In this document: in pieces, positions 1 to 64,000 of the stretch
How positions within the stretch are numbered: the stretch's first letter is position 1
Layout of the letters: each line of letters starts with the position of its first letter
NCBI RefSeq assembly: GCF_017347585.1
Contig: NZ_AP024480.1
Location: forward strand, 672,001-736,000
Origin: Caldicellulosiruptor diazotrophicus
Lineage (GTDB): Bacteria; Bacillota; Thermoanaerobacteria; Caldicellulosiruptorales; Caldicellulosiruptoraceae
DNA: 64,000 bases
Reading direction: 5' to 3'
Position numbers and translations under genes: made by a program
Notes under the pieces: generated by a model
The model's database searches: none
Told to the model about the DNA's origin: nothing
What the model saw: the letters and a program-made list of their open reading frames with translations, nothing else

Positions 1-1
1 T

Positions 2-322
2 GATTGTCCAAATGTTGAACAGTATTTAAAAGAGCCAGAGAGGATTGTTGAGGCTGAATGGAATGTGACAAAAGATGCAAAGTTTGACGCTACAATCAAC
101 GTTCTTGCAAACGATAGGACAGGAATACTGATGGACATAACAAACTTGCTTGGTGAGAATAAGATTTCAGTGAAGGCTATACAGGGAAGGACCACGCGAG
201 ACAGGATTGCCAATATCAATCTTACTGTTGAAATAAGTTCCACAGAGCAGCTCGAGAAGATTATAAGAAAGCTGAGAAAGATTGACAGTGTATTTGAGGT
301 GCAGCGAGTAAAAGGAGGCTAA
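2..322 (+). CDS. relA: RelA/SpoT (p)ppGpp synthetase/hydrolase, C-terminal fragment
   Basis: The reading frame is open from the window edge to a TAA, so only the last ~106 residues are present. They begin [15 protein letters not shown], which resembles the end of the zinc-finger region of long RSH proteins, followed by an ACT domain ([13 protein letters not shown], about 20-95 of the fragment). Long RSH enzymes make and break the alarmone (p)ppGpp, and the ACT domain helps the protein sense ribosome-bound uncharged tRNA. The catalytic HD and synthetase domains would lie upstream of this window. A GTG at 65 is not the real start because coding similarity continues before it. It is followed by dtd after 5 nt, the common relA-dtd order of Firmicutes. 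RelA and Rel cannot be separated from this fragment. Confidence 0.9.
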
Positions 323-327
323 AGAAT

Positions 328-777
328 TTGAGAGCTGTTGTGCAAAGAGTTAAAGAAGCTTTTGTTGTAGTTGAAGGCAAAGAGGTTGGAAGAATCCAAA
401 AAGGTCTTTGTTTGCTTGTTGGGATTGCTCAGGATGATACAGAGGAGGATGCTGATTATCTTTGTGAAAAGATTGTAAACCTTAGAATATTTGAGGATGA
501 GAACTCAAAGTTCAATCTTTCTTTGATGGACGTGGGTGGTGAAGTTTTGGTTATCTCAAACTTTACAGTGATGGGCGATGCAAGGAAAGGAAGAAGGCCA
601 AACTTTATGTTTGCAGCAGAAAAGGAAAAGGCAGAAAGGCTGTACAACTACTTAGTTGAAAGGCTTAAGGAGAAGGTTAAAAAGGTTGAGTGTGGAGTTT
701 TTCAAGCGCACATGGAGGTAGCTATTTTAAATGACGGACCTGTAACAGTTTTGCTTGACAGCAAGAAGGTTTTCTGA
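328..777 (+). CDS. dtd: D-aminoacyl-tRNA deacylase
   Basis: A 149-residue protein, the usual length for DTD. It hydrolyses D-aminoacyl-tRNAs (and Gly-tRNA-Ala) in the cytoplasm, a proofreading step in translation. Visible family signatures are the N-terminal MRAVVQRV, the central [17 protein letters not shown] (normally SQFTL.G...KG.RP.F) and the C-terminal active-site segment near [11 protein letters not shown] (the GP motif). The start is TTG at 328, chosen because AAAGGAGG lies at 311-318 at good distance and the family begins MRAVVQRV. It sits 5 nt after relA and 36 nt before an MBL hydrolase, so the three probably form one transcript ending at the 1428-1461 terminator. Confidence 0.96.
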
Positions 778-816
778 GAAGGTTTTTTCTAGAAAGTAGA
801 GGGGGTAAAGAACTTG

Positions 817-1413
817 ATGTTTTTAAAATGTATTGAAGTTGGGGATGTTGTAACAAATTGTTATGTGTTTGGGAAAAAAGAGGTTGTCATTATTGACCCG
901 GGAGATGATGCAACAAAAATTGAGAGCATTATTGTTGAAAATGACCTTATTCCCAAAGCCATATTTTTGACGCACGGACATTTTGACCATTTTTTAGGTT
1001 GCTCTTATCTAAAACAGAGGTTTAAACTGCCAATTTATGCGCACAGTGCTGAAAAAGAGATATTGTCAAATCCAGCATACAACCTTTCGTATCTGATTGG
1101 TTCAGAAATAAAGATAAACTGTGATGGGTACTTTGAAGACGGAGATGTATTTGAATTTGCTGATTTTTCATTAAAAGTTTTACATACCCCTGGGCACACA
1201 CCTGGTTCGAGTTGTTTTTTGTATGATAACATCTTGTTTTCGGGCGACACGTTGTTTAAGGACTCTTTTGGCAGGTGTGACCTTCCGCTTGGAGATGAAA
1301 ATCAGATATTTGAGTCTATAAAGGGAAAACTTTTGGTGCTTCCTAGAATAACAAAAGTGTATCCAGGGCACGGTGTGCCAACTACCATTGGTGATGAGCT
1401 TAAAAACTTTTAA
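817..1413 (+). CDS. MBL-fold metallohydrolase (glyoxalase II-like)
   Basis: A 198-residue single-domain metallo-beta-lactamase fold protein. The di-metal ligands are visible: THGHFDH (HxHxDH) near residue 55, the H in HTPGHTPGS near 128, the D of FSGDTLF near 145, and the H of YPGHG near 187. Small proteins of this type are annotated as hydroxyacylglutathione hydrolase-like, but Clostridia often lack glutathione, so the thiol-ester substrate is unknown. The start is ATG 817 or the adjacent TTG 814; AGAGGGGG at 798-805 serves either. It is the last gene of the relA-dtd unit and is followed immediately by a terminator. Confidence 0.9.
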   Translation: MFLKCIEVGDVVTNCYVFGKKEVVIIDPGDDATKIESIIVENDLIPKAIFLTHGHFDHFLGCSYLKQRFKLPIYAHSAEKEILSNPAYNLSYLIGSEIKINCDGYFEDGDVFEFADFSLKVLHTPGHTPGSSCFLYDNILFSGDTLFKDSFGRCDLPLGDENQIFESIKGKLLVLPRITKVYPGHGVPTTIGDELKNF

Positions 1414-1427
1414 TAAATACATTGCTG

Positions 1428-1461
1428 ACTTATAGCACAAAATAATGCTATAAGTTTTTTA
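1428..1461 (+). terminator. Intrinsic terminator after relA-dtd-MBL operon
   Basis: A perfect 10-bp stem (ACTTATAGCA at 1428-1437 with TGCTATAAGT at 1446-1455) closes an 8-nt loop and is followed by a T run. It lies 14 nt after the MBL stop codon. Confidence 0.85.
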
Positions 1462-1521
1462 TTTTTATTGTGCGAATATTGTGCGAAAAATCATTTTTTA
1501 CAAAAAGGGGTAGAGCACAAT

Positions 1522-2937
1522 TTGAAAATAACATATTTTTCTAACAGCCAAAGGTTTTTGTATGATTTTCAGCATATAATAAGGGCATTTTATCCCGGTG
1601 CGCAGGTAAAGTTTGGTCATGGCGGAGACATTCATTTTGAGGCGTATTTTGAAGAAATGAAAGTATTTTTAAAACTCCAAACGCAGGATAAAACCATTCA
1701 AAAAGATTTTGTGTTAGTTAGTGATGAGCACGAGTCAAAAAGGATATTTGGTAAAAACCTTTATGATCTTTTAAAGCAAGAAACAAAAAAAGAGCTTCCC
1801 TGGGGGATTTTAACAGGAATAAGACCTACGAAGATTGTGTACCCTCTGTTGGATCAGAGTCTGAAAGAGGAAGAAATATACAAGTTCATGCAAGAAGAAT
1901 ATTATATTTCTGATAAGAAATCAAAACTTCTTTTAAAGGTTGCAAAGAATGAGATGAGCATTTTAAGTAAACTTGAGCCTTCTTCGGCTTGTTTGTACAT
2001 AGGTATTCCAATATGCCCAACTAGGTGTCTTTACTGTTCTTTTTCATGTCATGAGATGACAAGGCAGGTAAAAAGTTTATTAGGAATGTATACAGATAGT
2101 CTCATTTGTGAACTTGAAAAGACATATCAGAAAATAGATGAAAATAAGAACAGAATTGTTGCAGTCTATTTTGGCGGTGGAAGTCCTGCAGTGTTGGGGA
2201 TTGAGAATATAAAAAAGATTTTCACAAATCTATTTGAGAATCTTGAAAAAGACTATATTCGAGAGATCACATTTGAAGCAGGAAGACCTGATACAATTGA
2301 CGAAAAGCTTTTGCAATATCTAGCAGAGATTAACCAAGATTTGAATGTCAGGCTTTGTATAAATCCTCAAACTTCGAACGACAATACTTTAAAGATAATA
2401 GGTAGAAACCACACGTTTGAGGACATAAAAAGAGCATTTGCGCAAGCTTACGAATATGGCTTTAAAAATATAAACAGTGATGTGATACTAGGGCTTCCTG
2501 GTGAGGGTGAGAATGATTATAAAAAAACAATTGAAGATGTTTTAAAGCTTTTTCCTGCTTCAATTACCGTTCACACACTTTCTGTAAAAAGGGCAAGCCT
2601 TTTGAGATTCAAATGGAATGAATATGAGTTTATGGATGAGGAGACTGTAAATAGCCTTCTTGATTGGACACAAGATATCTTGGAGGAGCACGGCTACATT
2701 CCATACTACATGTACAGGCAGAAAAATATGATAGGGAACTTTGAGAATGTTGGATACTGCAAAAGAGGGTTTGAAGGGCTTTACAATGTGATGATAATAC
2801 AGGAAAAGCACAATATCTATGCATGTGGTGCAAAAGCTGTATCAAAGTTTGTGTATGAAGGCGACAGGATTGAAAGGGTTTTTAATCCTGCTGACATAAA
2901 ACTCTACATTTCAAGGATACTGAATATTGATGTTTGA
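1522..2937 (+). CDS. hemZ: HemZ-type radical SAM protein (coproporphyrinogen III oxidase-like)
   Basis: A radical SAM enzyme of about 471 residues in the HemN/HemZ family. The 4Fe-4S/SAM motif is CPTRCLYC (CxxxCxxC) near residue 156, followed by YFGGGSPAVL, the glycine-rich SAM contact of HemN-like enzymes, and INSDVILGLPGEG. A roughly 150-residue N-terminal extension before the radical SAM core is typical of HemZ. HemZ was named for anaerobic coproporphyrinogen oxidation, but many clostridial hosts have no complete heme pathway, so the real substrate is open. The frame is open from TTG 1468, but TTG 1522 is preferred because AAAAAGGGG precedes it at 1502-1510. The stop overlaps the frame of the next gene, so the two are probably translationally coupled. 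Confidence 0.85.
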   Translation: MKITYFSNSQRFLYDFQHIIRAFYPGAQVKFGHGGDIHFEAYFEEMKVFLKLQTQDKTIQKDFVLVSDEHESKRIFGKNLYDLLKQETKKELPWGILTGIRPTKIVYPLLDQSLKEEEIYKFMQEEYYISDKKSKLLLKVAKNEMSILSKLEPSSACLYIGIPICPTRCLYCSFSCHEMTRQVKSLLGMYTDSLICELEKTYQKIDENKNRIVAVYFGGGSPAVLGIENIKKIFTNLFENLEKDYIREITFEAGRPDTIDEKLLQYLAEINQDLNVRLCINPQTSNDNTLKIIGRNHTFEDIKRAFAQAYEYGFKNINSDVILGLPGEGENDYKKTIEDVLKLFPASITVHTLSVKRASLLRFKWNEYEFMDEETVNSLLDWTQDILEEHGYIPYYMYRQKNMIGNFENVGYCKRGFEGLYNVMIIQEKHNIYACGAKAVSKFVYEGDRIERVFNPADIKLYISRILNIDV

Positions 2938-2954
2938 AAAGGGGGAGGGGCTTT

Positions 2955-3857
2955 TTGCTTTCCCAACAGCTTTTAAAAAGCTGCAGCATATGTCCGCGGG
3001 AGTGCAGGGTAAATCGAATTGAGGGCGAGACTGGTTTTTGCAAAATTGCAGGTGGTATAAAGGTTGCCAAAGCCTTTTTGCATTTCTGGGAAGAGCCATG
3101 TATCTCGGGTGAAAATGGGTCTGGCACGGTATTTTTTTCTGGGTGCAATATGGGATGCGTGTTTTGCCAAAATTATGAAATAAGTCAAATGAGGTTTGGA
3201 GTGTTTATAGATGTAAATAAACTTGCTACTATCTTTTTGAACCTTCAGTCAAAAGGTGCTCACAATATAAACCTTGTGACGCCAACCATTTATGTTCCAT
3301 ATATAGTTGAGGCAATTGACATTGCAAGGGGAAAGGGTCTTAGAATTCCCATTGTGTACAACACATCTTCATATGAAAAACCAGAAACCATAGAACTTTT
3401 GAGAGGATATGTGGACATATTCTTGCCAGACTTTAAATATTTTGATGATGAGATTGCAAAAAAGTATTCCAATGCTCCTCGGTATTTTGAATTTGCATCA
3501 AAGTCAATATTAAAAATGTTTGAACTTGTTGGAGATGTTGTAATAGAAAATGGTATAATGAAAAAAGGTGTTATAATTCGCCATTTGGTACTTCCAATGC
3601 ACACAAATGATTCTATAAAGATTTTAAGCTGGATAAGAGACAACTTAAAAGGCAGGGTTATGCTGAGCCTTATGAGCCAGTATTATCCTATGTACAGATC
3701 GAAGGAATTCAAAGAAATTTCAAGAAGGATTACAAGAAGAGAATATCAGAAAGTTGTAAACTTTGTGCTCGAAAATGGTCTTGACTATGGGTACATTCAG
3801 GATAAAGAAGCAGCAACAGACAAATACACGCCTGATTTTGACTTGGAAGGCATATGA
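2955..3857 (+). CDS. Radical SAM protein, PflX/PflA-like (COG1313 type)
   Basis: About 300 residues. An N-terminal cysteine cluster (CSICPRECRVNR...GFCK) precedes the radical SAM motif CNMGCVFCQNYEIS (CxxxCxxC) near residue 65; this layout matches the PflX-like activase family. Members resemble pyruvate formate-lyase activase and presumably make a glycyl radical or modify a partner protein, but no partner is encoded nearby. The TTG at 2934 overlaps the end of hemZ. TTG 2955 is the better start because GGGGGAGGGG (2941-2950) sits directly upstream. It ends 27 nt before the epimerase gene. Confidence 0.85.
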   Translation: MLSQQLLKSCSICPRECRVNRIEGETGFCKIAGGIKVAKAFLHFWEEPCISGENGSGTVFFSGCNMGCVFCQNYEISQMRFGVFIDVNKLATIFLNLQSKGAHNINLVTPTIYVPYIVEAIDIARGKGLRIPIVYNTSSYEKPETIELLRGYVDIFLPDFKYFDDEIAKKYSNAPRYFEFASKSILKMFELVGDVVIENGIMKKGVIIRHLVLPMHTNDSIKILSWIRDNLKGRVMLSLMSQYYPMYRSKEFKEISRRITRREYQKVVNFVLENGLDYGYIQDKEAATDKYTPDFDLEGI

Positions 3858-3884
3858 AAACTACAAGAGAGGATGGGCTTTTAA

Positions 3885-5042
3885 ATGATAAAGACACTCA
3901 TTGTATTTGGAACAAGACCTGAGGCAATAAAGATGGCGCCACTTGTGAAGGAATTACAGAAAGATTCTAATTTTGATGTCAAAGTATGTGTCACAGCACA
4001 GCACAGACAGATGCTTGACCAAGTGTTAGAGATTTTTGATATAAAGCCTGATTATGACCTTGATATAATGAAACATAACCAAAGTTTATTTTCTATAACA
4101 TCTGACGTACTTTTGAGATTTGAAAAGGTTTTAGAGAAAGAAAGACCAGACATTGTCCTTGTGCATGGAGATACCACAACCACATTTGCAGCAGCTCTTG
4201 CAAGTTTTTATTTTAAAACAAAAGTAGGACATGTTGAGGCGGGTTTAAGAACATACAACAAATATTCACCTTTTCCAGAAGAGATGAACAGAAAGCTCAC
4301 GGCAGCGCTGTGTGACCTTCATTTTGCACCCACAAAAAGGGCAAAGTTAAATTTGATGTCAGAAGGGGTAAAAGAAGAAACCATCTTTGTGACAGGTAAC
4401 ACTGTGATTGATACACTTAAATTTACTGTGAAAGAAGACTATGTGTTCAAAGAAGAAAGTCTAAACAATATAGATTTTTCAAAAAAGATAATTCTTCTCA
4501 CTGCTCACAGGAGAGAAAATTTTGGAAAACCACTTGAGAATATATTTGAAGCTGTGCTGAAAATTGCAAATGAGTTTGACGATGTGGTTTTTGTATACCC
4601 TGTACATCTAAATCCGAATGTCAAGAATGTTGCGTACAGGATTTTAAAAAACCATCCAAGAATAAAACTGATAAATCCAATTGACGTTGATGATATGCAC
4701 AACCTCATTGCAAGAAGCTATTTGGTTTTAACAGACTCTGGTGGGCTTCAGGAAGAAGCACCGTCTTTGGGCAAACCCGTAGTTGTTCTGCGTGACACAA
4801 CAGAAAGACCAGAAGCTGTTTTAGCAAGAACAGTTGTAATTGCAGGGACCCAGAAAGATAAGATAGTTCAGATTGTTACAAAACTTTTAACAAATAAAGA
4901 AGAGTATCTTAAGATGGCAAAAGCTGTGAACCCTTACGGGGATGGAAATGCTTCAAAAAGAATAAAAAAAGCACTTTTATTTTATTTTGGGGAAAGCAGT
5001 ATGAAACCTGAGGAATTTTATGGTAGCGATATGTTTGTGTAA
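3885..5042 (+). CDS. wecB: UDP-N-acetylglucosamine 2-epimerase (non-hydrolysing)
   Basis: 385 residues, full length for the family. It interconverts UDP-GlcNAc and UDP-ManNAc in the cytoplasm, supplying ManNAc for wall teichoic-acid linkage units or other surface glycans. Diagnostic segments are GTRPEAIKMAPL at the N-terminus, HGDTTTTFAAALA, GHVEAGLRTYNKYSPFPEE, LTAHRRENFG and TDSGGLQEEAPSLGKPVVVLRDTTERPE. The ATG at 3885 follows a GAGAGGATGGG segment. The next genes encode large surface proteins, which is compatible with a role in envelope assembly, but that link is only positional. Confidence 0.95.
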   Translation: MIKTLIVFGTRPEAIKMAPLVKELQKDSNFDVKVCVTAQHRQMLDQVLEIFDIKPDYDLDIMKHNQSLFSITSDVLLRFEKVLEKERPDIVLVHGDTTTTFAAALASFYFKTKVGHVEAGLRTYNKYSPFPEEMNRKLTAALCDLHFAPTKRAKLNLMSEGVKEETIFVTGNTVIDTLKFTVKEDYVFKEESLNNIDFSKKIILLTAHRRENFGKPLENIFEAVLKIANEFDDVVFVYPVHLNPNVKNVAYRILKNHPRIKLINPIDVDDMHNLIARSYLVLTDSGGLQEEAPSLGKPVVVLRDTTERPEAVLARTVVIAGTQKDKIVQIVTKLLTNKEEYLKMAKAVNPYGDGNASKRIKKALLFYFGESSMKPEEFYGSDMFV

Positions 5043-5127
5043 GAAATGTGTTTAAAAATAGCGCTTTAATGCCGATTATATCTTTGAAAAACACAAATTT
5101 TAAGCGTGTTTTAAGGTGGGATAAAAA

Positions 5128-8100
5128 ATGTTTGAAAACATAAAAAGAGTAACTTCAATTTTAATTATGATTTCATTTTTACTTTCCAACTTAAACTTTA
5201 AGACATTTTCACAAACTCTTTCAACCTCTTTAAATATAACTGTACAAAGAGACAATAGTGGAGTTTATAAAATAACAAGAAATTCCATTTCTATAACATG
5301 GAATCCCATTGAAGATGCAATCTTATATGAAGTCTACGCAGCATCTTCAAATTCTCAAATAGATTTTCAAACGGTAACCCAGAATACATACTGCAATGTA
5401 ACAGGACTCAAAAGTGCCACAGTATATAAAATAACTGTAGTTGCCAAAAACGAAGATGAGCAGATAATAACATCTCAGTCAATTTATGCCATAACAGAAT
5501 TTAAGCTTTATGCTCAGCCAGAACCAGACCCAGAAAAAGAAGAGGATATTCCACTTGGTTCTGGTGGAGAACATCCCAAGTTATTAATAACTTTTAACAA
5601 AATAAACGTATCAGATGATTTTCAATCAGACATAGGTTTTAGGGGCTACAACGTTTTTGTAGGAAAAAGCCAAACAGCATCAGATGCTAACCAGTATTAT
5701 GTGGATAGTAGTACAAATGAGATTTACAAGTATCAAAAGGAAAACAATATTACAATACCTGTAAAACTTTATAAAGACGGTATTCAGCAGTTTGCGCAGG
5801 AAATCAACCAAACAGTAAGCATGACTGTTTATGACAAATATGATGGAATTGACACATTTGAGCTTGTGCCAGGTACGATGTATTACATTATTATGAACCC
5901 GAAAATGGATAGTACAAAAGTGATTTACAAGCCTCTTTCAAACATTGCTTGTCCAACGCTTATACAGGTCAGTGCTGCAAAGATAGGTGAGATTGAGAAA
6001 GACGGAAAGACTTTAGCTTTAGTAAGAGTACAATGGCGTGGTGTTGACCCTGGAAACTACAAACAGGATGAGATAAAATATAGAGCTTATTACGCAACAA
6101 GCGCGAATGAACTTCCAAGAGATAATCTACCACCACAAAACATCTTTGCAACAACCTCATATAACCAGAACGAAGCATACATTCCCGGCCTTTCTATGAC
6201 GACAAAGTACTATTACATAAGAGTAGAAGCTATTTTTGCAGATGGTACCAGAATTCCTTCAGCACTTATAAAGGTTTCTGTGACAGAACTTGGTGATATT
6301 CCACCAACACCTAAAAACTGTAGAGCTGAAACTATCTCACAGACAGAAATAGAGGTTTCGTTTGACAAGCCTGTTTCAGACGACTCAAGTTATGTTTATC
6401 AAATTTGGCTTTCAACAGAATATAAAGATGTTCTTGACTCAAGCGGAAATCCTACTGTATACAAACTTGTTTATAGTACTACTTCGTATGATCCAAACAA
6501 AGATGGTTTTTTACCGAGTGATTTAATTTTAGATGGAACAAGGTATAGATATAAAGTATCAAATCTTCTACCGAACACAGTTTATTATTTCAAGATTAGA
6601 GTAATAAATACTGTTAACCAGAAAAAGTCTGACTTTTCGCTTGTATTTGTTGGGACAACAAAACCTGTTGCCGTTTTAAACGTGCCGCCTGTAGATAACA
6701 ATTTTGTTAGACAAATTGTGTCTTCTGAGACAGGTATAAGGATTTACGTGTATCAGGACGATTTGATTTCAAAGATTCATCAAGCCACAATTGATTATGT
6801 ATCGCAATCAGCTTACTTTTCTGGAAACTTGACAGTTTCTGAAAAGGTGTACTATCAGGTATACGTTTGTGAGTCTTCTTGGAATGAAAATAATGTTAAA
6901 ATTTACTTTGAACTTCCATCAGGAAGTATTTCGAATTATATTGATATATCAGACCTTAAAAGTAATACTCCTTATTATATTAGATTCAAAGTAAGAGTTT
7001 ATATTGACAAAGACTATCTTTCAGAATTTAGCAGAGCATATGTTGCTTTAACAAAACCTGTGCCAGTACCACCTATCGTCTCCCAGCCTGAGATACCTAA
7101 AAATTTCATGATTGCCCCAGAGGATGATGCAGTAACACAAACTTCTGTTAAGCTCAGATGGGATACAAAACCAGGTCAGTCATATGTCATTTTGCAAACT
7201 TCAAAAGCTTTAGATAGCAATAACCTCAGTTTAGATGAGGTGAAGGATTATTTTGTTAAAATACTCAGACAAAAGGTTGAAATCTATAAGCAAGTATCTG
7301 ATTCAGCTTTTATAGTAGAACAGGTTGTGTATGATGTATATTCACAGAACTCTCCTGTTGGCGCAAAGATATATATTGATGTTACATCTCCTGTGACATT
7401 TAAGAACCTTGCTCCAAACACACTATATTATTTTTCCATAAAAGCTATAGAAAATGACAGAGAATCGCTTTGGGGAAGCATTGCAGTAACAACTTCTTCA
7501 ATTGAAAAGCCCGAGAATTTGACAGTAATATCAAGAGATTCAAGTGGACACGGACTTACAATCCAGTGGAACGGCAATCCAAATTACGGTTATCAGATTT
7601 TTGTAAGGCAAGAAAATAGCACTGTGTATACCTTGGTATATTCTGGCTCAATTTCGCCTGTTTCTGTAGCATCGTCAAAAGTTGCTGTGTATAAATATTA
7701 CATTGGAAATTTAAGTTCAAATACCCTATATTACGTCAGGGTAAGAAGCTTTCATATTCCGACTGGAAAGGTTTCTATTTTTGCAGAGGTTTTAGCGCGA
7801 ACAGTTTTTAACCAGAGCGATTTTGAAAATCAGCAGCAAAAGCTCAAAGAAGAAGAACAAAACAGAATAAGGGATATTCAGAATCAGAAACAGGTTGCTA
7901 TCATACTTGAAAATAGCTCAGATAAATATTATCTTTACATCAATGACCAGAATGCTTTGGATGAGATACAGCGTACAAATTCGAACGAGTTTGTAATAGA
8001 CTTTACAAAAGCTCTTTACTCTTCTGCTAAAGGGCAGGTTTTGTTCTCATACAGGGTAGCAGATGCCCTTGAGAAGTTACAGAAAAGTTTTGTTTTGAAA

Positions 8101-8925
8101 TACAAAAGTAGTATGTTAAAACTTCCACCGGGTGCTTTGAATGTTTCTGAGGTAGAGAGTATTTCAAAAAGATATGGAATTGACAAAGGATTGGTGATGA
8201 TATTAATAGAACTTTCCTCAGCTTCTGTTTTGCCACCTTCATATGGTTATGATATTGATTCTGATGTTATAACATTGAAGGTAACGTCCAGGTATTATTT
8301 AAATGATGAACTGGCTGTGTCAAGCTTTGCAAAACCTGTGAATATTACATTGAAGCTTTCAAGCTTGGCTGGTCAGGCAAACCAAACAAGAAATGTATAT
8401 GATTTTTCGAATAGCAGCTTTGTAACCAGTTTTTCAATCGACAGTCTTTCAAACAGTATAACATTTAATGTTGAAAGACCTGGCACATTTGGAGTGCTGA
8501 AAACTCAGACTGTGTCAAGTTACAATCTTAGCAAGTACAAAGACGATATAGCGTATGTTTCTCAAAAATACAACTTAAATGAGCTTTACAGTAACTTTAA
8601 TAAAAGTCTTTCTCAGGATTATGCATCCGAAATTATAACAAAAGTATTTGGTATTGATGCTGAAAAGGTCAGAAGTGGGAATCTGACAAGGCAAGAGGCA
8701 ATATATATTTTGGCAAGAGTGTATGAACAAAAGACATTATCTTCGATTGACAATGTTCTTATTACAAAGTCAACTACCTTTACTCCCGATGGAAGGTACA
8801 GAAAGTCTATCCTTAGCATGATGTCACTCGGAGTTGTAGACAATGATTTAAACCCCTATGAAACTATAAAGATTGATGAGTTTGTTCACTATATAGTTAA
8901 TCTTGAAAAAATTTTAAAATATTAG
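5128..8925 (+). CDS. Large secreted multi-FN3 protein with degenerate SLH C-terminus
   Basis: 1,265 residues beginning with a signal peptide (hydrophobic core about residues 10-25, likely cut near FSQ). About seven fibronectin type III-like modules are marked by the recurrent L.P.T.YY...V strand, near residues 92, 245, 353, 479, 608, 759 and 860. A charged, Gln-rich linker near 895-915 leads to a beta-rich domain (about 930-1150) that also occurs in the next protein. The last ~100 residues look like degenerate S-layer homology units (LTRQEAIYILARVYE; the final repeat LGVVDNDLNPYETIKIDEFVHYIVN). It is probably a non-catalytic wall-associated or S-layer-associated protein. No catalytic domain is visible and its ligand is unknown. 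AAGGTGGG precedes the ATG. Confidence 0.8.
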   Translation: MFENIKRVTSILIMISFLLSNLNFKTFSQTLSTSLNITVQRDNSGVYKITRNSISITWNPIEDAILYEVYAASSNSQIDFQTVTQNTYCNVTGLKSATVYKITVVAKNEDEQIITSQSIYAITEFKLYAQPEPDPEKEEDIPLGSGGEHPKLLITFNKINVSDDFQSDIGFRGYNVFVGKSQTASDANQYYVDSSTNEIYKYQKENNITIPVKLYKDGIQQFAQEINQTVSMTVYDKYDGIDTFELVPGTMYYIIMNPKMDSTKVIYKPLSNIACPTLIQVSAAKIGEIEKDGKTLALVRVQWRGVDPGNYKQDEIKYRAYYATSANELPRDNLPPQNIFATTSYNQNEAYIPGLSMTTKYYYIRVEAIFADGTRIPSALIKVSVTELGDIPPTPKNCRAETISQTEIEVSFDKPVSDDSSYVYQIWLSTEYKDVLDSSGNPTVYKLVYSTTSYDPNKDGFLPSDLILDGTRYRYKVSNLLPNTVYYFKIRVINTVNQKKSDFSLVFVGTTKPVAVLNVPPVDNNFVRQIVSSETGIRIYVYQDDLISKIHQATIDYVSQSAYFSGNLTVSEKVYYQVYVCESSWNENNVKIYFELPSGSISNYIDISDLKSNTPYYIRFKVRVYIDKDYLSEFSRAYVALTKPVPVPPIVSQPEIPKNFMIAPEDDAVTQTSVKLRWDTKPGQSYVILQTSKALDSNNLSLDEVKDYFVKILRQKVEIYKQVSDSAFIVEQVVYDVYSQNSPVGAKIYIDVTSPVTFKNLAPNTLYYFSIKAIENDRESLWGSIAVTTSSIEKPENLTVISRDSSGHGLTIQWNGNPNYGYQIFVRQENSTVYTLVYSGSISPVSVASSKVAVYKYYIGNLSSNTLYYVRVRSFHIPTGKVSIFAEVLARTVFNQSDFENQQQKLKEEEQNRIRDIQNQKQVAIILENSSDKYYLYINDQNALDEIQRTNSNEFVIDFTKALYSSAKGQVLFSYRVADALEKLQKSFVLKYKSSMLKLPPGALNVSEVESISKRYGIDKGLVMILIELSSASVLPPSYGYDIDSDVITLKVTSRYYLNDELAVSSFAKPVNITLKLSSLAGQANQTRNVYDFSNSSFVTSFSIDSLSNSITFNVERPGTFGVLKTQTVSSYNLSKYKDDIAYVSQKYNLNELYSNFNKSLSQDYASEIITKVFGIDAEKVRSGNLTRQEAIYILARVYEQKTLSSIDNVLITKSTTFTPDGRYRKSILSMMSLGVVDNDLNPYETIKIDEFVHYIVNLEKILKY

Positions 8926-8944
8926 AAAATGGGTGAGAGGTAAA

Positions 8945-11900
8945 ATGAAAAATTTTAGAAGAAAAGTATTTGTTGTTTTTGTTTTGTTTTTATTTTTAAA
9001 CATTTTATTTCTTCAAAATCTAAGAGCACAACCGACAATTATTCTTCCTTCGCCTCAAGGTTTGAATATAGCAATTGTAAATAGTCTTCCTCGAATAGAA
9101 GTAGGTCAAGATGGAACTATAACACTTTATTTTTCTTGGCAATACAGTTATTCTGACTTTGACTACTTTGAGCTATATCTTGGCGATAACCCTACAAGAT
9201 TTCCTTATGGATATACAATATATAAAAACGACCCAAACCTCACAGTTTCAAACGGGAGCTATACATATAAAGTTCAAAGTCTGCCAAACGGGCAAAAGAT
9301 TCCAAGCGGAACAATTTTTTATGCCAAGGTAAGAAGCGTAAGAGTTTTACAGGAACAGACAGGAAGTGTTGTTTATTACTCTTCGTATTCGAATACGATT
9401 GTGTTTTTAACACCTATCTTTGTTGAATGTTATACAAACACTGAAGATGCCATTGATATAGTCTGGGACGATGTTTACTATTCTGGCAAGAGAATAGATT
9501 ATGACATATATGTATCAAAGGATATAAGCTTTACAACTCCAATTAAGTATCAAATTGATGGTGACAGGATAACTTTACTCCAGAGCCAAAAACCAGGTGG
9601 AAGGGTAGAAATTCTACCAGGTAGGAAACTTAAATACACAGCAGCAGGGCTTTCACCAAGCAGTCTTTACTATGTAAAGGTTTTGCCAAGAAATTTGCCA
9701 CAAGAGGTAATCTGGCGTGACCCGCAGACATATACACCGCCTAATATAAAGCTAATTGGTGAAGCTGCAACATATATTCAGGCAGAGGCTCAGAGAATTG
9801 CTGACAATGTTGTGTGGCTCAGATGGGCAAAGGTATCAATTGCTGAAAACGAGTATGAGATTTACAAAGGTAGTAAAGACCAGATACCCACTCTGATTGG
9901 TACAGTTTCAGCTAATGAGTTTTTTGCTGTTGTGAGCATAACAGACGATGTGTTTTTCAGAATACAGGTTGATGTTTTTGACAGTTTTGGTAGGAAAGTG
10001 TCTATTAGGTCAAGAGATTTGTATGTTCATCCATATACACTGCCTTTTGCACCACCTGCAGCAGAAAATTTGGTAGCTTTACCTAAGTCTCAAGATACAA
10101 TCTCTTTGCGATTCAAAATACCAACAGACAAAGATGTTGTGTATGATTTTTATTACAAAAAATATTCGGATAGCAATGCTGACTTTACTTCTTTTGTATC
10201 CAATTATCAAATGAAAAGTTCTGATGAGGAAAAGGACGAGAACAATCTCCCAACAGGATTTTACAGGTTTGACATTACAGGTCTTGAAAAAAATACCGTT
10301 TATGTTTTAAAAGTTGTTGTAAAAAAGAAGTTCTACGATTATGAACAGGGAACATATATCTACAAAGAATCAACCCCTACTGTGACAATATCTTATACTC
10401 TATCTGGGGATATAACGCCACCAACAACACCAACTCTTTTATCTGTTGTTTACACGACTTACAATTCTGTAATTTTGTCATGGCAACCTATAACTATAGC
10501 TGGTGTTCAGCCACCGACAGTCGACAGGAGCATTTTCTATGAGGTTAATTTTGCAGTGTACCAAGATGGAATGGACATAATGAATCCAGAAAATCTTGAC
10601 ATAGCAAGTTTTCAAAAGGTAATACTTTCTGACTATCAGATAGACCAATCAGGCATTATAGTTTTCAGGGTAAGTAATCTCTTACCAAATACAAGGTATG
10701 TATTTTTTGTGAGATCGATGAGAAAGATTGACAGTAACGTTTATTATTCACTACCATCCAATATTGTAATGGCGACAACGCTAATAAAGTATGAAATACC
10801 GCTGCCTTCTACCGTTCCAGTTGTTGAAAACTTGAGCGTCGTGACAACAACGTATAACTCTGCCCTGCTTTCATGGAGCTACATTGAGAATATGTATTTT
10901 GAAATTCAGGTATCAGAAGATATCAAAAATGCAAATGCATGGCAGATTGCATCTGACAGTTTTAAACCATCTATAAAAGAGGTTGATTATACCACTGGAC
11001 TTTGTTATTTCACAGTTCAAAACTTAAAGCCTGATACATTCTACTATTTTAGAGTAAGGGCATACATAATCAAAGACAATCAGAAAGTGTATTCAGAGTT
11101 TAGCAGTCCTGTTTTTGGCAGAACACAAAAGGTTCCTCCACCGAAAACTCCAGTAGCTTTTGGTATAAAAGACTATGGGAAAGACTACGCAATTTTTGTT
11201 TGGGAGATTGCTGAGACAGGGAGAAAATATGTCATAGAGATAGCTGACAATATTTCATTTTCAAGCTCTCAGAAGTACACAACCGACACAGATGCAATGG
11301 AGTATAAAGTGAGTGGTTTAAAACCCAACACAAGGTACTGGGCAAGACTTTTTGCTTTGGCTTCAGATGGTCAATTATCACAGTCGACAGAAATTATCTC
11401 TTTTGTTACCAAAAAGGATATAAGCGAGTACACAGGTGTGTTTGATAGTGTGCAAGACACAACTCAGCCGTTTATAATAGTAGAAGACCCTGCAAGTGGC
11501 AAGATGATAATAGAGATTACCTATAGATATGTCAATGAGTCTTTGGATTCAAAGCCTGTGTTAATTGACTTTACAAAAAGAACAAGCCAATCTATTTATC
11601 AATTCATAATAAAAGTGAGATACGATGTTTTAAAAGCACTTGTTAAACTCAATAAAGATTGTATTGTTACATTAGATGGAGCATCTTCACTGTTCAATTT
11701 TGCTGCGCTAAATAGCGATACTATAAATAGTTTGATGGTATCTGGCGTGTCGCCTTCAAGTATCTATACTGAGCTGACATTTTTCAAGGCTACGGATAAA
11801 TACGCTGTGAAAGACGCTATTTCTGAAATTTATGATATAAGGTACACAGCTGCAAGCTCAACAAAACAAATAGGAATATCATATTTTTCAATGCCAATTA

Positions 11901-12550
11901 AAATTTCGCTCATAAACAGGGAACCGTGGTCTGCTGCGATACCATATGTTTTTGATTTGATCTCTCTTTCATGGAAAGAGCCAGAAAGCTCCGTGTTTAC
12001 AAGAGACAACAAAAGTGTAACTTTTAATTTGCAAACACCTCAGGCAATTGTGATTGTAAGAAAAAGCTTTTACAAAGATATAATTTCAAGTAGCTATGCA
12101 ACAAAGCTTTACTATCTTTTTAAGACTATTGCCAGCGATGATACAAGCGATACAATAGGAATAAAGAACAGTGTGTCAAAACAGGAGCTTGCCTCATTTT
12201 TGGTATATTTTGCAGAGAAGAAAAGACTCTACAGGTTTGAAATAATTGAAGATTATGTTAGAAAAGCATACAAAGCAGGGCTAATTGAAAATACCCAGGA
12301 CAATTCTATTCTCACAAAAGAAGCCGCTGTAGATATGATGGTAAAGTTTTATGAGATTTACACTGGCAATGAAATCTCAGCAGACGATGTTGCATGGACA
12401 AAGCTTTCTGCTGATGACAGATACTTGTTGTCGTTGAAAAAAGCATACAAGATGGGTTGGCTTTTTGACTATGTTACGTTCAATCCCAAAGAGACAGCAA
12501 CAAGAGAATATGTTTTAGCATTCTTCTATCATGTTGTTTCGAATATATGA
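8945..12550 (+). CDS. Second large secreted multi-FN3 protein with SLH-like C-terminus
   Basis: About 1,201 residues, paralogous in layout to the preceding gene: a signal peptide (hydrophobic stretch about residues 6-24), at least six FN3-like modules (marker strands near residues 112, 234, 445, 577, 693 and 790), a shared beta-rich domain near 830-1060 (LIDFTKR...MPIKISLINR...SVTFNLQTPQ) and a C-terminal SLH-like region (KQELASFLVYFAEK; TKEAAVDMMVKFYEIYTG; NPKETATREYVLAFFYHV). It starts 19 nt after the previous stop; ATG 8945 is preferred over GTG 8933 because GAGAGGT falls between them. It probably works with its neighbours on the cell surface. The function is unknown; no enzyme domain is seen. 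Confidence 0.8.
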   Translation: MKNFRRKVFVVFVLFLFLNILFLQNLRAQPTIILPSPQGLNIAIVNSLPRIEVGQDGTITLYFSWQYSYSDFDYFELYLGDNPTRFPYGYTIYKNDPNLTVSNGSYTYKVQSLPNGQKIPSGTIFYAKVRSVRVLQEQTGSVVYYSSYSNTIVFLTPIFVECYTNTEDAIDIVWDDVYYSGKRIDYDIYVSKDISFTTPIKYQIDGDRITLLQSQKPGGRVEILPGRKLKYTAAGLSPSSLYYVKVLPRNLPQEVIWRDPQTYTPPNIKLIGEAATYIQAEAQRIADNVVWLRWAKVSIAENEYEIYKGSKDQIPTLIGTVSANEFFAVVSITDDVFFRIQVDVFDSFGRKVSIRSRDLYVHPYTLPFAPPAAENLVALPKSQDTISLRFKIPTDKDVVYDFYYKKYSDSNADFTSFVSNYQMKSSDEEKDENNLPTGFYRFDITGLEKNTVYVLKVVVKKKFYDYEQGTYIYKESTPTVTISYTLSGDITPPTTPTLLSVVYTTYNSVILSWQPITIAGVQPPTVDRSIFYEVNFAVYQDGMDIMNPENLDIASFQKVILSDYQIDQSGIIVFRVSNLLPNTRYVFFVRSMRKIDSNVYYSLPSNIVMATTLIKYEIPLPSTVPVVENLSVVTTTYNSALLSWSYIENMYFEIQVSEDIKNANAWQIASDSFKPSIKEVDYTTGLCYFTVQNLKPDTFYYFRVRAYIIKDNQKVYSEFSSPVFGRTQKVPPPKTPVAFGIKDYGKDYAIFVWEIAETGRKYVIEIADNISFSSSQKYTTDTDAMEYKVSGLKPNTRYWARLFALASDGQLSQSTEIISFVTKKDISEYTGVFDSVQDTTQPFIIVEDPASGKMIIEITYRYVNESLDSKPVLIDFTKRTSQSIYQFIIKVRYDVLKALVKLNKDCIVTLDGASSLFNFAALNSDTINSLMVSGVSPSSIYTELTFFKATDKYAVKDAISEIYDIRYTAASSTKQIGISYFSMPIKISLINREPWSAAIPYVFDLISLSWKEPESSVFTRDNKSVTFNLQTPQAIVIVRKSFYKDIISSSYATKLYYLFKTIASDDTSDTIGIKNSVSKQELASFLVYFAEKKRLYRFEIIEDYVRKAYKAGLIENTQDNSILTKEAAVDMMVKFYEIYTGNEISADDVAWTKLSADDRYLLSLKKAYKMGWLFDYVTFNPKETATREYVLAFFYHVVSNI

Positions 12551-12586
12551 AATAAATTTTGTGGGTAAGAAGGTGAGCAGAACAAG

Positions 12587-13420
12587 ATGAAAGGTTTTCG
12601 AAAAGCTTTTATTTGCTTGATTTTAGCAGCGGTCATTTTATGGCAACAAAAAGTGTTTGCAGCAGATGTGTTTTGCAAGGTTGAATACTACGTTAATGGA
12701 ACGAACAATATGCAAGTTGTGCTATATTCAAAGACTAACAAGACCTACTATGTAAAGGGATTTACAAGAGATTCAGACAGACAACTGACAGTTTATTTTT
12801 CTGACAAGAAAACTTTTTCGTCTGAATCAAATTCGGTTTTGGTTCCACAGAGTATGTTTATCCTGCCAGTTAGAGTAATTCTTATGCCTTCAGATGGTTC
12901 TTTGCTATTTAGTGACATTAAAAATTCACCGTACAAAGACCATATTCTATTTCTTGCAAGCATGGGAAAGATTGATGGGTATAAAGATGGTACTTTCAGA
13001 CCGAAAAATATTGTTACCCGTCAGGAGTTTGTAAAGCTTTTTATAAATGTGTTTAATATAAAAATAGAAAACAACATCAAAAAGTATTCTTTTTCAGACA
13101 TTCAAAACTGCTGGGCAAAATCTGAAATAGAAACCCTTTATAAGATGGGAATTATCACAGGGGTAAAAGATAAACAAAATAGGCTTGTTTTCAAGCCGAA
13201 CGATGGGGTAACTTACGAGCAGGCATTTGCAATTTTGGCAAGGTATCTTAAGCTTAAATCTACCTCAAAAAATGATTATAAATCGTGGGCAAATCAGTAT
13301 ATAAATGCTTTTGTGGACAATCAACTTATAAATGCAGACGAAATAAAAGGCTTAAGATTAAATAGCTTTGCAACAAGAGAATGGACTGCATATATTTTGA
13401 GCAAGACAGTATTTAAATAG
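12587..13420 (+). CDS. Secreted protein with three S-layer homology (SLH) repeats
   Basis: 277 residues: a signal peptide (about 1-25, cut near VFA-AD), a short beta-rich head of ~80 residues, then three SLH repeats. The first two are clear: FSDIKNSPYKDHILFLASMGKIDGY and FSDIQNCWAKSEIETLYKMGIITGV, each followed by a FRP/FKP..x.TRQEF or TYEQAF segment. The third is weaker (WANQYINAFVDNQLIN...FATREW). SLH domains bind pyruvylated secondary wall polymers, so this is a surface anchor. It follows the two FN3 proteins by 36 nt and probably shares their transcript. Start ATG 12587 is preceded by AAGAAGGTGAG. Confidence 0.88.
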   Translation: MKGFRKAFICLILAAVILWQQKVFAADVFCKVEYYVNGTNNMQVVLYSKTNKTYYVKGFTRDSDRQLTVYFSDKKTFSSESNSVLVPQSMFILPVRVILMPSDGSLLFSDIKNSPYKDHILFLASMGKIDGYKDGTFRPKNIVTRQEFVKLFINVFNIKIENNIKKYSFSDIQNCWAKSEIETLYKMGIITGVKDKQNRLVFKPNDGVTYEQAFAILARYLKLKSTSKNDYKSWANQYINAFVDNQLINADEIKGLRLNSFATREWTAYILSKTVFK

Positions 13421-13447
13421 TAACAGCAGTTTTACTTAATTTCGATA

Positions 13448-13475
13448 TTGATAAAATTCAAAATGGGTGTATAAT
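13448..13475 (+). promoter_or_regulatory. Predicted sigma-A promoter for amino acid ABC operon
   Basis: TTGATA (13448-13453), a 16-nt spacer, then TATAAT (13470-13475), 48 nt before the start of the binding-protein gene. The call rests on sequence match only. Confidence 0.6.
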
Positions 13476-13522
13476 TATTAAGGTATATTTATAAATTAAA
13501 TCAACGGAAGGGGATATTTATA

Positions 13523-14323
13523 ATGTATAAGAAGGCCATAGTGTTGGTTTTACTAATAGTACTTATTATCCCATTTTTAAGCGGATGTACTTTAAATGAC
13601 CAAAACATGACAACCTTAGAAAAGATAAAAAAGACAAAAGAGTTTGTAGTTGGCATGGATAACACATTTCCGCCAATGGAGTTTACTGATGATAACAACA
13701 ACACAGTGGGGTTTGATGTGGACTTAGCAAACGAAATAGCTAAAAAGCTTGGTGCAAAGCTAAAGATTGTTGCTGTTGACTGGAGTGGAATCCAGAGTGC
13801 TTTAAAGTCCAAAAAGTTTGATGCTATTATTTCGTGCTTTAGTATCACAGATGAGAGGAAAAAAGCTTTCAATTTAGCAGGGCCATACCTTTACATTCGT
13901 CAAGTTATTGCTGTAAAAAAGGGTGACAGCTCAATCAAAAGCTTTGAAGATTTAAAAGGGATTAAGATAGGTGTTCAGGCAAACACAACAGGTGACAGTG
14001 CTGTTCAAAAGATGAAGTTTATAAACTATGAAAAGGATGTTACACGATATGAAAGGATAACTGATGCTTTTAACGACCTTGACATTGGAAGAATAAAAGC
14101 AGTTGTGATTGACAGTGTTGTTGCTTACTACTATAAAAAACAAAATCCTGAAAAGTTTGATATAGCACCTGCTCAGCTCGAAAGAGAGCCTGTGGGAATA
14201 GCTCTCAGAAAAGAGGACAAGGACCTGTACAATGAAATTCAAAAGATTTTAGACCAGTTAAAGAAGGACGGGACTATTGCGAAAATATCTGAAAAATGGT
14301 TTGGTGAAGACATTACAAAGTAA
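13523..14323 (+). CDS. Polar amino acid ABC transporter, substrate-binding lipoprotein
   Basis: 266 residues. The N-terminus has a lipoprotein signal with lipobox LSGC near residue 22, so the mature protein is membrane-anchored outside the cell. The rest is a family 3 solute-binding fold: FVVGMDNTFPPMEF, VGFDVDLANEIAKKLG, ISCFSITDERKKAFNLAGPY and KGIKIGVQANTTGDSAVQ. These are typical of glutamine, arginine or cystine binding proteins; the exact ligand cannot be read from the sequence. It heads a three-gene operon with its own promoter, and a GGAAGGGG site precedes the ATG. Confidence 0.92.
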   Translation: MYKKAIVLVLLIVLIIPFLSGCTLNDQNMTTLEKIKKTKEFVVGMDNTFPPMEFTDDNNNTVGFDVDLANEIAKKLGAKLKIVAVDWSGIQSALKSKKFDAIISCFSITDERKKAFNLAGPYLYIRQVIAVKKGDSSIKSFEDLKGIKIGVQANTTGDSAVQKMKFINYEKDVTRYERITDAFNDLDIGRIKAVVIDSVVAYYYKKQNPEKFDIAPAQLEREPVGIALRKEDKDLYNEIQKILDQLKKDGTIAKISEKWFGEDITK

Positions 14324-14339
14324 ATAGAGGTGGCATGAA

Positions 14340-15002
14340 TTGACAGAAATAGTCATAATAAAATATTTTCCTGTTCTTTTGAAAGCAAGCGTTGTTACGA
14401 TTGAACTTACAGCGATTGCAGTTACAATCGGGCTGGTGTTTGGACTTGTTGCAGCTCTTTTTAGAATTTCAAAAATAAAGGTTTTGAATTATATTGGAAG
14501 CTTTTATGTATGGCTTTTTAGAGGAACACCACTGCTTTTGCAGATATTCTTTATTTACTATGGTCTTCCCAAAATTATACCTGCTCTGACACTGCCAGCA
14601 TTTTTGGCAGGTGCAATTGCACTTATAATTAACTCAGGTGCGTACACGGCAGAAATAATAAGGGCAGCAATTCTGTCAATTGACAAAGGGCAGTACGAAG
14701 CAGCAAAGGCTCTTGGAATGACATACCTTCAGACCATGAGATATGTAATTGTTCCTCAAACATACAAAAGATTAATACCACCAATTGGCAATGAGTTTAT
14801 TGCGCTTTTGAAAGACTCTTCACTTGTATCAACAATAGGAATGGTTGAGCTTATGCGCGCTGCACAATTAAAAGCGTCTGCAACAGGTAGGGATGCAGAG
14901 ATTTATATAGCTGCGCTTGTGATATATTTGGCTCTTACAACGGTTTTTTCTACAATATTCAATTGGCTTGAAAAGAGGCTGGGAAGGTATGAACAACGGT
15001 AA
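14340..15002 (+). CDS. Polar amino acid ABC transporter, permease
   Basis: 220 residues with about five membrane segments. It belongs to the His/Glu/Gln/Arg permease subfamily: [19 protein letters not shown] near the first third, [37 protein letters not shown] with the EAA loop that contacts the ATPase, and [21 protein letters not shown]. The start is a TTG at 14340 preceded by AGAGGTGG, 16 nt after the binding-protein gene. A single permease gene suggests a homodimeric membrane pore. It overlaps the downstream ATPase gene by 14 nt. Confidence 0.93.
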
Positions 15003-15774
15003 TGGTAGGAATAATAGAAAAATAATAATTGCAAAAGACATTGTTAAATATTTCGGGCACAATCTCGTGTTGGACAAGGTGTCCTTGGAGGTAAACAGAG
15101 GAGAAGTTGTGGTTATAATAGGTCCTTCTGGATCTGGGAAAAGCACTTTCTTGCGCTGTCTTAACCATTTAGAAAGAATCAATTCAGGGTATATTGAGAT
15201 AGACGGGTTTGTCATTGAAGACAAAGGATTTCACGAAAAGCATAAAAAACACAGTTCAAAAGAGATAGCAAGATTTTGTTCACAAATAGGTATGGTATTT
15301 CAAAGGTTTAATCTTTTTCCTCACATGACTGCACTTGAGAATGTGATAGTAGGACCTGTTGTTGTGAATAAAATGAAAAAGGAAGAGGCAATCGAGCTTG
15401 GAATGAATCTTCTTGAGAAGGTAGGGCTCAAGGACAAGGCAAATTCATACCCTGCACAGCTATCTGGTGGACAGCAGCAAAGAGTTGCAATTGCCAGAGC
15501 TTTGGCTATGAAACCTAAAGTAATGCTGTTTGATGAACCGACATCTGCGCTTGACCCTGAACTTGTGGGTGAGGTTTTAAACGTTATGAAAGAGCTGGCA
15601 AGGGAAGGTATGACAATGCTTGTTGTAACTCATGAGATGGGATTTGCGAGAGAGGTTGCAGACAGGGTTGTGTTTATGGACAGGGGGAAGATTGTTGAGG
15701 AAGGTCTGCCTGAAGAGATTTTCACAAATCCAAAGCAAGAGAGGACAAGACAGTTTTTGCAAAAGATATTGTAG
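14989..15774 (+). CDS. Polar amino acid ABC transporter, ATP-binding protein
   Basis: About 261 residues. It has a Walker [11 protein letters not shown]-loop segment [19 protein letters not shown], signature LSGGQQQR, Walker [15 protein letters not shown] and H-loop VVTHEMG, as in GlnQ/HisP ATPases. ATG 14989 is chosen over the longer TTG 14968 because GGGAAGG lies just before it and the short form matches the family. An insert of about 15 residues after IEIDGF ([14 protein letters not shown]) is slightly longer than usual. The operon ends at the terminator 15821-15860. Confidence 0.93.
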
Positions 15775-15820
15775 CAATATATTTTGATAAAAAGAATAAA
15801 ATTTGATGATAGTAATAGAA

Positions 15821-15860
15821 AGGGCTGTCTATTTTGTATTATTAATGGCAGCCCTTTTTA
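15821..15860 (+). terminator. Intrinsic terminator after amino acid ABC operon
   Basis: AGGGCTGTC (15821-15829) pairs with GGCAGCCCT (15848-15856) over a 9-bp stem with one G-T pair, and a T run follows. Confidence 0.85.
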
Positions 15861-15900
15861 GCTTGACAGAGAAGATTTTTATATAAAAGGGGAGAAAAAC

Positions 15901-16806
15901 TTGAGTGAAAAACGGAAGATTTTAGCAGATGCCATTTTGTTTTTTGTTACAATGGTATGGGGAAGTTCATTTGTACTTATGAAAAACACAGTTTTAATTA
16001 TAAACCCAGTGGCATTTTTGGCTGTCAGATTTGCACTTGCCTGGCTGATAGTTTTAGTAATATTCTGGAAAAATCTAAGAGGGTTGAAATTAAGGGAAGT
16101 TCTTTATGGTAGTATCATTGGATTTTTTCTATTTAGTGGGATGCTATTGCAGGTTATAGGACTAAAATATACATACGCATCAAAATCAGCTTTTATAACT
16201 GGGTTGACTGTCATCTTGGTTCCTGTATTTGTAGCTCTGATTGAAAAAAAGATACCCAAAATTAATGTTGCTGCCGGTGTAGTTTTGGCTTTTGCTGGGC
16301 TTTGGCTTTTAAGTGGTGCAAAGTTTTCAAATTTTAATTTTGGTGATTTTCTTACCCTTCTTGCTGACCTTGGGTTTGTGTTTCAAATTATCTTTATTGA
16401 CATATTTACAGGAAAAGATAATGTAAACACAACAAACGTTGCAATTTTTCAGCTGATGAGCGCAGCATTCTTATATGTGATTGTTTCAATGATATTTGGT
16501 ATTAACCCCATAGATGTTAAAATAAATCTTACAGCCATTATAACTATTTTGGTAACTGGTATTTTAGGAACAGCATTGGCATTTACTGCTCAAGTTTTTG
16601 TCCAGAAATATACAACACCCACTCATACAGCACTCATTTTTTCTGCTGAGCCTGTTTTTGGTGCAATTTTTTCTGCCATAATACCGTCTGGGCCAAACAA
16701 CACAACTGAGATTTTACCTTTGATTTCTTATGTGGGATGTGGTTTAATCTTAATTGGGATGATTGTAGCTGAGCTAAACCTCGATAAAAATCTTGAGATG
16801 GAGTGA
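15901..16806 (+). CDS. EamA/DMT-family transporter
   Basis: 301 residues, almost wholly hydrophobic, with ten predicted membrane segments arranged as two EamA halves. The first half contains FFVTMVWGSSFVLMKN and AVRFALAWLIV, and the second TGILGTALAFTAQVFVQKYT and ALIFSAEPVFGAIFSAI, the usual motifs of drug/metabolite exporters. Substrates of the family include amino acids and metabolites; none can be assigned here. The TTG start at 15901 is preceded by AAAGGGGAG. It ends just before the beta-CASP nuclease gene, so the two may be cotranscribed. Confidence 0.88.
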   Translation: MSEKRKILADAILFFVTMVWGSSFVLMKNTVLIINPVAFLAVRFALAWLIVLVIFWKNLRGLKLREVLYGSIIGFFLFSGMLLQVIGLKYTYASKSAFITGLTVILVPVFVALIEKKIPKINVAAGVVLAFAGLWLLSGAKFSNFNFGDFLTLLADLGFVFQIIFIDIFTGKDNVNTTNVAIFQLMSAAFLYVIVSMIFGINPIDVKINLTAIITILVTGILGTALAFTAQVFVQKYTTPTHTALIFSAEPVFGAIFSAIIPSGPNNTTEILPLISYVGCGLILIGMIVAELNLDKNLEME

Positions 16807-16816
16807 AGCTTTAAAG

Positions 16817-19282
16817 ATGGAGATTGTATTTCTTGGTGGAGCCAAAGAAGTTGGGGCCTCGTGCGTTTTAATAAAGGCTTGCGACAAAAATATACTTATT
16901 GACTCTGGTATAAGAATGAAAGAAGACAAGCTCCCAAACTTACAACTTCTTCGCGAGCTTGGCGGTGTTGATATTTGTCTTATTTCGCATGCTCATCTTG
17001 ACCATATAGGAAGCCTTCCTCTTATTGCAAGAGAGTATCCGCATATTTTCTTTTATGCAAATCAACCAACAAAAGATTTGATAAAAGTACTTTTGTATGA
17101 TAGCTTGAGAATAATGGAGATTGCAGAGGATGAAATACCTATCTATGCTGAAAAGAATGTAGAAGATTTGCTTGATAGAACTCTTACCTATGGATTTAAC
17201 TATACATTTGAACCTATTGAAGGGATTAAGGTAACATTCTTCCCTGCAGGCCATATCCTCGGTGCTTCCATGATATTTATTCAGACTCAAGAAGGCAGCA
17301 TACTTTACACAGGCGACTTTTCGGCAGACAAACAGTTGACTGTTGATAAGGCTTCGGTTCCCAAGATTAGACCTGATGTTGTTATATGTGAGTCAACATA
17401 TGGCGATAGGCTTCACACAAACAGAAATTTTGAAGAAGAAAGGCTTTTTGATACAGTGGCAGAAGTTATATCACAAGGTGGAAAGGTTTTAATTCCAGCC
17501 TTTGCAATTGGAAGAGCTCAGGAGATTCTTCTTATCCTCAGAAACTATATGAGAAAAAGAAAGGTTACTTTTAATGTGTTCATTGATGGAATGGTAAGAG
17601 AAGTTATAAGAGTTTATAGAAATAACCCTACTTATTTATCTTCGCGATATTACAAGAGAGTTTTAAAAGGTGAGGAAATATTTTTAGCAGATAATATAAA
17701 TGTTGTGGTTGATAAAAAACAGAGAGAGGAGATAATTTGTTCTTCAGACCCATGTGTTATAATCTCAAGTTCTGGTATGCTCACAGGAGGACCTTCTGTT
17801 TTTTATGCTGAAAAGATTGTGCAAAGTCAAAATGCGCTGATTGCAATAACAGGGTATCAGGACGAAGAAGCACCGGGAAGAAAACTTCTTGAACTTGCCG
17901 AACTTCCAGAAAACGAAAGGAAGATTGATCTAAATGGCAAAGAATATGAAGTAAAGTGCAAGGTTGAAAAGTATGGGCTTTCAGCACATAGTGACAGAGA
18001 TAAAATTCTTGGATTTTTGGCAACGCTCAGACCAAGGACGGTCATTTTTGCACATGGCAGTGAAGATGCAATCTCACAAATTTCGGATATGGCAGTAAAA
18101 GAGCTTGAATCGAACATAATTGTTCCGCAAAATGGCGAGATAAATTCAATTTCAATTGAAAAACCAAGAAAGCAGTTATCATTTTTCAATGTTAGGAAAC
18201 TAAGCAATCAAGACCTTTTAAGTGAAGAGAATTTGAAACTTTTGTGGCAGTATCTTGTAGATAATAAACAAGAGTCAAATCACATAACAGCTGAACATGC
18301 CATTTTGATTTGGAATGGGAAAGAATTCTTAGAAAAAGATGAAGTAAATAGGGTATTTGAACTTTTGAAAAAGTCAGTTTATTTTGAACAAAATCACAAA
18401 AAACCATACCTGTTTAGAATTTTATCTGCCCAGGAGGTTGAAGAAAGATTAAAGCCAAAGCCTATGGAGCAGAACAAAATGCGAGATCTTGCATTTGAAA
18501 TGTTTAAAGAATATGGACTATACAAAGTTGGTATGGACATTGAAAACAAAGTGGTTACATTTTATTTTAATTTCCCACAGGTTGTAAAAAAGCTTGAAGA
18601 AAAAATAAGAGAATTTGAAAAGTTTACACTCTGGAAAGTTGACATAAATCCTAATATTAACCTGACGTATGCTTCAGAATATGTTAAAAATCTTCTCAAA
18701 GATTATAACGTTAAGGTTTTGAAATTTTCATATAATCCCGTAATAAATGCTATTATAATAAGGATAAAAGAAAATTTTGAGGAGATGAAAAGTGTATCTG
18801 AGAAATTTTTAGAAGAAACTGGAGTTAGTCTAATATTTGATGTAGAGAGCAAAAAGCAAGAGGAAATTGTAGATTTGCAAAAGCCCAGGATGGAGCAAAA
18901 CAAAGCTCTTCTTTTGATTGACCTCTATTTTGAAAATGAAAAAGATAAGATTTATAAGAAAAGCATTAAAGAAGGAGGAAAATATATAGAACTTTCGTTT
19001 GTGACACCTTTTGTGGGTGAAAAGTATAAAGACAAGATTGAAGAAATCTCAGAGAAAACAGGATGGGATATAAAAATATCCCAGTCAATAAACCAAGTTG
19101 AGATGATAAATATACTAAAAGAAATATTATCAAAATATAAGATAGAAATCTTGAAAAATCCAAGCATCTATCCTTCAACAAGAGAGGTAAAAATAAAAGT
19201 ATGTGAACAAATACATGAAGAAATTTTGGAAAAAATATCAGATGAATTTTTTAAACGAACAGGATTTTACATTAAAATTTAA
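16817..19282 (+). CDS. Beta-CASP metallo-beta-lactamase ribonuclease with duplicated C-terminal extension
   Basis: About 821 residues. The first ~450 form an MBL plus beta-CASP nuclease core. It starts MEIVFLGGAKEVGAS and carries HAHLDHIG (motif 2), GHILGAS (motif 3), LYTGDFS (motif 4), ESTYGDR and AFAIGRAQE of beta-CASP motif A, SSSGMLTGGPS, GLSAHSDR and FAHGS. Such enzymes are RNA endonucleases or exonucleases related to CPSF-73 and YSH1-like proteins. The remaining ~370 residues are not a known RNase J tail. They hold two related segments, about 546-683 and 688-821, each starting with a KPxMEQNK-like sequence. ATG 16817 is chosen to match the family N-terminus; the open frame begins at TTG 16793. 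The RNA target is unknown. Confidence 0.85.
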   Translation: MEIVFLGGAKEVGASCVLIKACDKNILIDSGIRMKEDKLPNLQLLRELGGVDICLISHAHLDHIGSLPLIAREYPHIFFYANQPTKDLIKVLLYDSLRIMEIAEDEIPIYAEKNVEDLLDRTLTYGFNYTFEPIEGIKVTFFPAGHILGASMIFIQTQEGSILYTGDFSADKQLTVDKASVPKIRPDVVICESTYGDRLHTNRNFEEERLFDTVAEVISQGGKVLIPAFAIGRAQEILLILRNYMRKRKVTFNVFIDGMVREVIRVYRNNPTYLSSRYYKRVLKGEEIFLADNINVVVDKKQREEIICSSDPCVIISSSGMLTGGPSVFYAEKIVQSQNALIAITGYQDEEAPGRKLLELAELPENERKIDLNGKEYEVKCKVEKYGLSAHSDRDKILGFLATLRPRTVIFAHGSEDAISQISDMAVKELESNIIVPQNGEINSISIEKPRKQLSFFNVRKLSNQDLLSEENLKLLWQYLVDNKQESNHITAEHAILIWNGKEFLEKDEVNRVFELLKKSVYFEQNHKKPYLFRILSAQEVEERLKPKPMEQNKMRDLAFEMFKEYGLYKVGMDIENKVVTFYFNFPQVVKKLEEKIREFEKFTLWKVDINPNINLTYASEYVKNLLKDYNVKVLKFSYNPVINAIIIRIKENFEEMKSVSEKFLEETGVSLIFDVESKKQEEIVDLQKPRMEQNKALLLIDLYFENEKDKIYKKSIKEGGKYIELSFVTPFVGEKYKDKIEEISEKTGWDIKISQSINQVEMINILKEILSKYKIEILKNPSIYPSTREVKIKVCEQIHEEILEKISDEFFKRTGFYIKI

Positions 19283-19347
19283 TTTTCAAAGTTTATTGTA
19301 AGAAAGATATAGTGAAGAACTGCATATGTTCTTTTAAACCAAACAAA

Positions 19348-19385
19348 AGCCAATTCCTGCTTGATGTAGGAATTGGCTAAATTTT
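19348..19385. terminator. Bidirectional terminator between beta-CASP gene and acr3
   Basis: AGCCAATTCCT (19348-19358) and AGGAATTGGCT (19368-19378) form a perfect 11-bp stem with A/T-rich flanks on both sides. It lies between convergent genes. Confidence 0.8.
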
Positions 19386-19408
19386 ATACTATCATTCCTC
19401 AGTAATTT

Positions 19409-20455
19409 CTAATAAAAATAAAGTCTCTTTCTCAAAAATAGAGCAACATTTACTAAAAGAAGCATAACTGGAACCTCAATCAGAGGACCAATAACTGTTG
19501 CAAATGCCTCACCAGATCCTAAACCAAAGGTTGCAACAGCAACTGCAATTGCAAGTTCAAAGTCATTGCTTGCTGCTGTCAGACCAACAGTGGCACTTTC
19601 AGGATAGTTGTATTTTCTTTTGTATGAAGTAAAAAATGTTATCAAAAACATTATAACAAAATACAGCGAAAGGGGTATTGCTATTCTCAATACATGAAGT
19701 GGCAAAGTGACAATATACTTTCCTTTTAACGAGAACATCACAATGACTGTAAAAAGCAGTGCAACCAAAGTTATTGGACTTATCTTGGGCACAAAATTCT
19801 TTTCGTACCATTCCCTGCCGTTTTTTCTGACCAAGAAAATTCTTGTCAATACTCCAGCTATAAAAGGAATACCAAGATAAATAAACACCGAAATTGCTAT
19901 TTCTTTCATTGAAATATGCAAAGCAATTGCAGTTGTGCTTACTCCAAAAAGTGGAGGAAGTATCTTTATAAATATATATGCTAGTACAGAATATGTGAGA
20001 ACCTGCCAGATAGCATTAAGAGCAACAAGCCCTGCAACAAAATCCCTGTCACCATCTGCAAGGTCATTCCACACAAGGACCATTGCAATGCATCGAGCCA
20101 AGCCTACCAATATTACTCCTATCATATAATGCGGATAATCTCTCAAAAGCAAGATGGCAAGCAAAAACATGACAATAGGTCCTATAAACCAGTTATATAA
20201 GATTGCTATTCCAAAAGGTTTTTTGCCAGTTTTTGTCTTTCCTATCTCTTCATATCTTACTTTTGCAAGAGGAGGATACATCATCAGAATTAACCCAATA
20301 GCAATTGGAATTGACGTTGTTCCAATACTAAGCCTATTTAGCACATTTGCAAAGTTTGGAAAAAAGTACCCTATCAGAACACCTACAATCATAGCAAGCA
20401 AAATCCAAACTGTCAGAAATCTATCTAAAAACGACAAGCCTTTTTTCTGCTCCAT
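19409..20455 (-). CDS. acr3: Arsenite efflux transporter, ACR3 family
   Basis: 348 residues with about ten membrane helices. The ACR3 signature [19 protein letters not shown], with the conserved cysteine essential in characterised ACR3 carriers, lies near residue 115-135. It exports As(III) from the cytoplasm using the membrane potential. [20 protein letters not shown] near the C-terminus is also family-typical. It is the last gene of the minus-strand arsR-arsC-acr3 operon and starts 2 nt after arsC. It is well supported and belongs to ACR3 rather than the unrelated ArsB family. Confidence 0.95.
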
Positions 20456-20457
20456 TT

Positions 20458-20871
20458 TTATTTTCCCTCCCCATAGTATTCTTTCTTAATTCTTTCAAGT
20501 AGCTCCAATACCTTTTTTTGTATTTCGTCTCTTACTTTTCTAAATTCTTCAATAGGCTTTCCTGCTGGGTCAGGTAGTCCCCAATCTTCTTTGACTTTGC
20601 ATGGGATAAACGGACACTCAACACCACAGCCCATGGTGATTAAAAAGTCTACTTCTTTTGGGATATCAAATATTGTCTTTGGGAAATGTGAAGATATATC
20701 AATTCCAACTTCTTTCATAACCTCAATAGCAAGAGGATTTACCTCTTTTGCAATATCTGTTCCCGCACTATATACTTCAATCAAATCTTTTCCATAGTGC
20801 TTGGCAAAACCTTCTGCTATCTGGCTTCGGCATGAATTACCAACACATACAAAAGCAACTCTTGGTTTCAT
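20458..20871 (-). CDS. arsC: Arsenate reductase, thioredoxin-coupled (low-Mr phosphatase type)
   Basis: About 137 residues. It reduces As(V) to As(III) so that ACR3 can export it. The P-loop CVGNSCRSQ (CX5R) holds the nucleophilic cysteine near residue 8. The redox pair is in [11 protein letters not shown], and WGLPDPAG carries the catalytic aspartate, as in Staphylococcus/Bacillus ArsC. The frame extends to a GTG at 20883, but the AAAGGAG site abuts that codon, so ATG 20871 is preferred. One base separates it from the arsR stop, so the genes are likely translationally coupled. Confidence 0.95.
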
Positions 20872-20872
20872 T

Positions 20873-21244
20873 TTAAATATCACTCCTTTGCACTTTTGTT
20901 AAAACATGCTCACATTCTTCTCCTTTTTCTTTCAACTCTTTTAACCGAATTAAATCCTTTCTGAAAATCTCTTGCTGGAAAAACTTTTCCTTTAAAAATT
21001 CAATTAATTTTTCATTTTCTTTTAAGAATCTTTCGTTCATACTGTAATATATCCACTGTGATTTTTTTGTAGCTGATAAAACTCCTGCCATTTTCAATTT
21101 GGTCAGATGCCTTGAAGTGTTGGACTGTGTTGTGCCCAATATTTTTTCTATGTCACACACACAAAGCCTCTGTTCCAAAAGTAGATTGATTATTCGAAGT
21201 CTACACTCATCACCAAGAATTTTTAAAATTTCAGATAAATTCAT
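20873..21244 (-). CDS. arsR: ArsR/SmtB-family metalloregulator
   Basis: About 123 residues, a winged-helix repressor that releases DNA when it binds As(III). The metal site is CVCDIE (ELCVCDL-like) in the alpha3 helix, and the recognition helix is TQSNTSRHLTKLKMAGVL. ATG 21244 (MNLSEILKILGDECRL) is preferred over the upstream start at 21286 because AAGGGGG precedes it and the family begins there. It heads the arsR-arsC-acr3 operon and probably represses the promoter at 21289-21317. Confidence 0.93.
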   Translation of the reverse strand: MNLSEILKILGDECRLRIINLLLEQRLCVCDIEKILGTTQSNTSRHLTKLKMAGVLSATKKSQWIYYSMNERFLKENEKLIEFLKEKFFQQEIFRKDLIRLKELKEKGEECEHVLTKVQRSDI

Positions 21245-21288
21245 AATTACCCCCTTCATTCTATGATTATATTCAACTACACTCATAT

Positions 21289-21317
21289 ATAATACAAGAT
21301 TAACACTTTTTTGTCAA
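21289..21317 (-). promoter_or_regulatory. Promoter of arsenic operon
   Basis: Reading the minus strand, TTGACA (21312-21317) is followed by a 17-nt spacer and TATTAT (21289-21294), an almost ideal sigma-A promoter 45 nt before arsR. An imperfect ATATTCAA/ATATATGAG dyad at about 21270-21290 overlaps the -10 region and is a plausible ArsR operator, though not a strong match. Confidence 0.75.
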
Positions 21318-21359
21318 TAAGGTTAAAATGAAATGATGAACAATTTAATCTACACATCT

Positions 21360-21560
21360 TAAAAAAAAAACAAAAAGGTTGTTCCAAATACCGCCTGCTG
21401 GGGATGGAACAACCATTGGTAAGGCGGATAAGAAATACTCCAGCATTCTAAACGGGAAAAATTAAAAACCGTTTAGATGACTTAGAGGTAATGAGGTTAT
21501 GAATAGCGTTTAAAGTATTAAAAACTATTTAAAATTTTGCTAAACACTATTCTTTGTTAG
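21360..21560 (-). ncRNA. Putative TnpB omega RNA (reRNA) at element 3' end
   Basis: About 200 nt downstream of, and just touching, tnpB can fold into three hairpins (plus-strand coordinates). They are an 11-bp stem with one wobble (21502-21512/21541-21551), an 8-bp perfect stem (21448-21455/21469-21476) and a 10-bp perfect stem (21377-21386/21405-21414). The loop of the last, CCGCCT (21391-21396), is complementary to AGGCGG (21422-21427), giving a pseudoknot. A noncoding RNA made from the tnpB 3' end through the element end, with a guide beyond it, is known for TnpB systems. The last hairpin is followed on the minus strand by a long T run, so it could instead be an ordinary terminator; the guide is then unclear. 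Confidence 0.6.
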
Positions 21561-22753
21561 GCTACATTCAACCTAACTGGGTGTAACCCCACACCCTCTA
21601 TCCCCTCAGCAAATGCTTCGGGGAATACTTTTCTTATAATATTATACGCACTGTTTACATCCGCATTTATTAATATCCCTTTGTTGCTCCTAAATAAGCC
21701 TCTCTTTATTCTTCGACGTGGATTATAATTTATTTCTTTGATTTCTTCTCCATCTAAAAAACTGCAGCCACTTGTGTAGCTCTCCTCTGTAATTATTACA
21801 CTAATCCCTTCTTCTTCACACTTATACTTGAGCATATTTACAAACTGATTAAATGGTATAGAAACAAAATTTTGATTATTTACTTTGCCAAGCTCTATCT
21901 CCTGCTTCCAGTTTGGATTATAACCAACAACAAGGGTGTCTATTTCGTGTTGCTTACACCAGTTGACTATAAAACGGCTTGCTTTGTGCATAAAATCCTT
22001 AATTCTGTTGTTCCTCTTTAAAGTCAACTTCTCTATTCTTTTGCTACTTCCTCTATTGCCTACATAACTCATAAGCTGTGCTCTTTTCTTGTTGTAATAC
22101 TGATTTATTGACTTAATAACTTTGCCATTAATAACAATAGGCTTTATGCCTATGTTATTTACTAAAGTTACAAAGTTATTAAGCCCTAAATCTATTCCTG
22201 CTATCCTCTTTGGTGGTCTTTTTACCTTGGCTATTTCTTTCTCATAAACTATTTCAACTACATAAATGCTTCCTTTTGGTATTATCCTGACTTCTTTTAA
22301 TTTGTCTGTTATCCTTGTCTTTAGCTTTAATTCTGTCTTCGGAAAAGTCAAATAACCATTTTTAATCTTGCACTGCTGATTTGTAAAAATAGAAATAGCC
22401 CTGCCGTCTTTTTTCTTATACTTTGGTAATTTAGGTCTACCCAAAAATTTACTTTTATCTTTGCCCCATTCTTTCATTGCTTTAAAAAATGACTTCCAGT
22501 TTTTATCAAGAAGTCTTAGCACTTGCTGTGAAGTCTGAGCTGGCAGGCTCTTATAACTCTCATGGTCTTTTAACATTTTGTCAAGTTCTCTGTATCTTAT
22601 CCACCTGCCACTTTTTATAAATTCCTGTCTTACAGTGTAGTTTGCAAAGTTGTATAAATTCTTTGCTGCAAAACACACTTTATCACAATAATTCCATAAC
22701 TCATGGTTCTTGTTTATCTGTATTTGCTCTGTCCTCTTGAGTATTATCTTCAA
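21557..22753 (-). CDS. tnpB: TnpB RNA-guided nuclease, zinc-ribbon-less type
   Basis: About 398 residues, intact. The RuvC-like catalytic acids are visible: GIDLG near residue 188, TEESYTSG near 324 and INADVNSAYN near 365. The segment between the last two lacks the CxxC...CxxC zinc ribbon found in most TnpB proteins and instead reads SGCSFLDGE...RRRIKRGLFRS. TnpB proteins are omega-RNA-guided DNA nucleases that help maintain the element, and ancestors of Cas12. A GTG start at 22762 is possible, but TTG 22753 has GTGAGGTG in front of it. The start lies inside the tnpA 3' end, as usual in IS607. Activity of this zinc-ribbon-less form is inferred, not known. Confidence 0.88.
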   Translation of the reverse strand: MKIILKRTEQIQINKNHELWNYCDKVCFAAKNLYNFANYTVRQEFIKSGRWIRYRELDKMLKDHESYKSLPAQTSQQVLRLLDKNWKSFFKAMKEWGKDKSKFLGRPKLPKYKKKDGRAISIFTNQQCKIKNGYLTFPKTELKLKTRITDKLKEVRIIPKGSIYVVEIVYEKEIAKVKRPPKRIAGIDLGLNNFVTLVNNIGIKPIVINGKVIKSINQYYNKKRAQLMSYVGNRGSSKRIEKLTLKRNNRIKDFMHKASRFIVNWCKQHEIDTLVVGYNPNWKQEIELGKVNNQNFVSIPFNQFVNMLKYKCEEEGISVIITEESYTSGCSFLDGEEIKEINYNPRRRIKRGLFRSNKGILINADVNSAYNIIRKVFPEAFAEGIEGVGLHPVRLNVA

Positions 22754-23297
22754 ACACCTCACTTTCTAAAAGCTTTCTTATTTTTTGAATTTTTCTTTTG
22801 CTATAAAATTTCATACTGTAACAGTAGAGCAAACTTATAATTTCTTCAATTATTTCCTGAGAATCAAGCTTCTTGCTTCCAACTTCCGATGCAACTACTA
22901 TTTCAGTGCTAAATTTTCTAAATAAGCGTTTAAACAATTCAAATCCCACTCTGCTCAACCTAATCTTTATAGGCTATAACAACCCTTTGTACCTTACCTG
23001 CAAGAATATCTATCGGGCATTTTAAAAAATTCATTTCTTTTTTCAAAGCTAATTCCCCATGCTTGTTCAGAGAATACTCCGTGTATTTTATAGCCACTAT
23101 TAAAACAAAACTGTTTTAATAATTCAATTTGATTTTCTAAATCCCTCTTTAGTTTTGGAGTTGAAACCCTTGCATAAATAGTTGTAATCATAAAATCCAT
23201 TTGGCATAACCGTTACTCTTATTTTCCCTTCTTTTACATACTTAGTTAGGGTTGGTCTTGATATTTTTAATAATTCCAGAACTTCTTTTGCTTTCAT
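22701..23297 (-). pseudogene. IS607-type serine recombinase TnpA, frameshifted
   Basis: Three pieces in different frames together give one TnpA. The N-terminal MerR-like DNA-binding part (MKAKEVLELLKISRPTLTKY to GFYDYN) is followed in another frame by IYARVST, the serine recombinase motif with the catalytic Ser, through ISFEKRNEFFKMPD. A further frame then gives ILAGKV and VVIAYKD, and the last piece begins RLSRVGFELFKRLF and ends with SKRKIQKIRKLLE. About 15 residues normally between the first two pieces appear to be missing. At least three frame breaks make it inactive. The family supplies the recombinase for IS607 transposition. Confidence 0.88.
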
Positions 23298-23402
23298 ATT
23301 TATATCACCCATAAATACTATAGCACAATTTAGAAGCCAGGCAAATATATTTTATTAAAAATTCTAATATGTTTAAAACCGTTTATTAATTTTTGCCACC
23401 AT

Positions 23403-24173
23403 ATGAGGTGGCAGGTTGATATTAATAGTGATATTGGCGAAAGTTTTGGTATTTACAAGATAGGGATGGATGAAGAGATAATTAAATATATTTCATCAGC
23501 AAACATTGCATGTGGGTTTCATGCTGGTGATCCAAGTGTAATGGCAAATACTGTTGCAAGGTGTTTTGAAAAAGGAGTAAGTATAGGTGCTCATCCAGGT
23601 TATCCTGACTTACTTGGGTTTGGTAGAAGATATTTAGATGTATCCCCCTCAGAAATAAAAAATTATATCATATATCAAATTGGTGCGTTACAATCATTTG
23701 CAAAAGTTTTTAAAACCAAGTTACAGCACGTAAAAGTCCATGGAGAATTATATAACGCAGCAGCAAGAGACGAGAAACTTGCACTGGCAATTGCCGAGGC
23801 GGTCGCTTCAGTAGATCAAAATCTTATCCTTGTTGGAATGGTAAACACAGCTATGCAAATGGTTGCTGAAAAGGTAGGTTTGAAGTTTGCTTGCGAGGTG
23901 TTTTCTGACAGACATATTAATCCGGATGGAACTTTAGTTTCCCGCAAATATCCTAATGCTATAATCCACGACCAAGATTTTGCCTGTAAAAGAGTGCTTC
24001 GAATGGTTAAAGAAGGTACATGTGAAGCAATAGATGGTAGTATTGTGAAACTCAAAGTGGATACAATATGTGTGCACGGAGACAATCCACAGGCTGTTGA
24101 ACTAGCTAAGAAAATAAGAGAACTTTTGGAAAATAACGGGGTAAGGATAATGCCTATGAGCAAGTTTTTATAA
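23403..24173 (+). CDS. pxpA: 5-oxoprolinase subunit A (LamB/YcsF family)
   Basis: 256 residues. With PxpB and PxpC it forms the ATP-dependent 5-oxoprolinase that opens pyroglutamate to glutamate. Family features are [12 protein letters not shown] at the N-terminus, [39 protein letters not shown] and [11 protein letters not shown]. The start is odd: ATG 23403 lies in the loop of a 7-bp hairpin and no Shine-Dalgarno sequence precedes it; a GAGGTGG sits just inside the gene. The IS607 element ends just upstream, so expression may have been changed. pxpB follows after 19 nt. Confidence 0.92.
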
Positions 24174-24192
24174 AAAGGGAGCTGACTTTCAA

Positions 24193-24936
24193 ATGTATGA
24201 AAAACCAAAAATTCTGATATGCGGTGATAAGGCTGTTACAGTTGAATTTGGAGATGAATTGAGTGAGGAATGTAACAAAAGGGTAATAATAAAGCTTTAT
24301 AGGATGTTTAAGCTGAAAAAAATAGAAGGCATTATCTCGATGATTCCAACGTATAGATCATTGCTGATTAAATATGACCCCTTTAAAATTACTTACTATG
24401 AATTGATAAAATTAGTAGAATTGTACAATAATAACGATACAGAGAAAGAAGAAGTTAAAGCAAAAGTATATGAAATTCCGGTTGTATATGGTGGCGAATT
24501 TGGGCTAGATTTGGATTTCGTGGCAAGATATAACAATTTAACTGTAGAGGAGGTTATAAGTATTCATACAAAGCCATTATATAGAATATTTATGATTGGG
24601 TTTACCATGGGATTTGCATATTTGGGAGGTATGTCGGAAAAGATTGCAACTCCGCGTTTGGAAAAACCCAGAACAGAAGTAAAAGCAGGGTCTGTGGGGA
24701 TTGCAGGAAACCAAACAGGCATTTATCCTATTTCAAGTCCTGGTGGCTGGAGGATAATAGGAAGAACACCAATTAAGATATACAATCCAACTGCTGAAAA
24801 TCCTATTCTTCTTGAGACAGGAAATTTTATAAAGTTTGTGCGTATAACAGAAGATGAGTATCGCAAAATAGAAAAGGAAGTTCAGCTTAATCGTTATCAT
24901 GTAAAGATATATGATTACAATGACTACAAATCTTGA
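24193..24936 (+). CDS. pxpB: 5-oxoprolinase subunit B (KipI-like)
   Basis: 247 residues, the KipI/carboxyltransferase subdomain C family (CT_C_D). Typical segments are GDKAVTVEFGDELSEECN at the N-terminus, IPTYRSLLIKYDP, IPVVYGGEFGLDLDFVA, YRIFMIGFTMGFAYLGG, TPRLEKPRTEVKAGSVGIAGNQTGIYPI and SPGGWRIIGRTPIKIY. It partners PxpC to form the ATP-using part of the pyroglutamate hydrolase. AAGGGAG precedes the ATG. The C-terminal ~20 residues after RYHVKIY extend a little beyond many homologues. The gene lies 31 nt before pxpC. Confidence 0.93.
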   Translation: MYEKPKILICGDKAVTVEFGDELSEECNKRVIIKLYRMFKLKKIEGIISMIPTYRSLLIKYDPFKITYYELIKLVELYNNNDTEKEEVKAKVYEIPVVYGGEFGLDLDFVARYNNLTVEEVISIHTKPLYRIFMIGFTMGFAYLGGMSEKIATPRLEKPRTEVKAGSVGIAGNQTGIYPISSPGGWRIIGRTPIKIYNPTAENPILLETGNFIKFVRITEDEYRKIEKEVQLNRYHVKIYDYNDYKS

Positions 24937-24967
24937 AAATAGTTTTTTCAAGAGCGTGGTGGATTAG

Positions 24968-25972
24968 ATGAAATGTTTTAGGGTATTAAGCCCAGGACTA
25001 TTTACAACCATTCAGGATATGGGCAGGTTGGGATTTGAAAGTCAAGGTGTGCCTCCAAGTGGAGCAATGGATGAATTTGCTTTAAGAGTTGCAAATATTT
25101 TAGTAGGAAACCAAGAAAATGCACCATGCTTAGAAATTACTATGATAGGCCCTATACTTGAAGTTTTAAGTGATACCACAATTGCAGTGACCGGGGCACA
25201 GATAGAAGTCTTTGTCAATGGCTTTTCTCGCCCGGTTTGGTCGTCATTTCCTGTGCAAAAAGGAGATATTATTTCTTTTGGTGACGTTAAAGCAGGATTT
25301 CGAGCTTATTTAGCAGTTGCTGGAGGGTTTAAAGGTACCTCTGTGATGGGTAGTGTTTCTACATATGTACGAGGCAGATTAGGTGGAATAAATGGAAGGC
25401 AGCTTCAACAAAATGATATTTTGGAGAGTAATCTTGCAGAGCAGTCATTATTTTATAAAAAAGTTCGGGATGATTTTGTGCCATCTTATTCTAATGAAGA
25501 GCAGATACGAGTTATATTAGGTCCACAAGATAATTTCTTTAGTAAAGAGGTCATAGACATTTTTTTAAATTCTGTATATACAATCACAGAAGATTCAGAC
25601 AGAATGGGTTATCGTCTCGAAGGACCTGAATTAAGAGCAAAAGAGAAACATGACATAATCACCGATGGGGTGGTTCCAGAGGCTATTCAAGTACCTCCTA
25701 ATGGGGAACCCATTATCCTGTTAAAAGATGCACCAACAACAGGAGGTTATGTTAAAATAGCAACTGTTATTTCTCCCGACTTATCTAAACTTGCGCAACT
25801 CAAGCCTGGTGACAGGGTAAGATTTAAAGAGGTTGAACTGACTCAAGCACATAAGATCCTTGCAGAATTTGAAAGAAAAATTGATGAAATTAAAAGAAAC
25901 TTGGTTATTCTCAGATATTTTAAAGTTAAAATAAATGAAAAAAATTTTGACATTGTGGTTGAAGAGCTTTAA
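24968..25972 (+). CDS. pxpC: 5-oxoprolinase subunit C (KipA-like)
   Basis: 334 residues, the KipA/carboxyltransferase subdomain A-B family (CT_A_B). Segments VLSPGLFTTIQDMGRLGFESQGVPPSGAMDEF, LEITMIGPILEV, AVTGAQIEVFVNG, FRAYLAVAGGFKGTSVMGS and ITDGVVPEAIQVPPNGEPIILLKDAPTTGGY are as in known PxpC. It completes pxpABC for pyroglutamate recycling to glutamate. The last ~40 residues are family-variable. No terminator is evident after the stop. Confidence 0.93.
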   Translation: MKCFRVLSPGLFTTIQDMGRLGFESQGVPPSGAMDEFALRVANILVGNQENAPCLEITMIGPILEVLSDTTIAVTGAQIEVFVNGFSRPVWSSFPVQKGDIISFGDVKAGFRAYLAVAGGFKGTSVMGSVSTYVRGRLGGINGRQLQQNDILESNLAEQSLFYKKVRDDFVPSYSNEEQIRVILGPQDNFFSKEVIDIFLNSVYTITEDSDRMGYRLEGPELRAKEKHDIITDGVVPEAIQVPPNGEPIILLKDAPTTGGYVKIATVISPDLSKLAQLKPGDRVRFKEVELTQAHKILAEFERKIDEIKRNLVILRYFKVKINEKNFDIVVEEL

Positions 25973-26150
25973 GAATAAAGACATACATTTACAATGATTT
26001 TTCTTTACTTTAATTATTACTGTATACCATCATTTTTGCTTAGTATTATAATAAAGTAAAAGGGGCATCAATAAAGAGTTAGCATAGTGAAGAGGATAAT
26101 TAATTGTAATTAATTGATAACCCGCATAGTTTACAAAAAAGGTGATTTAG

Positions 26151-26533
26151 ATGGAACCCAAGATGCCCAGGTTTTAACCTATGCAGACTATCTTGGATTT
26201 CATGAAGACGCAAGAGTAATGCTTATTGATGGCATTATTTACAATATAAGCCCTGCATCTTCAACTATACATCAAACAAAACAATAGACCGTGCAAAGTA
26301 TACACAGCTGCATTTGATGTTGTCCTTATAGTAAAAGAGCAGGATGAAAGCAAAAGTGACAAACGTTATCCAGCCTGATATATCAATCAATGAAATAAGA
26401 AAAAGCTCATTGAAAGGGGATGCGTTGGAGCTCCTGAGATGATAATTGAGGTTGTATCAGAACACAAAACTTCTCACGACTATGTAAGAAAGCTAAACCT
26501 GTATAATCAATTTAAAGTAAAAGAGTACTTGGA
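26151..26533 (+). pseudogene. Uma2-family endonuclease-like gene, decayed
   Basis: Starting at ATG 26151 the sequence encodes recognisable Uma2 (DUF820) pieces in shifting frames. VLTYADYLGFHEDARVMLIDGIIYNISPAS (N-terminal half) is followed by CKVYTAAFDVVLIVKEQDESKSDK, then QPDISI, then APEMIIEVVSEHKTSHDYVRKLNLYNQFKVKEYL. Several indels and stops separate them, and similarity ends near 26533. Uma2 proteins have a PD-(D/E)XK nuclease-like fold of unsettled function and are often multicopy in thermophiles. AAAGGTGAT precedes the old start. The short ORF beginning near 26439 is only the tail of this pseudogene. Confidence 0.75.
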
Positions 26534-26664
26534 TAAATATTCCTTTGTATGTTCATTCAGAACAGGATTCCTTACTTTTAATCTTTATTTAATGTTCAGG
26601 TGTCAAATAGCTGTCAGAATTTAACCTGGAAAAGGCTTCACAAAAGGTGAATATAAATTTTATC

Positions 26665-26740
26665 TGGCACGCCCGGGGGGAGTCGAACCCCCGACCACAG
26701 GATTCGAAGTCCTACGCTCTATCCTCTGAGCTACGGGCGC
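26665..26740 (-). tRNA. tRNA-Arg (anticodon UCG)
   Basis: On the minus strand a complete 76-nt cloverleaf is visible: a 7-bp acceptor stem (GCGCCCG with CGGGCGT), D stem GCTC/GAGC, anticodon stem TAGGA/TCCTG around loop CTTCGAA giving anticodon TCG, T arm GGGGGTTCGACTCCCCC, discriminator G and an encoded CCA. It reads CGA and probably other CGN arginine codons. Confidence 0.97.
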
Positions 26741-26814
26741 ATACCTTTTATAACACCAATTTAAATTATAAAATCAAATCAATGAATTTGCAACCTTTTT
26801 AAATATCTTAAAAT

Positions 26815-26826
26815 ATTGATATCAAT
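26815..26826. repeat. Perfect 12-bp palindrome, possible operator
   Basis: ATTGATATCAAT is a perfect palindrome in the spacer upstream of the esterase-ASRT-GH42 genes. A TATAAT at about 26875-26880 downstream could be their -10 box. It may be a regulator site, but no regulator is encoded nearby. Confidence 0.35.
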
Positions 26827-26941
26827 CTTAATTTGCAAAACACAAAAATCATTCAATCCAAAGAAAAGTTGTAGTATAATATGAACAAGTTCAATGTTAA
26901 TGCAAATAGTAAAGCCTAAAAAAGTGATATCTGAGGGGATA

Positions 26942-28069
26942 ATGATGTCAGAAATTTTTGAGAAATACTTTGGAAAATATAACAGCTTGTCTGAAAATAC
27001 CAAGTGGGGTGAAGAAGTTTCAAATCAGAAAGCTTTTGAAGATCAAAGAAAAATTGTAGATAAATTGTCGTCGCTTCTTTACCTGAATTTAAGCCTAATA
27101 TTCAAGGAAGATAAAAAGTTTGAGATTGACCATGGTGAGTTTAAAGAAGAGATTGTAGCTGGAAATTTAAATGGTGTTCAGTCAGAAGCTGTGTTTTTAA
27201 AACCAAGGGATTTGAATCCACCTTATCCTGTGTTGGTCATTTTGCATGACCATGGTGGATTTTACTATTATGGTAAAGAAAGAATATATAGGCAAGACAA
27301 TACCCAGACTTATGTCAATGAATATCAGAAAAAATTTTACTCATCATTGCCATGGGCGTTAGAGTTTGTAAAAAACGGATTTGCTGTATTTTCTCCCGAT
27401 GCATTTTATTTTGGAAAAAGAAGGCTTTCTGCTGAGTTAGTTGGTCTTTTAGCTGATGACAATTCAATAGATGAGCTTTTGAATTATGAAGAGGGTTCGT
27501 ATGAGTACATACGGATTTTCAATAAAATATCCTCACAGCTTGAACCTATGATGTTTAAGAATATTAATCTATATGGTACAAACTGGCCAAGTATTTTGTT
27601 AAACGAAGACTTGGCATGGCTTAACTATCTCTTGAAAAGAGAGGATGTAGACAAAAATAGAATTGGTTGCATGGGATTTTCCTTAGGAGGTTTTAGGACA
27701 CTTTTTTTAAGTAGCCTCAAAGATGAAATAAAATGTAGCATCATCATTGCTTTTATGTCAGAGTTTAAAAAAATGCTTGGCAAAACTGCAAGACATACTT
27801 TTATGGTTCATATTCCGGGTTTTACAAGGGTTCTTGACCTGCCTGATGTTGCAGCTTTGATTGCTCCAAGAAAACTTTTTATTATGCAGTGTGAGTATGA
27901 TAGTCTCTTTCCAAAAGATGCAATGCAGTCTGCTGTAGAGAGGATAAAAAGTTACTTTGTAAATTTTGATTGTGGTGCCCAATTTGAATATAAATTTTAT
28001 CCAAATGGGCATGAGTTTAATTTAAATATGCAAAAAGATGCTCTGGAGTTTATGTCAAGAAATTTATAA
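26942..28069 (+). CDS. Alpha/beta hydrolase, putative carbohydrate esterase (dienelactone hydrolase-like)
   Basis: About 375 residues with an alpha/beta hydrolase core. The nucleophile elbow GFSLGG places Ser near residue 247. The acid is probably Asp in CEYDSLFP near 322 and the histidine is in PNGHEF near 358. The oxyanion region is VILHDHGGFYY near 100. The architecture resembles acetyl xylan esterase-like hydrolases of thermophilic saccharolytic bacteria. The substrate is inferred from context: it is followed by an ASRT protein and a GH42 galactosidase in the same direction. ATG 26942 (or 26945) is chosen over the longer open frame because GAGGGG is just upstream. Confidence 0.75.
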   Translation: MMSEIFEKYFGKYNSLSENTKWGEEVSNQKAFEDQRKIVDKLSSLLYLNLSLIFKEDKKFEIDHGEFKEEIVAGNLNGVQSEAVFLKPRDLNPPYPVLVILHDHGGFYYYGKERIYRQDNTQTYVNEYQKKFYSSLPWALEFVKNGFAVFSPDAFYFGKRRLSAELVGLLADDNSIDELLNYEEGSYEYIRIFNKISSQLEPMMFKNINLYGTNWPSILLNEDLAWLNYLLKREDVDKNRIGCMGFSLGGFRTLFLSSLKDEIKCSIIIAFMSEFKKMLGKTARHTFMVHIPGFTRVLDLPDVAALIAPRKLFIMQCEYDSLFPKDAMQSAVERIKSYFVNFDCGAQFEYKFYPNGHEFNLNMQKDALEFMSRNL

Positions 28070-28097
28070 AATCTTCAAATTAGAGGAGGTAATTAAA

Positions 28098-28475
28098 TTG
28101 AAACATCTGGGGAAAAAAGTTTGGGTGATACCAGATGGTTACATTCCATCAGAAGGTTCAATGTCAATTCCTGGCCACGAATGTTTGTGTATAGTAAACA
28201 CAGGGGATAGCGACGCAAAAGTAAAGCTTACTGTGTTTTTTGAAGACAGAGAACCGGTAGAAAGTGACTATTTTGTTGTGAAAGCCCGAAGAACAATTCA
28301 TGCATGGTTAAATAAGCCAGAGCTGATAGGAGGTCTAATTATACCAAAAGAAGTTCCATATTCTCTTGTTGTTGAGAGTGACAAAGAGATTGTTGTTCAA
28401 ATGTCACGTCTTGACACAAGACTTGGCAATATGGCGCTTTTGAGTGTTATTGGTTTTCCGATTGAGCAAGGGTAA
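28098..28475 (+). CDS. ASRT-family (sensory rhodopsin transducer-like) protein
   Basis: About 125 residues, a single beta-rich domain. Features matching the ASRT family (Pfam ASRT) are KKVWVIPDGYIPSEG, GHECLCIVNTGDSDAKVKLTVFFEDREP, ARRTIHAWLN and VQMSRLDTR near the C-terminus. The family is named for a transducer in Anabaena, but most members occur without rhodopsins and have been proposed to bind small molecules such as sugars. Here it lies between a probable esterase and a GH42 enzyme, so a carbohydrate role is more likely than light sensing. TTG 28098 is chosen since GAGGAGGT lies just upstream; an upstream in-frame start overlaps the esterase. Confidence 0.82.
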   Translation: MKHLGKKVWVIPDGYIPSEGSMSIPGHECLCIVNTGDSDAKVKLTVFFEDREPVESDYFVVKARRTIHAWLNKPELIGGLIIPKEVPYSLVVESDKEIVVQMSRLDTRLGNMALLSVIGFPIEQG

Positions 28476-28508
28476 GTAGACATTATATTTTAAAAGGAGG
28501 CTTTGATA

Positions 28509-30548
28509 ATGGGCAAAATCAAGCTGAAAAAATTTTTGTACGGTGGAGATTACAATCCTGACCAATGGACAGAGGATGTGTGGGAAAAAGACATTGAGTT
28601 TATGAAATACTATAATGTAAATGCAGTTTCTATGCCAATATTTTCATGGGCACAACTTCAGCCAAATGAAGATGAATTTACATTTGAATGGCTTGATAAA
28701 ATAATTGATAAACTCTATTCAAATGGTATTCATGTCATCTTGGCAACACCAACAGCTTCTCAGCCAGCGTGGCTCTCTAAAAAGTATCCTGACGTGTTGC
28801 CTGTTGATATTCATGGAAGAAAGAGAAAACACGGGGCAAGGCAGAACTACTGCCCAAACAGTCCAAACTTCAAAAATGCAGCAAAAAGAATTGTTGAAGA
28901 GATGGCAAAAAGGTATAAAGACCATCCTGCAGTTATAATGTGGCATATCAGTAACGAGTATGGTCCTTACTGCTACTGTGAAAATTGTGCAAAAGCTTTT
29001 AGACAGTGGCTAAAAGAAAGATATAAAACATTGGATGAGCTCAACAAGAGGTGGAACACAGCTTTCTGGGGACATACATTTTATGATTGGGATGAGATAG
29101 AAGTTCCATCGTATCTGAACGAAGAATACGAATATATGCCTGGAAGGCAGAAAAGCTCATTCCAGGGACTTTCACTTGATTACAAGAGGTTTATGTCAGA
29201 CAGTCTTCTAAATCTTTATAAAATGGAAGCTGAGATTATCAAAAAATATATGCCAGATATCCCTGTTACAACAAACCTGATGGGACCATTTAAGCCTCTT
29301 GACTATCACAAATGGGCAAAACATATGGACATTATATCATGGGACAATTATCCTTCGATAAAGGATGTTCCATCAACCATTGCATTCAAACATGACCTTA
29401 TGAGAGGACTTAAGAGGGATCAATCATGGATTTTGATGGAACAAACACCAAGCCAGACAAACTGGCAGTGGTACAACTCTGCAAAAAGACCTGGTATGAT
29501 AAGGCTTTTGAGCTATCAAGCAATTGCACACGGTGCTGATTCTGTGCTATATTTCCAGTGGAGGCAGTCGGTTGCTTCGTGCGAAAAGTTTCACTCTGCG
29601 ATGGTTCCACATGTTGGACACCTTGAGACCAGAGTGAGCAAGGAACTTAAAAAGATTGGCGACGAACTTTTGCGCCAAGATGAGATTTTGGAGTCAACAA
29701 CTAAGAGCGAGGTTGCACTTTTATTTGACTGGGAAAACTGGTGGGCGCTTGAAGAGAATATGGGATTTAGAAATGATATATCTTATCTTGAACATGTAGA
29801 CGCGTACTACAGAGCTCTATATAAGTTGAAAACAAATGTGGATGTTGTTGACCCGAAAGAAGATTTAACAAGGTACAAGCTTGTTGTTGCACCACTTTTG
29901 TATCTTCTTGACGAAGAAAGTACAAAGAACATAGAAAACTATGTAAAAAACGGTGGAATATTTATTACAACATATCTATCAGGACTTGTTGATGAAAATG
30001 ACAGAGTAATTCTTGGCGGATATCCGGGTTGGTTTAGGAAACTCTGTGGTATCTGGGTTGAGGAGATTGATGCGCTTTTCCCTGATATGAAAAATGCTAT
30101 TATTCTTGAAAAACCTATAGGTATGCTTGACGGAAAATACGAGTGTGATTTTATCTGCGACGTTATTCACCTTGAAGGTGCAAGGGCGCTTGCTTACTAT
30201 GAAAGGGATTATTACAAGGGAATGCCAGCAGTTGTTGAAAATGATTATGGAAATGGGAAGGCGATTTATGTTGGAACAAGACCAGAGCAAAGGTTTATAG
30301 AAGATCTTGTTAAGTTCTATGCTGAAAAGGCTGGTGTACAACCAATATTACCTGTACCAGAAGGTATTGAAGTAACAAAAAGAGAAAAGAATGGGAATGA
30401 ATATGTGTTTCTTTTGAATTTCAATGATTATGATGTTAATATTGAACTTGAAGATGAATATTATGAGCTTATAACACAGAAGAATTTAAGTGGAAAATTT
30501 ACTCTTGCACCTAAGGAGGTTATGATACTAAGAAGATTAAAAGGCTGA
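28509..30548 (+). CDS. GH42 beta-galactosidase
   Basis: 679 residues, full length for GH42. The general acid/base is Glu150 in WHISNEYGPY and the nucleophile is Glu311 in WILMEQTPSQTNW, both in the TIM barrel. A zinc site is indicated by CxCxxC (YCYCENC) together with Cys in QNYCPNS. Later regions match the GH42 trimerisation domain (NYVKNGGIFITTYLSGLVDENDR) and the beta C-terminal domain. It has no signal peptide, so it works on imported galactosides. ATG 28509 follows AAAGGAGG at good spacing. It ends the putative three-gene carbohydrate operon and is followed by a terminator. Confidence 0.95.
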   Translation: MGKIKLKKFLYGGDYNPDQWTEDVWEKDIEFMKYYNVNAVSMPIFSWAQLQPNEDEFTFEWLDKIIDKLYSNGIHVILATPTASQPAWLSKKYPDVLPVDIHGRKRKHGARQNYCPNSPNFKNAAKRIVEEMAKRYKDHPAVIMWHISNEYGPYCYCENCAKAFRQWLKERYKTLDELNKRWNTAFWGHTFYDWDEIEVPSYLNEEYEYMPGRQKSSFQGLSLDYKRFMSDSLLNLYKMEAEIIKKYMPDIPVTTNLMGPFKPLDYHKWAKHMDIISWDNYPSIKDVPSTIAFKHDLMRGLKRDQSWILMEQTPSQTNWQWYNSAKRPGMIRLLSYQAIAHGADSVLYFQWRQSVASCEKFHSAMVPHVGHLETRVSKELKKIGDELLRQDEILESTTKSEVALLFDWENWWALEENMGFRNDISYLEHVDAYYRALYKLKTNVDVVDPKEDLTRYKLVVAPLLYLLDEESTKNIENYVKNGGIFITTYLSGLVDENDRVILGGYPGWFRKLCGIWVEEIDALFPDMKNAIILEKPIGMLDGKYECDFICDVIHLEGARALAYYERDYYKGMPAVVENDYGNGKAIYVGTRPEQRFIEDLVKFYAEKAGVQPILPVPEGIEVTKREKNGNEYVFLLNFNDYDVNIELEDEYYELITQKNLSGKFTLAPKEVMILRRLKG

Positions 30549-30643
30549 AAACTGTTGATGTTCTCATTGATAACTTATCATAGAGATATCACGTGTATGG
30601 ATTGTTGCTAAAGTATTTAGAGGTTGAAGCCACAAAGAATATT

Positions 30644-30691
30644 AGAGGCCCTTTTCTCTCTATACCTGTAGAAAGGGGTCTCTTAATTTTT
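30644..30691 (+). terminator. Intrinsic terminator after GH42 gene
   Basis: A 14-bp stem with two G-T pairs (30644-30657 with 30670-30683) and a 12-nt loop, followed by TAATTTTT. Confidence 0.85.
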
Positions 30692-30694
30692 CTC

Positions 30695-30723
30695 TTGAAA
30701 TAGAATATATATTCGGTTATTAT
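30695..30723 (+). promoter_or_regulatory. Predicted promoter of radical SAM/DUF4130 operon
   Basis: TTGAAA (30695-30700), a 17-nt spacer, then TATTAT (30718-30723), 50 nt before the radical SAM gene. Confidence 0.55.
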
Positions 30724-30772
30724 ATAGGTATAAATCAACTACACATAGTCTTTAAAAAAAGAAGTGATTTAT

Positions 30773-32020
30773 ATGGATATACTTGAAAAGCTTGAAGTAC
30801 TTGGTGCTGCTGCAAAGTATGATGTTTCGTGTGCGTCAAGCGGAAGCAAAAGGGAAAAACATTTTGGAATTGGTTCAACATTTTCTGCTGGTATTTGCCA
30901 CAGCTGGACAGATGATGGACGTTGTATCTCTCTTTTGAAAGTTTTATTTACAAATGAATGTATTTTTGATTGTGCTTACTGTATTAACAGAAAGAGCAAT
31001 GATATAAAAAGAGCAACATTTACACCCCAGGAAATTGCTGATTTAACCATAAACTTTTATAAAAGAAACTATATAGAGGGTCTTTTTTTGAGCTCTGCTA
31101 TCAAAAATTCTCCTGACTGGACAATGGAAATGCTTTTTCGAACAGTTTGGCTTTTGAGATATAAATACCAGTTCAATGGATATATTCACGTTAAAGCCAT
31201 TCCCTATGCATCACTTGATTTAATAAGAAAAACTGGATTTTTGGCTGACAGAATGAGCGTCAATATTGAGCTTCCATCTGAAAAGAGCTTAAAGCTTCTC
31301 TGCCCAAATAAAACAAAGGAAAGTATATTAAAACCTATGGAGTTTATAACAAAAGTAGCTGAGGAAGAGAAAAATTTTGTGGCAGCTGGTCAGAGTACTC
31401 AGATGATAATTGGTGCAACAGATGATAGTGATTATAAAATAATCAACTTAAGCCAGCATCTTTACAAAAAGTTTAAGCTCAAAAGGGTATACTATTCAGC
31501 GTATACGCCTGTAAATAACGACCCAAGAATATTAAAAGTTGAAAGTCCACCACTTTTGCGTGAACACAGACTCTACCAGGCAGATTGGTTGATTAGAGTT
31601 TATAACTTTTCTGCTGATGAGCTTTTTAAAAGCAAGGATGAAAACCTGGACCTTGAAGTTGACCCAAAAGTGATGTGGGCGCTGAGAAATCTTGATAGGT
31701 TTCCTGTAGAGGTCAACAGAGCAAGCTATGAACAACTCATAAGAGTACCAGGAATCGGTATAAAAAGTGCAAGGAGGATAATAAAAAACAGAGTATTTCA
31801 TTCTCTTGAATTTGATGATTTAAAAAAGATGGGTGTTGTTCTAAAAAGAGCAAAATATTTTATAACTTGTAACGGCAAGACATTTGAAAGGTTTTTGATT
31901 GACTTAGAACCTGAGAAAATAAAGCAAAAACTTACAGACAAAAATTCTTTGCAAAGACCTCAGCAGCTTTCGTTTTTTGATAGGGAAGTATTTACATCTG
32001 TGATAACAGGGGAGATTTAA
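30773..32020 (+). CDS. Putative DNA modification/repair radical SAM protein with HhH domain
   Basis: About 415 residues. The radical SAM motif is CIFDCAYC (CxxxCxxC) near residue 63. A helix-hairpin-helix segment, LIRVPGIGIKSARRIIKNR, lies near 320-340 and suggests DNA contact. The family (TIGR03916 type, COG4277) is predicted to act in DNA modification or repair, but no reaction has been established to my knowledge. It is paired with the DUF4130 protein that starts 3 nt after its stop, the association known for this family. A GAAGTGAT site precedes ATG 30773. A third partner, a uracil-DNA glycosylase-family protein, is found in some genomes but is not seen here. Confidence 0.88.
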   Translation: MDILEKLEVLGAAAKYDVSCASSGSKREKHFGIGSTFSAGICHSWTDDGRCISLLKVLFTNECIFDCAYCINRKSNDIKRATFTPQEIADLTINFYKRNYIEGLFLSSAIKNSPDWTMEMLFRTVWLLRYKYQFNGYIHVKAIPYASLDLIRKTGFLADRMSVNIELPSEKSLKLLCPNKTKESILKPMEFITKVAEEEKNFVAAGQSTQMIIGATDDSDYKIINLSQHLYKKFKLKRVYYSAYTPVNNDPRILKVESPPLLREHRLYQADWLIRVYNFSADELFKSKDENLDLEVDPKVMWALRNLDRFPVEVNRASYEQLIRVPGIGIKSARRIIKNRVFHSLEFDDLKKMGVVLKRAKYFITCNGKTFERFLIDLEPEKIKQKLTDKNSLQRPQQLSFFDREVFTSVITGEI

Positions 32021-32023
32021 AAG

Positions 32024-32767
32024 GTGTACAAAATATTTTTGTATGACGGAACATTCGAAGGTTTTATGTGTGCGGCATTTCACATAATTTCTGAAGGTAT
32101 AGATAAAGATAGTACTATAATTGTTTCAAAAAATGAGTACCAACCAATGTTCATAGATAATGTAAGAGAGGTTCAAAGTGATTTAAAAACGTTTTTAGAA
32201 ATTAGGAAAGAGATGATTAAAAAAGCTGATAACAGTGTTTTCAAAAGGATTTACTATGCATTTTTATCAGATACTAAGGACAAAGAGGGTTATATTTTGA
32301 GATATCTATTTTATGTACTTGTTCATGGTAAAAAGATAAAGTATCTTTACAGTGATGATATTGTAAATACAGTTGAAAAGATGGCAAAAAACGTTAGCAG
32401 GGAAATAGGAAAGTACATGGGGCTTATCAGGTTTTGTGAGACAGATAAAGGTTTTCTTTATGCCAAGTTTGAGCCCAAAAACGACATCATAAAACCAATT
32501 GCATATTTTTTTAAAAATAGACTAAATGAATTTTACTGGGTCATCCATGATGTGAAGCGAAACAAAGTTGCTATTTACGATAGAAAAAAAGTCCAGTTTT
32601 TAACTTGTGACAACCTAAAATTGAAAGTGACTCATCAAGATGAGATGTTTCAGATGCTGTGGAAGAATTATTTTAAAGCAATGGCAATTGAAGAGAGGAA
32701 GAATCTAAAACTTCAGCAGCAGAATATGCCCAAAAGATACTGGAAGTATCTTTTAGAAAAAAATTAG
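32024..32767 (+). CDS. DUF4130 DNA-metabolism protein (partner of the radical SAM protein)
   Basis: 247 residues. Start is GTG 32024. Visible segments are YDGTFEGFMCAAF at the N-terminus and the C-terminal DUF4130 region with MPKRYWKYL. The family (TIGR03915 type) is nearly always next to TIGR03916 radical SAM genes and is described as a probable DNA-metabolism protein. HDVKRNKVAIYDRKK near residue 185 is basic. Its role is unknown; it could be a cofactor-handling or DNA-binding partner. A perfect terminator overlaps the stop codon and follows it, so the operon holds only these two genes. Confidence 0.85.
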   Translation: MYKIFLYDGTFEGFMCAAFHIISEGIDKDSTIIVSKNEYQPMFIDNVREVQSDLKTFLEIRKEMIKKADNSVFKRIYYAFLSDTKDKEGYILRYLFYVLVHGKKIKYLYSDDIVNTVEKMAKNVSREIGKYMGLIRFCETDKGFLYAKFEPKNDIIKPIAYFFKNRLNEFYWVIHDVKRNKVAIYDRKKVQFLTCDNLKLKVTHQDEMFQMLWKNYFKAMAIEERKNLKLQQQNMPKRYWKYLLEKN

Positions 32768-32804
32768 GTGTACATCCTTCTCTTTTGGATGTACACCTTT
32801 TTGT
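32766..32804 (+). terminator. Intrinsic terminator of radical SAM/DUF4130 operon
   Basis: AGGTGTACATCC (32766-32777) pairs perfectly with GGATGTACACCT (32787-32798), a 12-bp stem with a 9-nt loop, then a T run. It also faces the convergent coiled-coil gene. Confidence 0.9.
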
Positions 32805-32825
32805 TTTGAAGATAAGTTTAAAATT

Positions 32826-33872
32826 TTATTTCTTCTTTCCTTTGTGAGGCTGCTGAGGAATCTTTTTTATTTCTATTTCTATTTTAGAGTTACCTTTGCT
32901 GGGGATTGTGATTTTCTTTTCTGGGATTGGCTGAATATACTTTTTAGGAATATTGAGAGAGTTTTTAACGATATTTTCAATTTTAGAAAGAACATCTGTG
33001 TAAAGATTTTTTATTTCAGAAATAGTATCAACTTTTGCTTGATATAATCTTACCACTTCATTCAATATGCTTACCGTTTTATTGTAGTCGCCAGTTTTGA
33101 TTGTTTGGTGATATTCATAGAGTTTGATTTTTATCTGCTTATCGATAGTATTTATCTGGTACACCTTTTGATTTACTGTTGGTTGTATCTGGTCGACAAA
33201 CTGTTTGATTTGATATACAGCCTGGTCAACTGCCTGTTGTTGCTGGTTTTTATAGACTTCTTCATACACTTTTAGTTCATTAAGTTTTTGATTTAGTTGA
33301 TTGTTGAGTTCTGCTACCTTAGAAGATGAGAAGTTCTTTTTGTTAAGTTCCTTTTGAAGTTGAGATATTGCCTTGTTTACCTCATTAATTATCTTGTTCA
33401 ATTCTTGATTAAAGAAATTCTTATCATATCTTTTTGCAGCTTGGATGTAAGCATTTATCTTTGCCCTAAGATGATTTACCTCAGCATTAATCTTGTTAAA
33501 CTTCGTTTTTAGTTGATTTATTTGTAAAAGAAGATTAATAATAACCTTTTTCTGTTCTTTTGTAAGTTTCTGTGGTTCTTGAATATTCACATTGTCATTT
33601 GAAATAGGTGGAATTACTTCAGTGGTTGAATTTGTGCCATAATTTGAAGAATATGTTGTGGTTGTGGTTGTCGAATTTTGAGTATTGTATGTCTGAGAAT
33701 AAGTAGTATCTTGTGTAGTTTGATAAGTTTGTGCCTGGGTTGTGCTATAGGCTGAGCTTGTCACGGTCTGGGAAGATGAAGTAGCTGATGCGTCCTGGTC
33801 AGCATATACCGGTACTAATAAGAGAAAAGTAAAAATGAATACCAAAATTGAGCTTATCAGTTTTCTTTTCAT
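32826..33872 (-). CDS. Secreted Thr/Ser/Gln-rich coiled-coil protein
   Basis: 348 residues; I do not recognise a named family. An N-terminal signal peptide (hydrophobic core about residues 8-21, cut near VYA-DQ) leads into a low-complexity Ser/Thr/Gln/Tyr linker (about 25-85). Long helices rich in Lys, Asn and Gln with heptad-like spacing follow (about 100-215), then more helices, and the tail is very basic (PHKGKKK). It is probably exported and wall-associated or extracellular. A strong AAGGAGG lies before the ATG. It is a single gene, convergent with the DUF4130 operon and divergent from the FAD protein. Confidence 0.75.
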   Translation of the reverse strand: MKRKLISSILVFIFTFLLLVPVYADQDASATSSSQTVTSSAYSTTQAQTYQTTQDTTYSQTYNTQNSTTTTTTYSSNYGTNSTTEVIPPISNDNVNIQEPQKLTKEQKKVIINLLLQINQLKTKFNKINAEVNHLRAKINAYIQAAKRYDKNFFNQELNKIINEVNKAISQLQKELNKKNFSSSKVAELNNQLNQKLNELKVYEEVYKNQQQQAVDQAVYQIKQFVDQIQPTVNQKVYQINTIDKQIKIKLYEYHQTIKTGDYNKTVSILNEVVRLYQAKVDTISEIKNLYTDVLSKIENIVKNSLNIPKKYIQPIPEKKITIPSKGNSKIEIEIKKIPQQPHKGKKK

Positions 33873-34051
33873 TTTATTTGCTTGCCTCCTTGTAAATTTT
33901 TTCTTCTATTTTTATATTACCTCATTTATTTAGATTTTTCATTTCTCAATTATTAAAAAAGTGTGTAAATTTTTAATAGACAAATTTTCTTATTTGGTGT
34001 AACATTTCAAAGGGAAATTTAATTTTGCAAAAAGTAAAAGGGTGAGAAAAT

Positions 34052-35440
34052 ATGAACACAAAGTATGATGTCATTATTGTTGGAGCAGGACCATGTGGGA
34101 TATTTACGGCGTATGAACTTGTAAGAACTTCTTCTGCACCAAAAGTTGTGATATTCGAGAAAGGAAGAGACATAGAGTCAAGAGAATGTCCAAAAAGGTT
34201 TACAAATGTTTGTAGTGGCTGCAAACCTTGCAATATAACAACTGGATTTTCGGGTGCAGGTGCATTTTCTGATGGGAAGTTATCACTATCGCCAAACGTT
34301 GGTGGCAGAATTCAAGAATTTGTCGGACAAAGCAATGCAGTAGAACTTATAAAGTATGTAGATAGTATATACCTTGAAAACGGGGCAGACACTAAAGTAT
34401 ATGGTACAAATAGTCAGGTGATTGAGGAAATAAAAAGGAAGGCAACTGTTGCAAACCTTACGCTTGTTGAAAGTCCAATAAGACATCTTGGTACCGAAGA
34501 GGCAAAAAAGATATATAAAAGACTCCAAGATTTTCTTTTGTCAAATAACATTGAGATAAGGTTCAAAACCCCTGTAAAAGACTTGGTTGTGGAAGACGGA
34601 AAAGTGGTAGGGGTTGTTGCTGAAGATGGCAGTATATACTATGCAAAAAATGTTGTGATATGTGTTGGACGTGAAGGTGCAAGCTGGCTTTCGAAAATAA
34701 TAGAAAAGTATAATATCCCGTGTGAGAATAACAGGGTTGACATAGGTGTGAGGGTAGAGACGCCAAATCATATATGGAAGGGGATAACAGAGCATCTTTA
34801 TGAGAGCAAGTTCATATACTATACAAAAACATTTGATGACAAGGTAAGAACATTTTGCATGAACCCGGGTGGGTATGTTGCTGTTGAACACTATGACAAC
34901 TTGGCAGTAGTTAACGGTCACAGCTACAAAAATATAAAAAGCGACAATACAAACTTTGCTTTGCTTGTATCAAAGCACTTTACAGACCCCTTCAAAGATA
35001 GTATAAAGTATGGCAAGTACATTGCAGAACTTGCAAACATGCTCTCAGGAGGCAAGGTACTTGTTCAAAGGTATGGTGATTTTATAAGAGGTAGAAGGTC
35101 AAACGAGGAAAGAATAAAAAGAAACTCTGTTATACCAACGCTTACAGATGCTGTTGCCGGTGATTTGAGCTTGGTTTTGCCATATAGAATAATGCTTGAT
35201 ATAAAAGAGATGATTGAAGCTTTGGACTATGTAGTGCAGGGAGTTGCATCGTTTGACACGCTGCTTTATGGTGTTGAGGTTAAATTTTATTCAAATGAGG
35301 TGAAAGTCAAGAATAATTTTGAGTGTTTGACAATTCAAAACCTTTATTTTGGTGGCGATGGAGCAGGAATTACAAGAGGACTTATGCAGGCGAGTGTAAA
35401 TGGAGTTTTGATTGCCCGCGAGATTGCTAAGAAATTATAA
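34052..35440 (+). CDS. FAD-dependent dehydrogenase-like protein (COG2509 type)
   Basis: 462 residues. An N-terminal Rossmann motif, VIIVGAGPCGIFTAYEL, binds FAD. A cysteine-bearing segment (CPKRFTNVCSGCKPCN) follows, then STGFSGAGAFSDGKLSL-like sequence, VICVGREGASWL, and LYFGGDGAGITRGLMQASVNG at the C-terminus that closes the FAD site. The family is annotated as an uncharacterised FAD-dependent dehydrogenase; the substrate is unknown. A GGGTGAG site precedes ATG 34052. It is a monocistronic gene ending in a terminator. Confidence 0.88.
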   Translation: MNTKYDVIIVGAGPCGIFTAYELVRTSSAPKVVIFEKGRDIESRECPKRFTNVCSGCKPCNITTGFSGAGAFSDGKLSLSPNVGGRIQEFVGQSNAVELIKYVDSIYLENGADTKVYGTNSQVIEEIKRKATVANLTLVESPIRHLGTEEAKKIYKRLQDFLLSNNIEIRFKTPVKDLVVEDGKVVGVVAEDGSIYYAKNVVICVGREGASWLSKIIEKYNIPCENNRVDIGVRVETPNHIWKGITEHLYESKFIYYTKTFDDKVRTFCMNPGGYVAVEHYDNLAVVNGHSYKNIKSDNTNFALLVSKHFTDPFKDSIKYGKYIAELANMLSGGKVLVQRYGDFIRGRRSNEERIKRNSVIPTLTDAVAGDLSLVLPYRIMLDIKEMIEALDYVVQGVASFDTLLYGVEVKFYSNEVKVKNNFECLTIQNLYFGGDGAGITRGLMQASVNGVLIAREIAKKL

Positions 35441-35461
35441 GTATATTTGTTTAAGCTTTAG

Positions 35462-35497
35462 GGGTGGTCTTAAAAAAGAAATAGGACCACCTTTTTG
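35462..35497 (+). terminator. Intrinsic terminator after FAD protein gene
   Basis: GGTGGTC (35463-35469) with GACCACC (35485-35491), followed by TTTTT. Confidence 0.8.
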
Positions 35498-35547
35498 TTT
35501 TGTCAAGTTTAAGATATAATAAACAATGAAAGGAAGTGCTGTTCAAA

Positions 35548-36387
35548 ATGATTGACTTCCATGTTCACACAACATTTTCAGATGGAACGTATACCCCTCA
35601 AGAAGTTGTAAAACTTGCTAAAGAAAAAGGGCTTTTTGCTATTGCCATAACCGACCATGACACAATAGATGGTGTTACGCTTGCAATCGATGAGGGGAAA
35701 AGGCTTGGAATAAAAGTAGTCAGCGGTGTTGAGATAAGCGCTGATTTTGAGATAGAAATGCATATTTTAGGGCTTTTTGTAGACATCAACAATGAATTCT
35801 TGAAGCATAGGCTAAAAATGCTTGAAAGGTTCAGGAAGGAAAGAAACCCTAAGATTATTGAAAAACTGAGGAAAATGGGATATGAAATTTCGATTGATGA
35901 AGTAGAAAGGTTATCTTCAGGGGAAATGATAGGAAGACCTCATATTGCCCAGGTGCTTGTCAAGAAAGGATATTTTTCGAGCACAAAAGAGGTGTTTGAA
36001 AAACTTTTAGGTTTTGGAAAACCTGCTTATGTAAAAAAGGATAAGTTAAAACCTCAAGAGGCTATTGAGGCAATAAAAAAGGCAGGCGGGCTTGCTATTT
36101 TGGCACATCCTCACAAGTACTTATATCTGGAAGAGGGAACCGAAAACGTATTTTTAGAACTAAAAGAATACGGGCTTGACGGGCTTGAGGTTTTTCATTC
36201 AGACCACAGCCAAAAAGAGACAAATATGCTATTTGAGATTGCTAAAAAACTTGACCTTGCTATCAGTGGCGGAAGCGACTTTCACGGGGAAAACAAACCA
36301 GAGATTTGTATAGGGATTGGAAAGGGAAATTTAAAGGTAGATGATGAAATTTTCTACTTGTTAGAAAGCAGGGTACTAAAACAATGA
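35548..36387 (+). CDS. PHP-domain phosphoesterase
   Basis: About 279 residues of the YciV/TrpH PHP family. Metal ligands are visible in DFHVHTTFSDGTYTP at the N-terminus, ITDHDTIDG, a Glu in SGVEISAD, LAHPHKY near 187 and GSDFHG near 245. Characterised relatives are 3',5'-nucleotide bisphosphate phosphatases or 5'-3' RNases. ATG 35548 is chosen because AAAGGAAGTG lies upstream; a GTG at 35536 falls inside that site. The stop overlaps the comEC start by 4 nt (ATGA), so the two genes are coupled. Confidence 0.92.
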   Translation: MIDFHVHTTFSDGTYTPQEVVKLAKEKGLFAIAITDHDTIDGVTLAIDEGKRLGIKVVSGVEISADFEIEMHILGLFVDINNEFLKHRLKMLERFRKERNPKIIEKLRKMGYEISIDEVERLSSGEMIGRPHIAQVLVKKGYFSSTKEVFEKLLGFGKPAYVKKDKLKPQEAIEAIKKAGGLAILAHPHKYLYLEEGTENVFLELKEYGLDGLEVFHSDHSQKETNMLFEIAKKLDLAISGGSDFHGENKPEICIGIGKGNLKVDDEIFYLLESRVLKQ

Positions 36388-38642
36388 CAAGAAAGGCGTT
36401 ATTTGTTGCCGGTTTTATGATGATAGGAATTGTTCTGGGCAGAAATATAAAAGAAATTGAGGTAGTTGTATTTTGCCTTTTGCTAATTTTAGGAACGCTG
36501 TGTGCTACCTATTATTTTCTTCCTCAGTACTTTAAAAAGGAAAAGTTTTTGTTTATTTTATGTTTTCTTTTTCTTACACTGCAGCTTTTCAGGACACACT
36601 ACATTTTTTATATTCAAAAACCACAAAAAAATCTGAATGGGAAATATGTTTCTATTGTTGGGAGTGTGTGCTCATTTCCCGAGACAAGTGAAAAAAAGAT
36701 TTCCTTTTACCTCAAAACAAGACTAAATTCAAAGGCTGTTGTTACTAAAGTCACAACAGAGTTTAAAAAAAGTATTTTTTATGGAGATACTATAAAAGTT
36801 TCTGGGAAACTCAAAATTCCAAAAGGGAAAACAAACAGATATGGATTTAACTACAGCGAATATTTAAAAGGTAAAGGTGCTATTTATACTCTTTACTCAA
36901 AAGACGTAGAGGTTATCACTCAAGGCAAAAATGTTCTAAGTTTTCTCAATAGATTTTCTGCAGTTCTAAATAACCTCATAGATAGCTCTTTTGAAAATGA
37001 TATATCTTCGCTTTTAAAAGGTTTGATTCTTGGCAACAAATCCACAATTCCAGATGATGTGTACAAAGATTTTCAGCGAAGCGGACTTGCTCACCTTCTT
37101 GCGGTCTCTGGTGGAAATGTAGGAGTGCTTTGCGCTTTTGTTGAGATTTTGTTCAGAAGGATATTGAAGATTTATGGTAAAGGAGTAAACTTTTTAATAA
37201 TCGGTATTATAATTGTTTTTGCCATTGTTACAGGGATGTCGGCATCTGTTGTTAGAGCTTCAATCATGGCTATAATATACTATGCTGGAAGGATTATTTA
37301 CAGAAATCCTGATACGCTCAACAGCTTGGCAGTATCAAGCGTTTTGATGCTGCTTGTAAATCCGCTTTTTCTTTTTGACATTGGGTTTCAGCTGTCTTTT
37401 TTGAGTGTTCTTTCAATAATTCTGTTTTATAAAGGGATATATGAGTATTTTGCAAAGTTAAAGATACCAAGAAGTATATCTTCACTTATTGCAGTTTCAA
37501 TTTCTGCTCAAATTTTAATATTGCCGTTGATGGCTTATTATTTTTCTGAGGTCTCAGTTATTTCTTTCCTGACAAACATAGTTGCTGTACCAGTTGCAGG
37601 TGCTGTTGTGCCGGCTGGGCTGCTGTATTGTCTATTTTTGGGTTTCAATGCGAATATACTACCACTTAAAGTCCTGTTAGAAGTCTCTGTAAAGGCGCTA
37701 ATGTACCTTTCAAAGCTGTCTCATGTTGGATTTTCGCATGTAAAGGTCATTTTATGGGATGAGAAGCTAATAGTTTGTTACTATCTTGTTGTGGCATATT
37801 TACTTTTTAAAAGCTTTATAAATAGGCAACTAAAATATGTGATATATTTGAGCATTACTGCTGTATTAGCAGTATTCATTTTCCAGATTATTGTAAATTA
37901 CAACAGACTTACCATAAACGTGATAGACGTGGGGCAGGGAGACAGTAGCCTTATTACATACAAGGGGTTTTCAATGCTCATTGATACTGGGCCTGAGTAT
38001 GAAGATTTTAGCAGCTTGAAAAGAGTTGTTCTTCCGTATATACTCAAAAGAGGAGTATCAAAACTTGATGTTTTAGTCCTAACACACAAGCACAATGACC
38101 ATATTGGAGACTTTGAGTATCTGCTTGATGAGATGAAAGTCGACAGGATTGTAACATCAAAAGAGGTCTATCTTGAAAATACTGAAAAGCTCAAAGGGCA
38201 AAAGGTTATGTTAGTGGATACCCTAAAGATTTACCGCTACAAGGATTTAAAAGCCTATTTTATCCCACCAGTAGAAGAAGATAAAAATAGTTCTGTTGTT
38301 GTAAAGCTGACCTTTGGCAATTTTAGCATGCTTTTCACAGGTGATGCTTCATATGAGTCTGAGATAGAATACATGAAAAGATATAATTTACATGCGACCG
38401 TTTTAAAGGTGGGGCACCATGGAAGCAGCACAGCAACATCTGAAGAGTTTTTGGAAAATGTAAAGCCAAGACTTGCAGTAATTTCTGTAGGGAAAGACAA
38501 CATCTTTGGGCATCCTTCGAATGAGGTCTTACAAAGACTCAAAGAAAGGAATATTAAGGTTTATAGAACAGATTTAAATGGAACCATAGACATAGTGGTT
38601 GACAAAAATAAAGTGATAATAAACCCGTATATTGTGAGGTGA
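36384..38642 (+). CDS. comEC: ComEC/Rec2 DNA uptake channel protein
   Basis: 752 residues. An N-terminal membrane pair and DUF4131-like region (about 1-200) precede the competence domain with LILGNKSTIPDDVYKDFQRSGLAHLLAVSGGNVG and several helices. The C-terminal MBL domain begins VIDVGQGDSSLITYKG and contains THKHNDHIGDFEYL and VGHHGSSTATSEEF. ComEC is the inner-membrane channel for transforming DNA, and its MBL domain is thought to degrade one strand. Full length and all modules are present, so uptake ability is possible though other com genes are outside the window. It is followed after 7 nt by holA, a common order. Confidence 0.95.
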   Translation: MTRKALFVAGFMMIGIVLGRNIKEIEVVVFCLLLILGTLCATYYFLPQYFKKEKFLFILCFLFLTLQLFRTHYIFYIQKPQKNLNGKYVSIVGSVCSFPETSEKKISFYLKTRLNSKAVVTKVTTEFKKSIFYGDTIKVSGKLKIPKGKTNRYGFNYSEYLKGKGAIYTLYSKDVEVITQGKNVLSFLNRFSAVLNNLIDSSFENDISSLLKGLILGNKSTIPDDVYKDFQRSGLAHLLAVSGGNVGVLCAFVEILFRRILKIYGKGVNFLIIGIIIVFAIVTGMSASVVRASIMAIIYYAGRIIYRNPDTLNSLAVSSVLMLLVNPLFLFDIGFQLSFLSVLSIILFYKGIYEYFAKLKIPRSISSLIAVSISAQILILPLMAYYFSEVSVISFLTNIVAVPVAGAVVPAGLLYCLFLGFNANILPLKVLLEVSVKALMYLSKLSHVGFSHVKVILWDEKLIVCYYLVVAYLLFKSFINRQLKYVIYLSITAVLAVFIFQIIVNYNRLTINVIDVGQGDSSLITYKGFSMLIDTGPEYEDFSSLKRVVLPYILKRGVSKLDVLVLTHKHNDHIGDFEYLLDEMKVDRIVTSKEVYLENTEKLKGQKVMLVDTLKIYRYKDLKAYFIPPVEEDKNSSVVVKLTFGNFSMLFTGDASYESEIEYMKRYNLHATVLKVGHHGSSTATSEEFLENVKPRLAVISVGKDNIFGHPSNEVLQRLKERNIKVYRTDLNGTIDIVVDKNKVIINPYIVR

Positions 38643-38649
38643 ATATGAG

Positions 38650-39657
38650 TTGGCTGAAAAATCAAAAGAGATTATAAAAGAATTAAATTCGCAGCTCTTG
38701 AAAAAGGATTTCAAGAAGATTTACCTTTTTTATGGACAAGAAATATTTTTGATTGATGAATATACACGACGGTTTAGCCATGCCATAGTAGGTGGGAATT
38801 TGAACAATATAGTAAAGTTTGACGGTGAGACTGCAAATTATAACGATATAATAAACGAAATGTTTTCAATATCTTTTGATTTAGAGCCAAGAGTGCTAAT
38901 CTTTAAAAACTTTTTCAAGTATGCATCTACAAACTCCAGCTTAAATCTTTCTGCTATCATAGATAATCTCAAGAATTTTAAAAGTGACAGTACTTATATA
39001 ATCTTTAAAGAATACGAAGCAAAAGAAAACAAGCTATTTTCTGCCCTCAAACAAATAGCATTTTCTGCAGATCTTGTGCAGCCTTCTATGCCCGATTTGG
39101 TAAAATGGGTTCAAAATGTAATGTCTAAAGAAGGGAAAACAATCTCTGATAATATGGCACAGGAGATTATTCTTCATTACAACAAAGACATGATGCTTAT
39201 TTACAACTATTTACAAGTTCTTATTTCGTATCTTGGTAAAAGGAGTAAGGTTACTCATGATGATATATTAAAGACATTAACAGACAACCCACAAGACCAT
39301 ATATTCCAGATGCTTGATGCTTTTGCCTCAAAAGACACAGAAGGTGGTTATAAGTATCTGAGAGAGCTATATCAGCTCAGGACAAGTGTCAGCAAGATTT
39401 TAGCTTTGATTTTGCGTCATTTTAAGATACTTGGAATGTTAAAAGAGATGCAGGAGACAAATAAGAAACAGATTGCAAAACAGCTTGGTATTCTTGAATT
39501 CTTTATTGACAAGTACAAAAAACAGGCAGAAACCTTTACCATTGACAAGATAAAATCTATAATCCAAAAAACCATAGAATATGAGTACATGATAAAAAAA
39601 GGGCAAATTGATGATGAGACAGCGCTTGAAATGCTTTTGTACCAGATAGTAAAATAA
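38650..39657 (+). CDS. holA: DNA polymerase III delta subunit
   Basis: 335 residues, standard for HolA. It is the clamp-loader subunit that opens the beta clamp. Typical features are KKIYLFYGQEIFLIDEY at the N-terminus, LEPRVLIFKNF and a C-terminal all-helical domain with RHFKILGMLKEMQ and EYMIKKGQIDDETALEMLLYQIVK. The TTG start at 38650 is preceded by GAGGTG. The comEC-holA-rpsT neighbourhood is well conserved in Firmicutes. Confidence 0.93.
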   Translation: MAEKSKEIIKELNSQLLKKDFKKIYLFYGQEIFLIDEYTRRFSHAIVGGNLNNIVKFDGETANYNDIINEMFSISFDLEPRVLIFKNFFKYASTNSSLNLSAIIDNLKNFKSDSTYIIFKEYEAKENKLFSALKQIAFSADLVQPSMPDLVKWVQNVMSKEGKTISDNMAQEIILHYNKDMMLIYNYLQVLISYLGKRSKVTHDDILKTLTDNPQDHIFQMLDAFASKDTEGGYKYLRELYQLRTSVSKILALILRHFKILGMLKEMQETNKKQIAKQLGILEFFIDKYKKQAETFTIDKIKSIIQKTIEYEYMIKKGQIDDETALEMLLYQIVK

Positions 39658-39667
39658 AATACAAAAA

Positions 39668-39704
39668 GGCTATCCATTGAAAAGAGACTGGACAGCCCTT
39701 TTTT
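39668..39704. terminator. Bidirectional terminator between holA and rpsT
   Basis: GGCTATCCA (39668-39676) and TGGACAGCC (39689-39697) form a 9-bp stem with one mismatch, with T runs on both strands. Confidence 0.8.
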
Positions 39705-39705
39705 A

Positions 39706-40005
39706 TTATTGAGCTTTTGATTCTGGCTGTGGTGAAGATAGAGCAGCATACTTGTTGATTAGTTTCATAAGTCTTGATTTCTTTCTTGAAGCATTGTTCT
39801 TGTGTATAACACCTTTTGCAGCTGTTTGGTCAATGAGCTTTGCAGCTTTTGAGTAAAGTTCTTTTGCTTTTTCGATGTCACCGCTAAGCAATGCTTTTTT
39901 GACCTCTTTTATAGCCTTTTTCATTTTAAATTTTTGAATCTTATTTTCGATAGTTCTTCGTCTTATAACCTTTATCTTCTTTTTAGCAGACTTTGTGTTT
40001 GCCAA
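39706..40005 (-). CDS. rpsT: 30S ribosomal protein S20
   Basis: 99 residues, very basic. It starts MANTKSAKKKIKV and contains the family segment AAKGVIHKNNASRKKSRLMKLIN. S20 binds 16S rRNA early in 30S assembly. The start is TTG 40005, the expected MAN start, with GGAGGTGA at 40012-40019. S20 often starts with a non-ATG codon; this has been linked to autoregulation in E. coli, not shown here. Confidence 0.97.
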   Translation of the reverse strand: MANTKSAKKKIKVIRRRTIENKIQKFKMKKAIKEVKKALLSGDIEKAKELYSKAAKLIDQTAAKGVIHKNNASRKKSRLMKLINKYAALSSPQPESKAQ

Positions 40006-40097
40006 AATTTTTCACCTCCACTCAAAATTTAAGACTAATTGCTATTTTATCACGACAAAAGCAAAATTGCAACAGCTCAAAGTAGCAAAGAAAATAA

Positions 40098-40125
40098 GGC
40101 AAAAGGCAAGGTTTTTGCCTTGCCT
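40098..40125 (-). terminator. Probable terminator after ldh
   Basis: AGGCAAGG (40104-40111) with CCTTGCCT (40118-40125) makes an 8-bp stem overlapping the ldh stop. The T run that follows on the minus strand is short, so it is only moderately convincing. Confidence 0.5.
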
Positions 40126-41068
40126 ATAGGTTTAAAGACTCTATCACACTTTTTATTACCTGAGCAGAGTTTTTAAGCTTTTCTTTTTCATCATCTGTCA
40201 GAGGAATATCAAATACTTTTACAACACCGCTTTTGTTGACAATTGCAGGAAGGGAAATTGCAACATCTTTTACACCATATACGTCATCAACTATTGATGA
40301 GACAGGCAGTATAGAATTTTCATCTCTGATTATAGCTTCAACAATTCTTCTGACAGCAAGTGCAATTGCATAATATGTTGCACCCTTTCTTTCAATTATT
40401 TCGTATGCAGCGTTTTTTACTTTGTTGAAAATTTGATCTTTTACTTCAGGTGAACAGTTTTTCCCGCATAAAAGACACTCTTGCAAAAAATTAACACCAC
40501 CTATATTTGTAAGCGACCAAGCAGCAATCTCACTATCTCCATGTTCGCCCAAGATATATGCATGGACATTTCTAACGTCCACCTGGCAGTGCTGTGCCAA
40601 GAGGTATCTAAATCGCGATGAGTCTAAGACTGTTCCAGAACCTATAATCTGATTTTTTGGCAAACCTGAAACTTTATACATAACATATGTGAGAACATCA
40701 ACAGGATTGGTGACCATTAAAAGTATTGCATCCTGCGTGTATTTGACAATATTTTCCACTATCGACTTTGTAATCTGCGCATTTTTATATGTCAAATCAA
40801 GCCTTGTTTCACCAGGCTTTTGGTTGGCACCAGCAGTGATTATTATTATATCAGCATCTTTGCAATCCTCATAATCACCTGCCCATATCTTGACGGGTTT
40901 TACAAAGGATATTCCGTGATTTAAATCCATTGCTTCACCTTCAGCTTTTGCATGGTTTACATCAATTAAAACAAGTTCTGTTGCAAGCCCGGCATCTACA
41001 AGAGCAAAAGCAGTTGAGGCGCCAACAAAACCTGTTCCTATTATTACAATTTTACCCGGTTTTCGCAT
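40124..41068 (-). CDS. ldh: L-lactate dehydrogenase
   Basis: 314 residues of the LDH/MDH family, assigned to LDH. The NAD motif is [32 protein letters not shown] binds NAD, GETRLDL holds the catalytic Arg, and [11 protein letters not shown] and [12 protein letters not shown] (catalytic His near 175) follow. The specificity loop KPGETR with Gln before it (NQKPGE) is lactate-type, since malate dehydrogenases have Arg there. It makes L-lactate from pyruvate at the end of sugar fermentation. GGGAGG precedes the ATG. Confidence 0.94.
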
Positions 41069-41478
41069 AAAATTTTTCCTCCCAAGTCTATTTATTTTCT
41101 ATCATAATTTTACCCTCAATAGAAAAGTTCAAAACACGTAAATATTTTTATGACATGTAAGAGTATAAATATTAATAATCTATAAAGTACTAAAATGAAA
41201 ACTTTAAAATACAAACCTTCATTTTGAGCAATACGGCAGCCAAAAATTTGAGAAAAATTTTAATAAGTATAAACAAATACATGCATACAATTCAAACGAT
41301 TGACAAAAAATTAATATTTTCAGAAAATTAAGTGCAGATAAATGTATTGATTATACAAGAACATAGTGCTATAATTATCAACGTAAATTTTGAAATAAAT
41401 AATTTTATAAATATTCAAACAGTTGCATAAATGTGCAATAGATAACTTACAAACTAAATACTAAAGGAGAGATAATAC
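41069..41478 (+). other. Spacer with promoter of oligopeptide operon
   Basis: A 410-bp, very AT-rich intergenic stretch between divergent ldh and the opp operon. The only clear signal is the promoter at 41347-41375. No ORF, tRNA, riboswitch or long inverted repeat is seen. An AAAGGAGAG site at 41463-41471 serves the first opp gene. Confidence 0.6.
41347..41375 (+). promoter_or_regulatory. Promoter of oligopeptide ABC operon
   Basis: TTGATT (41347-41352), a 17-nt spacer and a perfect TATAAT (41370-41375), leaving a leader of about 100 nt before the first gene. Confidence 0.7.
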
Positions 41479-42399
41479 GTGGCGAGATACATACTCAAGA
41501 GAATATTGTGGTCTATTGTATCGTTATTCGTAATAATTACAGTAACCTTTTTCCTCATGAGAATGATACCAGGTGGTCCATTCACAGGTGAAAAAACTTT
41601 GCCTGAACAGATTTTACAAAACCTGAACGAAAAATACGGACTTAATAAACCTCTTGCAGTGCAGTACTTTAAGTATTTGAATAGCCTTTTGCACGGTGAT
41701 TTGGGAATATCAATGAGAAATCAAGGCAGAACTGTCAATGAAATTATTGCAGAGACATTTCCTGTTTCTGCAAAGGTAGGTATTTTAGCTATAATCCTAA
41801 GCCTTTTAATAGGGATACCTCTTGGTATTTGGTCAGCTGTGCATCAAGGGAAGTGGCAAGACAATTTGTCCATGGTGATAGCTACAATTTTTATTACAAT
41901 ACCTGGATTTGTGCTTGCGGTAATATTAATGTATATCTTTGGCGTAAAGCTTCAGCTTGTTCCTATTATGGGACTGGATGAACCAAAAAGCTATATACTT
42001 CCGGTTGTAACGCTGGCAGCTTATCCAATATCCTTTATTGCAAGGCTTATTCGAAGCAGTATGCTTGAAAGTTTATCACAGGACTATATCAGAACTGCAC
42101 GAGCGAAAGGACTTTCAGATTTTATAGTCATATACAAACATGCTCTGAAAAACTCTTTGATTCCTGTTGTAACATACTTAGGTCCTTTAATTGCAGGAAT
42201 ACTCACTGGTAGTTTTGTTGTTGAAAAGATTTTCTCAATCCCAGGAATGGGAAGGTTCTATGTTGATAGTATATCAAATAGAGATTATTCGCTTGTTATG
42301 GGAACAACTATATTTTATGCAGTGTTTTTGATATTTATGAACTTAATTGTTGATATTATTTATGTGTTTATAGACCCGCGTATAAAACTTGAGGACTGA
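41479..42399 (+). CDS. oppB: Oligopeptide/dipeptide ABC transporter, permease 1 (OppB/DppB)
   Basis: 306 residues, six membrane segments. OppB/DppB features: MARYILKRILWSIVSLFVIITVTFFLMRMIPGGPF at the N-terminus, the EAA loop in YIRTARAKGLSDFIVIYKHALKNSLIPVVTYLG, and SFVVEKIFSIPGMGRFYVDSI near the C-terminus. It forms half of the pore for peptide import. The start is GTG 41479 after AAAGGAGAG. It is the first of five genes (B, C, D, F, A). Confidence 0.93.
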   Translation: MARYILKRILWSIVSLFVIITVTFFLMRMIPGGPFTGEKTLPEQILQNLNEKYGLNKPLAVQYFKYLNSLLHGDLGISMRNQGRTVNEIIAETFPVSAKVGILAIILSLLIGIPLGIWSAVHQGKWQDNLSMVIATIFITIPGFVLAVILMYIFGVKLQLVPIMGLDEPKSYILPVVTLAAYPISFIARLIRSSMLESLSQDYIRTARAKGLSDFIVIYKHALKNSLIPVVTYLGPLIAGILTGSFVVEKIFSIPGMGRFYVDSISNRDYSLVMGTTIFYAVFLIFMNLIVDIIYVFIDPRIKLED

Positions 42400-42421
42400 T
42401 TTTAAGGGGGAAAAGAAGATA

Positions 42422-43399
42422 ATGGAGAATATATCAAAAGAACTTTTTGTACCTGTGACAAGAGAAGAAAGACAGCAGGATACAATTGTAAGACCAAGTA
42501 TGAGTTATTGGCAGGATGCTTGGAGAAGGCTTAAAGCTAATAAAGTAGCAATGGCATCAATGTGGACAATAGTGTTTTTTGTATTGCTTGCCATAATTGG
42601 TCCGATTGTTATGCCATACAAATATGACCAGCAAATTAGAGGGCATGAAGCTCTGCCACCATCACTTACTCATTTATTTGGAACTGACGAGCTTGGTAGA
42701 GATTTGTTTGTAAGATGCTTGTATGGTATGAGAATCTCTCTTTCCATAGGAATTGTTGCAACAATTATAAATATCGTGATTGGTGTTCTATATGGAGGAA
42801 TCTCAGGTTATATAGGTGGTAAGGTAGACAACATAATGATGAGAATAGTTGATATCCTGTACAGCATACCTTTGATGATATACGTTATTCTTCTTTCAGT
42901 ATCGTTAAAACCTACTTTGGAGAAACTTTTTGATAAATATTCATTTTTAAGCGGACTTCAGACAGCGGGTGCACCACTTGTTTGTATATACATTGCACTG
43001 GGATTAACGTACTGGATTTCAATGGCAAGGATTGTACGTGGCGAGATATTGAGTTTAAAACAACAAGAGTATGTCACAGCCGCAAAGACAATTGGTGCAA
43101 GTGGTTGGAGAATTTTGCTCAGGCACCTGATTCCCAATAGTATGGGGTCAATTATAGTCACTGCTACACTGCAGATTCCAAGCGCTATTTTTACTGAGTC
43201 TTTCTTGAGCTTTATTGGCCTGGGTGTTGACGCACCTGTTCCATCACTTGGTTCTTTAGCATCAGACGGTGTTAACGGTTTTATATCATACCCTTATAGG
43301 TTATTTTTTCCGTCGCTTTTGTTGTGTTTGATAATACTTGCATTCAACTTGTTTGGGGATGGGCTCAGAGATGCACTCGACCCACGAATGAGAAAGTAA
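42422..43399 (+). CDS. oppC: Oligopeptide/dipeptide ABC transporter, permease 2 (OppC/DppC)
   Basis: About 325 residues. OppC-type: an N-terminal membrane segment, HLFGTDELGRDLFVRCLYGMRISLSIG, the EAA loop YVTAAKTIGASGWRILLRHLIPNSMGSIIV, and ESFLSFIGLGVDAPVPSLGSLASDG. It partners OppB. ATG 42422 is preferred over the earlier in-frame TTG 42389 (which overlaps oppB) because AAGGGGG precedes it. Confidence 0.93.
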   Translation: MENISKELFVPVTREERQQDTIVRPSMSYWQDAWRRLKANKVAMASMWTIVFFVLLAIIGPIVMPYKYDQQIRGHEALPPSLTHLFGTDELGRDLFVRCLYGMRISLSIGIVATIINIVIGVLYGGISGYIGGKVDNIMMRIVDILYSIPLMIYVILLSVSLKPTLEKLFDKYSFLSGLQTAGAPLVCIYIALGLTYWISMARIVRGEILSLKQQEYVTAAKTIGASGWRILLRHLIPNSMGSIIVTATLQIPSAIFTESFLSFIGLGVDAPVPSLGSLASDGVNGFISYPYRLFFPSLLLCLIILAFNLFGDGLRDALDPRMRK

Positions 43400-43441
43400 C
43401 TTTTTTAAGCATAATTTTTCCAGAATTTGAGGTGAAAAGAA

Positions 43442-44458
43442 TTGGCTGAAAAATTGTTAGAAGTAAAGAACCTGAAAACATCATTTTTTACACATGTTGG
43501 AGAAGTAAAGGCAGTAAACGATGTTTCGTTTGATGTATATGAGGGGCAGACTGTAGGTATTGTAGGTGAATCTGGAAGCGGGAAAAGTGTGACCTCAATG
43601 TCCATCATGAGACTTATTGCACCGCCTGGAAAAATAGTTGACGGTCAGATTATATTTGAAGGTAAGGATATACTGAAGCTTTCTGAGAAGGAAATGAGAG
43701 ATATTAGAGGAAACAAAATCAGTATGATATTCCAAGACCCGATGACCTCTTTGAATCCTGTTTTTACAATTGGAAATCAGCTAATAGAGGCAATAAAAAT
43801 ACACAATAAAGTCACAATAGCTCAGGCTAAAAAAAGAGCAGTTGAGATGCTAAAATTAGTTGGTATCCCAAGCCCTGAGCGAAGACTTTCGCAGTACCCT
43901 CACGAGTTTTCGGGTGGTATGCGTCAGAGAGTTATGATAGCTATGGCTCTTTCGTGCAACCCCAAGCTTTTAATTGCAGATGAGCCAACAACTGCACTTG
44001 ACGTTACCATCCAGGCTCAGATATTAGACCTTTTGAAAAAACTTCAACAGCAGCTTAATATGTCAATTATACTTATTACTCATGACCTTGGTGTAGTGGC
44101 AGACATATGTCAAAAGGTAATTGTAATGTATGGTGGAATTATTGTAGAGGAAGGAACTGTTGATGATATATTTTACAACCCCAAGCATCCGTATACATGG
44201 GGGCTTTTAAGGTCTGTGCCGAAGATGCATTTAGGTCTTAAAAAAAGGCTTGTGCCAATAGAAGGACAGCCACCAGATCTTCTAAAGCCGCCAAAAGGAT
44301 GTCCGTTTGCGCCAAGGTGCGAATATGCAATGAGAGTATGCTTGGAAGCAAGACCACCACTTTTCGAAGTTGGGGACGAGCACAGGTCAAGATGCTGGCT
44401 GAATCACCAGTATGCTCCACAGAGCTTGCTGGAAAAGGCAAAAGTAGCAAACGAATAA
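43442..44458 (+). CDS. oppD: Oligopeptide/dipeptide ABC transporter, ATPase 1 (OppD/DppD)
   Basis: 338 residues. Walker [10 protein letters not shown]-loop [14 protein letters not shown], signature SGGMRQR, Walker [14 protein letters not shown] and H-loop LITHDLG are present. The C-terminal extension holds [20 protein letters not shown], the cysteine motif that binds an Fe-S cluster in characterised Opp/Dpp ATPases. The TTG start at 43442 is preceded by GAGGTG. oppF follows, starting 34 nt after its stop. Confidence 0.93.
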
Positions 44459-44492
44459 GTTTAAGTTGCAATTCAAGAGGCAGGTGGAGAAG

Positions 44493-45458
44493 TTGAATGA
44501 GGTTTTGATTGAAGTAAAAAATTTAAAAAAGTATTTTCCAGTAAAAATGGGACTGGGGAAAAAAGGATATATAAAAGCGGTGGATGATGTAAGCTTTTTC
44601 ATAAAAAAGGGTGAGACACTGGGACTTGTTGGTGAAAGCGGCTGTGGCAAGTCTACAACAGGAAGAACTATCATAAGGCTTTATGAGCCAACAAGCGGGC
44701 AGATTATATTCAAAGGAGAAGATATAACAAAAAAAGACATGCTTCCTTATAGAAAATCCATGCAGATGATTTTCCAGGACCCATATGCCTCACTCAATCC
44801 AAGGATGACAGTTGGTGATATTATAGGTGAGCCGCTTGAGATACACAATATTGCCAAAGGGAATGAAAAAAAAGAAAGAGTTCAAGAACTCTTAAGACTT
44901 GTAGGCCTCAATAGTGAACATGCAAACAGATATCCACACGAGTTTTCTGGTGGTCAGAGGCAGAGAATAGGTATTGCAAGGGCATTGGCAGTTGAACCTG
45001 AATTTATCATCTGCGATGAGCCAATTTCAGCGCTTGATGTATCAATTCAGGCTCAGATTGTGAATATGCTGGAAGACCTGCAGCAGCAGCTTGGACTTAC
45101 TTACCTTTTTATTGCTCATGACCTGTCAATGGTAAAGCATATAAGCAGCAGGGTAGGTGTAATGTATTTAGGAAAGCTTGTGGAACTTGCAGAAAGTAAC
45201 GAACTTTATAGTAATCCTTTGCATCCGTACACACAAGCACTTCTTTCCGCAATACCAATACCTGACCCGAAAATCTCTAAAGAAAGGACAAGGATTATAT
45301 TAGAGGGAGATGTTCCAAGCCCCCTCAATCCACCAACCGGTTGTAGGTTTAGAACAAGATGCAGGTATGCGTTTGACAGGTGCAAAGAGGAAGAGCCAGT
45401 ACTTAAGGATGTAGGTTGTGGTCATTACGTAGCCTGCCATTTGATGGACAGAAAATAA
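44493..45458 (+). CDS. oppF: Oligopeptide/dipeptide ABC transporter, ATPase 2 (OppF/DppF)
   Basis: About 321 residues. Walker [35 protein letters not shown], signature SGGQRQR, Walker [15 protein letters not shown] and H-loop IAHDLSM. The C-terminal [21 protein letters not shown] carries the Fe-S type cysteines. TTG 44493 is preferred over 44466 because AGGTGGAG (44481-44488) lies just before it and the shorter product starts [15 protein letters not shown]. It heterodimerises with OppD. Confidence 0.92.
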
Positions 45459-45514
45459 GGCAGGCTGCGTGAAGATAAAAAAATAAAAATTTTGATGTGA
45501 GGAGGAGAGTGTTT

Positions 45515-47125
45515 ATGAAGAAACGTATTATTGCTGCCTTTATTTTGGTTGTGTTCCTTGTGACAGGTTTATTTTTAAGCTCAAATTACAAGGGAGCAGT
45601 AGCTGCTTCATCAAAACAGGTTTTTACGTACATCAATGGTGCTGAACCAAGATATTTAGATCCAGCACTCAACACTGCTGCTGATGCTGCAAACATTATA
45701 ATCAACGTTTTTGAAGGTTTGACAAGAGTAAATGTAAAAGGCGAAACTGTTCCAGGTATGGCTGAAAAATGGACAGTTTCAAAAGACGGGCTTACTTACA
45801 CATTCTATATAAGAAAGAATGCAAAGTGGTCGGATGGAAAACCTGTTACAGCATACGATTTTGAGTATGCATGGAAAAGAGCGTTAGACCCAAAAACAGC
45901 GTCTGAGTATGCATATCAGCTTTTCTACATCAAAAATGGTCAAAAATTCAATGAAGGTAAAGCAAAAGCATCTGATGTTGGTGTGAAGGCGTTAAATGAT
46001 ACAACTTTACAGGTTACATTGGAAGCACCTACACCATACTTCTTAGAACTTACAAACTTCCCAACATACTTCCCAGTAAGAAAAGATATAGTAGAAAAGT
46101 ATGGTGACAAATGGGCAACTGATCCAAAGACATATATTGGCAATGGTCCGTTTATCATGACAAAATGGGTACACAACTCATATATTGAGTTTAAGAAGAA
46201 TCCAAAATATTGGGATGCAAAATCTATAACACTTGAAAAGATTGTTTACAAGCTTTCGGAAGACGACAAAGCAAACCTTATGGCATATGAAGCAGGTCAG
46301 GTTGACGGTGCAGAGTCTGTGCCAACTGACGAGATTCCAAGATTAATCAAAGAAAAGAAAATGAAGATATGGCCACTTCTTGGCACATACTACTATGATG
46401 TAAACTGCAAGGTAAAACCATTTAATGACAAGAGAGTAAGACAAGCTCTTTCGCTTGCAATTGACAGAACATATATCGTGGAAAATATTGGTAAGCTTGG
46501 ACAAAAGCCAGCAACAGGCTTTGTACCATACGGTATAAAAGGTATTTCTAAAGATTTCAGAGACGAATCAGGACACTTTCTACCAGTAAAAGCTGATTTA
46601 GCAAAAGCGAAAAAGCTTTTAGCAGAAGCTGGATATCCAAACGGAAAGGGCTTCCCAGAAATAGAGATTATATATAACACAAGTGAAGGACATAAGAAGA
46701 TTGCAGAAGCTATCCAAAACATGTGGCAACAGCTTGGTATAAAAGTAAAACTTTCTAACATGGACTGGAAGGTTCTGCTAGAAAGAAGACATAAAAAGGA
46801 TTACATGGTTGCAAGAGACGGCTGGCTTGGCGACTATGTTGATCCAATGACATTCTTGGACTTATTCACATCATACAGCGATAACAACAACACTAACTGG
46901 AGCAATCCAAAATATGATGAGCTTGTAATAAAAGCAAAGAAGACCTCAGATAGAAAGCAGAGAATGCAGTATATGATGGAGGCAGAAAAGATTTTGATGC
47001 AAGACTATGCAATAATTCCAATTTACTTCTATGTAAAAGGTCATGTACTCAGAGACTATGTAAAGAACTATTACATTTCGCCGCTTGGATTTAACTACTT
47101 CATGTATGCTAAGATTGTAAAGTAA
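45515..47125 (+). CDS. oppA: Oligopeptide ABC transporter, substrate-binding protein (OppA-like)
   Basis: About 536 residues, solute-binding family 5. Segments include NGAEPRYLDPALNTAADAANIIINVFEGL, VPGMAEKWTVSKDGLTYTFYIRKNAKWSDGKPVTAYDF and KPFNDKRVRQALSLAIDRTYIVENI. The N-terminus is a signal peptide (KKRIIAAFILVVFLVTGLFLS...AVAAS) without a lipobox cysteine, unusual for a Gram-positive binding protein. ATG 45515 is preceded by GAGGAGAG; an earlier GTG 45497 lies inside that site. It is the last gene of the operon and its binding specificity is not predictable beyond peptides. Confidence 0.93.
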   Translation: MKKRIIAAFILVVFLVTGLFLSSNYKGAVAASSKQVFTYINGAEPRYLDPALNTAADAANIIINVFEGLTRVNVKGETVPGMAEKWTVSKDGLTYTFYIRKNAKWSDGKPVTAYDFEYAWKRALDPKTASEYAYQLFYIKNGQKFNEGKAKASDVGVKALNDTTLQVTLEAPTPYFLELTNFPTYFPVRKDIVEKYGDKWATDPKTYIGNGPFIMTKWVHNSYIEFKKNPKYWDAKSITLEKIVYKLSEDDKANLMAYEAGQVDGAESVPTDEIPRLIKEKKMKIWPLLGTYYYDVNCKVKPFNDKRVRQALSLAIDRTYIVENIGKLGQKPATGFVPYGIKGISKDFRDESGHFLPVKADLAKAKKLLAEAGYPNGKGFPEIEIIYNTSEGHKKIAEAIQNMWQQLGIKVKLSNMDWKVLLERRHKKDYMVARDGWLGDYVDPMTFLDLFTSYSDNNNTNWSNPKYDELVIKAKKTSDRKQRMQYMMEAEKILMQDYAIIPIYFYVKGHVLRDYVKNYYISPLGFNYFMYAKIVK

Positions 47126-47148
47126 ATTGTAATGGAGTAAAATAATAA

Positions 47149-47188
47149 GGGAAGGGCAAAAGAAGAATTTTTTGCTCTTCCCTTTTTT
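47149..47188 (+). terminator. Intrinsic terminator of oligopeptide operon
   Basis: A 13-bp stem with one mismatch (47149-47161 with 47170-47182), 8-nt loop and a T run, 24 nt after the oppA stop. Confidence 0.85.
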
Positions 47189-47234
47189 GCTTTAGAATCG
47201 AAAAAATCTTACTTTTGGGCAGGTGAGATGGGCA

Positions 47235-47828
47235 ATGGAATTTGCTTTAAAATTTAGGAAAGTTTTGCTAATACTTACTCTTGCAAGTTTCTTGATGCTT
47301 ATTGTGACAGGGTGTTCAAGCAGTCAAGACGATATAAACAAAAAGGTTAGGATTGTGCTTGTTGGCAATTTCATTGGTGATGAAAACGCTCAAAAGCTGA
47401 TTTCAGAGCTTGAGAAAAAATCAGGTGATCAAGTTTTCATTGATCAGATACTTTACACTGGCGGCACTCCTAAATCCGAGCAGGAGTTTGCGTTTATGCA
47501 AAAACTTATGGTGATGCTTGCTGCGGGCGAGGGAGATATTTATATCCTTGACAAAAAACTATTTACAAACTATGCCCAAAATGGAGCGTTTTATTCTCTA
47601 AAGTCTTTTGTGAGAAAAAATAAACTGGATGAATTTGTAGACGATACATGCTATGTTAAAATGAAAGACAAATCAACAAAAGATTTGTATGGTGTTAAGG
47701 CAGACAAAGTTTTATTGCTTAAAAAATACGGATTTAATACAGAGAATAAATATATAGCCATTTATGTCAGAAGCAACAAGTTCTCACGTGCACAAAAAGT
47801 CCTGTTAGCTCTTCTGAAGGCTAAGTAA
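47235..47828 (+). CDS. Small uncharacterised lipoprotein
   Basis: About 197 residues. A signal peptide ends in lipobox VTGC, so the mature protein is a membrane-bound lipoprotein. The remaining sequence contains VRIVLVGNFIGDENAQKLISELEK and MLAAGEGDIYILDKKLF; the second resembles a strand-helix of solute-binding proteins that places a residue facing ligand, but it is too short for a complete binding protein. I do not recognise a named family. ATG 47235 follows AGGTGAG. Its 3' end overlaps the convergent M20 gene by 24 nt. Confidence 0.7.
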   Translation: MEFALKFRKVLLILTLASFLMLIVTGCSSSQDDINKKVRIVLVGNFIGDENAQKLISELEKKSGDQVFIDQILYTGGTPKSEQEFAFMQKLMVMLAAGEGDIYILDKKLFTNYAQNGAFYSLKSFVRKNKLDEFVDDTCYVKMKDKSTKDLYGVKADKVLLLKKYGFNTENKYIAIYVRSNKFSRAQKVLLALLKAK

Positions 47829-48941
47829 ATACCCTGCCAAAAGAAATATACCGTAAAAGATACTGTTTTCTGATGCATCAAAATATGGTGAGTGCAAAGG
47901 ATTTTCTCCTTTGCCTTTTTCTTTTATGCCGAGCCTGAAATAAACCGAAGGAATTATTTGACAGTAAAATGCAAAGTCTTCTGCTGTAAAGCTTGGGATT
48001 GCCTTTTTTACATTTTTAGGACCAAGAAGTTTTTTTGCTACATCAAGAAACTCTTCAGTAGCTTGATAGCTATTTATCAAAGGTGGATATTGAAAATAAT
48101 AATTTATATTCACATGGCAATCATATTTTTGGGCAGAAAGTTTTGCAAGTTTTTTTATGTTTTTATAGATAAATTCTTGCATACTGCTATCAAACGTTCT
48201 TACAGTTCCTTTTATTTTACACGTTTCAGAGATGACGTTAAATGTTTCTCCACTGTTTATCGAAGAAAAAGAGATGTGAAAAGAATATAACTTATTGGAA
48301 AATGCGCTGAAAAAGTTATTACTACTTTGAATAAAATCGGTGGCAGGATAAATTGGATTTTTGGTTGCTTCTGGCATTGCAGCATGCCCACCTTTTCCAA
48401 TAAACTCAATCTCAAAATCATCCACGCTTGCCATGATAGCTCCACTTGAAACCTCAATTGTTCCAACATCAACACCTGGCCATACGTGAAATCCCAAAAG
48501 CTTTGTCACCTTTGGGTTTTCAAGTCCGCCTTCTTCGATTACTCTTTTTGCGCCTCCTGGCCCTTCCTCAGCAGGCTGAAATATAAACTTGACACATCCT
48601 TCAAAGCCCATGTCAACAAGAACCTTTGCTGTCCCCAGTACCACTGCCATATGAAAGTCGTGACCACAGCAGTGTCTTGGTTGACCTTCCACCAAAATAG
48701 CGTCCATGTCGCTTCTTATTCCAATACATTCTTCAGACCTATTTATAATTCCAATAACGCCTGTTTTTGCTATTGGAAAGTTTTCAATGCCCCACTCTGA
48801 AAGTCTTTCTGTGATATATTTTTGTGTCTTATACTCTTCGTACGAAAGTTCGGCGAGTCTATTTAAATCTCTTCTGATGCTAATGAAAAGCTCCATATTT
48901 TTTCTGATAGTATCTTTAAGTTTTTCAGCACAAAACTCCAC
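47805..48941 (-). CDS. M20 family amidohydrolase (N-acyl amino acid or peptide hydrolase)
   Basis: 378 residues, M20D-type. Metal-site segments are CCGHDFHMAVVLG (Cys and His ligands near 92), FQPAEEGPGGAKRVIEEG, FHVWP and a C-terminal FTAEDFAFY. The lid domain insert is present (GKGGHAAMPEATKNPI). Typical substrates are N-acyl amino acids, hippurate or diaminopimelate precursors. The start is GTG 48941 with AGGAGGT upstream. It lies just downstream of the MocR regulator in the same direction. Confidence 0.88.
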   Translation of the reverse strand: MEFCAEKLKDTIRKNMELFISIRRDLNRLAELSYEEYKTQKYITERLSEWGIENFPIAKTGVIGIINRSEECIGIRSDMDAILVEGQPRHCCGHDFHMAVVLGTAKVLVDMGFEGCVKFIFQPAEEGPGGAKRVIEEGGLENPKVTKLLGFHVWPGVDVGTIEVSSGAIMASVDDFEIEFIGKGGHAAMPEATKNPIYPATDFIQSSNNFFSAFSNKLYSFHISFSSINSGETFNVISETCKIKGTVRTFDSSMQEFIYKNIKKLAKLSAQKYDCHVNINYYFQYPPLINSYQATEEFLDVAKKLLGPKNVKKAIPSFTAEDFAFYCQIIPSVYFRLGIKEKGKGENPLHSPYFDASENSIFYGIFLLAGYLLSLQKS

Positions 48942-48944
48942 TTT

Positions 48945-50333
48945 TCATACCTCCTCTTTTTGGTAAGCTGAATTCAAAACCTTTTGAATTTTCTGCATGG
49001 CTATTTGAAGCTCATCTTCTTTACAATCTAAAAAACTTATTCTGAAAAAGTTTGTAGAGGCAGGTTTGTGATAAAAACATGTATGGGGCTGCACTAAAAC
49101 CCTTTGTGTTTTGAGTTTGTTATAAATAGTAGCAGATGATATCGTTGGTGGAAGGTAGAAAGAAACAAATATTCCCTGAACATCTTGAGTAAACAGCCTG
49201 TCGTCTATTTGCAGGTCTTTCGCCAATCTTAAAAATAGCTTTTGTCTTTGGTTTATGTATGCTTTCAAGTTTTCTATGTGCTTGTCAAAGAAGTTTTTCA
49301 AAAAATAATAAAAAGATACCTGTATCAAAAGCGATGTTGAGATATCTGCCATTGACTTGTAGTATGCAACCTCTTCGGAAAGATGCCTTGGTGCGACAAC
49401 AAATCCAATCCTCAGTGCAGGCATTGTAACGGTTGAAAAGCTCTTTATGTAAAACACCCTGTCGTATTTGTCATATGCTTTGATTGGTAAAATTCCTTCA
49501 TCCACACCTATATCACTTAAAAAATCATCTTCAATGATGTAAAAATCATATTTTTGTGAAATCTCACACAGATACTCCTTGTACTCTTTGCTGTATGAAA
49601 CCCCGGTTGGATTTTGCGAAAAAGGAATAATGTATATGGCCTTTGGTGAAAACTTTTTAATGTAATCTTCTATATTTTGCATCTGGTCAATGTCAATACT
49701 AACAATGTTCAGGTGCATATTGCTAAATATATGGTATGCACCAAGGTACGATGGATTTTCCAAAAATATTGTATCGCCAGGCTTTAAAAAACTTTTTGTT
49801 GTAATCTCAATTCCCTGCTGAGCACCTGATACAACTGTGAGCTCTTGAGGGCTTGTAACAATCCCAAGCTTTTTAAGATATGTCTCTACCAAGTACTCCT
49901 TTAGAGGATTTTTAAAATGTTCGATATAATCGAAAATCTGCGGTGAATACTCTTCAATTGCGCAGTTTAAAGAATTTTTGAACCATTCGATGGGGTATAG
50001 GCTATATGGAAGCTTTGATGAAGCCAAATTGATGTAACCTTGAGCATCTATAAGGTTTTCTTCCTCAAAAATGATTTTATCCTGATACTCACTGTATACA
50101 ACGTAATAGCCACTTCCAGGGGTTGCTTTGATATAGCCTTCATTTTCAAGCTTGCTCAGCGCCTTTGTCACAGTGGAAAGATTCACATTTAACATCTTGC
50201 AAAGATTTCTCACAGACGGAAGCCTCTGCATATAACTAATCTCACCTGACAAGATCTTTTGCTTTATATCTTCATAAAGCTGAAGGTAAAGAGGCTTTTT
50301 TGAATTCTTGTCAATCTGTATCGATACACTCAT
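48945..50333 (-). CDS. pdxR: PdxR-type MocR regulator (GntR HTH-aminotransferase)
   Basis: 462 residues: a GntR-type winged helix (about 1-75: KPLYLQLYEDIKQKILSGEI...LPSVRNLCKMLNVNLSTVTKALSKLENEGYI) then a fold-type I aminotransferase-like domain with the PLP lysine in FYIKSFSTVTMPALRIGF. MocR proteins divergent from pdxST act as PdxR: they sense PLP and control the vitamin B6 genes. That is the arrangement here, over shared promoter DNA. The M20 peptidase gene downstream could be in the same transcript, starting 3 nt after this stop. Confidence 0.88.
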   Translation of the reverse strand: MSVSIQIDKNSKKPLYLQLYEDIKQKILSGEISYMQRLPSVRNLCKMLNVNLSTVTKALSKLENEGYIKATPGSGYYVVYSEYQDKIIFEEENLIDAQGYINLASSKLPYSLYPIEWFKNSLNCAIEEYSPQIFDYIEHFKNPLKEYLVETYLKKLGIVTSPQELTVVSGAQQGIEITTKSFLKPGDTIFLENPSYLGAYHIFSNMHLNIVSIDIDQMQNIEDYIKKFSPKAIYIIPFSQNPTGVSYSKEYKEYLCEISQKYDFYIIEDDFLSDIGVDEGILPIKAYDKYDRVFYIKSFSTVTMPALRIGFVVAPRHLSEEVAYYKSMADISTSLLIQVSFYYFLKNFFDKHIENLKAYINQRQKLFLRLAKDLQIDDRLFTQDVQGIFVSFYLPPTISSATIYNKLKTQRVLVQPHTCFYHKPASTNFFRISFLDCKEDELQIAMQKIQKVLNSAYQKEEV

Positions 50334-50346
50334 AATTCATCCCGTC

Positions 50347-50395
50347 TTTACACACAGTTTATTTTAATTATAATAAAGTGGACAAAAGACTTCAA
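50347..50395. promoter_or_regulatory. Overlapping divergent pdxST/pdxR promoters with PdxR-like box
   Basis: For pdxS: TTTACA (50347-50352), 16 nt, TATAAT (50369-50374). For pdxR on the minus strand: TTGAAG (50390-50395), 17 nt, TATAAT (50367-50372). The two -10 boxes overlap. AAAGTGGAC at 50375-50383 lies between them and matches the AAAGTGG-type half site described for PdxR regulators. Confidence 0.75.
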
Positions 50396-50425
50396 CAAAT
50401 TATATCGATACGGAGGTGCTAAATT

Positions 50426-51316
50426 ATGAGCGAGATTGTAAATGAAAGATATGAGCTCAATAAAAATCTTGCACAGATGTTAAAAGGCGGTGTCATCATG
50501 GATGTGACATCTCCAAAAGAGGCTGAAATTGCAGAAAAAGCAGGTGCTGTTGCTGTTATGGCTCTCCAAAAAGTTCCGGCAGACCTGCGCAAAGAAGGCA
50601 AGGTTGCGAGGATGGCTGACCCGAAAATTATATTGGAAATTAAAAGTGCTGTTTCAATACCTGTTATGGCAAAGGTAAGAATCGGACATTTTGTTGAGGC
50701 TCAGATTTTAGAAGCACTTGGCATCGACTATATTGATGAGAGCGAGGTCTTGACGCCTGCTGATGAGGAGCATCACATTGATAAGTGGAAGTTCAAAGCT
50801 GCGTTCGTGTGCGGTGCAAGAGATTTGGGTGAGGCTTTGAGAAGAATTCAAGAAGGTGCTTCCATGATAAGAACAAAAGGTGAGGCTGGGACAGGAAATG
50901 TTGTTGAGGCGGTAAGACACCTTCGCAGAATAAACAAGCAAATTAGCTATGCTGCATCGCTAAATAGTGATGAGCTTTATGCATATGCAAAGGAACTTGG
51001 AGTGTCTTATGAACTTTTGAAAAAAACAGCCGAGCTCAAACGTCTTCCCGTTGTCAACTTTGCGGCGGGCGGAATTGCAACACCAGCTGATGCAGCTTTA
51101 ATGATGCAGCTTGGAGCAGATGGTGTGTTTGTTGGTTCTGGTATTTTCAAGAGCAAAAATCCTGAGAAAAGAGCAAGGGCAATTGTGATGGCAACCACAT
51201 ATTACAATGACCCCAAAATACTGGCAGAAATATCATATGACCTTGGAGAAGAGATGGAAGGTATAGATTTGAGAAATCTTTCTGAGCATGAACTTTTGCA
51301 GTTTAGGGGGAATTAA
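50426..51316 (+). CDS. pdxS: Pyridoxal 5'-phosphate synthase, synthase subunit
   Basis: 296 residues, very conserved. [25 protein letters not shown] begins the barrel, and [22 protein letters not shown] contains the catalytic lysine. [16 protein letters not shown] and [29 protein letters not shown] are phosphate-binding loops. With PdxT it makes PLP from ribose 5-phosphate, glyceraldehyde 3-phosphate and glutamine ammonia. CGGAGGTG precedes the ATG. Confidence 0.97.
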
Positions 51317-51319
51317 AAA

Positions 51320-51886
51320 TTGAAGACAATAGGAGTTCTGGCGTTTCAAGGCGGAGTTATAGAACATGTGAAAAAGATAGAAGAGCTTGGGGCAAAGCCT
51401 CAGCTTGTCAAGAAAAAAGAGGACTTAAAAAGCCTTGACGGCTTAATTTTGCCTGGGGGAGAAAGCACTACAATTGGAAAATTTTTGATTGAAACAGGTT
51501 TAAAAGATCAGATTTTAAGCTTGATATATGAAGGCATGCCAGTTTGGGGAACATGTGCCGGTGCAATTTTGCTTTCTAAAAATATCAAAAACCAGGGAAG
51601 TGGTGTTCTTCCCGTTCTTAACATAGTGATAGAAAGAAATGCCTATGGAAGCCAGCTTGACAGTTTCAAAAAAGAAGTTTTTGTCCCAAGATTCAACATA
51701 GCCACAGAGTGCATTTTTATAAGAGCGCCGAGGATTGTTGAGGTAGCAGAAGGTGTTGAGGTTTTAGCAGAGCTTGAAACTCCAATTGCAGTTTTGCAAA
51801 AAAATATCTTAGCTACAACATTTCATCCAGAGCTTACATCTCAAAATTATTGGCATTCTTTCTTTGTGGAGAATGTGGTAAAATAA
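51320..51886 (+). CDS. pdxT: Pyridoxal 5'-phosphate synthase, glutaminase subunit
   Basis: 188 residues. Class I glutaminase features are GVLAFQGGVIEHV, LILPGGESTTIGK, the nucleophile in GTCAGAILLS (Cys near 79) and the TTFHPEL His/Glu pair near 168-170. It produces ammonia and passes it to PdxS. The TTG start at 51320 is 3 nt after pdxS, with AGGGGG upstream. Confidence 0.96.
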   Translation: MKTIGVLAFQGGVIEHVKKIEELGAKPQLVKKKEDLKSLDGLILPGGESTTIGKFLIETGLKDQILSLIYEGMPVWGTCAGAILLSKNIKNQGSGVLPVLNIVIERNAYGSQLDSFKKEVFVPRFNIATECIFIRAPRIVEVAEGVEVLAELETPIAVLQKNILATTFHPELTSQNYWHSFFVENVVK

Positions 51887-51889
51887 ATT

Positions 51890-52054
51890 CTAAAGGTTTT
51901 CTTTTTCTTTCTCTTTTTTTCCCTTAACACTTTCTCCTGGTTCAAAAAACAGGCAAAAATCAGTACAGTATTTTGAGGGTGGACAAACGTGGGTTTTTAA
52001 GCAGTATCCATCTTTTTGATATTTGCAGGGATACCAGCAGCTTATAAAACTCAT
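51890..52054 (-). CDS. Small Cys-rich protein (54 aa)
   Basis: A complete 54-residue frame, shorter than usual ORF cut-offs. It begins MSFISCWYPCKYQKDGYC and has six cysteines (6, 10, 18, 24, 30, 34) and a His at 22, then ends in a strongly charged tail (KGKKEKEKENL). The Cys spacing suggests a zinc- or iron-sulfur-bound mini-domain. A strong AAAGGAGGG lies at the right distance before ATG 52054. Small Cys-rich proteins of this look occur near acpS in Clostridia, sometimes misnamed hydroxymyristoyl-ACP dehydratase. It is convergent with pdxT and divergent from acpS. Function unknown. Confidence 0.78.
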   Translation of the reverse strand: MSFISCWYPCKYQKDGYCLKTHVCPPSKYCTDFCLFFEPGESVKGKKEKEKENL

Positions 52055-52139
52055 GTTTAGTCCCTCCTTTCATTTATATTTTTTGCTGTTTTTCAAGCAA
52101 AAATTATGCAATATTTAACTCAGAAGGAGAAAATAGTTT

Positions 52140-52505
52140 ATGATATTTAATATTGGAATTGATATTGTTGAAGTGGACAGATTCAAAGATATGAAAAGAT
52201 TTGATGAATTTTTAAAAAGGGTGTTTACTTCCTGTGAGCTTGAATATATAAAACAGAAAAGATATAATCCTGAGACAATAGCAGGGTATTTTGCTGCAAA
52301 AGAAGCAGTTGCCAAAGCACTTTCAACAGGAGTTGTTTTTTGCTTTAAAGACATAGAAATACAAAAGGGGAAAACTGGCTGTCCAATGGTGAAGCTTTAT
52401 AACAGGGCAGAGGCTCTTTGTTTTGAGCTTGGAATTAAAAATATTGTGGTGAGTATATCTCACCAAAAATCGGTTGCAGTTGCAGTTGCCATTGCTGAAA
52501 AATAA
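52140..52505 (+). CDS. acpS: Holo-[acyl-carrier-protein] synthase
   Basis: 121 residues, normal length. GIDIVEVDRF near the N-terminus holds the magnesium Asp, and YFAAKEAVAKALSTG holds the Glu and the CoA-contact Lys. It transfers 4'-phosphopantetheine from CoA to ACP. AAGGAGAAAA precedes the ATG. It begins a run of acpS, nnr, a lipoprotein and alr, a Firmicute order. Confidence 0.95.
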   Translation: MIFNIGIDIVEVDRFKDMKRFDEFLKRVFTSCELEYIKQKRYNPETIAGYFAAKEAVAKALSTGVVFCFKDIEIQKGKTGCPMVKLYNRAEALCFELGIKNIVVSISHQKSVAVAVAIAEK

Positions 52506-52528
52506 AAAAAAAAAAGAAGGGATGATAA

Positions 52529-54064
52529 ATGTTTGTTTTGACCTCATCCCAGATGAGGGAAATTGACAGGAAAGCTTCGCAGGAAATAGGGATACCTGAA
52601 GTTGTGCTGATGGAGAATGCTGGTTTTTGTGTTTTTGAAGAGATAAGAAAGGATTTTGAAACTCTTGATGACAAAAACATTGCAGTTTTTTGCGGAAAAG
52701 GCAACAATGGCGGCGATGGATTTGTTGTTGCAAGGTATCTTGCCCAGGTTTGTCCAAATGTAAAGGTATTCTTATTCGATGAGAATGTGACTTTGATATC
52801 CAAAGTTTTCCTTGATATATTGAAAAGGCTGGAAGTCGATGTTAGCATTTTGTCAGAAGAACTATTATTATCCCTCAAAACCCAGAGATTTGACATAATA
52901 GTTGACGCAATCTTTGGGATAGGTCTTTCAAAAGACATTGATGGGCTTTATAAAAAGGCAATTGAGTATATAAATGGTAGCGGCGCTTATGTATATTCAG
53001 TTGACATTCCAAGTGGAATTTGCTCTGATTCAGCTTCTGTGAGAGGCTGTGCTGTTAAGGCTAACAAGACAGTAACGTTTGTTTACCCTAAGATAGGGAA
53101 TATTTTGTACCCAGGTAGTTATTATTGTGGAAAGGTAATTGTTAAAGATATAGGTATCCCTGAAAAGATTATCAAAGATATCAAGGTAAAGATTCTAACA
53201 GCCGAGGATTTAGATATATCCAAATTTTACAGGTTTCCCGACTCTCACAAAGGCGATTATGGCAAGGTGGGAATAGTTGCCGGGTCAAAGTATTATCCTG
53301 GTGCGGCGGTTCTGTGCAGCAATGCTGCAGTACAAAGTGGCTGTGGACTTTGCTACTTAATAACACCCCAAGAAGCGCTTTATTTTCAGAATTTAAGAAA
53401 ACCGGAGATAGTAGTGCTGCCTCTTGAGGGCAAAGAAGGTGTTATATCTTTTGATGGTTTTGTAAAATTTGACGAATACCTTGCCAAGTTTGATGTTTTG
53501 GGATTTGGCTGTGGGCTTACGAAGAATGAAGAAGTTGAAAAGATATTGATTCATATTTTAGAAAATTTCCAAATACCTATTGTAATAGATGCAGATGGAC
53601 TAAATACTCTGTCATCAAGCCAAAAAGCAAAAAAACTCTTGGCAAACTATAAATCTCAAAAAGTTTTAACCCCACATTATATGGAAGCTGCAAGGATTCT
53701 TGGCGTTGATGTAAAAGATGTTGCTAAAAGTCCAATTGATGCTGCCACAAAGATTGCAAGTGAATTTAGAGCTATATGCGTACTAAAAGGTTCAAGAACA
53801 ATAATAACAGACGGAGATGAGGTTTTTATAAATGTTCTTGGCAATCCTGGCATGGCAAAAGGCGGAAGCGGAGATGTTCTCACGGGTATTATTTTGTCTA
53901 TGATTGCTCAAGGGTATTCTGCTTTTGAGGCGGCAAAACTGTCGGTATATCTTCATTCTCTTTCGGCAGATATCTTGCTTGAAAAAAAGGCAATGCAGAC
54001 AATTTTGCCCTCAGATATTATAGAGGGGTTGGACAGTGCTATTAGGAGACTAATTGAAGGTTAA
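52529..54064 (+). CDS. nnr: Bifunctional NAD(P)H-hydrate epimerase/ADP-dependent dehydratase
   Basis: 511 residues, two domains. The N-terminal YjeF epimerase contains FCGKGNNGGDGFVVARYL (about 53-70), VDAIFGIGLSKDIDG and SVDIPSGICSD. The C-terminal ribokinase-like dehydratase contains HKGDYGKVGIVAGS, LGFGCGLTKNEEVE, IVIDADGLNTL, VLTPHYMEAARI and GNPGMAKGGSGDVLTGII. It repairs NADHX and NADPHX made by heat or side reactions, which is useful in a thermophile. Start ATG 52529 is preceded by AAGAAGGG. Confidence 0.96.
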   Translation: MFVLTSSQMREIDRKASQEIGIPEVVLMENAGFCVFEEIRKDFETLDDKNIAVFCGKGNNGGDGFVVARYLAQVCPNVKVFLFDENVTLISKVFLDILKRLEVDVSILSEELLLSLKTQRFDIIVDAIFGIGLSKDIDGLYKKAIEYINGSGAYVYSVDIPSGICSDSASVRGCAVKANKTVTFVYPKIGNILYPGSYYCGKVIVKDIGIPEKIIKDIKVKILTAEDLDISKFYRFPDSHKGDYGKVGIVAGSKYYPGAAVLCSNAAVQSGCGLCYLITPQEALYFQNLRKPEIVVLPLEGKEGVISFDGFVKFDEYLAKFDVLGFGCGLTKNEEVEKILIHILENFQIPIVIDADGLNTLSSSQKAKKLLANYKSQKVLTPHYMEAARILGVDVKDVAKSPIDAATKIASEFRAICVLKGSRTIITDGDEVFINVLGNPGMAKGGSGDVLTGIILSMIAQGYSAFEAAKLSVYLHSLSADILLEKKAMQTILPSDIIEGLDSAIRRLIEG

Positions 54065-54073
54065 ATATAAAAA

Positions 54074-54595
54074 ATGAGGTTTTTGTCTAAAAAACTCTGG
54101 CTGTGTATAGTAGTTATGCTGCTTTTTGAACTTCCCGGATGCAAAAATACTGTTCAACGTCCTGCTTTAAAAATTTTTCCTGACTATATTGCAAGAGGTT
54201 ATGTGGAAATTTCTTCAAAAGATGGTGTTTCGAAGTACTCGTTTTTAGAAAAGAGAATTGATGGGAGGGTTGAGGCGGAGTTTGTAAAAGGCACAAGAAA
54301 AATAAAGCTGACAAAAGAGGACGGAAATGTTTTGATGGATGGCAAAAACATTAAAAGTATTGCCCAGGACATATTTTTGGACTACTATATAGATAAGCTA
54401 ATAAATGCAGAAAAATACTCAATTGTAGTTCAAGAAAATCAAACAATTATTACGTTAGAGCTTAAAGATGATATAAGGTATCTTCATTTCTACTTTGTGG
54501 ACGGCAAACTGGATAAAATAGGAGTAATATATCAGGATAAAAGATTTGTAAAAACAATCTACTTGACAGAATACAAAAAATACAGAGAGGGATGA
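54074..54595 (+). CDS. Small putative lipoprotein between nnr and alr
   Basis: 173 residues. The signal peptide ends ELPGC, a plausible lipobox (Cys near 23), so it is probably a lipoprotein. The mature part is beta-rich and charged and resembles LolA/LppX-like or outer-membrane lipoprotein carrier-like folds (YVEISSKDGVSKYSFLEKRIDGRVEAEF; YLHFYFVDGKLDKIGVIYQDKRFVKTI). Proteins of this type lie between nnr and alr in Clostridia and are annotated hypothetical. The stop overlaps the alr frame. Confidence 0.72.
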   Translation: MRFLSKKLWLCIVVMLLFELPGCKNTVQRPALKIFPDYIARGYVEISSKDGVSKYSFLEKRIDGRVEAEFVKGTRKIKLTKEDGNVLMDGKNIKSIAQDIFLDYYIDKLINAEKYSIVVQENQTIITLELKDDIRYLHFYFVDGKLDKIGVIYQDKRFVKTIYLTEYKKYREG

Positions 54596-54600
54596 GCAAA

Positions 54601-55764
54601 GTGTCGCTCTACAACAGAGTTTGGGCAGAGATTGATCTTGATAATTTGGTATACAATCTTGAAAATATCAAGAAAAAGATTTTACCTCAAACAAGAATAA
54701 TGGCAGTGGTGAAGGCTGATGCATATGGGCACGGAGCGGTTGAAATTTCAAGAGTACTTGTAAAAAATGGTGTTAGTATGCTCGCTGTGGCAATAATTGA
54801 CGAAGCTTTACAACTGAGACATTTCAATTTTGATGTTCCAATTTTAATTTTAGGTTTTACTCCTTTTGAACTTTCTGAGCAGGTTGTTGAAAACGAGATA
54901 AGCCAAACAGTTTACACGTATGAGCAGGCATATTATCTTAGCCAGGCAGCGCAAAAGATAGGTAAAAAAGCCAAGATACATATCAAAGTTGATACTGGAA
55001 TGGGAAGAATTGGATTTTTGTGCTGTGAACAGAGCGTAAACACCATATTAAATATTGCTAAGCTGCCGAACATCGAACTTGAAGGAATATTCTCTCATTT
55101 TTCATCTGCAGACGATCCAGATTCGGACGATTTTACGCATGAACAGTTTATAAAATTTGAAAACTTTGTGAAAGAACTCAATAAAAATGGGGTATACTTT
55201 AAATATAAGCACATTGCAAATAGCAGTGCGGCAATCCGTTTCCCCCAGTATCAACTTGATATTGCAAGACTTGGCCTTATTCTATATGGGCTTTATCCAA
55301 ATAGTAGCTTGAAAGAGCATATAAGTATCAAGCCTGTGATGTCTGTCAAGGCAAGAGTTATAAATGTGAAGGAGGTGCCAGAAGGCTTCCCAATAAGCTA
55401 CAACAGAAAGTATATAACTACACGCAAAAGCAAAATTGCCACTATACCTATCGGTTATGCAGATGGGTTTACACGCGTTGGGAGCAGCCAAAGACATGTT
55501 CTCATAAAAGGTGAGTTTGCTAAGGTTGTTGGGAGTATATGTATGGACCAGTGCATGGTAGATGTGACCGATATTGAAGATGTGAAGATTGGTGATGAAG
55601 TTGTCATTATAGGAAAACAAGGAAAAAATGAGATTTTGGCTGACCATTTGGCTGATCAGATTGGCACTATAAACTATGAGGTTGTGTGTTCGTTTAGCAA
55701 GCGAATTCCACGGGTTTATATAAAGGATGGGCGAGTTGTCAAAATATTAAACTATATCTTATGA
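54601..55764 (+). CDS. alr: Alanine racemase
   Basis: About 387 residues, full length. The PLP lysine is in AVVKADAYGHGA near 38, the second catalytic Tyr is in ISYNRKYITTRKSKIATIPIGYADGFTR, and RLGLILYGLYPN and GSICMDQCMVDVTD are family segments. It makes D-alanine for peptidoglycan. GTG 54601 is preferred over ATG 54592 because the AGAGAGGG site abuts the ATG. It ends the acpS-nnr-lipoprotein-alr operon. Confidence 0.95.
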   Translation: MSLYNRVWAEIDLDNLVYNLENIKKKILPQTRIMAVVKADAYGHGAVEISRVLVKNGVSMLAVAIIDEALQLRHFNFDVPILILGFTPFELSEQVVENEISQTVYTYEQAYYLSQAAQKIGKKAKIHIKVDTGMGRIGFLCCEQSVNTILNIAKLPNIELEGIFSHFSSADDPDSDDFTHEQFIKFENFVKELNKNGVYFKYKHIANSSAAIRFPQYQLDIARLGLILYGLYPNSSLKEHISIKPVMSVKARVINVKEVPEGFPISYNRKYITTRKSKIATIPIGYADGFTRVGSSQRHVLIKGEFAKVVGSICMDQCMVDVTDIEDVKIGDEVVIIGKQGKNEILADHLADQIGTINYEVVCSFSKRIPRVYIKDGRVVKILNYIL

Positions 55765-55774
55765 AAAATTTACA

Positions 55775-55804
55775 TTGATTTATTCTTTTCAAAAACCGTA
55801 TAAT
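55775..55804 (+). promoter_or_regulatory. Predicted promoter of antitoxin-mazF genes
   Basis: TTGATT (55775-55780), an 18-nt spacer, TATAAT (55799-55804), 66 nt before the antitoxin start. An 8-bp GATAATAAGC...GCTTATTC hairpin-like repeat lies just after it and may be part of a transcript leader. Confidence 0.6.
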
Positions 55805-55869
55805 GATAATAAGCTCATCCGCTTATTCCTACATGTTTTTTATATTTTGTTTTGCAAGGGGGAAATGAG

Positions 55870-56184
55870 ATGCCGCAAATACGATTTGTGAAATTCCTTT
55901 TGCAGTATAAAAGTAATTCTTATGATGATAGTTTTATGAGGACAGCTATTGAAAAAAGAAAGCTGAAAAAGATTGAAAGAGAACTTGAAAGTTGTTATAA
56001 AAAGTATGCAGAGCTAAATAGAAATATTGCAAACGAATGGGTTGCACTTGACTTTGAAGGACTTTTAAAATATGAGAATATAATTTATGATGATTTTGGG
56101 TATGATTTTTATAGAATAGAAGAAAGTAGGGTAGCGGAGAGTGGAGAAAGTGATACAGCAAAATCAAAATCAACCACCACTTGA
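55870..56184 (+). CDS. MazE/CopG-like antitoxin with short N-terminus
   Basis: About 104 residues. It occupies the place of the ribbon-helix-helix antitoxin in clostridial mazEF. It begins MPQIRF as MazE/EndoAI-type proteins do, and the second half ([32 protein letters not shown]) matches their toxin-binding helix. The RHH DNA-binding part is shorter and diverged, so DNA binding is uncertain. ATG 55870 follows AAGGGGG; an earlier TTG 55852 is inside that site. It overlaps mazF by 44 nt. Confidence 0.65.
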
Positions 56185-56584
56185 AATCAAAAGGGGAGAC
56201 ATATTTTATGCTGACCTTGCTCCACATGTTGGTTCTGAGCAGGGCGGCATAAGACCAGTTCTGGTAATTCAAAATGATATAGGGAACAAATACAGCCCAA
56301 CTGTGATTGTGGCTGCGATAACTTCACAGATTGGCAAAGCTAAATTTCCAACGCATGTTGAGATTCGTGCGGGTGAGTTTGGTCTCAGCCGTGACTCTGT
56401 CATTTTACTTGAGCAGATCAGAACAATTGACAAAGTGCGACTCAAAAATAAGGTTGGCAAACTTTCTGATGAGGTCATGGAAAAGGTAAACCAGGCAATT
56501 CTGATAAGCCTTGGGCTAATAGAATGGACAGCGGAGGGATATGATTGGAAAAAGAAAGAAGGCGCAGGGTTAAAAAAGGCGTAA
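56141..56584 (+). CDS. mazF: MazF/PemK-family endoribonuclease toxin
   Basis: 147 residues. MazF core: [56 protein letters not shown], and [15 protein letters not shown]. The catalytic Arg (near GGIRPV) and Thr (AAITSQ) are present, so it should be an active mRNA interferase. GTG 56141 opens the frame, but a GTG at 56150 with GGAG ten bases upstream is an equally possible start. The C-terminus carries an extra ~25-residue charged tail. It is overlapped at the 3' end by the next gene. Confidence 0.92.
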
Positions 56585-57192
56585 ATTTTTTGATACTTGT
56601 TCTGGTGGCAGGAGTGCTAAGTATGGGAGTTATATTTGCATTTTCTCAGTCAATTGACAGCAACGCACTTGTCACATACGGTTTTTTGAAAAAACAGGTT
56701 GACCAGTTAAAGTCGTACATAGACAATAAAATAAATGAATTAGATAAGAAAATAATGGATACAAATATTTCCTCAGGGCAAGTACAAGATATTCCGAAGT
56801 TGCAAAGCCAGCTTGCCAATTTATCTTCCGAGATTGAAAAACTAAAGGAGCAAACTAAGCAGCTTGATGCCAAACTTAAAAACGTCTCAGGCGCTTTAGT
56901 AACAAAAAAGAGCGATTTTGTATACACTAAAGGTTACGAGGTTATTAAGGTACCAAAAAGCAAGACCATCTTATTTGATGCATCAACAGAGTTTGTGGTA
57001 CGAGTTGGAAAAGCTATTTCTGTGGTGCCCAAAGGGGCAACAATCATTGATTTGACAAGTGCAAAAGATGTGGGTTCAAACCAGCAACTTTTATTTAACC
57101 ATTTTTATTTAGTGGCAAGAAGTGATGGTAGAGGATTTAAAGCTCTGGATGACGTGTGGGTAATTGTAAATGGTGGGTACAAAATCAAATAA
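56545..57192 (+). CDS. Membrane-anchored coiled-coil protein after mazF
   Basis: 215 residues, no recognised family. An N-terminal membrane segment (about 13-32) after a very basic start ([10 protein letters not shown]) is followed by a coiled coil (about 45-110; [23 protein letters not shown] and [20 protein letters not shown]). A C-terminal beta domain of ~100 residues ([26 protein letters not shown]...[14 protein letters not shown]) ends it. The TTG start at 56545 has GGAGGG six bases upstream, and it overlaps mazF by 40 nt, indicating coupling. Probably extracytoplasmic. Confidence 0.75.
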
Positions 57193-57209
57193 CAAAGGGG
57201 AAGAATATC

Positions 57210-57857
57210 ATGAAAATAGATATTTTAGCGGCAGCGACAGCTGGTTTTTTGTCTTTTTTTTCTCCGTGTATTTTGCCGCTTATACCGGTGTATGTTCTAT
57301 ATCTTTTTTCTCAAAAAGGTAACAGGTTAAAAAATAGCTTTTTGTTTGTTCTGGGATTTTCAATTGTCTTTGTTGCACTTGGAGTGCTTGCTGCAGTGGT
57401 AGGCAGTGTTTTTTCTGGGTACAGTTTTGTGCTAAAAAAGATAGCAGCAATAGTTATTGTTTTGATGGGTCTGGTGATGCTTGACTTGTCACCAGATTTT
57501 TTAAAAAGGATTTTTATACCTATACAGGGTAAAGGTAATTTGGATATTAATGCTTCACCGTTGATTTTAGGAATGGTTTTGAGCATAAGCTGGACACCCT
57601 GTGTAGGACCAATTTTGGCCTCTATTTTGAGCATGGCGGCTATTTCAAAGACTCTTTTAAAAGGAGCGATGCTGCTTTTTATTTATTCGATAGGTTTTGC
57701 TGTACCGTTTTTGATCTCAAGCTTTTTAATAGACAGGCTAAAAGCTTTTTTTGGCATGTTGAATAGGTACAGCAGTGCAATAGAGTATTTTACAGGTGCG
57801 CTTTTGATTGCATTTGGTATGCTTGCATTCTTTGATAAGATAAATTTCTTCAGGTAG
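57210..57857 (+). CDS. ccdA: CcdA-type thiol-disulfide membrane transporter
   Basis: 216 residues, six membrane segments. The paired redox cysteines are in SFFSPCILPLIPVY and in SISWTPCVGPILASIL, the CcdA/DsbD-beta hallmark. It carries reducing equivalents across the membrane to extracytoplasmic thioredoxins. ATG 57210 has AAAGGGG upstream; the longer frame from 57156 overlaps the previous gene. It is followed by a TlpA-like protein, the usual partner. Confidence 0.92.
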   Translation: MKIDILAAATAGFLSFFSPCILPLIPVYVLYLFSQKGNRLKNSFLFVLGFSIVFVALGVLAAVVGSVFSGYSFVLKKIAAIVIVLMGLVMLDLSPDFLKRIFIPIQGKGNLDINASPLILGMVLSISWTPCVGPILASILSMAAISKTLLKGAMLLFIYSIGFAVPFLISSFLIDRLKAFFGMLNRYSSAIEYFTGALLIAFGMLAFFDKINFFR

Positions 57858-57891
57858 AAATTTGAAAAATTAAAAAAGAGGTGAATATTTC

Positions 57892-58392
57892 ATGTTGAAT
57901 ATTAGAATCAAAAGTGTTATCTTTATATTGATAAGCGCCATTTTGATTGGGATTTTAGTATACCAGATTATGTCGCGCTCAAAAGAGAATACGGCTGCCG
58001 AAGGTATAGTTAATTTCAAACTTGTATCAGTGGATGGCAAAGAGTATTCACTGTTGGATTTTAGGGGCAGAAAGGTTGTACTCAACTTTTTTGCAACATG
58101 GTGTCCACCATGCAGGGCTGAAATACCCGATTTTGAAAGATTCCATCGAGAAAACAAAGATGTTGTCTTGATTGGCATTAATATTCAAGAAGATAAAGCA
58201 ACAGTTGAGGAATTCTTAAATTCAATGGGAGTTTCATACCCAGTGCTTCTTGACAAAGATGGAAAGGTTTCTGCACAATTTGGGATTGAAGGAATACCCA
58301 CAACATTTTTGATTGACGAAAATGGAAGGATAATAGCGAAAAACGTTGGTATGATGACTTACGAGCAGCTTAAAAATTTTACTGATAAATAA
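57892..58392 (+). CDS. TlpA/ResA-like membrane-anchored thioredoxin
   Basis: 166 residues. An N-terminal membrane anchor (about 8-25) precedes a TlpA-like thioredoxin fold with active site WCPPC (near 71) in VLNFFATWCPPCRAEIPDFERF, and the cis-proline segment GIEGIPTTFLID. The domain faces outside and is presumably reduced by CcdA, 34 nt upstream. Relatives reduce apo-cytochrome c, sporulation or metal-binding proteins; the target here is unknown. GAGGTGA precedes the ATG. Confidence 0.9.
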   Translation: MLNIRIKSVIFILISAILIGILVYQIMSRSKENTAAEGIVNFKLVSVDGKEYSLLDFRGRKVVLNFFATWCPPCRAEIPDFERFHRENKDVVLIGINIQEDKATVEEFLNSMGVSYPVLLDKDGKVSAQFGIEGIPTTFLIDENGRIIAKNVGMMTYEQLKNFTDK

Positions 58393-58422
58393 AAATACTT
58401 CGAAAAAAGGGAATGAAAAAGG

Positions 58423-58743
58423 ATGCTGTATGGTGAGAGGCTTCTTTTTGGGGATATGTGGGTTGAAGTTAATGGTTCGATTGCTTCGGTAGGTATTACC
58501 AAAAATTTGGAGATAGAGCTTGGTGACATTGTGATGTTTGAGTTTTTCAAGACGTCAGGGTATATTCAAGAAGGAGAGGAGTTTGCAAGAATTGAGTCAA
58601 TCTACAAGACGTACACCTTGAAATCACCAGTGAGTGGTTATATAAGGTGGGCAAACCGTGATCTTCTTTTTGATCCTACTTTATTAAATTTATTACCAGA
58701 AGAAACAGAAATAATTAGTATAGACATCCAGCAACTTGTGTGA
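58423..58743 (+). CDS. GcvH-like protein lacking the lipoyl lysine
   Basis: 106 residues with a biotin/lipoyl-like fold. Alignment by eye to glycine cleavage H proteins is good: MWVEVNGSIASVGITKNLEIELGDIV, EGEEFARIES and SPVSGYIRWANRDLLFDPTLLN. The lipoylated Lys of ES(V/I)KA is replaced by Tyr (ESIYKTYTLKSPVSG), with lysines one place and six places later. So it is either not lipoylated or modified on a shifted residue. It follows ccdA and the TlpA-like gene after 30 nt and no glycine cleavage genes are seen in the window. The promoter of the next operon overlaps its 3' end. Confidence 0.78.
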   Translation: MLYGERLLFGDMWVEVNGSIASVGITKNLEIELGDIVMFEFFKTSGYIQEGEEFARIESIYKTYTLKSPVSGYIRWANRDLLFDPTLLNLLPEETEIISIDIQQLV

Positions 58744-58749
58744 TATAAT
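58721..58749 (+). promoter_or_regulatory. Predicted promoter of iron/cobalamin-type ABC operon
   Basis: TAGACA (58721-58726), a 17-nt spacer, TATAAT (58744-58749). The -35 box lies inside the end of the GcvH-like gene. Confidence 0.65.
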
Positions 58750-58785
58750 AATGCAAGCAAATTATTACATACAAAGGGGTTGAAT

Positions 58786-59736
58786 ATGCCGATGAAGTTC
58801 TCTAAAAAACTAGTTGCAATAGTTGTTTTAATTGCATTTGCGCTAGCTTTAATTCCATTTTATTCTCATGCTGCCGACTTTCCTGTCACAGTCAAGGATG
58901 GAAAAGGATATAGCATAACTGTAAAACAGAAACCTCAAAGGATTTTGTCGCTTGCGCTTCAGACAGATGAGATTTTGCTCAATATGGTATCAAGTAACAG
59001 AATTGTTGGGCTTTCTATATTTGCTGATGATAATAACAATTCTAATGTTGTGAATCTTGCTAAGAATGTGAAAGGAAGATACTCAAGCAATGATATTGAG
59101 AAGATAATTGCTGCAAAACCTGACCTTGTTATAGTACCTTATTACATTGACAAGTCAAAGTATGACCTTTTGAAGAAAGGTCTTAAGTGTCCAATATATG
59201 TCAGTTTAAATCCAAATTCAATTGCAAATATTAAGCAGGAAATAATAAATCTTTCAAAATTAACTGGTGAAACACAAAAGGGCCAACTTCTTATAAAGTA
59301 CATGGATGATAAAATTGATTTTGTGCAAAAGAAAGTAAAATACTTGAGAAAAAAGAAGTATGTGCTTTTTTACACATACTATTTCAACTCAACATATGGT
59401 AAAAATACAACACAGCATGAAATAGCAAAGTATGCAGGGGTTATAAATATAGCAGCTGTTGCTGGATTGAAAGGCTGGCCAACTATCTCAAAAGAACAGA
59501 TTTTGGAGTGGGACCCAGACATCATTGTTATTCCATCTGCGTCGTACAATCCAAAAAAGACTTCTCAGCAGTACGTAGAGGAGTTCAAAAAAGACCCTGC
59601 TTTCAAAAACCTGAAAGCTGTGAAGAACAACAGCGTAATTATTCTTGATGATAGGCACGTTCAAACAGTTTCGCACTATATTGTTGAAGGTATTTATGAC
59701 TTGGCAAAAGCTGCATATCCGTATCTTTTCAAATAA
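58786..59736 (+). CDS. ABC transporter substrate-binding protein (siderophore/cobalamin type)
   Basis: About 316 residues, the BtuF/FepB-like helical-hinge binding fold: QKPQRILSLALQTDEILLNMV, KPDLVIVPYYID, YAGVINIAAVAGLKG and ILEWDPDIIVIPS. A signal peptide ends SHAAD, with no lipobox Cys, so it is not an obvious lipoprotein. The ligand may be a siderophore, heme, cobalamin or other metal chelate. ATG 58786 has AAAGGGG at good spacing; the frame opens at TTG 58780. The operon continues with permease, ATPase and LUD gene. Confidence 0.88.
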   Translation: MPMKFSKKLVAIVVLIAFALALIPFYSHAADFPVTVKDGKGYSITVKQKPQRILSLALQTDEILLNMVSSNRIVGLSIFADDNNNSNVVNLAKNVKGRYSSNDIEKIIAAKPDLVIVPYYIDKSKYDLLKKGLKCPIYVSLNPNSIANIKQEIINLSKLTGETQKGQLLIKYMDDKIDFVQKKVKYLRKKKYVLFYTYYFNSTYGKNTTQHEIAKYAGVINIAAVAGLKGWPTISKEQILEWDPDIIVIPSASYNPKKTSQQYVEEFKKDPAFKNLKAVKNNSVIILDDRHVQTVSHYIVEGIYDLAKAAYPYLFK

Positions 59737-59747
59737 GGCTTTTATAA

Positions 59748-60770
59748 GTGGTGGTACAGTTGAAAAAGGTTTTGATTATTTTAGCTCTTCTGCTTTTGAC
59801 AGTATTTATAATATCCATAGGGGTGGGAAGTGTTTTTATCCCTCCCCTTCGTGTTTTAAAGGCACTTTTATCGCTCATAGGTATAAGTTTTGGTCCAACG
59901 AATGATATGGATTTGACAATTGTCGGACAAATAAGACTTCCAAGAATAATAATTGCCATGATTGTTGGGATGAGCTTAAGCATAGCAGGTGCGCTTGTTC
60001 AAGGACTTTACAGAAATCCCATGGCAGACCCAGGAATTATTGGAACATCAAGCGGTGCAAGTTTTGGTGCTATTGTTTGTATAGCCTTTTCGCTCAACAC
60101 CATAAACATATTTTATTTACCATTGTTTGCTTTTGCAGGTGCGCTTTTGATTTCGTTTTTAGTGTATAGGCTTTCAACCAAGAACAACAAAACGCCCATT
60201 ACAAACCTCATTTTAATTGGTATTGCAGTTTCAACCTTTGTGTCTTCAATAAACTCTTTGATTCTTTCAAACATAAATCAGTATCAGGTAAGCGAATATA
60301 TATTTTGGATGCTTGGAAGCTTGGACGGTCGCAGCTGGGTACATGTGAAGATTAGCTTTATTCCTCTTTGTATATTAATGTTATTTTCTTTGCTGTTTGC
60401 AAAGAGGATAAACATTTTGATACTTGGAGAGGAAGAAAGCTTTACAATTGGAGTAAATCCAGAAAAGCTGAAAAAAACCTTGCTTGTTCTTGTTTCGCTC
60501 ATAACAGGGATAGCGGTTTCTGTCTCAGGACCAATCAGCTTTGTTGGGCTAATTGTCCCCCACATGCTCAGACTCATTGTTGGAAGCGATTATAGAAGGC
60601 TGATACCTGCTTCAATTTTAAGTGGTGGAATATTTTTGATTGTGTGTGATACAATTGCAAGAGTATTGTTTTCACCGGTTGAAGTAAAGGTGGGGATTAT
60701 AACCTCTTTAGTGGGGGTTCCGTACTTTCTGTACCTTCTGAAAAAGCGTGAAAATGAGGTGAGTGTATAG
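59748..60770 (+). CDS. FecCD-family ABC transporter permease
   Basis: 340 residues, about ten membrane segments. Family segments are RLPRIIIAMIVGMSLSIAGALVQGLYRNPMADPGIIGTSSGASFGA, SEYIFWMLGSLDGRSW, ITGIAVSVSGPISFVGLIVPHMLRLIVGSDYRRLIPAS and VGVPYFLYLL. It forms a homodimeric pore for chelated iron or cobalamin. The start is uncertain: GTG 59748, GTG 59751 or TTG 59760, with weak SD-like sequence before each. It ends 4 nt before the ATPase ATG. Confidence 0.92.
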   Translation: MVVQLKKVLIILALLLLTVFIISIGVGSVFIPPLRVLKALLSLIGISFGPTNDMDLTIVGQIRLPRIIIAMIVGMSLSIAGALVQGLYRNPMADPGIIGTSSGASFGAIVCIAFSLNTINIFYLPLFAFAGALLISFLVYRLSTKNNKTPITNLILIGIAVSTFVSSINSLILSNINQYQVSEYIFWMLGSLDGRSWVHVKISFIPLCILMLFSLLFAKRINILILGEEESFTIGVNPEKLKKTLLVLVSLITGIAVSVSGPISFVGLIVPHMLRLIVGSDYRRLIPASILSGGIFLIVCDTIARVLFSPVEVKVGIITSLVGVPYFLYLLKKRENEVSV

Positions 60771-60774
60771 AATA

Positions 60775-62016
60775 ATGCCTCTTTTTGTTGAGAACCTTAA
60801 ATGCGGCTACTCTTATCCCATTGTTGAGATAAATGGAAGACTTAAGTTCGAAGAAGGGAAAGTCTATGGATTTGTTGGACCAAACGGAAGTGGTAAAAGT
60901 ACACTAATAAAGGCTTTAGCAGGGCTTGTCAAAATTTTTGAAGGCAGGATTTGTTTTGGTGATGTGCAGATAAGCAAGCTTTCCGACATAGAAAGAGCAA
61001 AGCTTATTTCGTACATGCCACAGCACATCTTTTCAAGCTTTCCATTTACAGTGCTTGATGTTGTGATGATGGGAAGATTTCCTTATGAAAAGAGCAGGTT
61101 CTTTGCTACCTACGAGAGCAAAAAAATCGCGGAGGAGAAAATAGAACAGGTTGATCTTTCCAGCAAAAAACTTTTGAGCATATTAAAGATTTCTGGTGGT
61201 GAGAGGCAAAGAACTTCCTTTGCACGTGTGCTTGCTCAAAGTAGCAAAGTTTTGCTTTTAGATGAGCCAAATTCAAACTTGGATATTTCCCATCAAGAAA
61301 AAATTTTAAGAATTGCAAAAAAGGAAGCGCTTGATGGCAAGATTGTCATAATGGCAATTCATAATCTGAAAATTGCAGCCAAAGTGTGCGATTGCGTGAT
61401 TATAATGAAAGATGGTAAAATTGTAGATATTGGAAGACCAGATGAGGTTCTAAACCAACAGAACATCAAAAAGGTGTACAATGTTGACGCAGTTGTTTAC
61501 AAAAATCCATTTGGGATATTTGATATAGAACTTATCCAGAGAGAAGACCCAAAAGCTGTGCACGTTCATGTTGTTGCAGGAGGTGGGAGCGCACAGCTTC
61601 TTTTCAGGATGCTCGTTGAAATGGGGTGTAAAGTCACAACAGGTGTACTTTCCACAAACGATACAGACTTTGAAACAGCTCAGCTTTTTTCCATCTATAC
61701 AGTTTTTACGAAACCTTTTATGCCAATTGGAGAAAAAGAGTATATTGAAAATATTCAGCTAATCAGCAAGGCAGACCTGTGCGTGCTTTGCAGTATTCCG
61801 TTTGGTGTTCAGAACCTGAAAAACTTAGAGGCGCTAAGGTATGCTAATAAGCTTTGCATAATTGAAGAGGAGGATATTTCAAAACGCGATTTTACAGGCG
61901 GTTTTGCAACAAATCTTTACAATTGCTTGAGAGAAAAAGCCTTAGTTGTTTCAAACAGTGAGAGTTTGAAAGATTATATCTTAAGAGAAACAAATGTAAA
62001 AGATGTAAAGGAGTGA
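60775..62016 (+). CDS. ABC transporter ATPase fused to an extra C-terminal domain
   Basis: About 413 residues. The first ~245 are a FecE/BtuD-like ATPase with Walker A GPNGSGKST, signature SGGERQR, Walker B VLLLDEPNSNLD and H-loop AIHNLKIA. Residues about 260-413 form an additional domain: VHVHVVAGGGSAQLLFRMLVEMGCKVTTGVLSTNDTD followed by LISKADLCVLCSIPFGVQNLKNLEAL. The GGG loop and alternating strands look like a Rossmann-type fold; the domain is seen in some other prokaryotic ABC ATPases and its role is unknown to me. ATG 60775 is chosen because the upstream GTG 60763 abuts GAGGTGA. The LUD gene follows. Confidence 0.87.
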   Translation: MPLFVENLKCGYSYPIVEINGRLKFEEGKVYGFVGPNGSGKSTLIKALAGLVKIFEGRICFGDVQISKLSDIERAKLISYMPQHIFSSFPFTVLDVVMMGRFPYEKSRFFATYESKKIAEEKIEQVDLSSKKLLSILKISGGERQRTSFARVLAQSSKVLLLDEPNSNLDISHQEKILRIAKKEALDGKIVIMAIHNLKIAAKVCDCVIIMKDGKIVDIGRPDEVLNQQNIKKVYNVDAVVYKNPFGIFDIELIQREDPKAVHVHVVAGGGSAQLLFRMLVEMGCKVTTGVLSTNDTDFETAQLFSIYTVFTKPFMPIGEKEYIENIQLISKADLCVLCSIPFGVQNLKNLEALRYANKLCIIEEEDISKRDFTGGFATNLYNCLREKALVVSNSESLKDYILRETNVKDVKE

Positions 62017-62022
62017 TTTAAA

Positions 62023-62664
62023 ATGAATCAAAATAAGGCATGGTGGTTGGATACAAACTTTGAAACTGTAAAGAAAAACTTGGAGGCAAGAAACTTTGAA
62101 TGTTTTGTTGTTGAAAAAAAAGAAGATGTTGTACCTCTTTTAGAAAAACTCATTTCAAAAGGCAGCATGGTATCATGCGGTGGGTCAATGACACTTTTTG
62201 AATGTGGTGTGATAGATTTTCTGAGAAATGGCAATTACAACTTTTTGGACAGATACAAAGAAGGAATAACACCTGAGGAGCTTGGTGAGATTTACAGAAA
62301 ATCTTTCTGGGCTGACTACTATCTTATGTCAACAAACGCAATAACACTTGACGGAAAACTCATAAACATAGATGGGAATGGCAACAGGCTTGCAGCGCTT
62401 CTTTTCGGTCCTAAAAATGTAATAGTGATTGCCGGAAAGAACAAGCTTGTTTTAAACGAGGAACAAGGTTTGCTGAGAGTAAGGAACATAGCATCTCCTA
62501 TGAACTCAAAAAGACTTTCTCGAAACACACCCTGTACCCAGGACGGAAAATGCCATGATTGTTTAAGTTTTGAGTGCATCTGCAGCCATATTGTTGTAAC
62601 AAGAAGGTCTCCTGCAAAGGGAAGAATCAAGGTTGTGCTGGTCAAAGAAGACTTGGGCTTTTAG
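62023..62664 (+). CDS. LUD-domain protein (LutC/YkgG-like)
   Basis: 213 residues, DUF162/LUD family: WWLDTNFETVKKNLEARNFECFVVEKKED, VSCGGSMTLFECGVIDFL, DYYLMSTNAITLDGKLINIDGNGNRLAALLFGPKNVIVIAGKNKLV and a C-terminal Cys cluster CTQDGKCHDCLSFECICSH. The family includes LutC, part of lactate oxidation, but the solo, Cys-rich members near metal transporters have no known function. The start is ATG 62023 after AAAGGAGTG, 6 nt from the ATPase stop, so it is probably in the ABC operon. Confidence 0.88.
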   Translation: MNQNKAWWLDTNFETVKKNLEARNFECFVVEKKEDVVPLLEKLISKGSMVSCGGSMTLFECGVIDFLRNGNYNFLDRYKEGITPEELGEIYRKSFWADYYLMSTNAITLDGKLINIDGNGNRLAALLFGPKNVIVIAGKNKLVLNEEQGLLRVRNIASPMNSKRLSRNTPCTQDGKCHDCLSFECICSHIVVTRRSPAKGRIKVVLVKEDLGF

Positions 62665-62718
62665 AGATGGGGTTGTAATATTTCAGAAATATTTGCGTAA
62701 CAATTCTGTAAAAAAGGG

Positions 62719-62748
62719 TTGACAGAATAAAGTGACTTGTAATAAAAT
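62719..62748 (+). promoter_or_regulatory. Predicted promoter of riboswitch-controlled wall hydrolase
   Basis: A consensus TTGACA (62719-62724), an 18-nt spacer and TAAAAT (62743-62748), just before the riboswitch. Confidence 0.6.
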
Positions 62749-62773
62749 AATAACATCAAAATAATAAACTTCA

Positions 62774-62918
62774 TAGGCTGAATGTCTGAGCAAATTGTAA
62801 AAATTGCTCAGACAGCGGGAGACCCAAAGTAAGTCAGGGGTGAATCGGCAAAAGTGTTGCCGTAGGGATAGCCTTCTTGTCCCGAACCCGTCAGCTAATC
62901 CCGTAAGCCTCAAGAAGG
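62774..62918 (+). promoter_or_regulatory. Cyclic-di-AMP (ydaO-yuaA) riboswitch
   Basis: The conserved ydaO core is visible: GGGGTGAATCGGC at 62837-62849, GCCGTAGGGATA, then CCCGAACCCGTCAGCTAAT and CCCGTAAGCCT. A basal helix is formed by AGGCT (62775-62779) and AGCCT (62906-62910), and an 11-bp hairpin sits at 62783-62793/62804-62814. The gene downstream is an SH3-NlpC/P60 wall hydrolase, the commonest target of this class. CCTTCTTG (62872-62879) can pair with CAAGAAGG (62911-62918), which holds the Shine-Dalgarno sequence and is followed by a short T run, so the switch may act on translation or termination. Confidence 0.88.
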
Positions 62919-62928
62919 GAGTTTTTGC

Positions 62929-63888
62929 ATGAATCTCAGAAGTTTAATGGCTATACTTCTTGTAATTTTTTTGATGTTTTTTTCTGCAAAGGCCTTTGCC
63001 CAGTCAGCCCAGGCAAAATCCACAATAAATATAAGAAGTGCACCTTCAACAAGTAGTAAGATTTTAGGAGTTTTCCCCAAAGGGTTTAAAGCACAAGTTT
63101 TGTCAAATACAGGTGGATGGGTAAAGATTTCGTATGATGGAATTGTTGGGTATGTAAAGTCTGATTACATAGCTATTACGAATGAAAAAATGAGCGCAGT
63201 TTTAAATAATTCAAGAGCAAGTGTAGCAAAAACGGCTGATATAATTGCGCAAGCCACAGTTTTAAAAGACAATGCACGCCTGAGAAGTGATATGTCAACT
63301 TCATCAAAGGTGCTGAAGACATTAAAAAATGGTAGCAAGGTGTATGTCCTGTCAAAAGAACAAAATGGCTGGGTGAAGGTAAAGACGCTTGATGGCGCAG
63401 TAGGATATATGGCTTATTACCTTTTGAAGATGCCATCGCAGCTTGTATCAAAAACAGTGTCACGTGGTGGGTTTGAAAGAAGTCAAGCAGAAACTTTTAT
63501 AAATCTTAGCTTGGCACAGAGAATTTTGGAGTTTGCTCAAAGATTTCGTGGCATAAGATACTCATACGGTGGAACATCGCCATCAACTGGTTTTGACTGT
63601 TCAGGATTTGTTCAGTTTGTGTTTAGAAACTTTGGAATAAATTTAGAAAGAACAGCAGCTGACATGGCAAGGGCAAATGGTGTGAGAATTTCGTATAGTG
63701 AAATTCAACCGGGAGATTTGCTTTTCTTTGATACAGATGGTGGGAAAAATTATATAAATCATGTTGGCATATATTTAGGTGGTGGCAAGTTCATTCATGC
63801 GTCAAGTGCAAGGGGACGTGTAACAGAAACTGACCTAAATTCATATTATGGAAGATTTTTTATGATGGCAAAAAGGGTCATAAGATGA
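62929..63888 (+). CDS. Secreted SH3-SH3-NlpC/P60 peptidoglycan hydrolase
   Basis: 319 residues: a signal peptide (cut near AFA-QS, residue 25), two bacterial SH3 domains (about 28-85: STINIRSAPSTSSKILGVFPKG; about 105-165: ARLRSDMSTSSKVLKTLKNG) and a C-terminal NlpC/P60 domain. Its catalytic Cys is in TGFDCSGFVQFVF and its His is in INHVGIYLGGG, and a conserved polar residue follows near HASSARG. Such enzymes cleave peptide cross-links in peptidoglycan (D-Glu-meso-DAP or L-Ala-D-Glu type). It lies behind a c-di-AMP riboswitch, which would link wall turnover to osmotic or cell-wall status. Confidence 0.95.
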   Translation: MNLRSLMAILLVIFLMFFSAKAFAQSAQAKSTINIRSAPSTSSKILGVFPKGFKAQVLSNTGGWVKISYDGIVGYVKSDYIAITNEKMSAVLNNSRASVAKTADIIAQATVLKDNARLRSDMSTSSKVLKTLKNGSKVYVLSKEQNGWVKVKTLDGAVGYMAYYLLKMPSQLVSKTVSRGGFERSQAETFINLSLAQRILEFAQRFRGIRYSYGGTSPSTGFDCSGFVQFVFRNFGINLERTAADMARANGVRISYSEIQPGDLLFFDTDGGKNYINHVGIYLGGGKFIHASSARGRVTETDLNSYYGRFFMMAKRVIR

Positions 63889-63892
63889 AAGT

Positions 63893-63938
63893 AAAAAGGG
63901 GCTTTTTCCTGAAAATCAGAAAGGGAAAAGCCCCTTTT
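63893..63938. terminator. Terminator after wall hydrolase (bidirectional)
   Basis: A 15-16 bp stem with one or two mismatches between AAAAGGGGCTTTTTCC and GGGAAAAGCCCCTTTT, closing a ~13-nt loop; T runs are on both strands. It lies between convergent genes. Confidence 0.85.
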
Positions 63939-63955
63939 ATGTTTGAAAATGTTTT

Positions 63956-64000
63956 TTACTTTTTTATCAAAGGCAAAATTAGGTTTTTGACATCTTCCTC
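63956..64000 (-). CDS. C-terminus of a minus-strand gene running off the window
   Basis: The last frame on the minus strand ends in a TAA at 63956-63958 and encodes EEDVKNLILPLIKK before the window edge. It is convergent with the wall hydrolase behind a shared terminator, so a real gene end is plausible. Too little is visible to name the product. Confidence 0.4.
   Translation of the reverse strand, partial: EEDVKNLILPLIKK

Follow-up and report, generated by a model that had tools for sequence, protein, structure and literature searches.

An H-protein-like gene without the lipoyl lysine is kept beside ccdA and resA in thirteen genomes of the Caldicellulosiruptorales

Introduction

The lipoyl arm is the defining feature of H proteins. 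What, then, might be the role of an H-protein-like protein in which the lipoyl lysine has been replaced, and whose gene directly follows two genes of thiol-redox chemistry? The question is raised by a locus in the window, as we call the whole 64,000-nucleotide stretch of the Caldicellulosiruptor diazotrophicus genome analyzed here (G000:C1:672001-736000, where G000 is the window's genome). A first-pass annotation had described at this locus a GcvH-like protein with tyrosine at the lipoyl site, preceded by ccdA and a tlpA-type gene; upon reanalysis, the three genes were found with these identities and at the coordinates given, all on the plus strand. No published description of the H-like protein was found in a search by title and abstract opening, and full texts may mention it.

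Results

The H-like gene is the third of three closely spaced genes

The features of the locus to which we refer throughout are as follows.

56545-57192, plus strand: coiled-coil protein encoded upstream of ccdA, with a hydrophobic stretch at its N terminus (by eye)
57210-57857, plus strand: CcdA-type membrane thiol transporter (DsbD_TM; Pfam)
57892-58392, plus strand: ResA/TlpA-type thioredoxin with a WCPPC motif (Pfam, NCBIfam) and, by eye, a hydrophobic stretch at its N terminus
58423-58743, plus strand: H-protein-like gene, 106 aa, with Tyr61 at the lipoyl-lysine position and no cysteine
58600-58629, plus strand: lipoyl-type hairpin IYKTYTLKSP, codons 60-69 of the H-like gene
58721-58749, plus strand: promoter-like site TAGACA-17-TATAAT, overlapping the 3' end of the H-like gene and running just beyond it
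58786-59736, plus strand: substrate-binding protein of a metal-chelate-type ABC transporter (Peripla_BP_2; Pfam)

The H-like gene starts 30 bases after the thioredoxin gene in the window, and no signal peptide was seen by eye in its product. The thioredoxin scored 132.1 and 116.6 bits against ResA/StoA-like models of NCBIfam, both below the cut-offs of these models, and from its sequence is better called ResA/StoA-like than "TlpA". Further upstream lie a mazEF-like pair and an alanine racemase gene (named by eye); a metal-chelate-type ABC transporter and a LUD-domain protein (Pfam) are encoded downstream of the H-like gene. Also in this part of the window are an ABC ATPase gene (60763-62016, plus strand; 417 aa), in which the Pfam ABC_tran match covers residues 26-170 and the C-terminal half is without a strong Pfam family of its own, and a c-di-AMP riboswitch (RF00379, 89 bits; 62766-62924, plus strand), which is closely followed by an SH3/NlpC-P60-like cell-wall gene (62929-63888; named by eye).

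The product belongs to the H-protein family and is predicted to share its fold

The H-like open reading frame matched the GCV_H family (PF01597) with 51.6 bits (cut-off 22.2, E 1.1e-13) over residues 12-94. A phmmer search of the PDB returned 15 distinct sequences at E up to 1 (best E 2.4e-10), 14 of which were H proteins, the sole other match being 7onh, SAKe6BE-L3. Judged by these matches, the resemblance to H proteins is far above chance. Scores against the two GcvH models of NCBIfam were 51.2 and 42.5 bits, for cut-offs of 117 and 115.85, respectively, such that the gene is an H protein by family assignment and not by the stricter NCBIfam models. The lipoyl hairpin aligned without gaps with that of relatives (ESVKAASDVYCPISG in relatives, ESIYKTYTLKSPVSG in the window), placing Tyr61 where the lysine stands, and ten residues were invariant over the 42 aligned rows: W13, G24, G34, D35, E58, P69, G72, N78, N89 and L105.

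A structure model built from 42 aligned sequences, canonical H proteins included, reached a mean pLDDT of 92.0, compared to 42.3 when only 12 close sequences were used; the failure of the model built without canonical H proteins means that the predicted fold is partly borrowed from homology. All 22 PDB matches of the model at E up to 0.001 were H proteins or the H-like protein GcvH-L (best E 9.7e-9), with Z scores of 14.3-16.8, whereas lipoyl domains and other barrel-sandwich proteins scored 8.6 and below. Superposition by VIA-align on the bovine H protein yielded a Z score of 16.8 over 103 residues (rmsd 2.4). The claim of the first-pass annotation that an H-protein fold has been conserved around a tyrosine-substituted lipoyl site is thus borne out by the family match, by the nearest structural neighbors of the model and by Tyr61.

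One copy per genome is found throughout the order

Profile searches at E up to 0.001 found exactly one match in each of the 13 genomes of the order, encoded in every case by an open frame of the same 106 aa. Scores were 200-210 bits in the genus and 180.1 bits in the single genome of the sister genus (G012); nothing exceeded 57.9 bits outside the order in overlapping samples of 299 and 398 genomes of the phylum. Two scans of genome contigs, from a set in which near genomes may be absent, found no relative of the protein. The 12 members of the order included in the 42-row tree were grouped together (100/100) on a long branch; given this branch and an unsettled bootstrap, the lineage from which the group arose cannot be told from the tree.

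The lysine is lost in all thirteen proteins, and tyrosine is specific to the genus

The first-pass annotation had proposed to check whether the tyrosine is conserved in relatives. It is in all 12 genomes of the genus, where the hairpin reads E(S/T)IYKTYTLKSP, but not in G012, which has asparagine at this position in the hairpin ETINNEYFLNSP; the canonical lysine was found in none of the order. The G012 hairpin differs at five of the ten positions of codons 60-69 and contains no lysine at all. From these sequences, the conserved trait is the loss of the lysine, tyrosine itself being conserved within the genus only. No cysteine is conserved either: eight of the 13 proteins, including that of the window, are free of cysteine, and one or two are present in each of the remaining five.

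Outside the order, lysine occupied this position in 40 of 42 loci (36 of 38 that fit the motif, plus four non-fitting ones read by eye), or in 38 of 40 places once two pairs of loci representing the same places (L018/L056 and L025/L065) were each counted once. An additional outside locus, L099, also has the lysine. The two exceptions, L023:1468-1872 (+) and L052:1489-1857 (+), encode full-length H-like proteins with serine and asparagine, respectively, indicating that the lysine has been lost elsewhere too. In both cases the adjacent gene is ileS-like, and a birA-like gene is close by (named by eye).

Other H-type genes were encountered among these loci. L032:2893-3747 (-) and L033:2529-3380 (+) encode proteins of 284 and 283 aa in which an N-terminal cysteine-rich part precedes a C-terminal H-type domain that keeps the lysine (ESGK), and their neighbors encode small cysteine-rich proteins. 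In L057 and L059, an H protein with the motif ESAK is encoded between acetyl-CoA-synthase-like and corrinoid-activation-like genes (by eye).

The gene is under purifying selection

The window was compared to ten of its 12 relatives (all but L004 and L005). In eight of nine comparisons within the genus, dN/dS of the H-like gene was 0.064-0.181, the ratios being rough in the four distant pairs where dS exceeded 1; the closest pair gave 0.347 (dS 0.05), above the values of ccdA and resA in that pair, and G012 was saturated and yielded no ratio. The gene is under purifying selection. Its product shared 76-81% identity with those of the four distant genus pairs, compared to 63-72% for ccdA and resA; in G012 the corresponding figures were 49% for the H-like protein and 51% and 47% for CcdA and ResA.

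Across the 12 genus genomes, none of codons 60-69 varied in amino acid while all ten varied synonymously. As a pre-chosen stretch, such invariance has a chance probability of 0.017. The probability of finding ten invariant residues in a row at some place in the protein is 0.49, or about one in two, and conservation of the hairpin thus provides modest support. The other invariant run, residues 92-102, includes codons 95-101, which are identical down to the nucleotide across the genus and whose end lies within the -35 box of the next unit; by its sequence this run is at least partly a DNA-level effect.

Glycine-cleavage partners were not found in the genomes searched, and lipoate appears to have another client

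No genome of the order had a GcvP match over cut-off (0 of 13), and GcvT was found in none of the 11 genomes searched, the window's own included (G011 and G012 being left out). Apart from the H-like gene, the order yielded a single GCV_H match over cut-off, which was partial and borderline (G012; 22.1 bits, or 23 when its neighbors are included). LipA, an LplA/LipB-type protein and a match to the 2-oxoacid dehydrogenase E2 of G000, which served to score E2 presence, occurred in the same ten of the 13 genomes. In G000 itself, the lipA and lipB products were both over cut-off (TIGR00510, 386 bits; TIGR00214, 160 bits with a cut-off of 83.55), and their genes adjoin those of a fused E1, an E2 with a Biotin_lipoyl domain and an E3. 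This arrangement, together with the co-occurrence in ten genomes, points to another client of lipoate in the genus. The cluster with fused E1, E3, E2, lipA and lipB genes at L040:2841-9859 (-), the E2 of which is found in ten of the 13 genomes, lies beside sugar-catabolism-like genes (by eye).

The three remaining genomes (G006, G011 and G012) have neither a LipA nor an LplA/LipB-type match over cut-off and keep the H-like gene, which argues that the protein has been retained without lipoate. From the sequence record, a lipoyl carrier is thus very unlikely. The earlier suggestion of a non-lipoylated H-like protein agrees with the loss of the lysine in 13 of 13 proteins and with these three genomes. 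The roles put forward with it, lipoate relay or sulfur trafficking, do not: relay was dismissed in view of the missing lysine, the three carriers of the gene without LipA or LplA/LipB-type matches over cut-off and E2 as the better client, and a thiol or sulfur carrier in view of the lack of any cysteine conserved among the 13 proteins.

The neighborhood is conserved, as is a larger block where checked

All 13 genomes have the coiled-coil gene, ccdA, resA, the H-like gene and the gene of the substrate-binding protein in this order; the H-like gene thus stays beside ccdA, and the unrelated contexts that were to speak against a tie to disulfide chemistry did not occur inside the order. The flanks, however, are kept as well: the 15 genes tested between 52140 and 63888 were collinear in all three genomes checked (G006, G008 and G012), such that the place beside ccdA is not independent evidence and cannot prove a functional tie.

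On the downstream side, the hexamers TAGACA and TATAAT were identical in all 12 aligned sequences, which came from the window and 11 relatives (with G012, but without L004). The promoter scan by itself was not significant, as it found 29 promoter-like sites where shuffled sequences gave 21.3 on average (sd 5.4). Given the invariant hexamers, the transporter probably has its own start, with the Peripla_BP_2 gene (58786-59736) probably opening a separate transcription unit and the H-like gene ending the ccdA-resA side. The first-pass annotation was right that the H-like gene precedes a metal-chelate transporter in gene order, but a promoter-like site with invariant hexamers lies in between, and a direct link of the protein to this transporter was set aside because of it.

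Seven of the 17 CcdA loci outside the order were read. In these, resA followed ccdA and no H-like gene was present in the stretch seen; in three of the seven, a thioredoxin gene came next as the third gene of the cluster. These three loci, in which the order ccdA, resA, thioredoxin was read by eye from translations, are L089, L092 and L097 of class relatives.

Discussion

The reading that we favor, with a probability of about 0.5, is that the H-like gene encodes a lineage-specific, selection-maintained and cofactor-less binding protein of the H fold. In this reading, a relative of the glycine-cleavage H protein has lost its swinging arm, leaving a cytosolic binding protein without cofactor that might act as an adaptor or regulator. 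The face of the old hairpin would then hold a protein partner non-covalently, in the way that the H protein docks on its enzymes. More speculatively, this partner could sit on the cytosolic side of the CcdA-ResA route, CcdA itself or its electron donor being examples; this is a purely positional guess, made because the H-like gene is the last one on the ccdA-resA side.

Comparison with known systems delimits what the protein may be. With GcvH (PF01597) it shares the alignment over residues 12-94, the predicted fold and the invariant residues; unlike GcvH, it lacks the lysine and, at 106 aa, the C-terminal part, falls below the NCBIfam cut-offs and occurs in an order devoid of GcvP (13 of 13 genomes) and of GcvT (11 of 11 tested). 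LbpA of sHdr sulfur oxidation is likewise a GcvH relative recruited outside glycine cleavage. In the available portion of PMC6067878, however, all 95 aligned LbpA proteins keep the lysine and, some archaeal ones excepted, two conserved cysteines, and the H-like protein has neither. No hdr-like gene was found by Pfam scan among the eight genes from 56545 to 62664. GcvH-L of Streptococcus pyogenes (PDB 5a35) is a short H-like protein of similar fold (Z 15.0), but only 20% identical. GcvH-L is lipoylated and has its own ligase and a sirtuin/macrodomain operon; no such partners (ligase, sirtuin/macrodomain) were found among the neighbors scanned with Pfam. The chlamydial not_gcvH model (TIGR03077) also describes a short H-like protein (model length 110), yet the score was 30.7 bits for a cut-off of 144.05. 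The serine- and asparagine-type proteins of L023 and L052 have lost the lysine too, but are longer (134 and 122 aa), cluster in the tree with the canonical H proteins and are not encoded beside ccdA in the stretch seen.

A narrower form of the favored reading, in which the protein is a dedicated member of the CcdA-ResA system that binds CcdA from the cytosolic side, or else thioredoxin or thioredoxin reductase, and tunes electron entry, is possible but tentative. The position of the gene directly after resA in every genome, the thioredoxin gene found as third cluster gene in three of the outside loci read and the conserved promoter-like site of the transporter, which leaves the H-like gene to the ccdA-resA side, are consistent with it; the collinearity of the whole block where checked, the lack of a conserved cysteine for electron relay and the seven outside CcdA-ResA pairs without an H-like gene speak against it. 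We consider it doubtful that, in this order, the arm-less H fold would serve the CcdA-ResA disulfide-reduction route as a docking or gating subunit in the cytosol, taking the cluster place held by a thioredoxin gene in some class relatives.

That the gene is instead a decaying GcvH relic, held in place by its operon and by a promoter touching its end, is unlikely. GcvP is gone, as is GcvT where tested, and codons 95-101 are invariant at the DNA level and reach into the -35 box of the next unit, as such a relic might show; yet the same 106-aa frame is open in 13 of 13 genomes, dN/dS is below 1 in all nine genus comparisons, and in the four distant genus pairs, though not in G012, the protein is better conserved than either CcdA or ResA. 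Carriage of another covalent group, on Tyr61 or elsewhere, is highly improbable, as the invariance of Tyr61 in the 12 genus genomes is offset by the asparagine of G012, and no modifying enzyme was recognized among the neighbors scanned with Pfam.

Finally, hardly any credence can be given to a lipoate or octanoate carrier that would still relay to E2 through the neighboring Lys62: this residue adjoins the lost site, is invariant in the 12 genus genomes and has a counterpart one place on in the asparagine-type L052, and ten of the 13 genomes encode LipA and an LplA/LipB-type protein, but the G012 hairpin is without lysine, G006, G011 and G012 keep the gene without LipA or LplA/LipB-type matches over cut-off, the LipA/LipB genes lie beside E2 in G000 and co-occur with it in the same ten genomes, and the G000 transferase is a LipB by model (TIGR00214). 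LipB is, in the available portion of PMC10332631, an all-purpose transferase, so that relay through an H protein would not be needed.

For the family, the cofactor-less binding protein that we favor would mean that an order devoid of the glycine-cleavage partners tested keeps an arm-less H protein under selection, which suggests that the H fold may be reusable as a plain binding module. The idea is testable, since C. bescii carries the gene and genetic tools exist for this species. Were the partner to be CcdA or its electron donor, the protein would add an unexpected accessory to that route on its cytosolic side.
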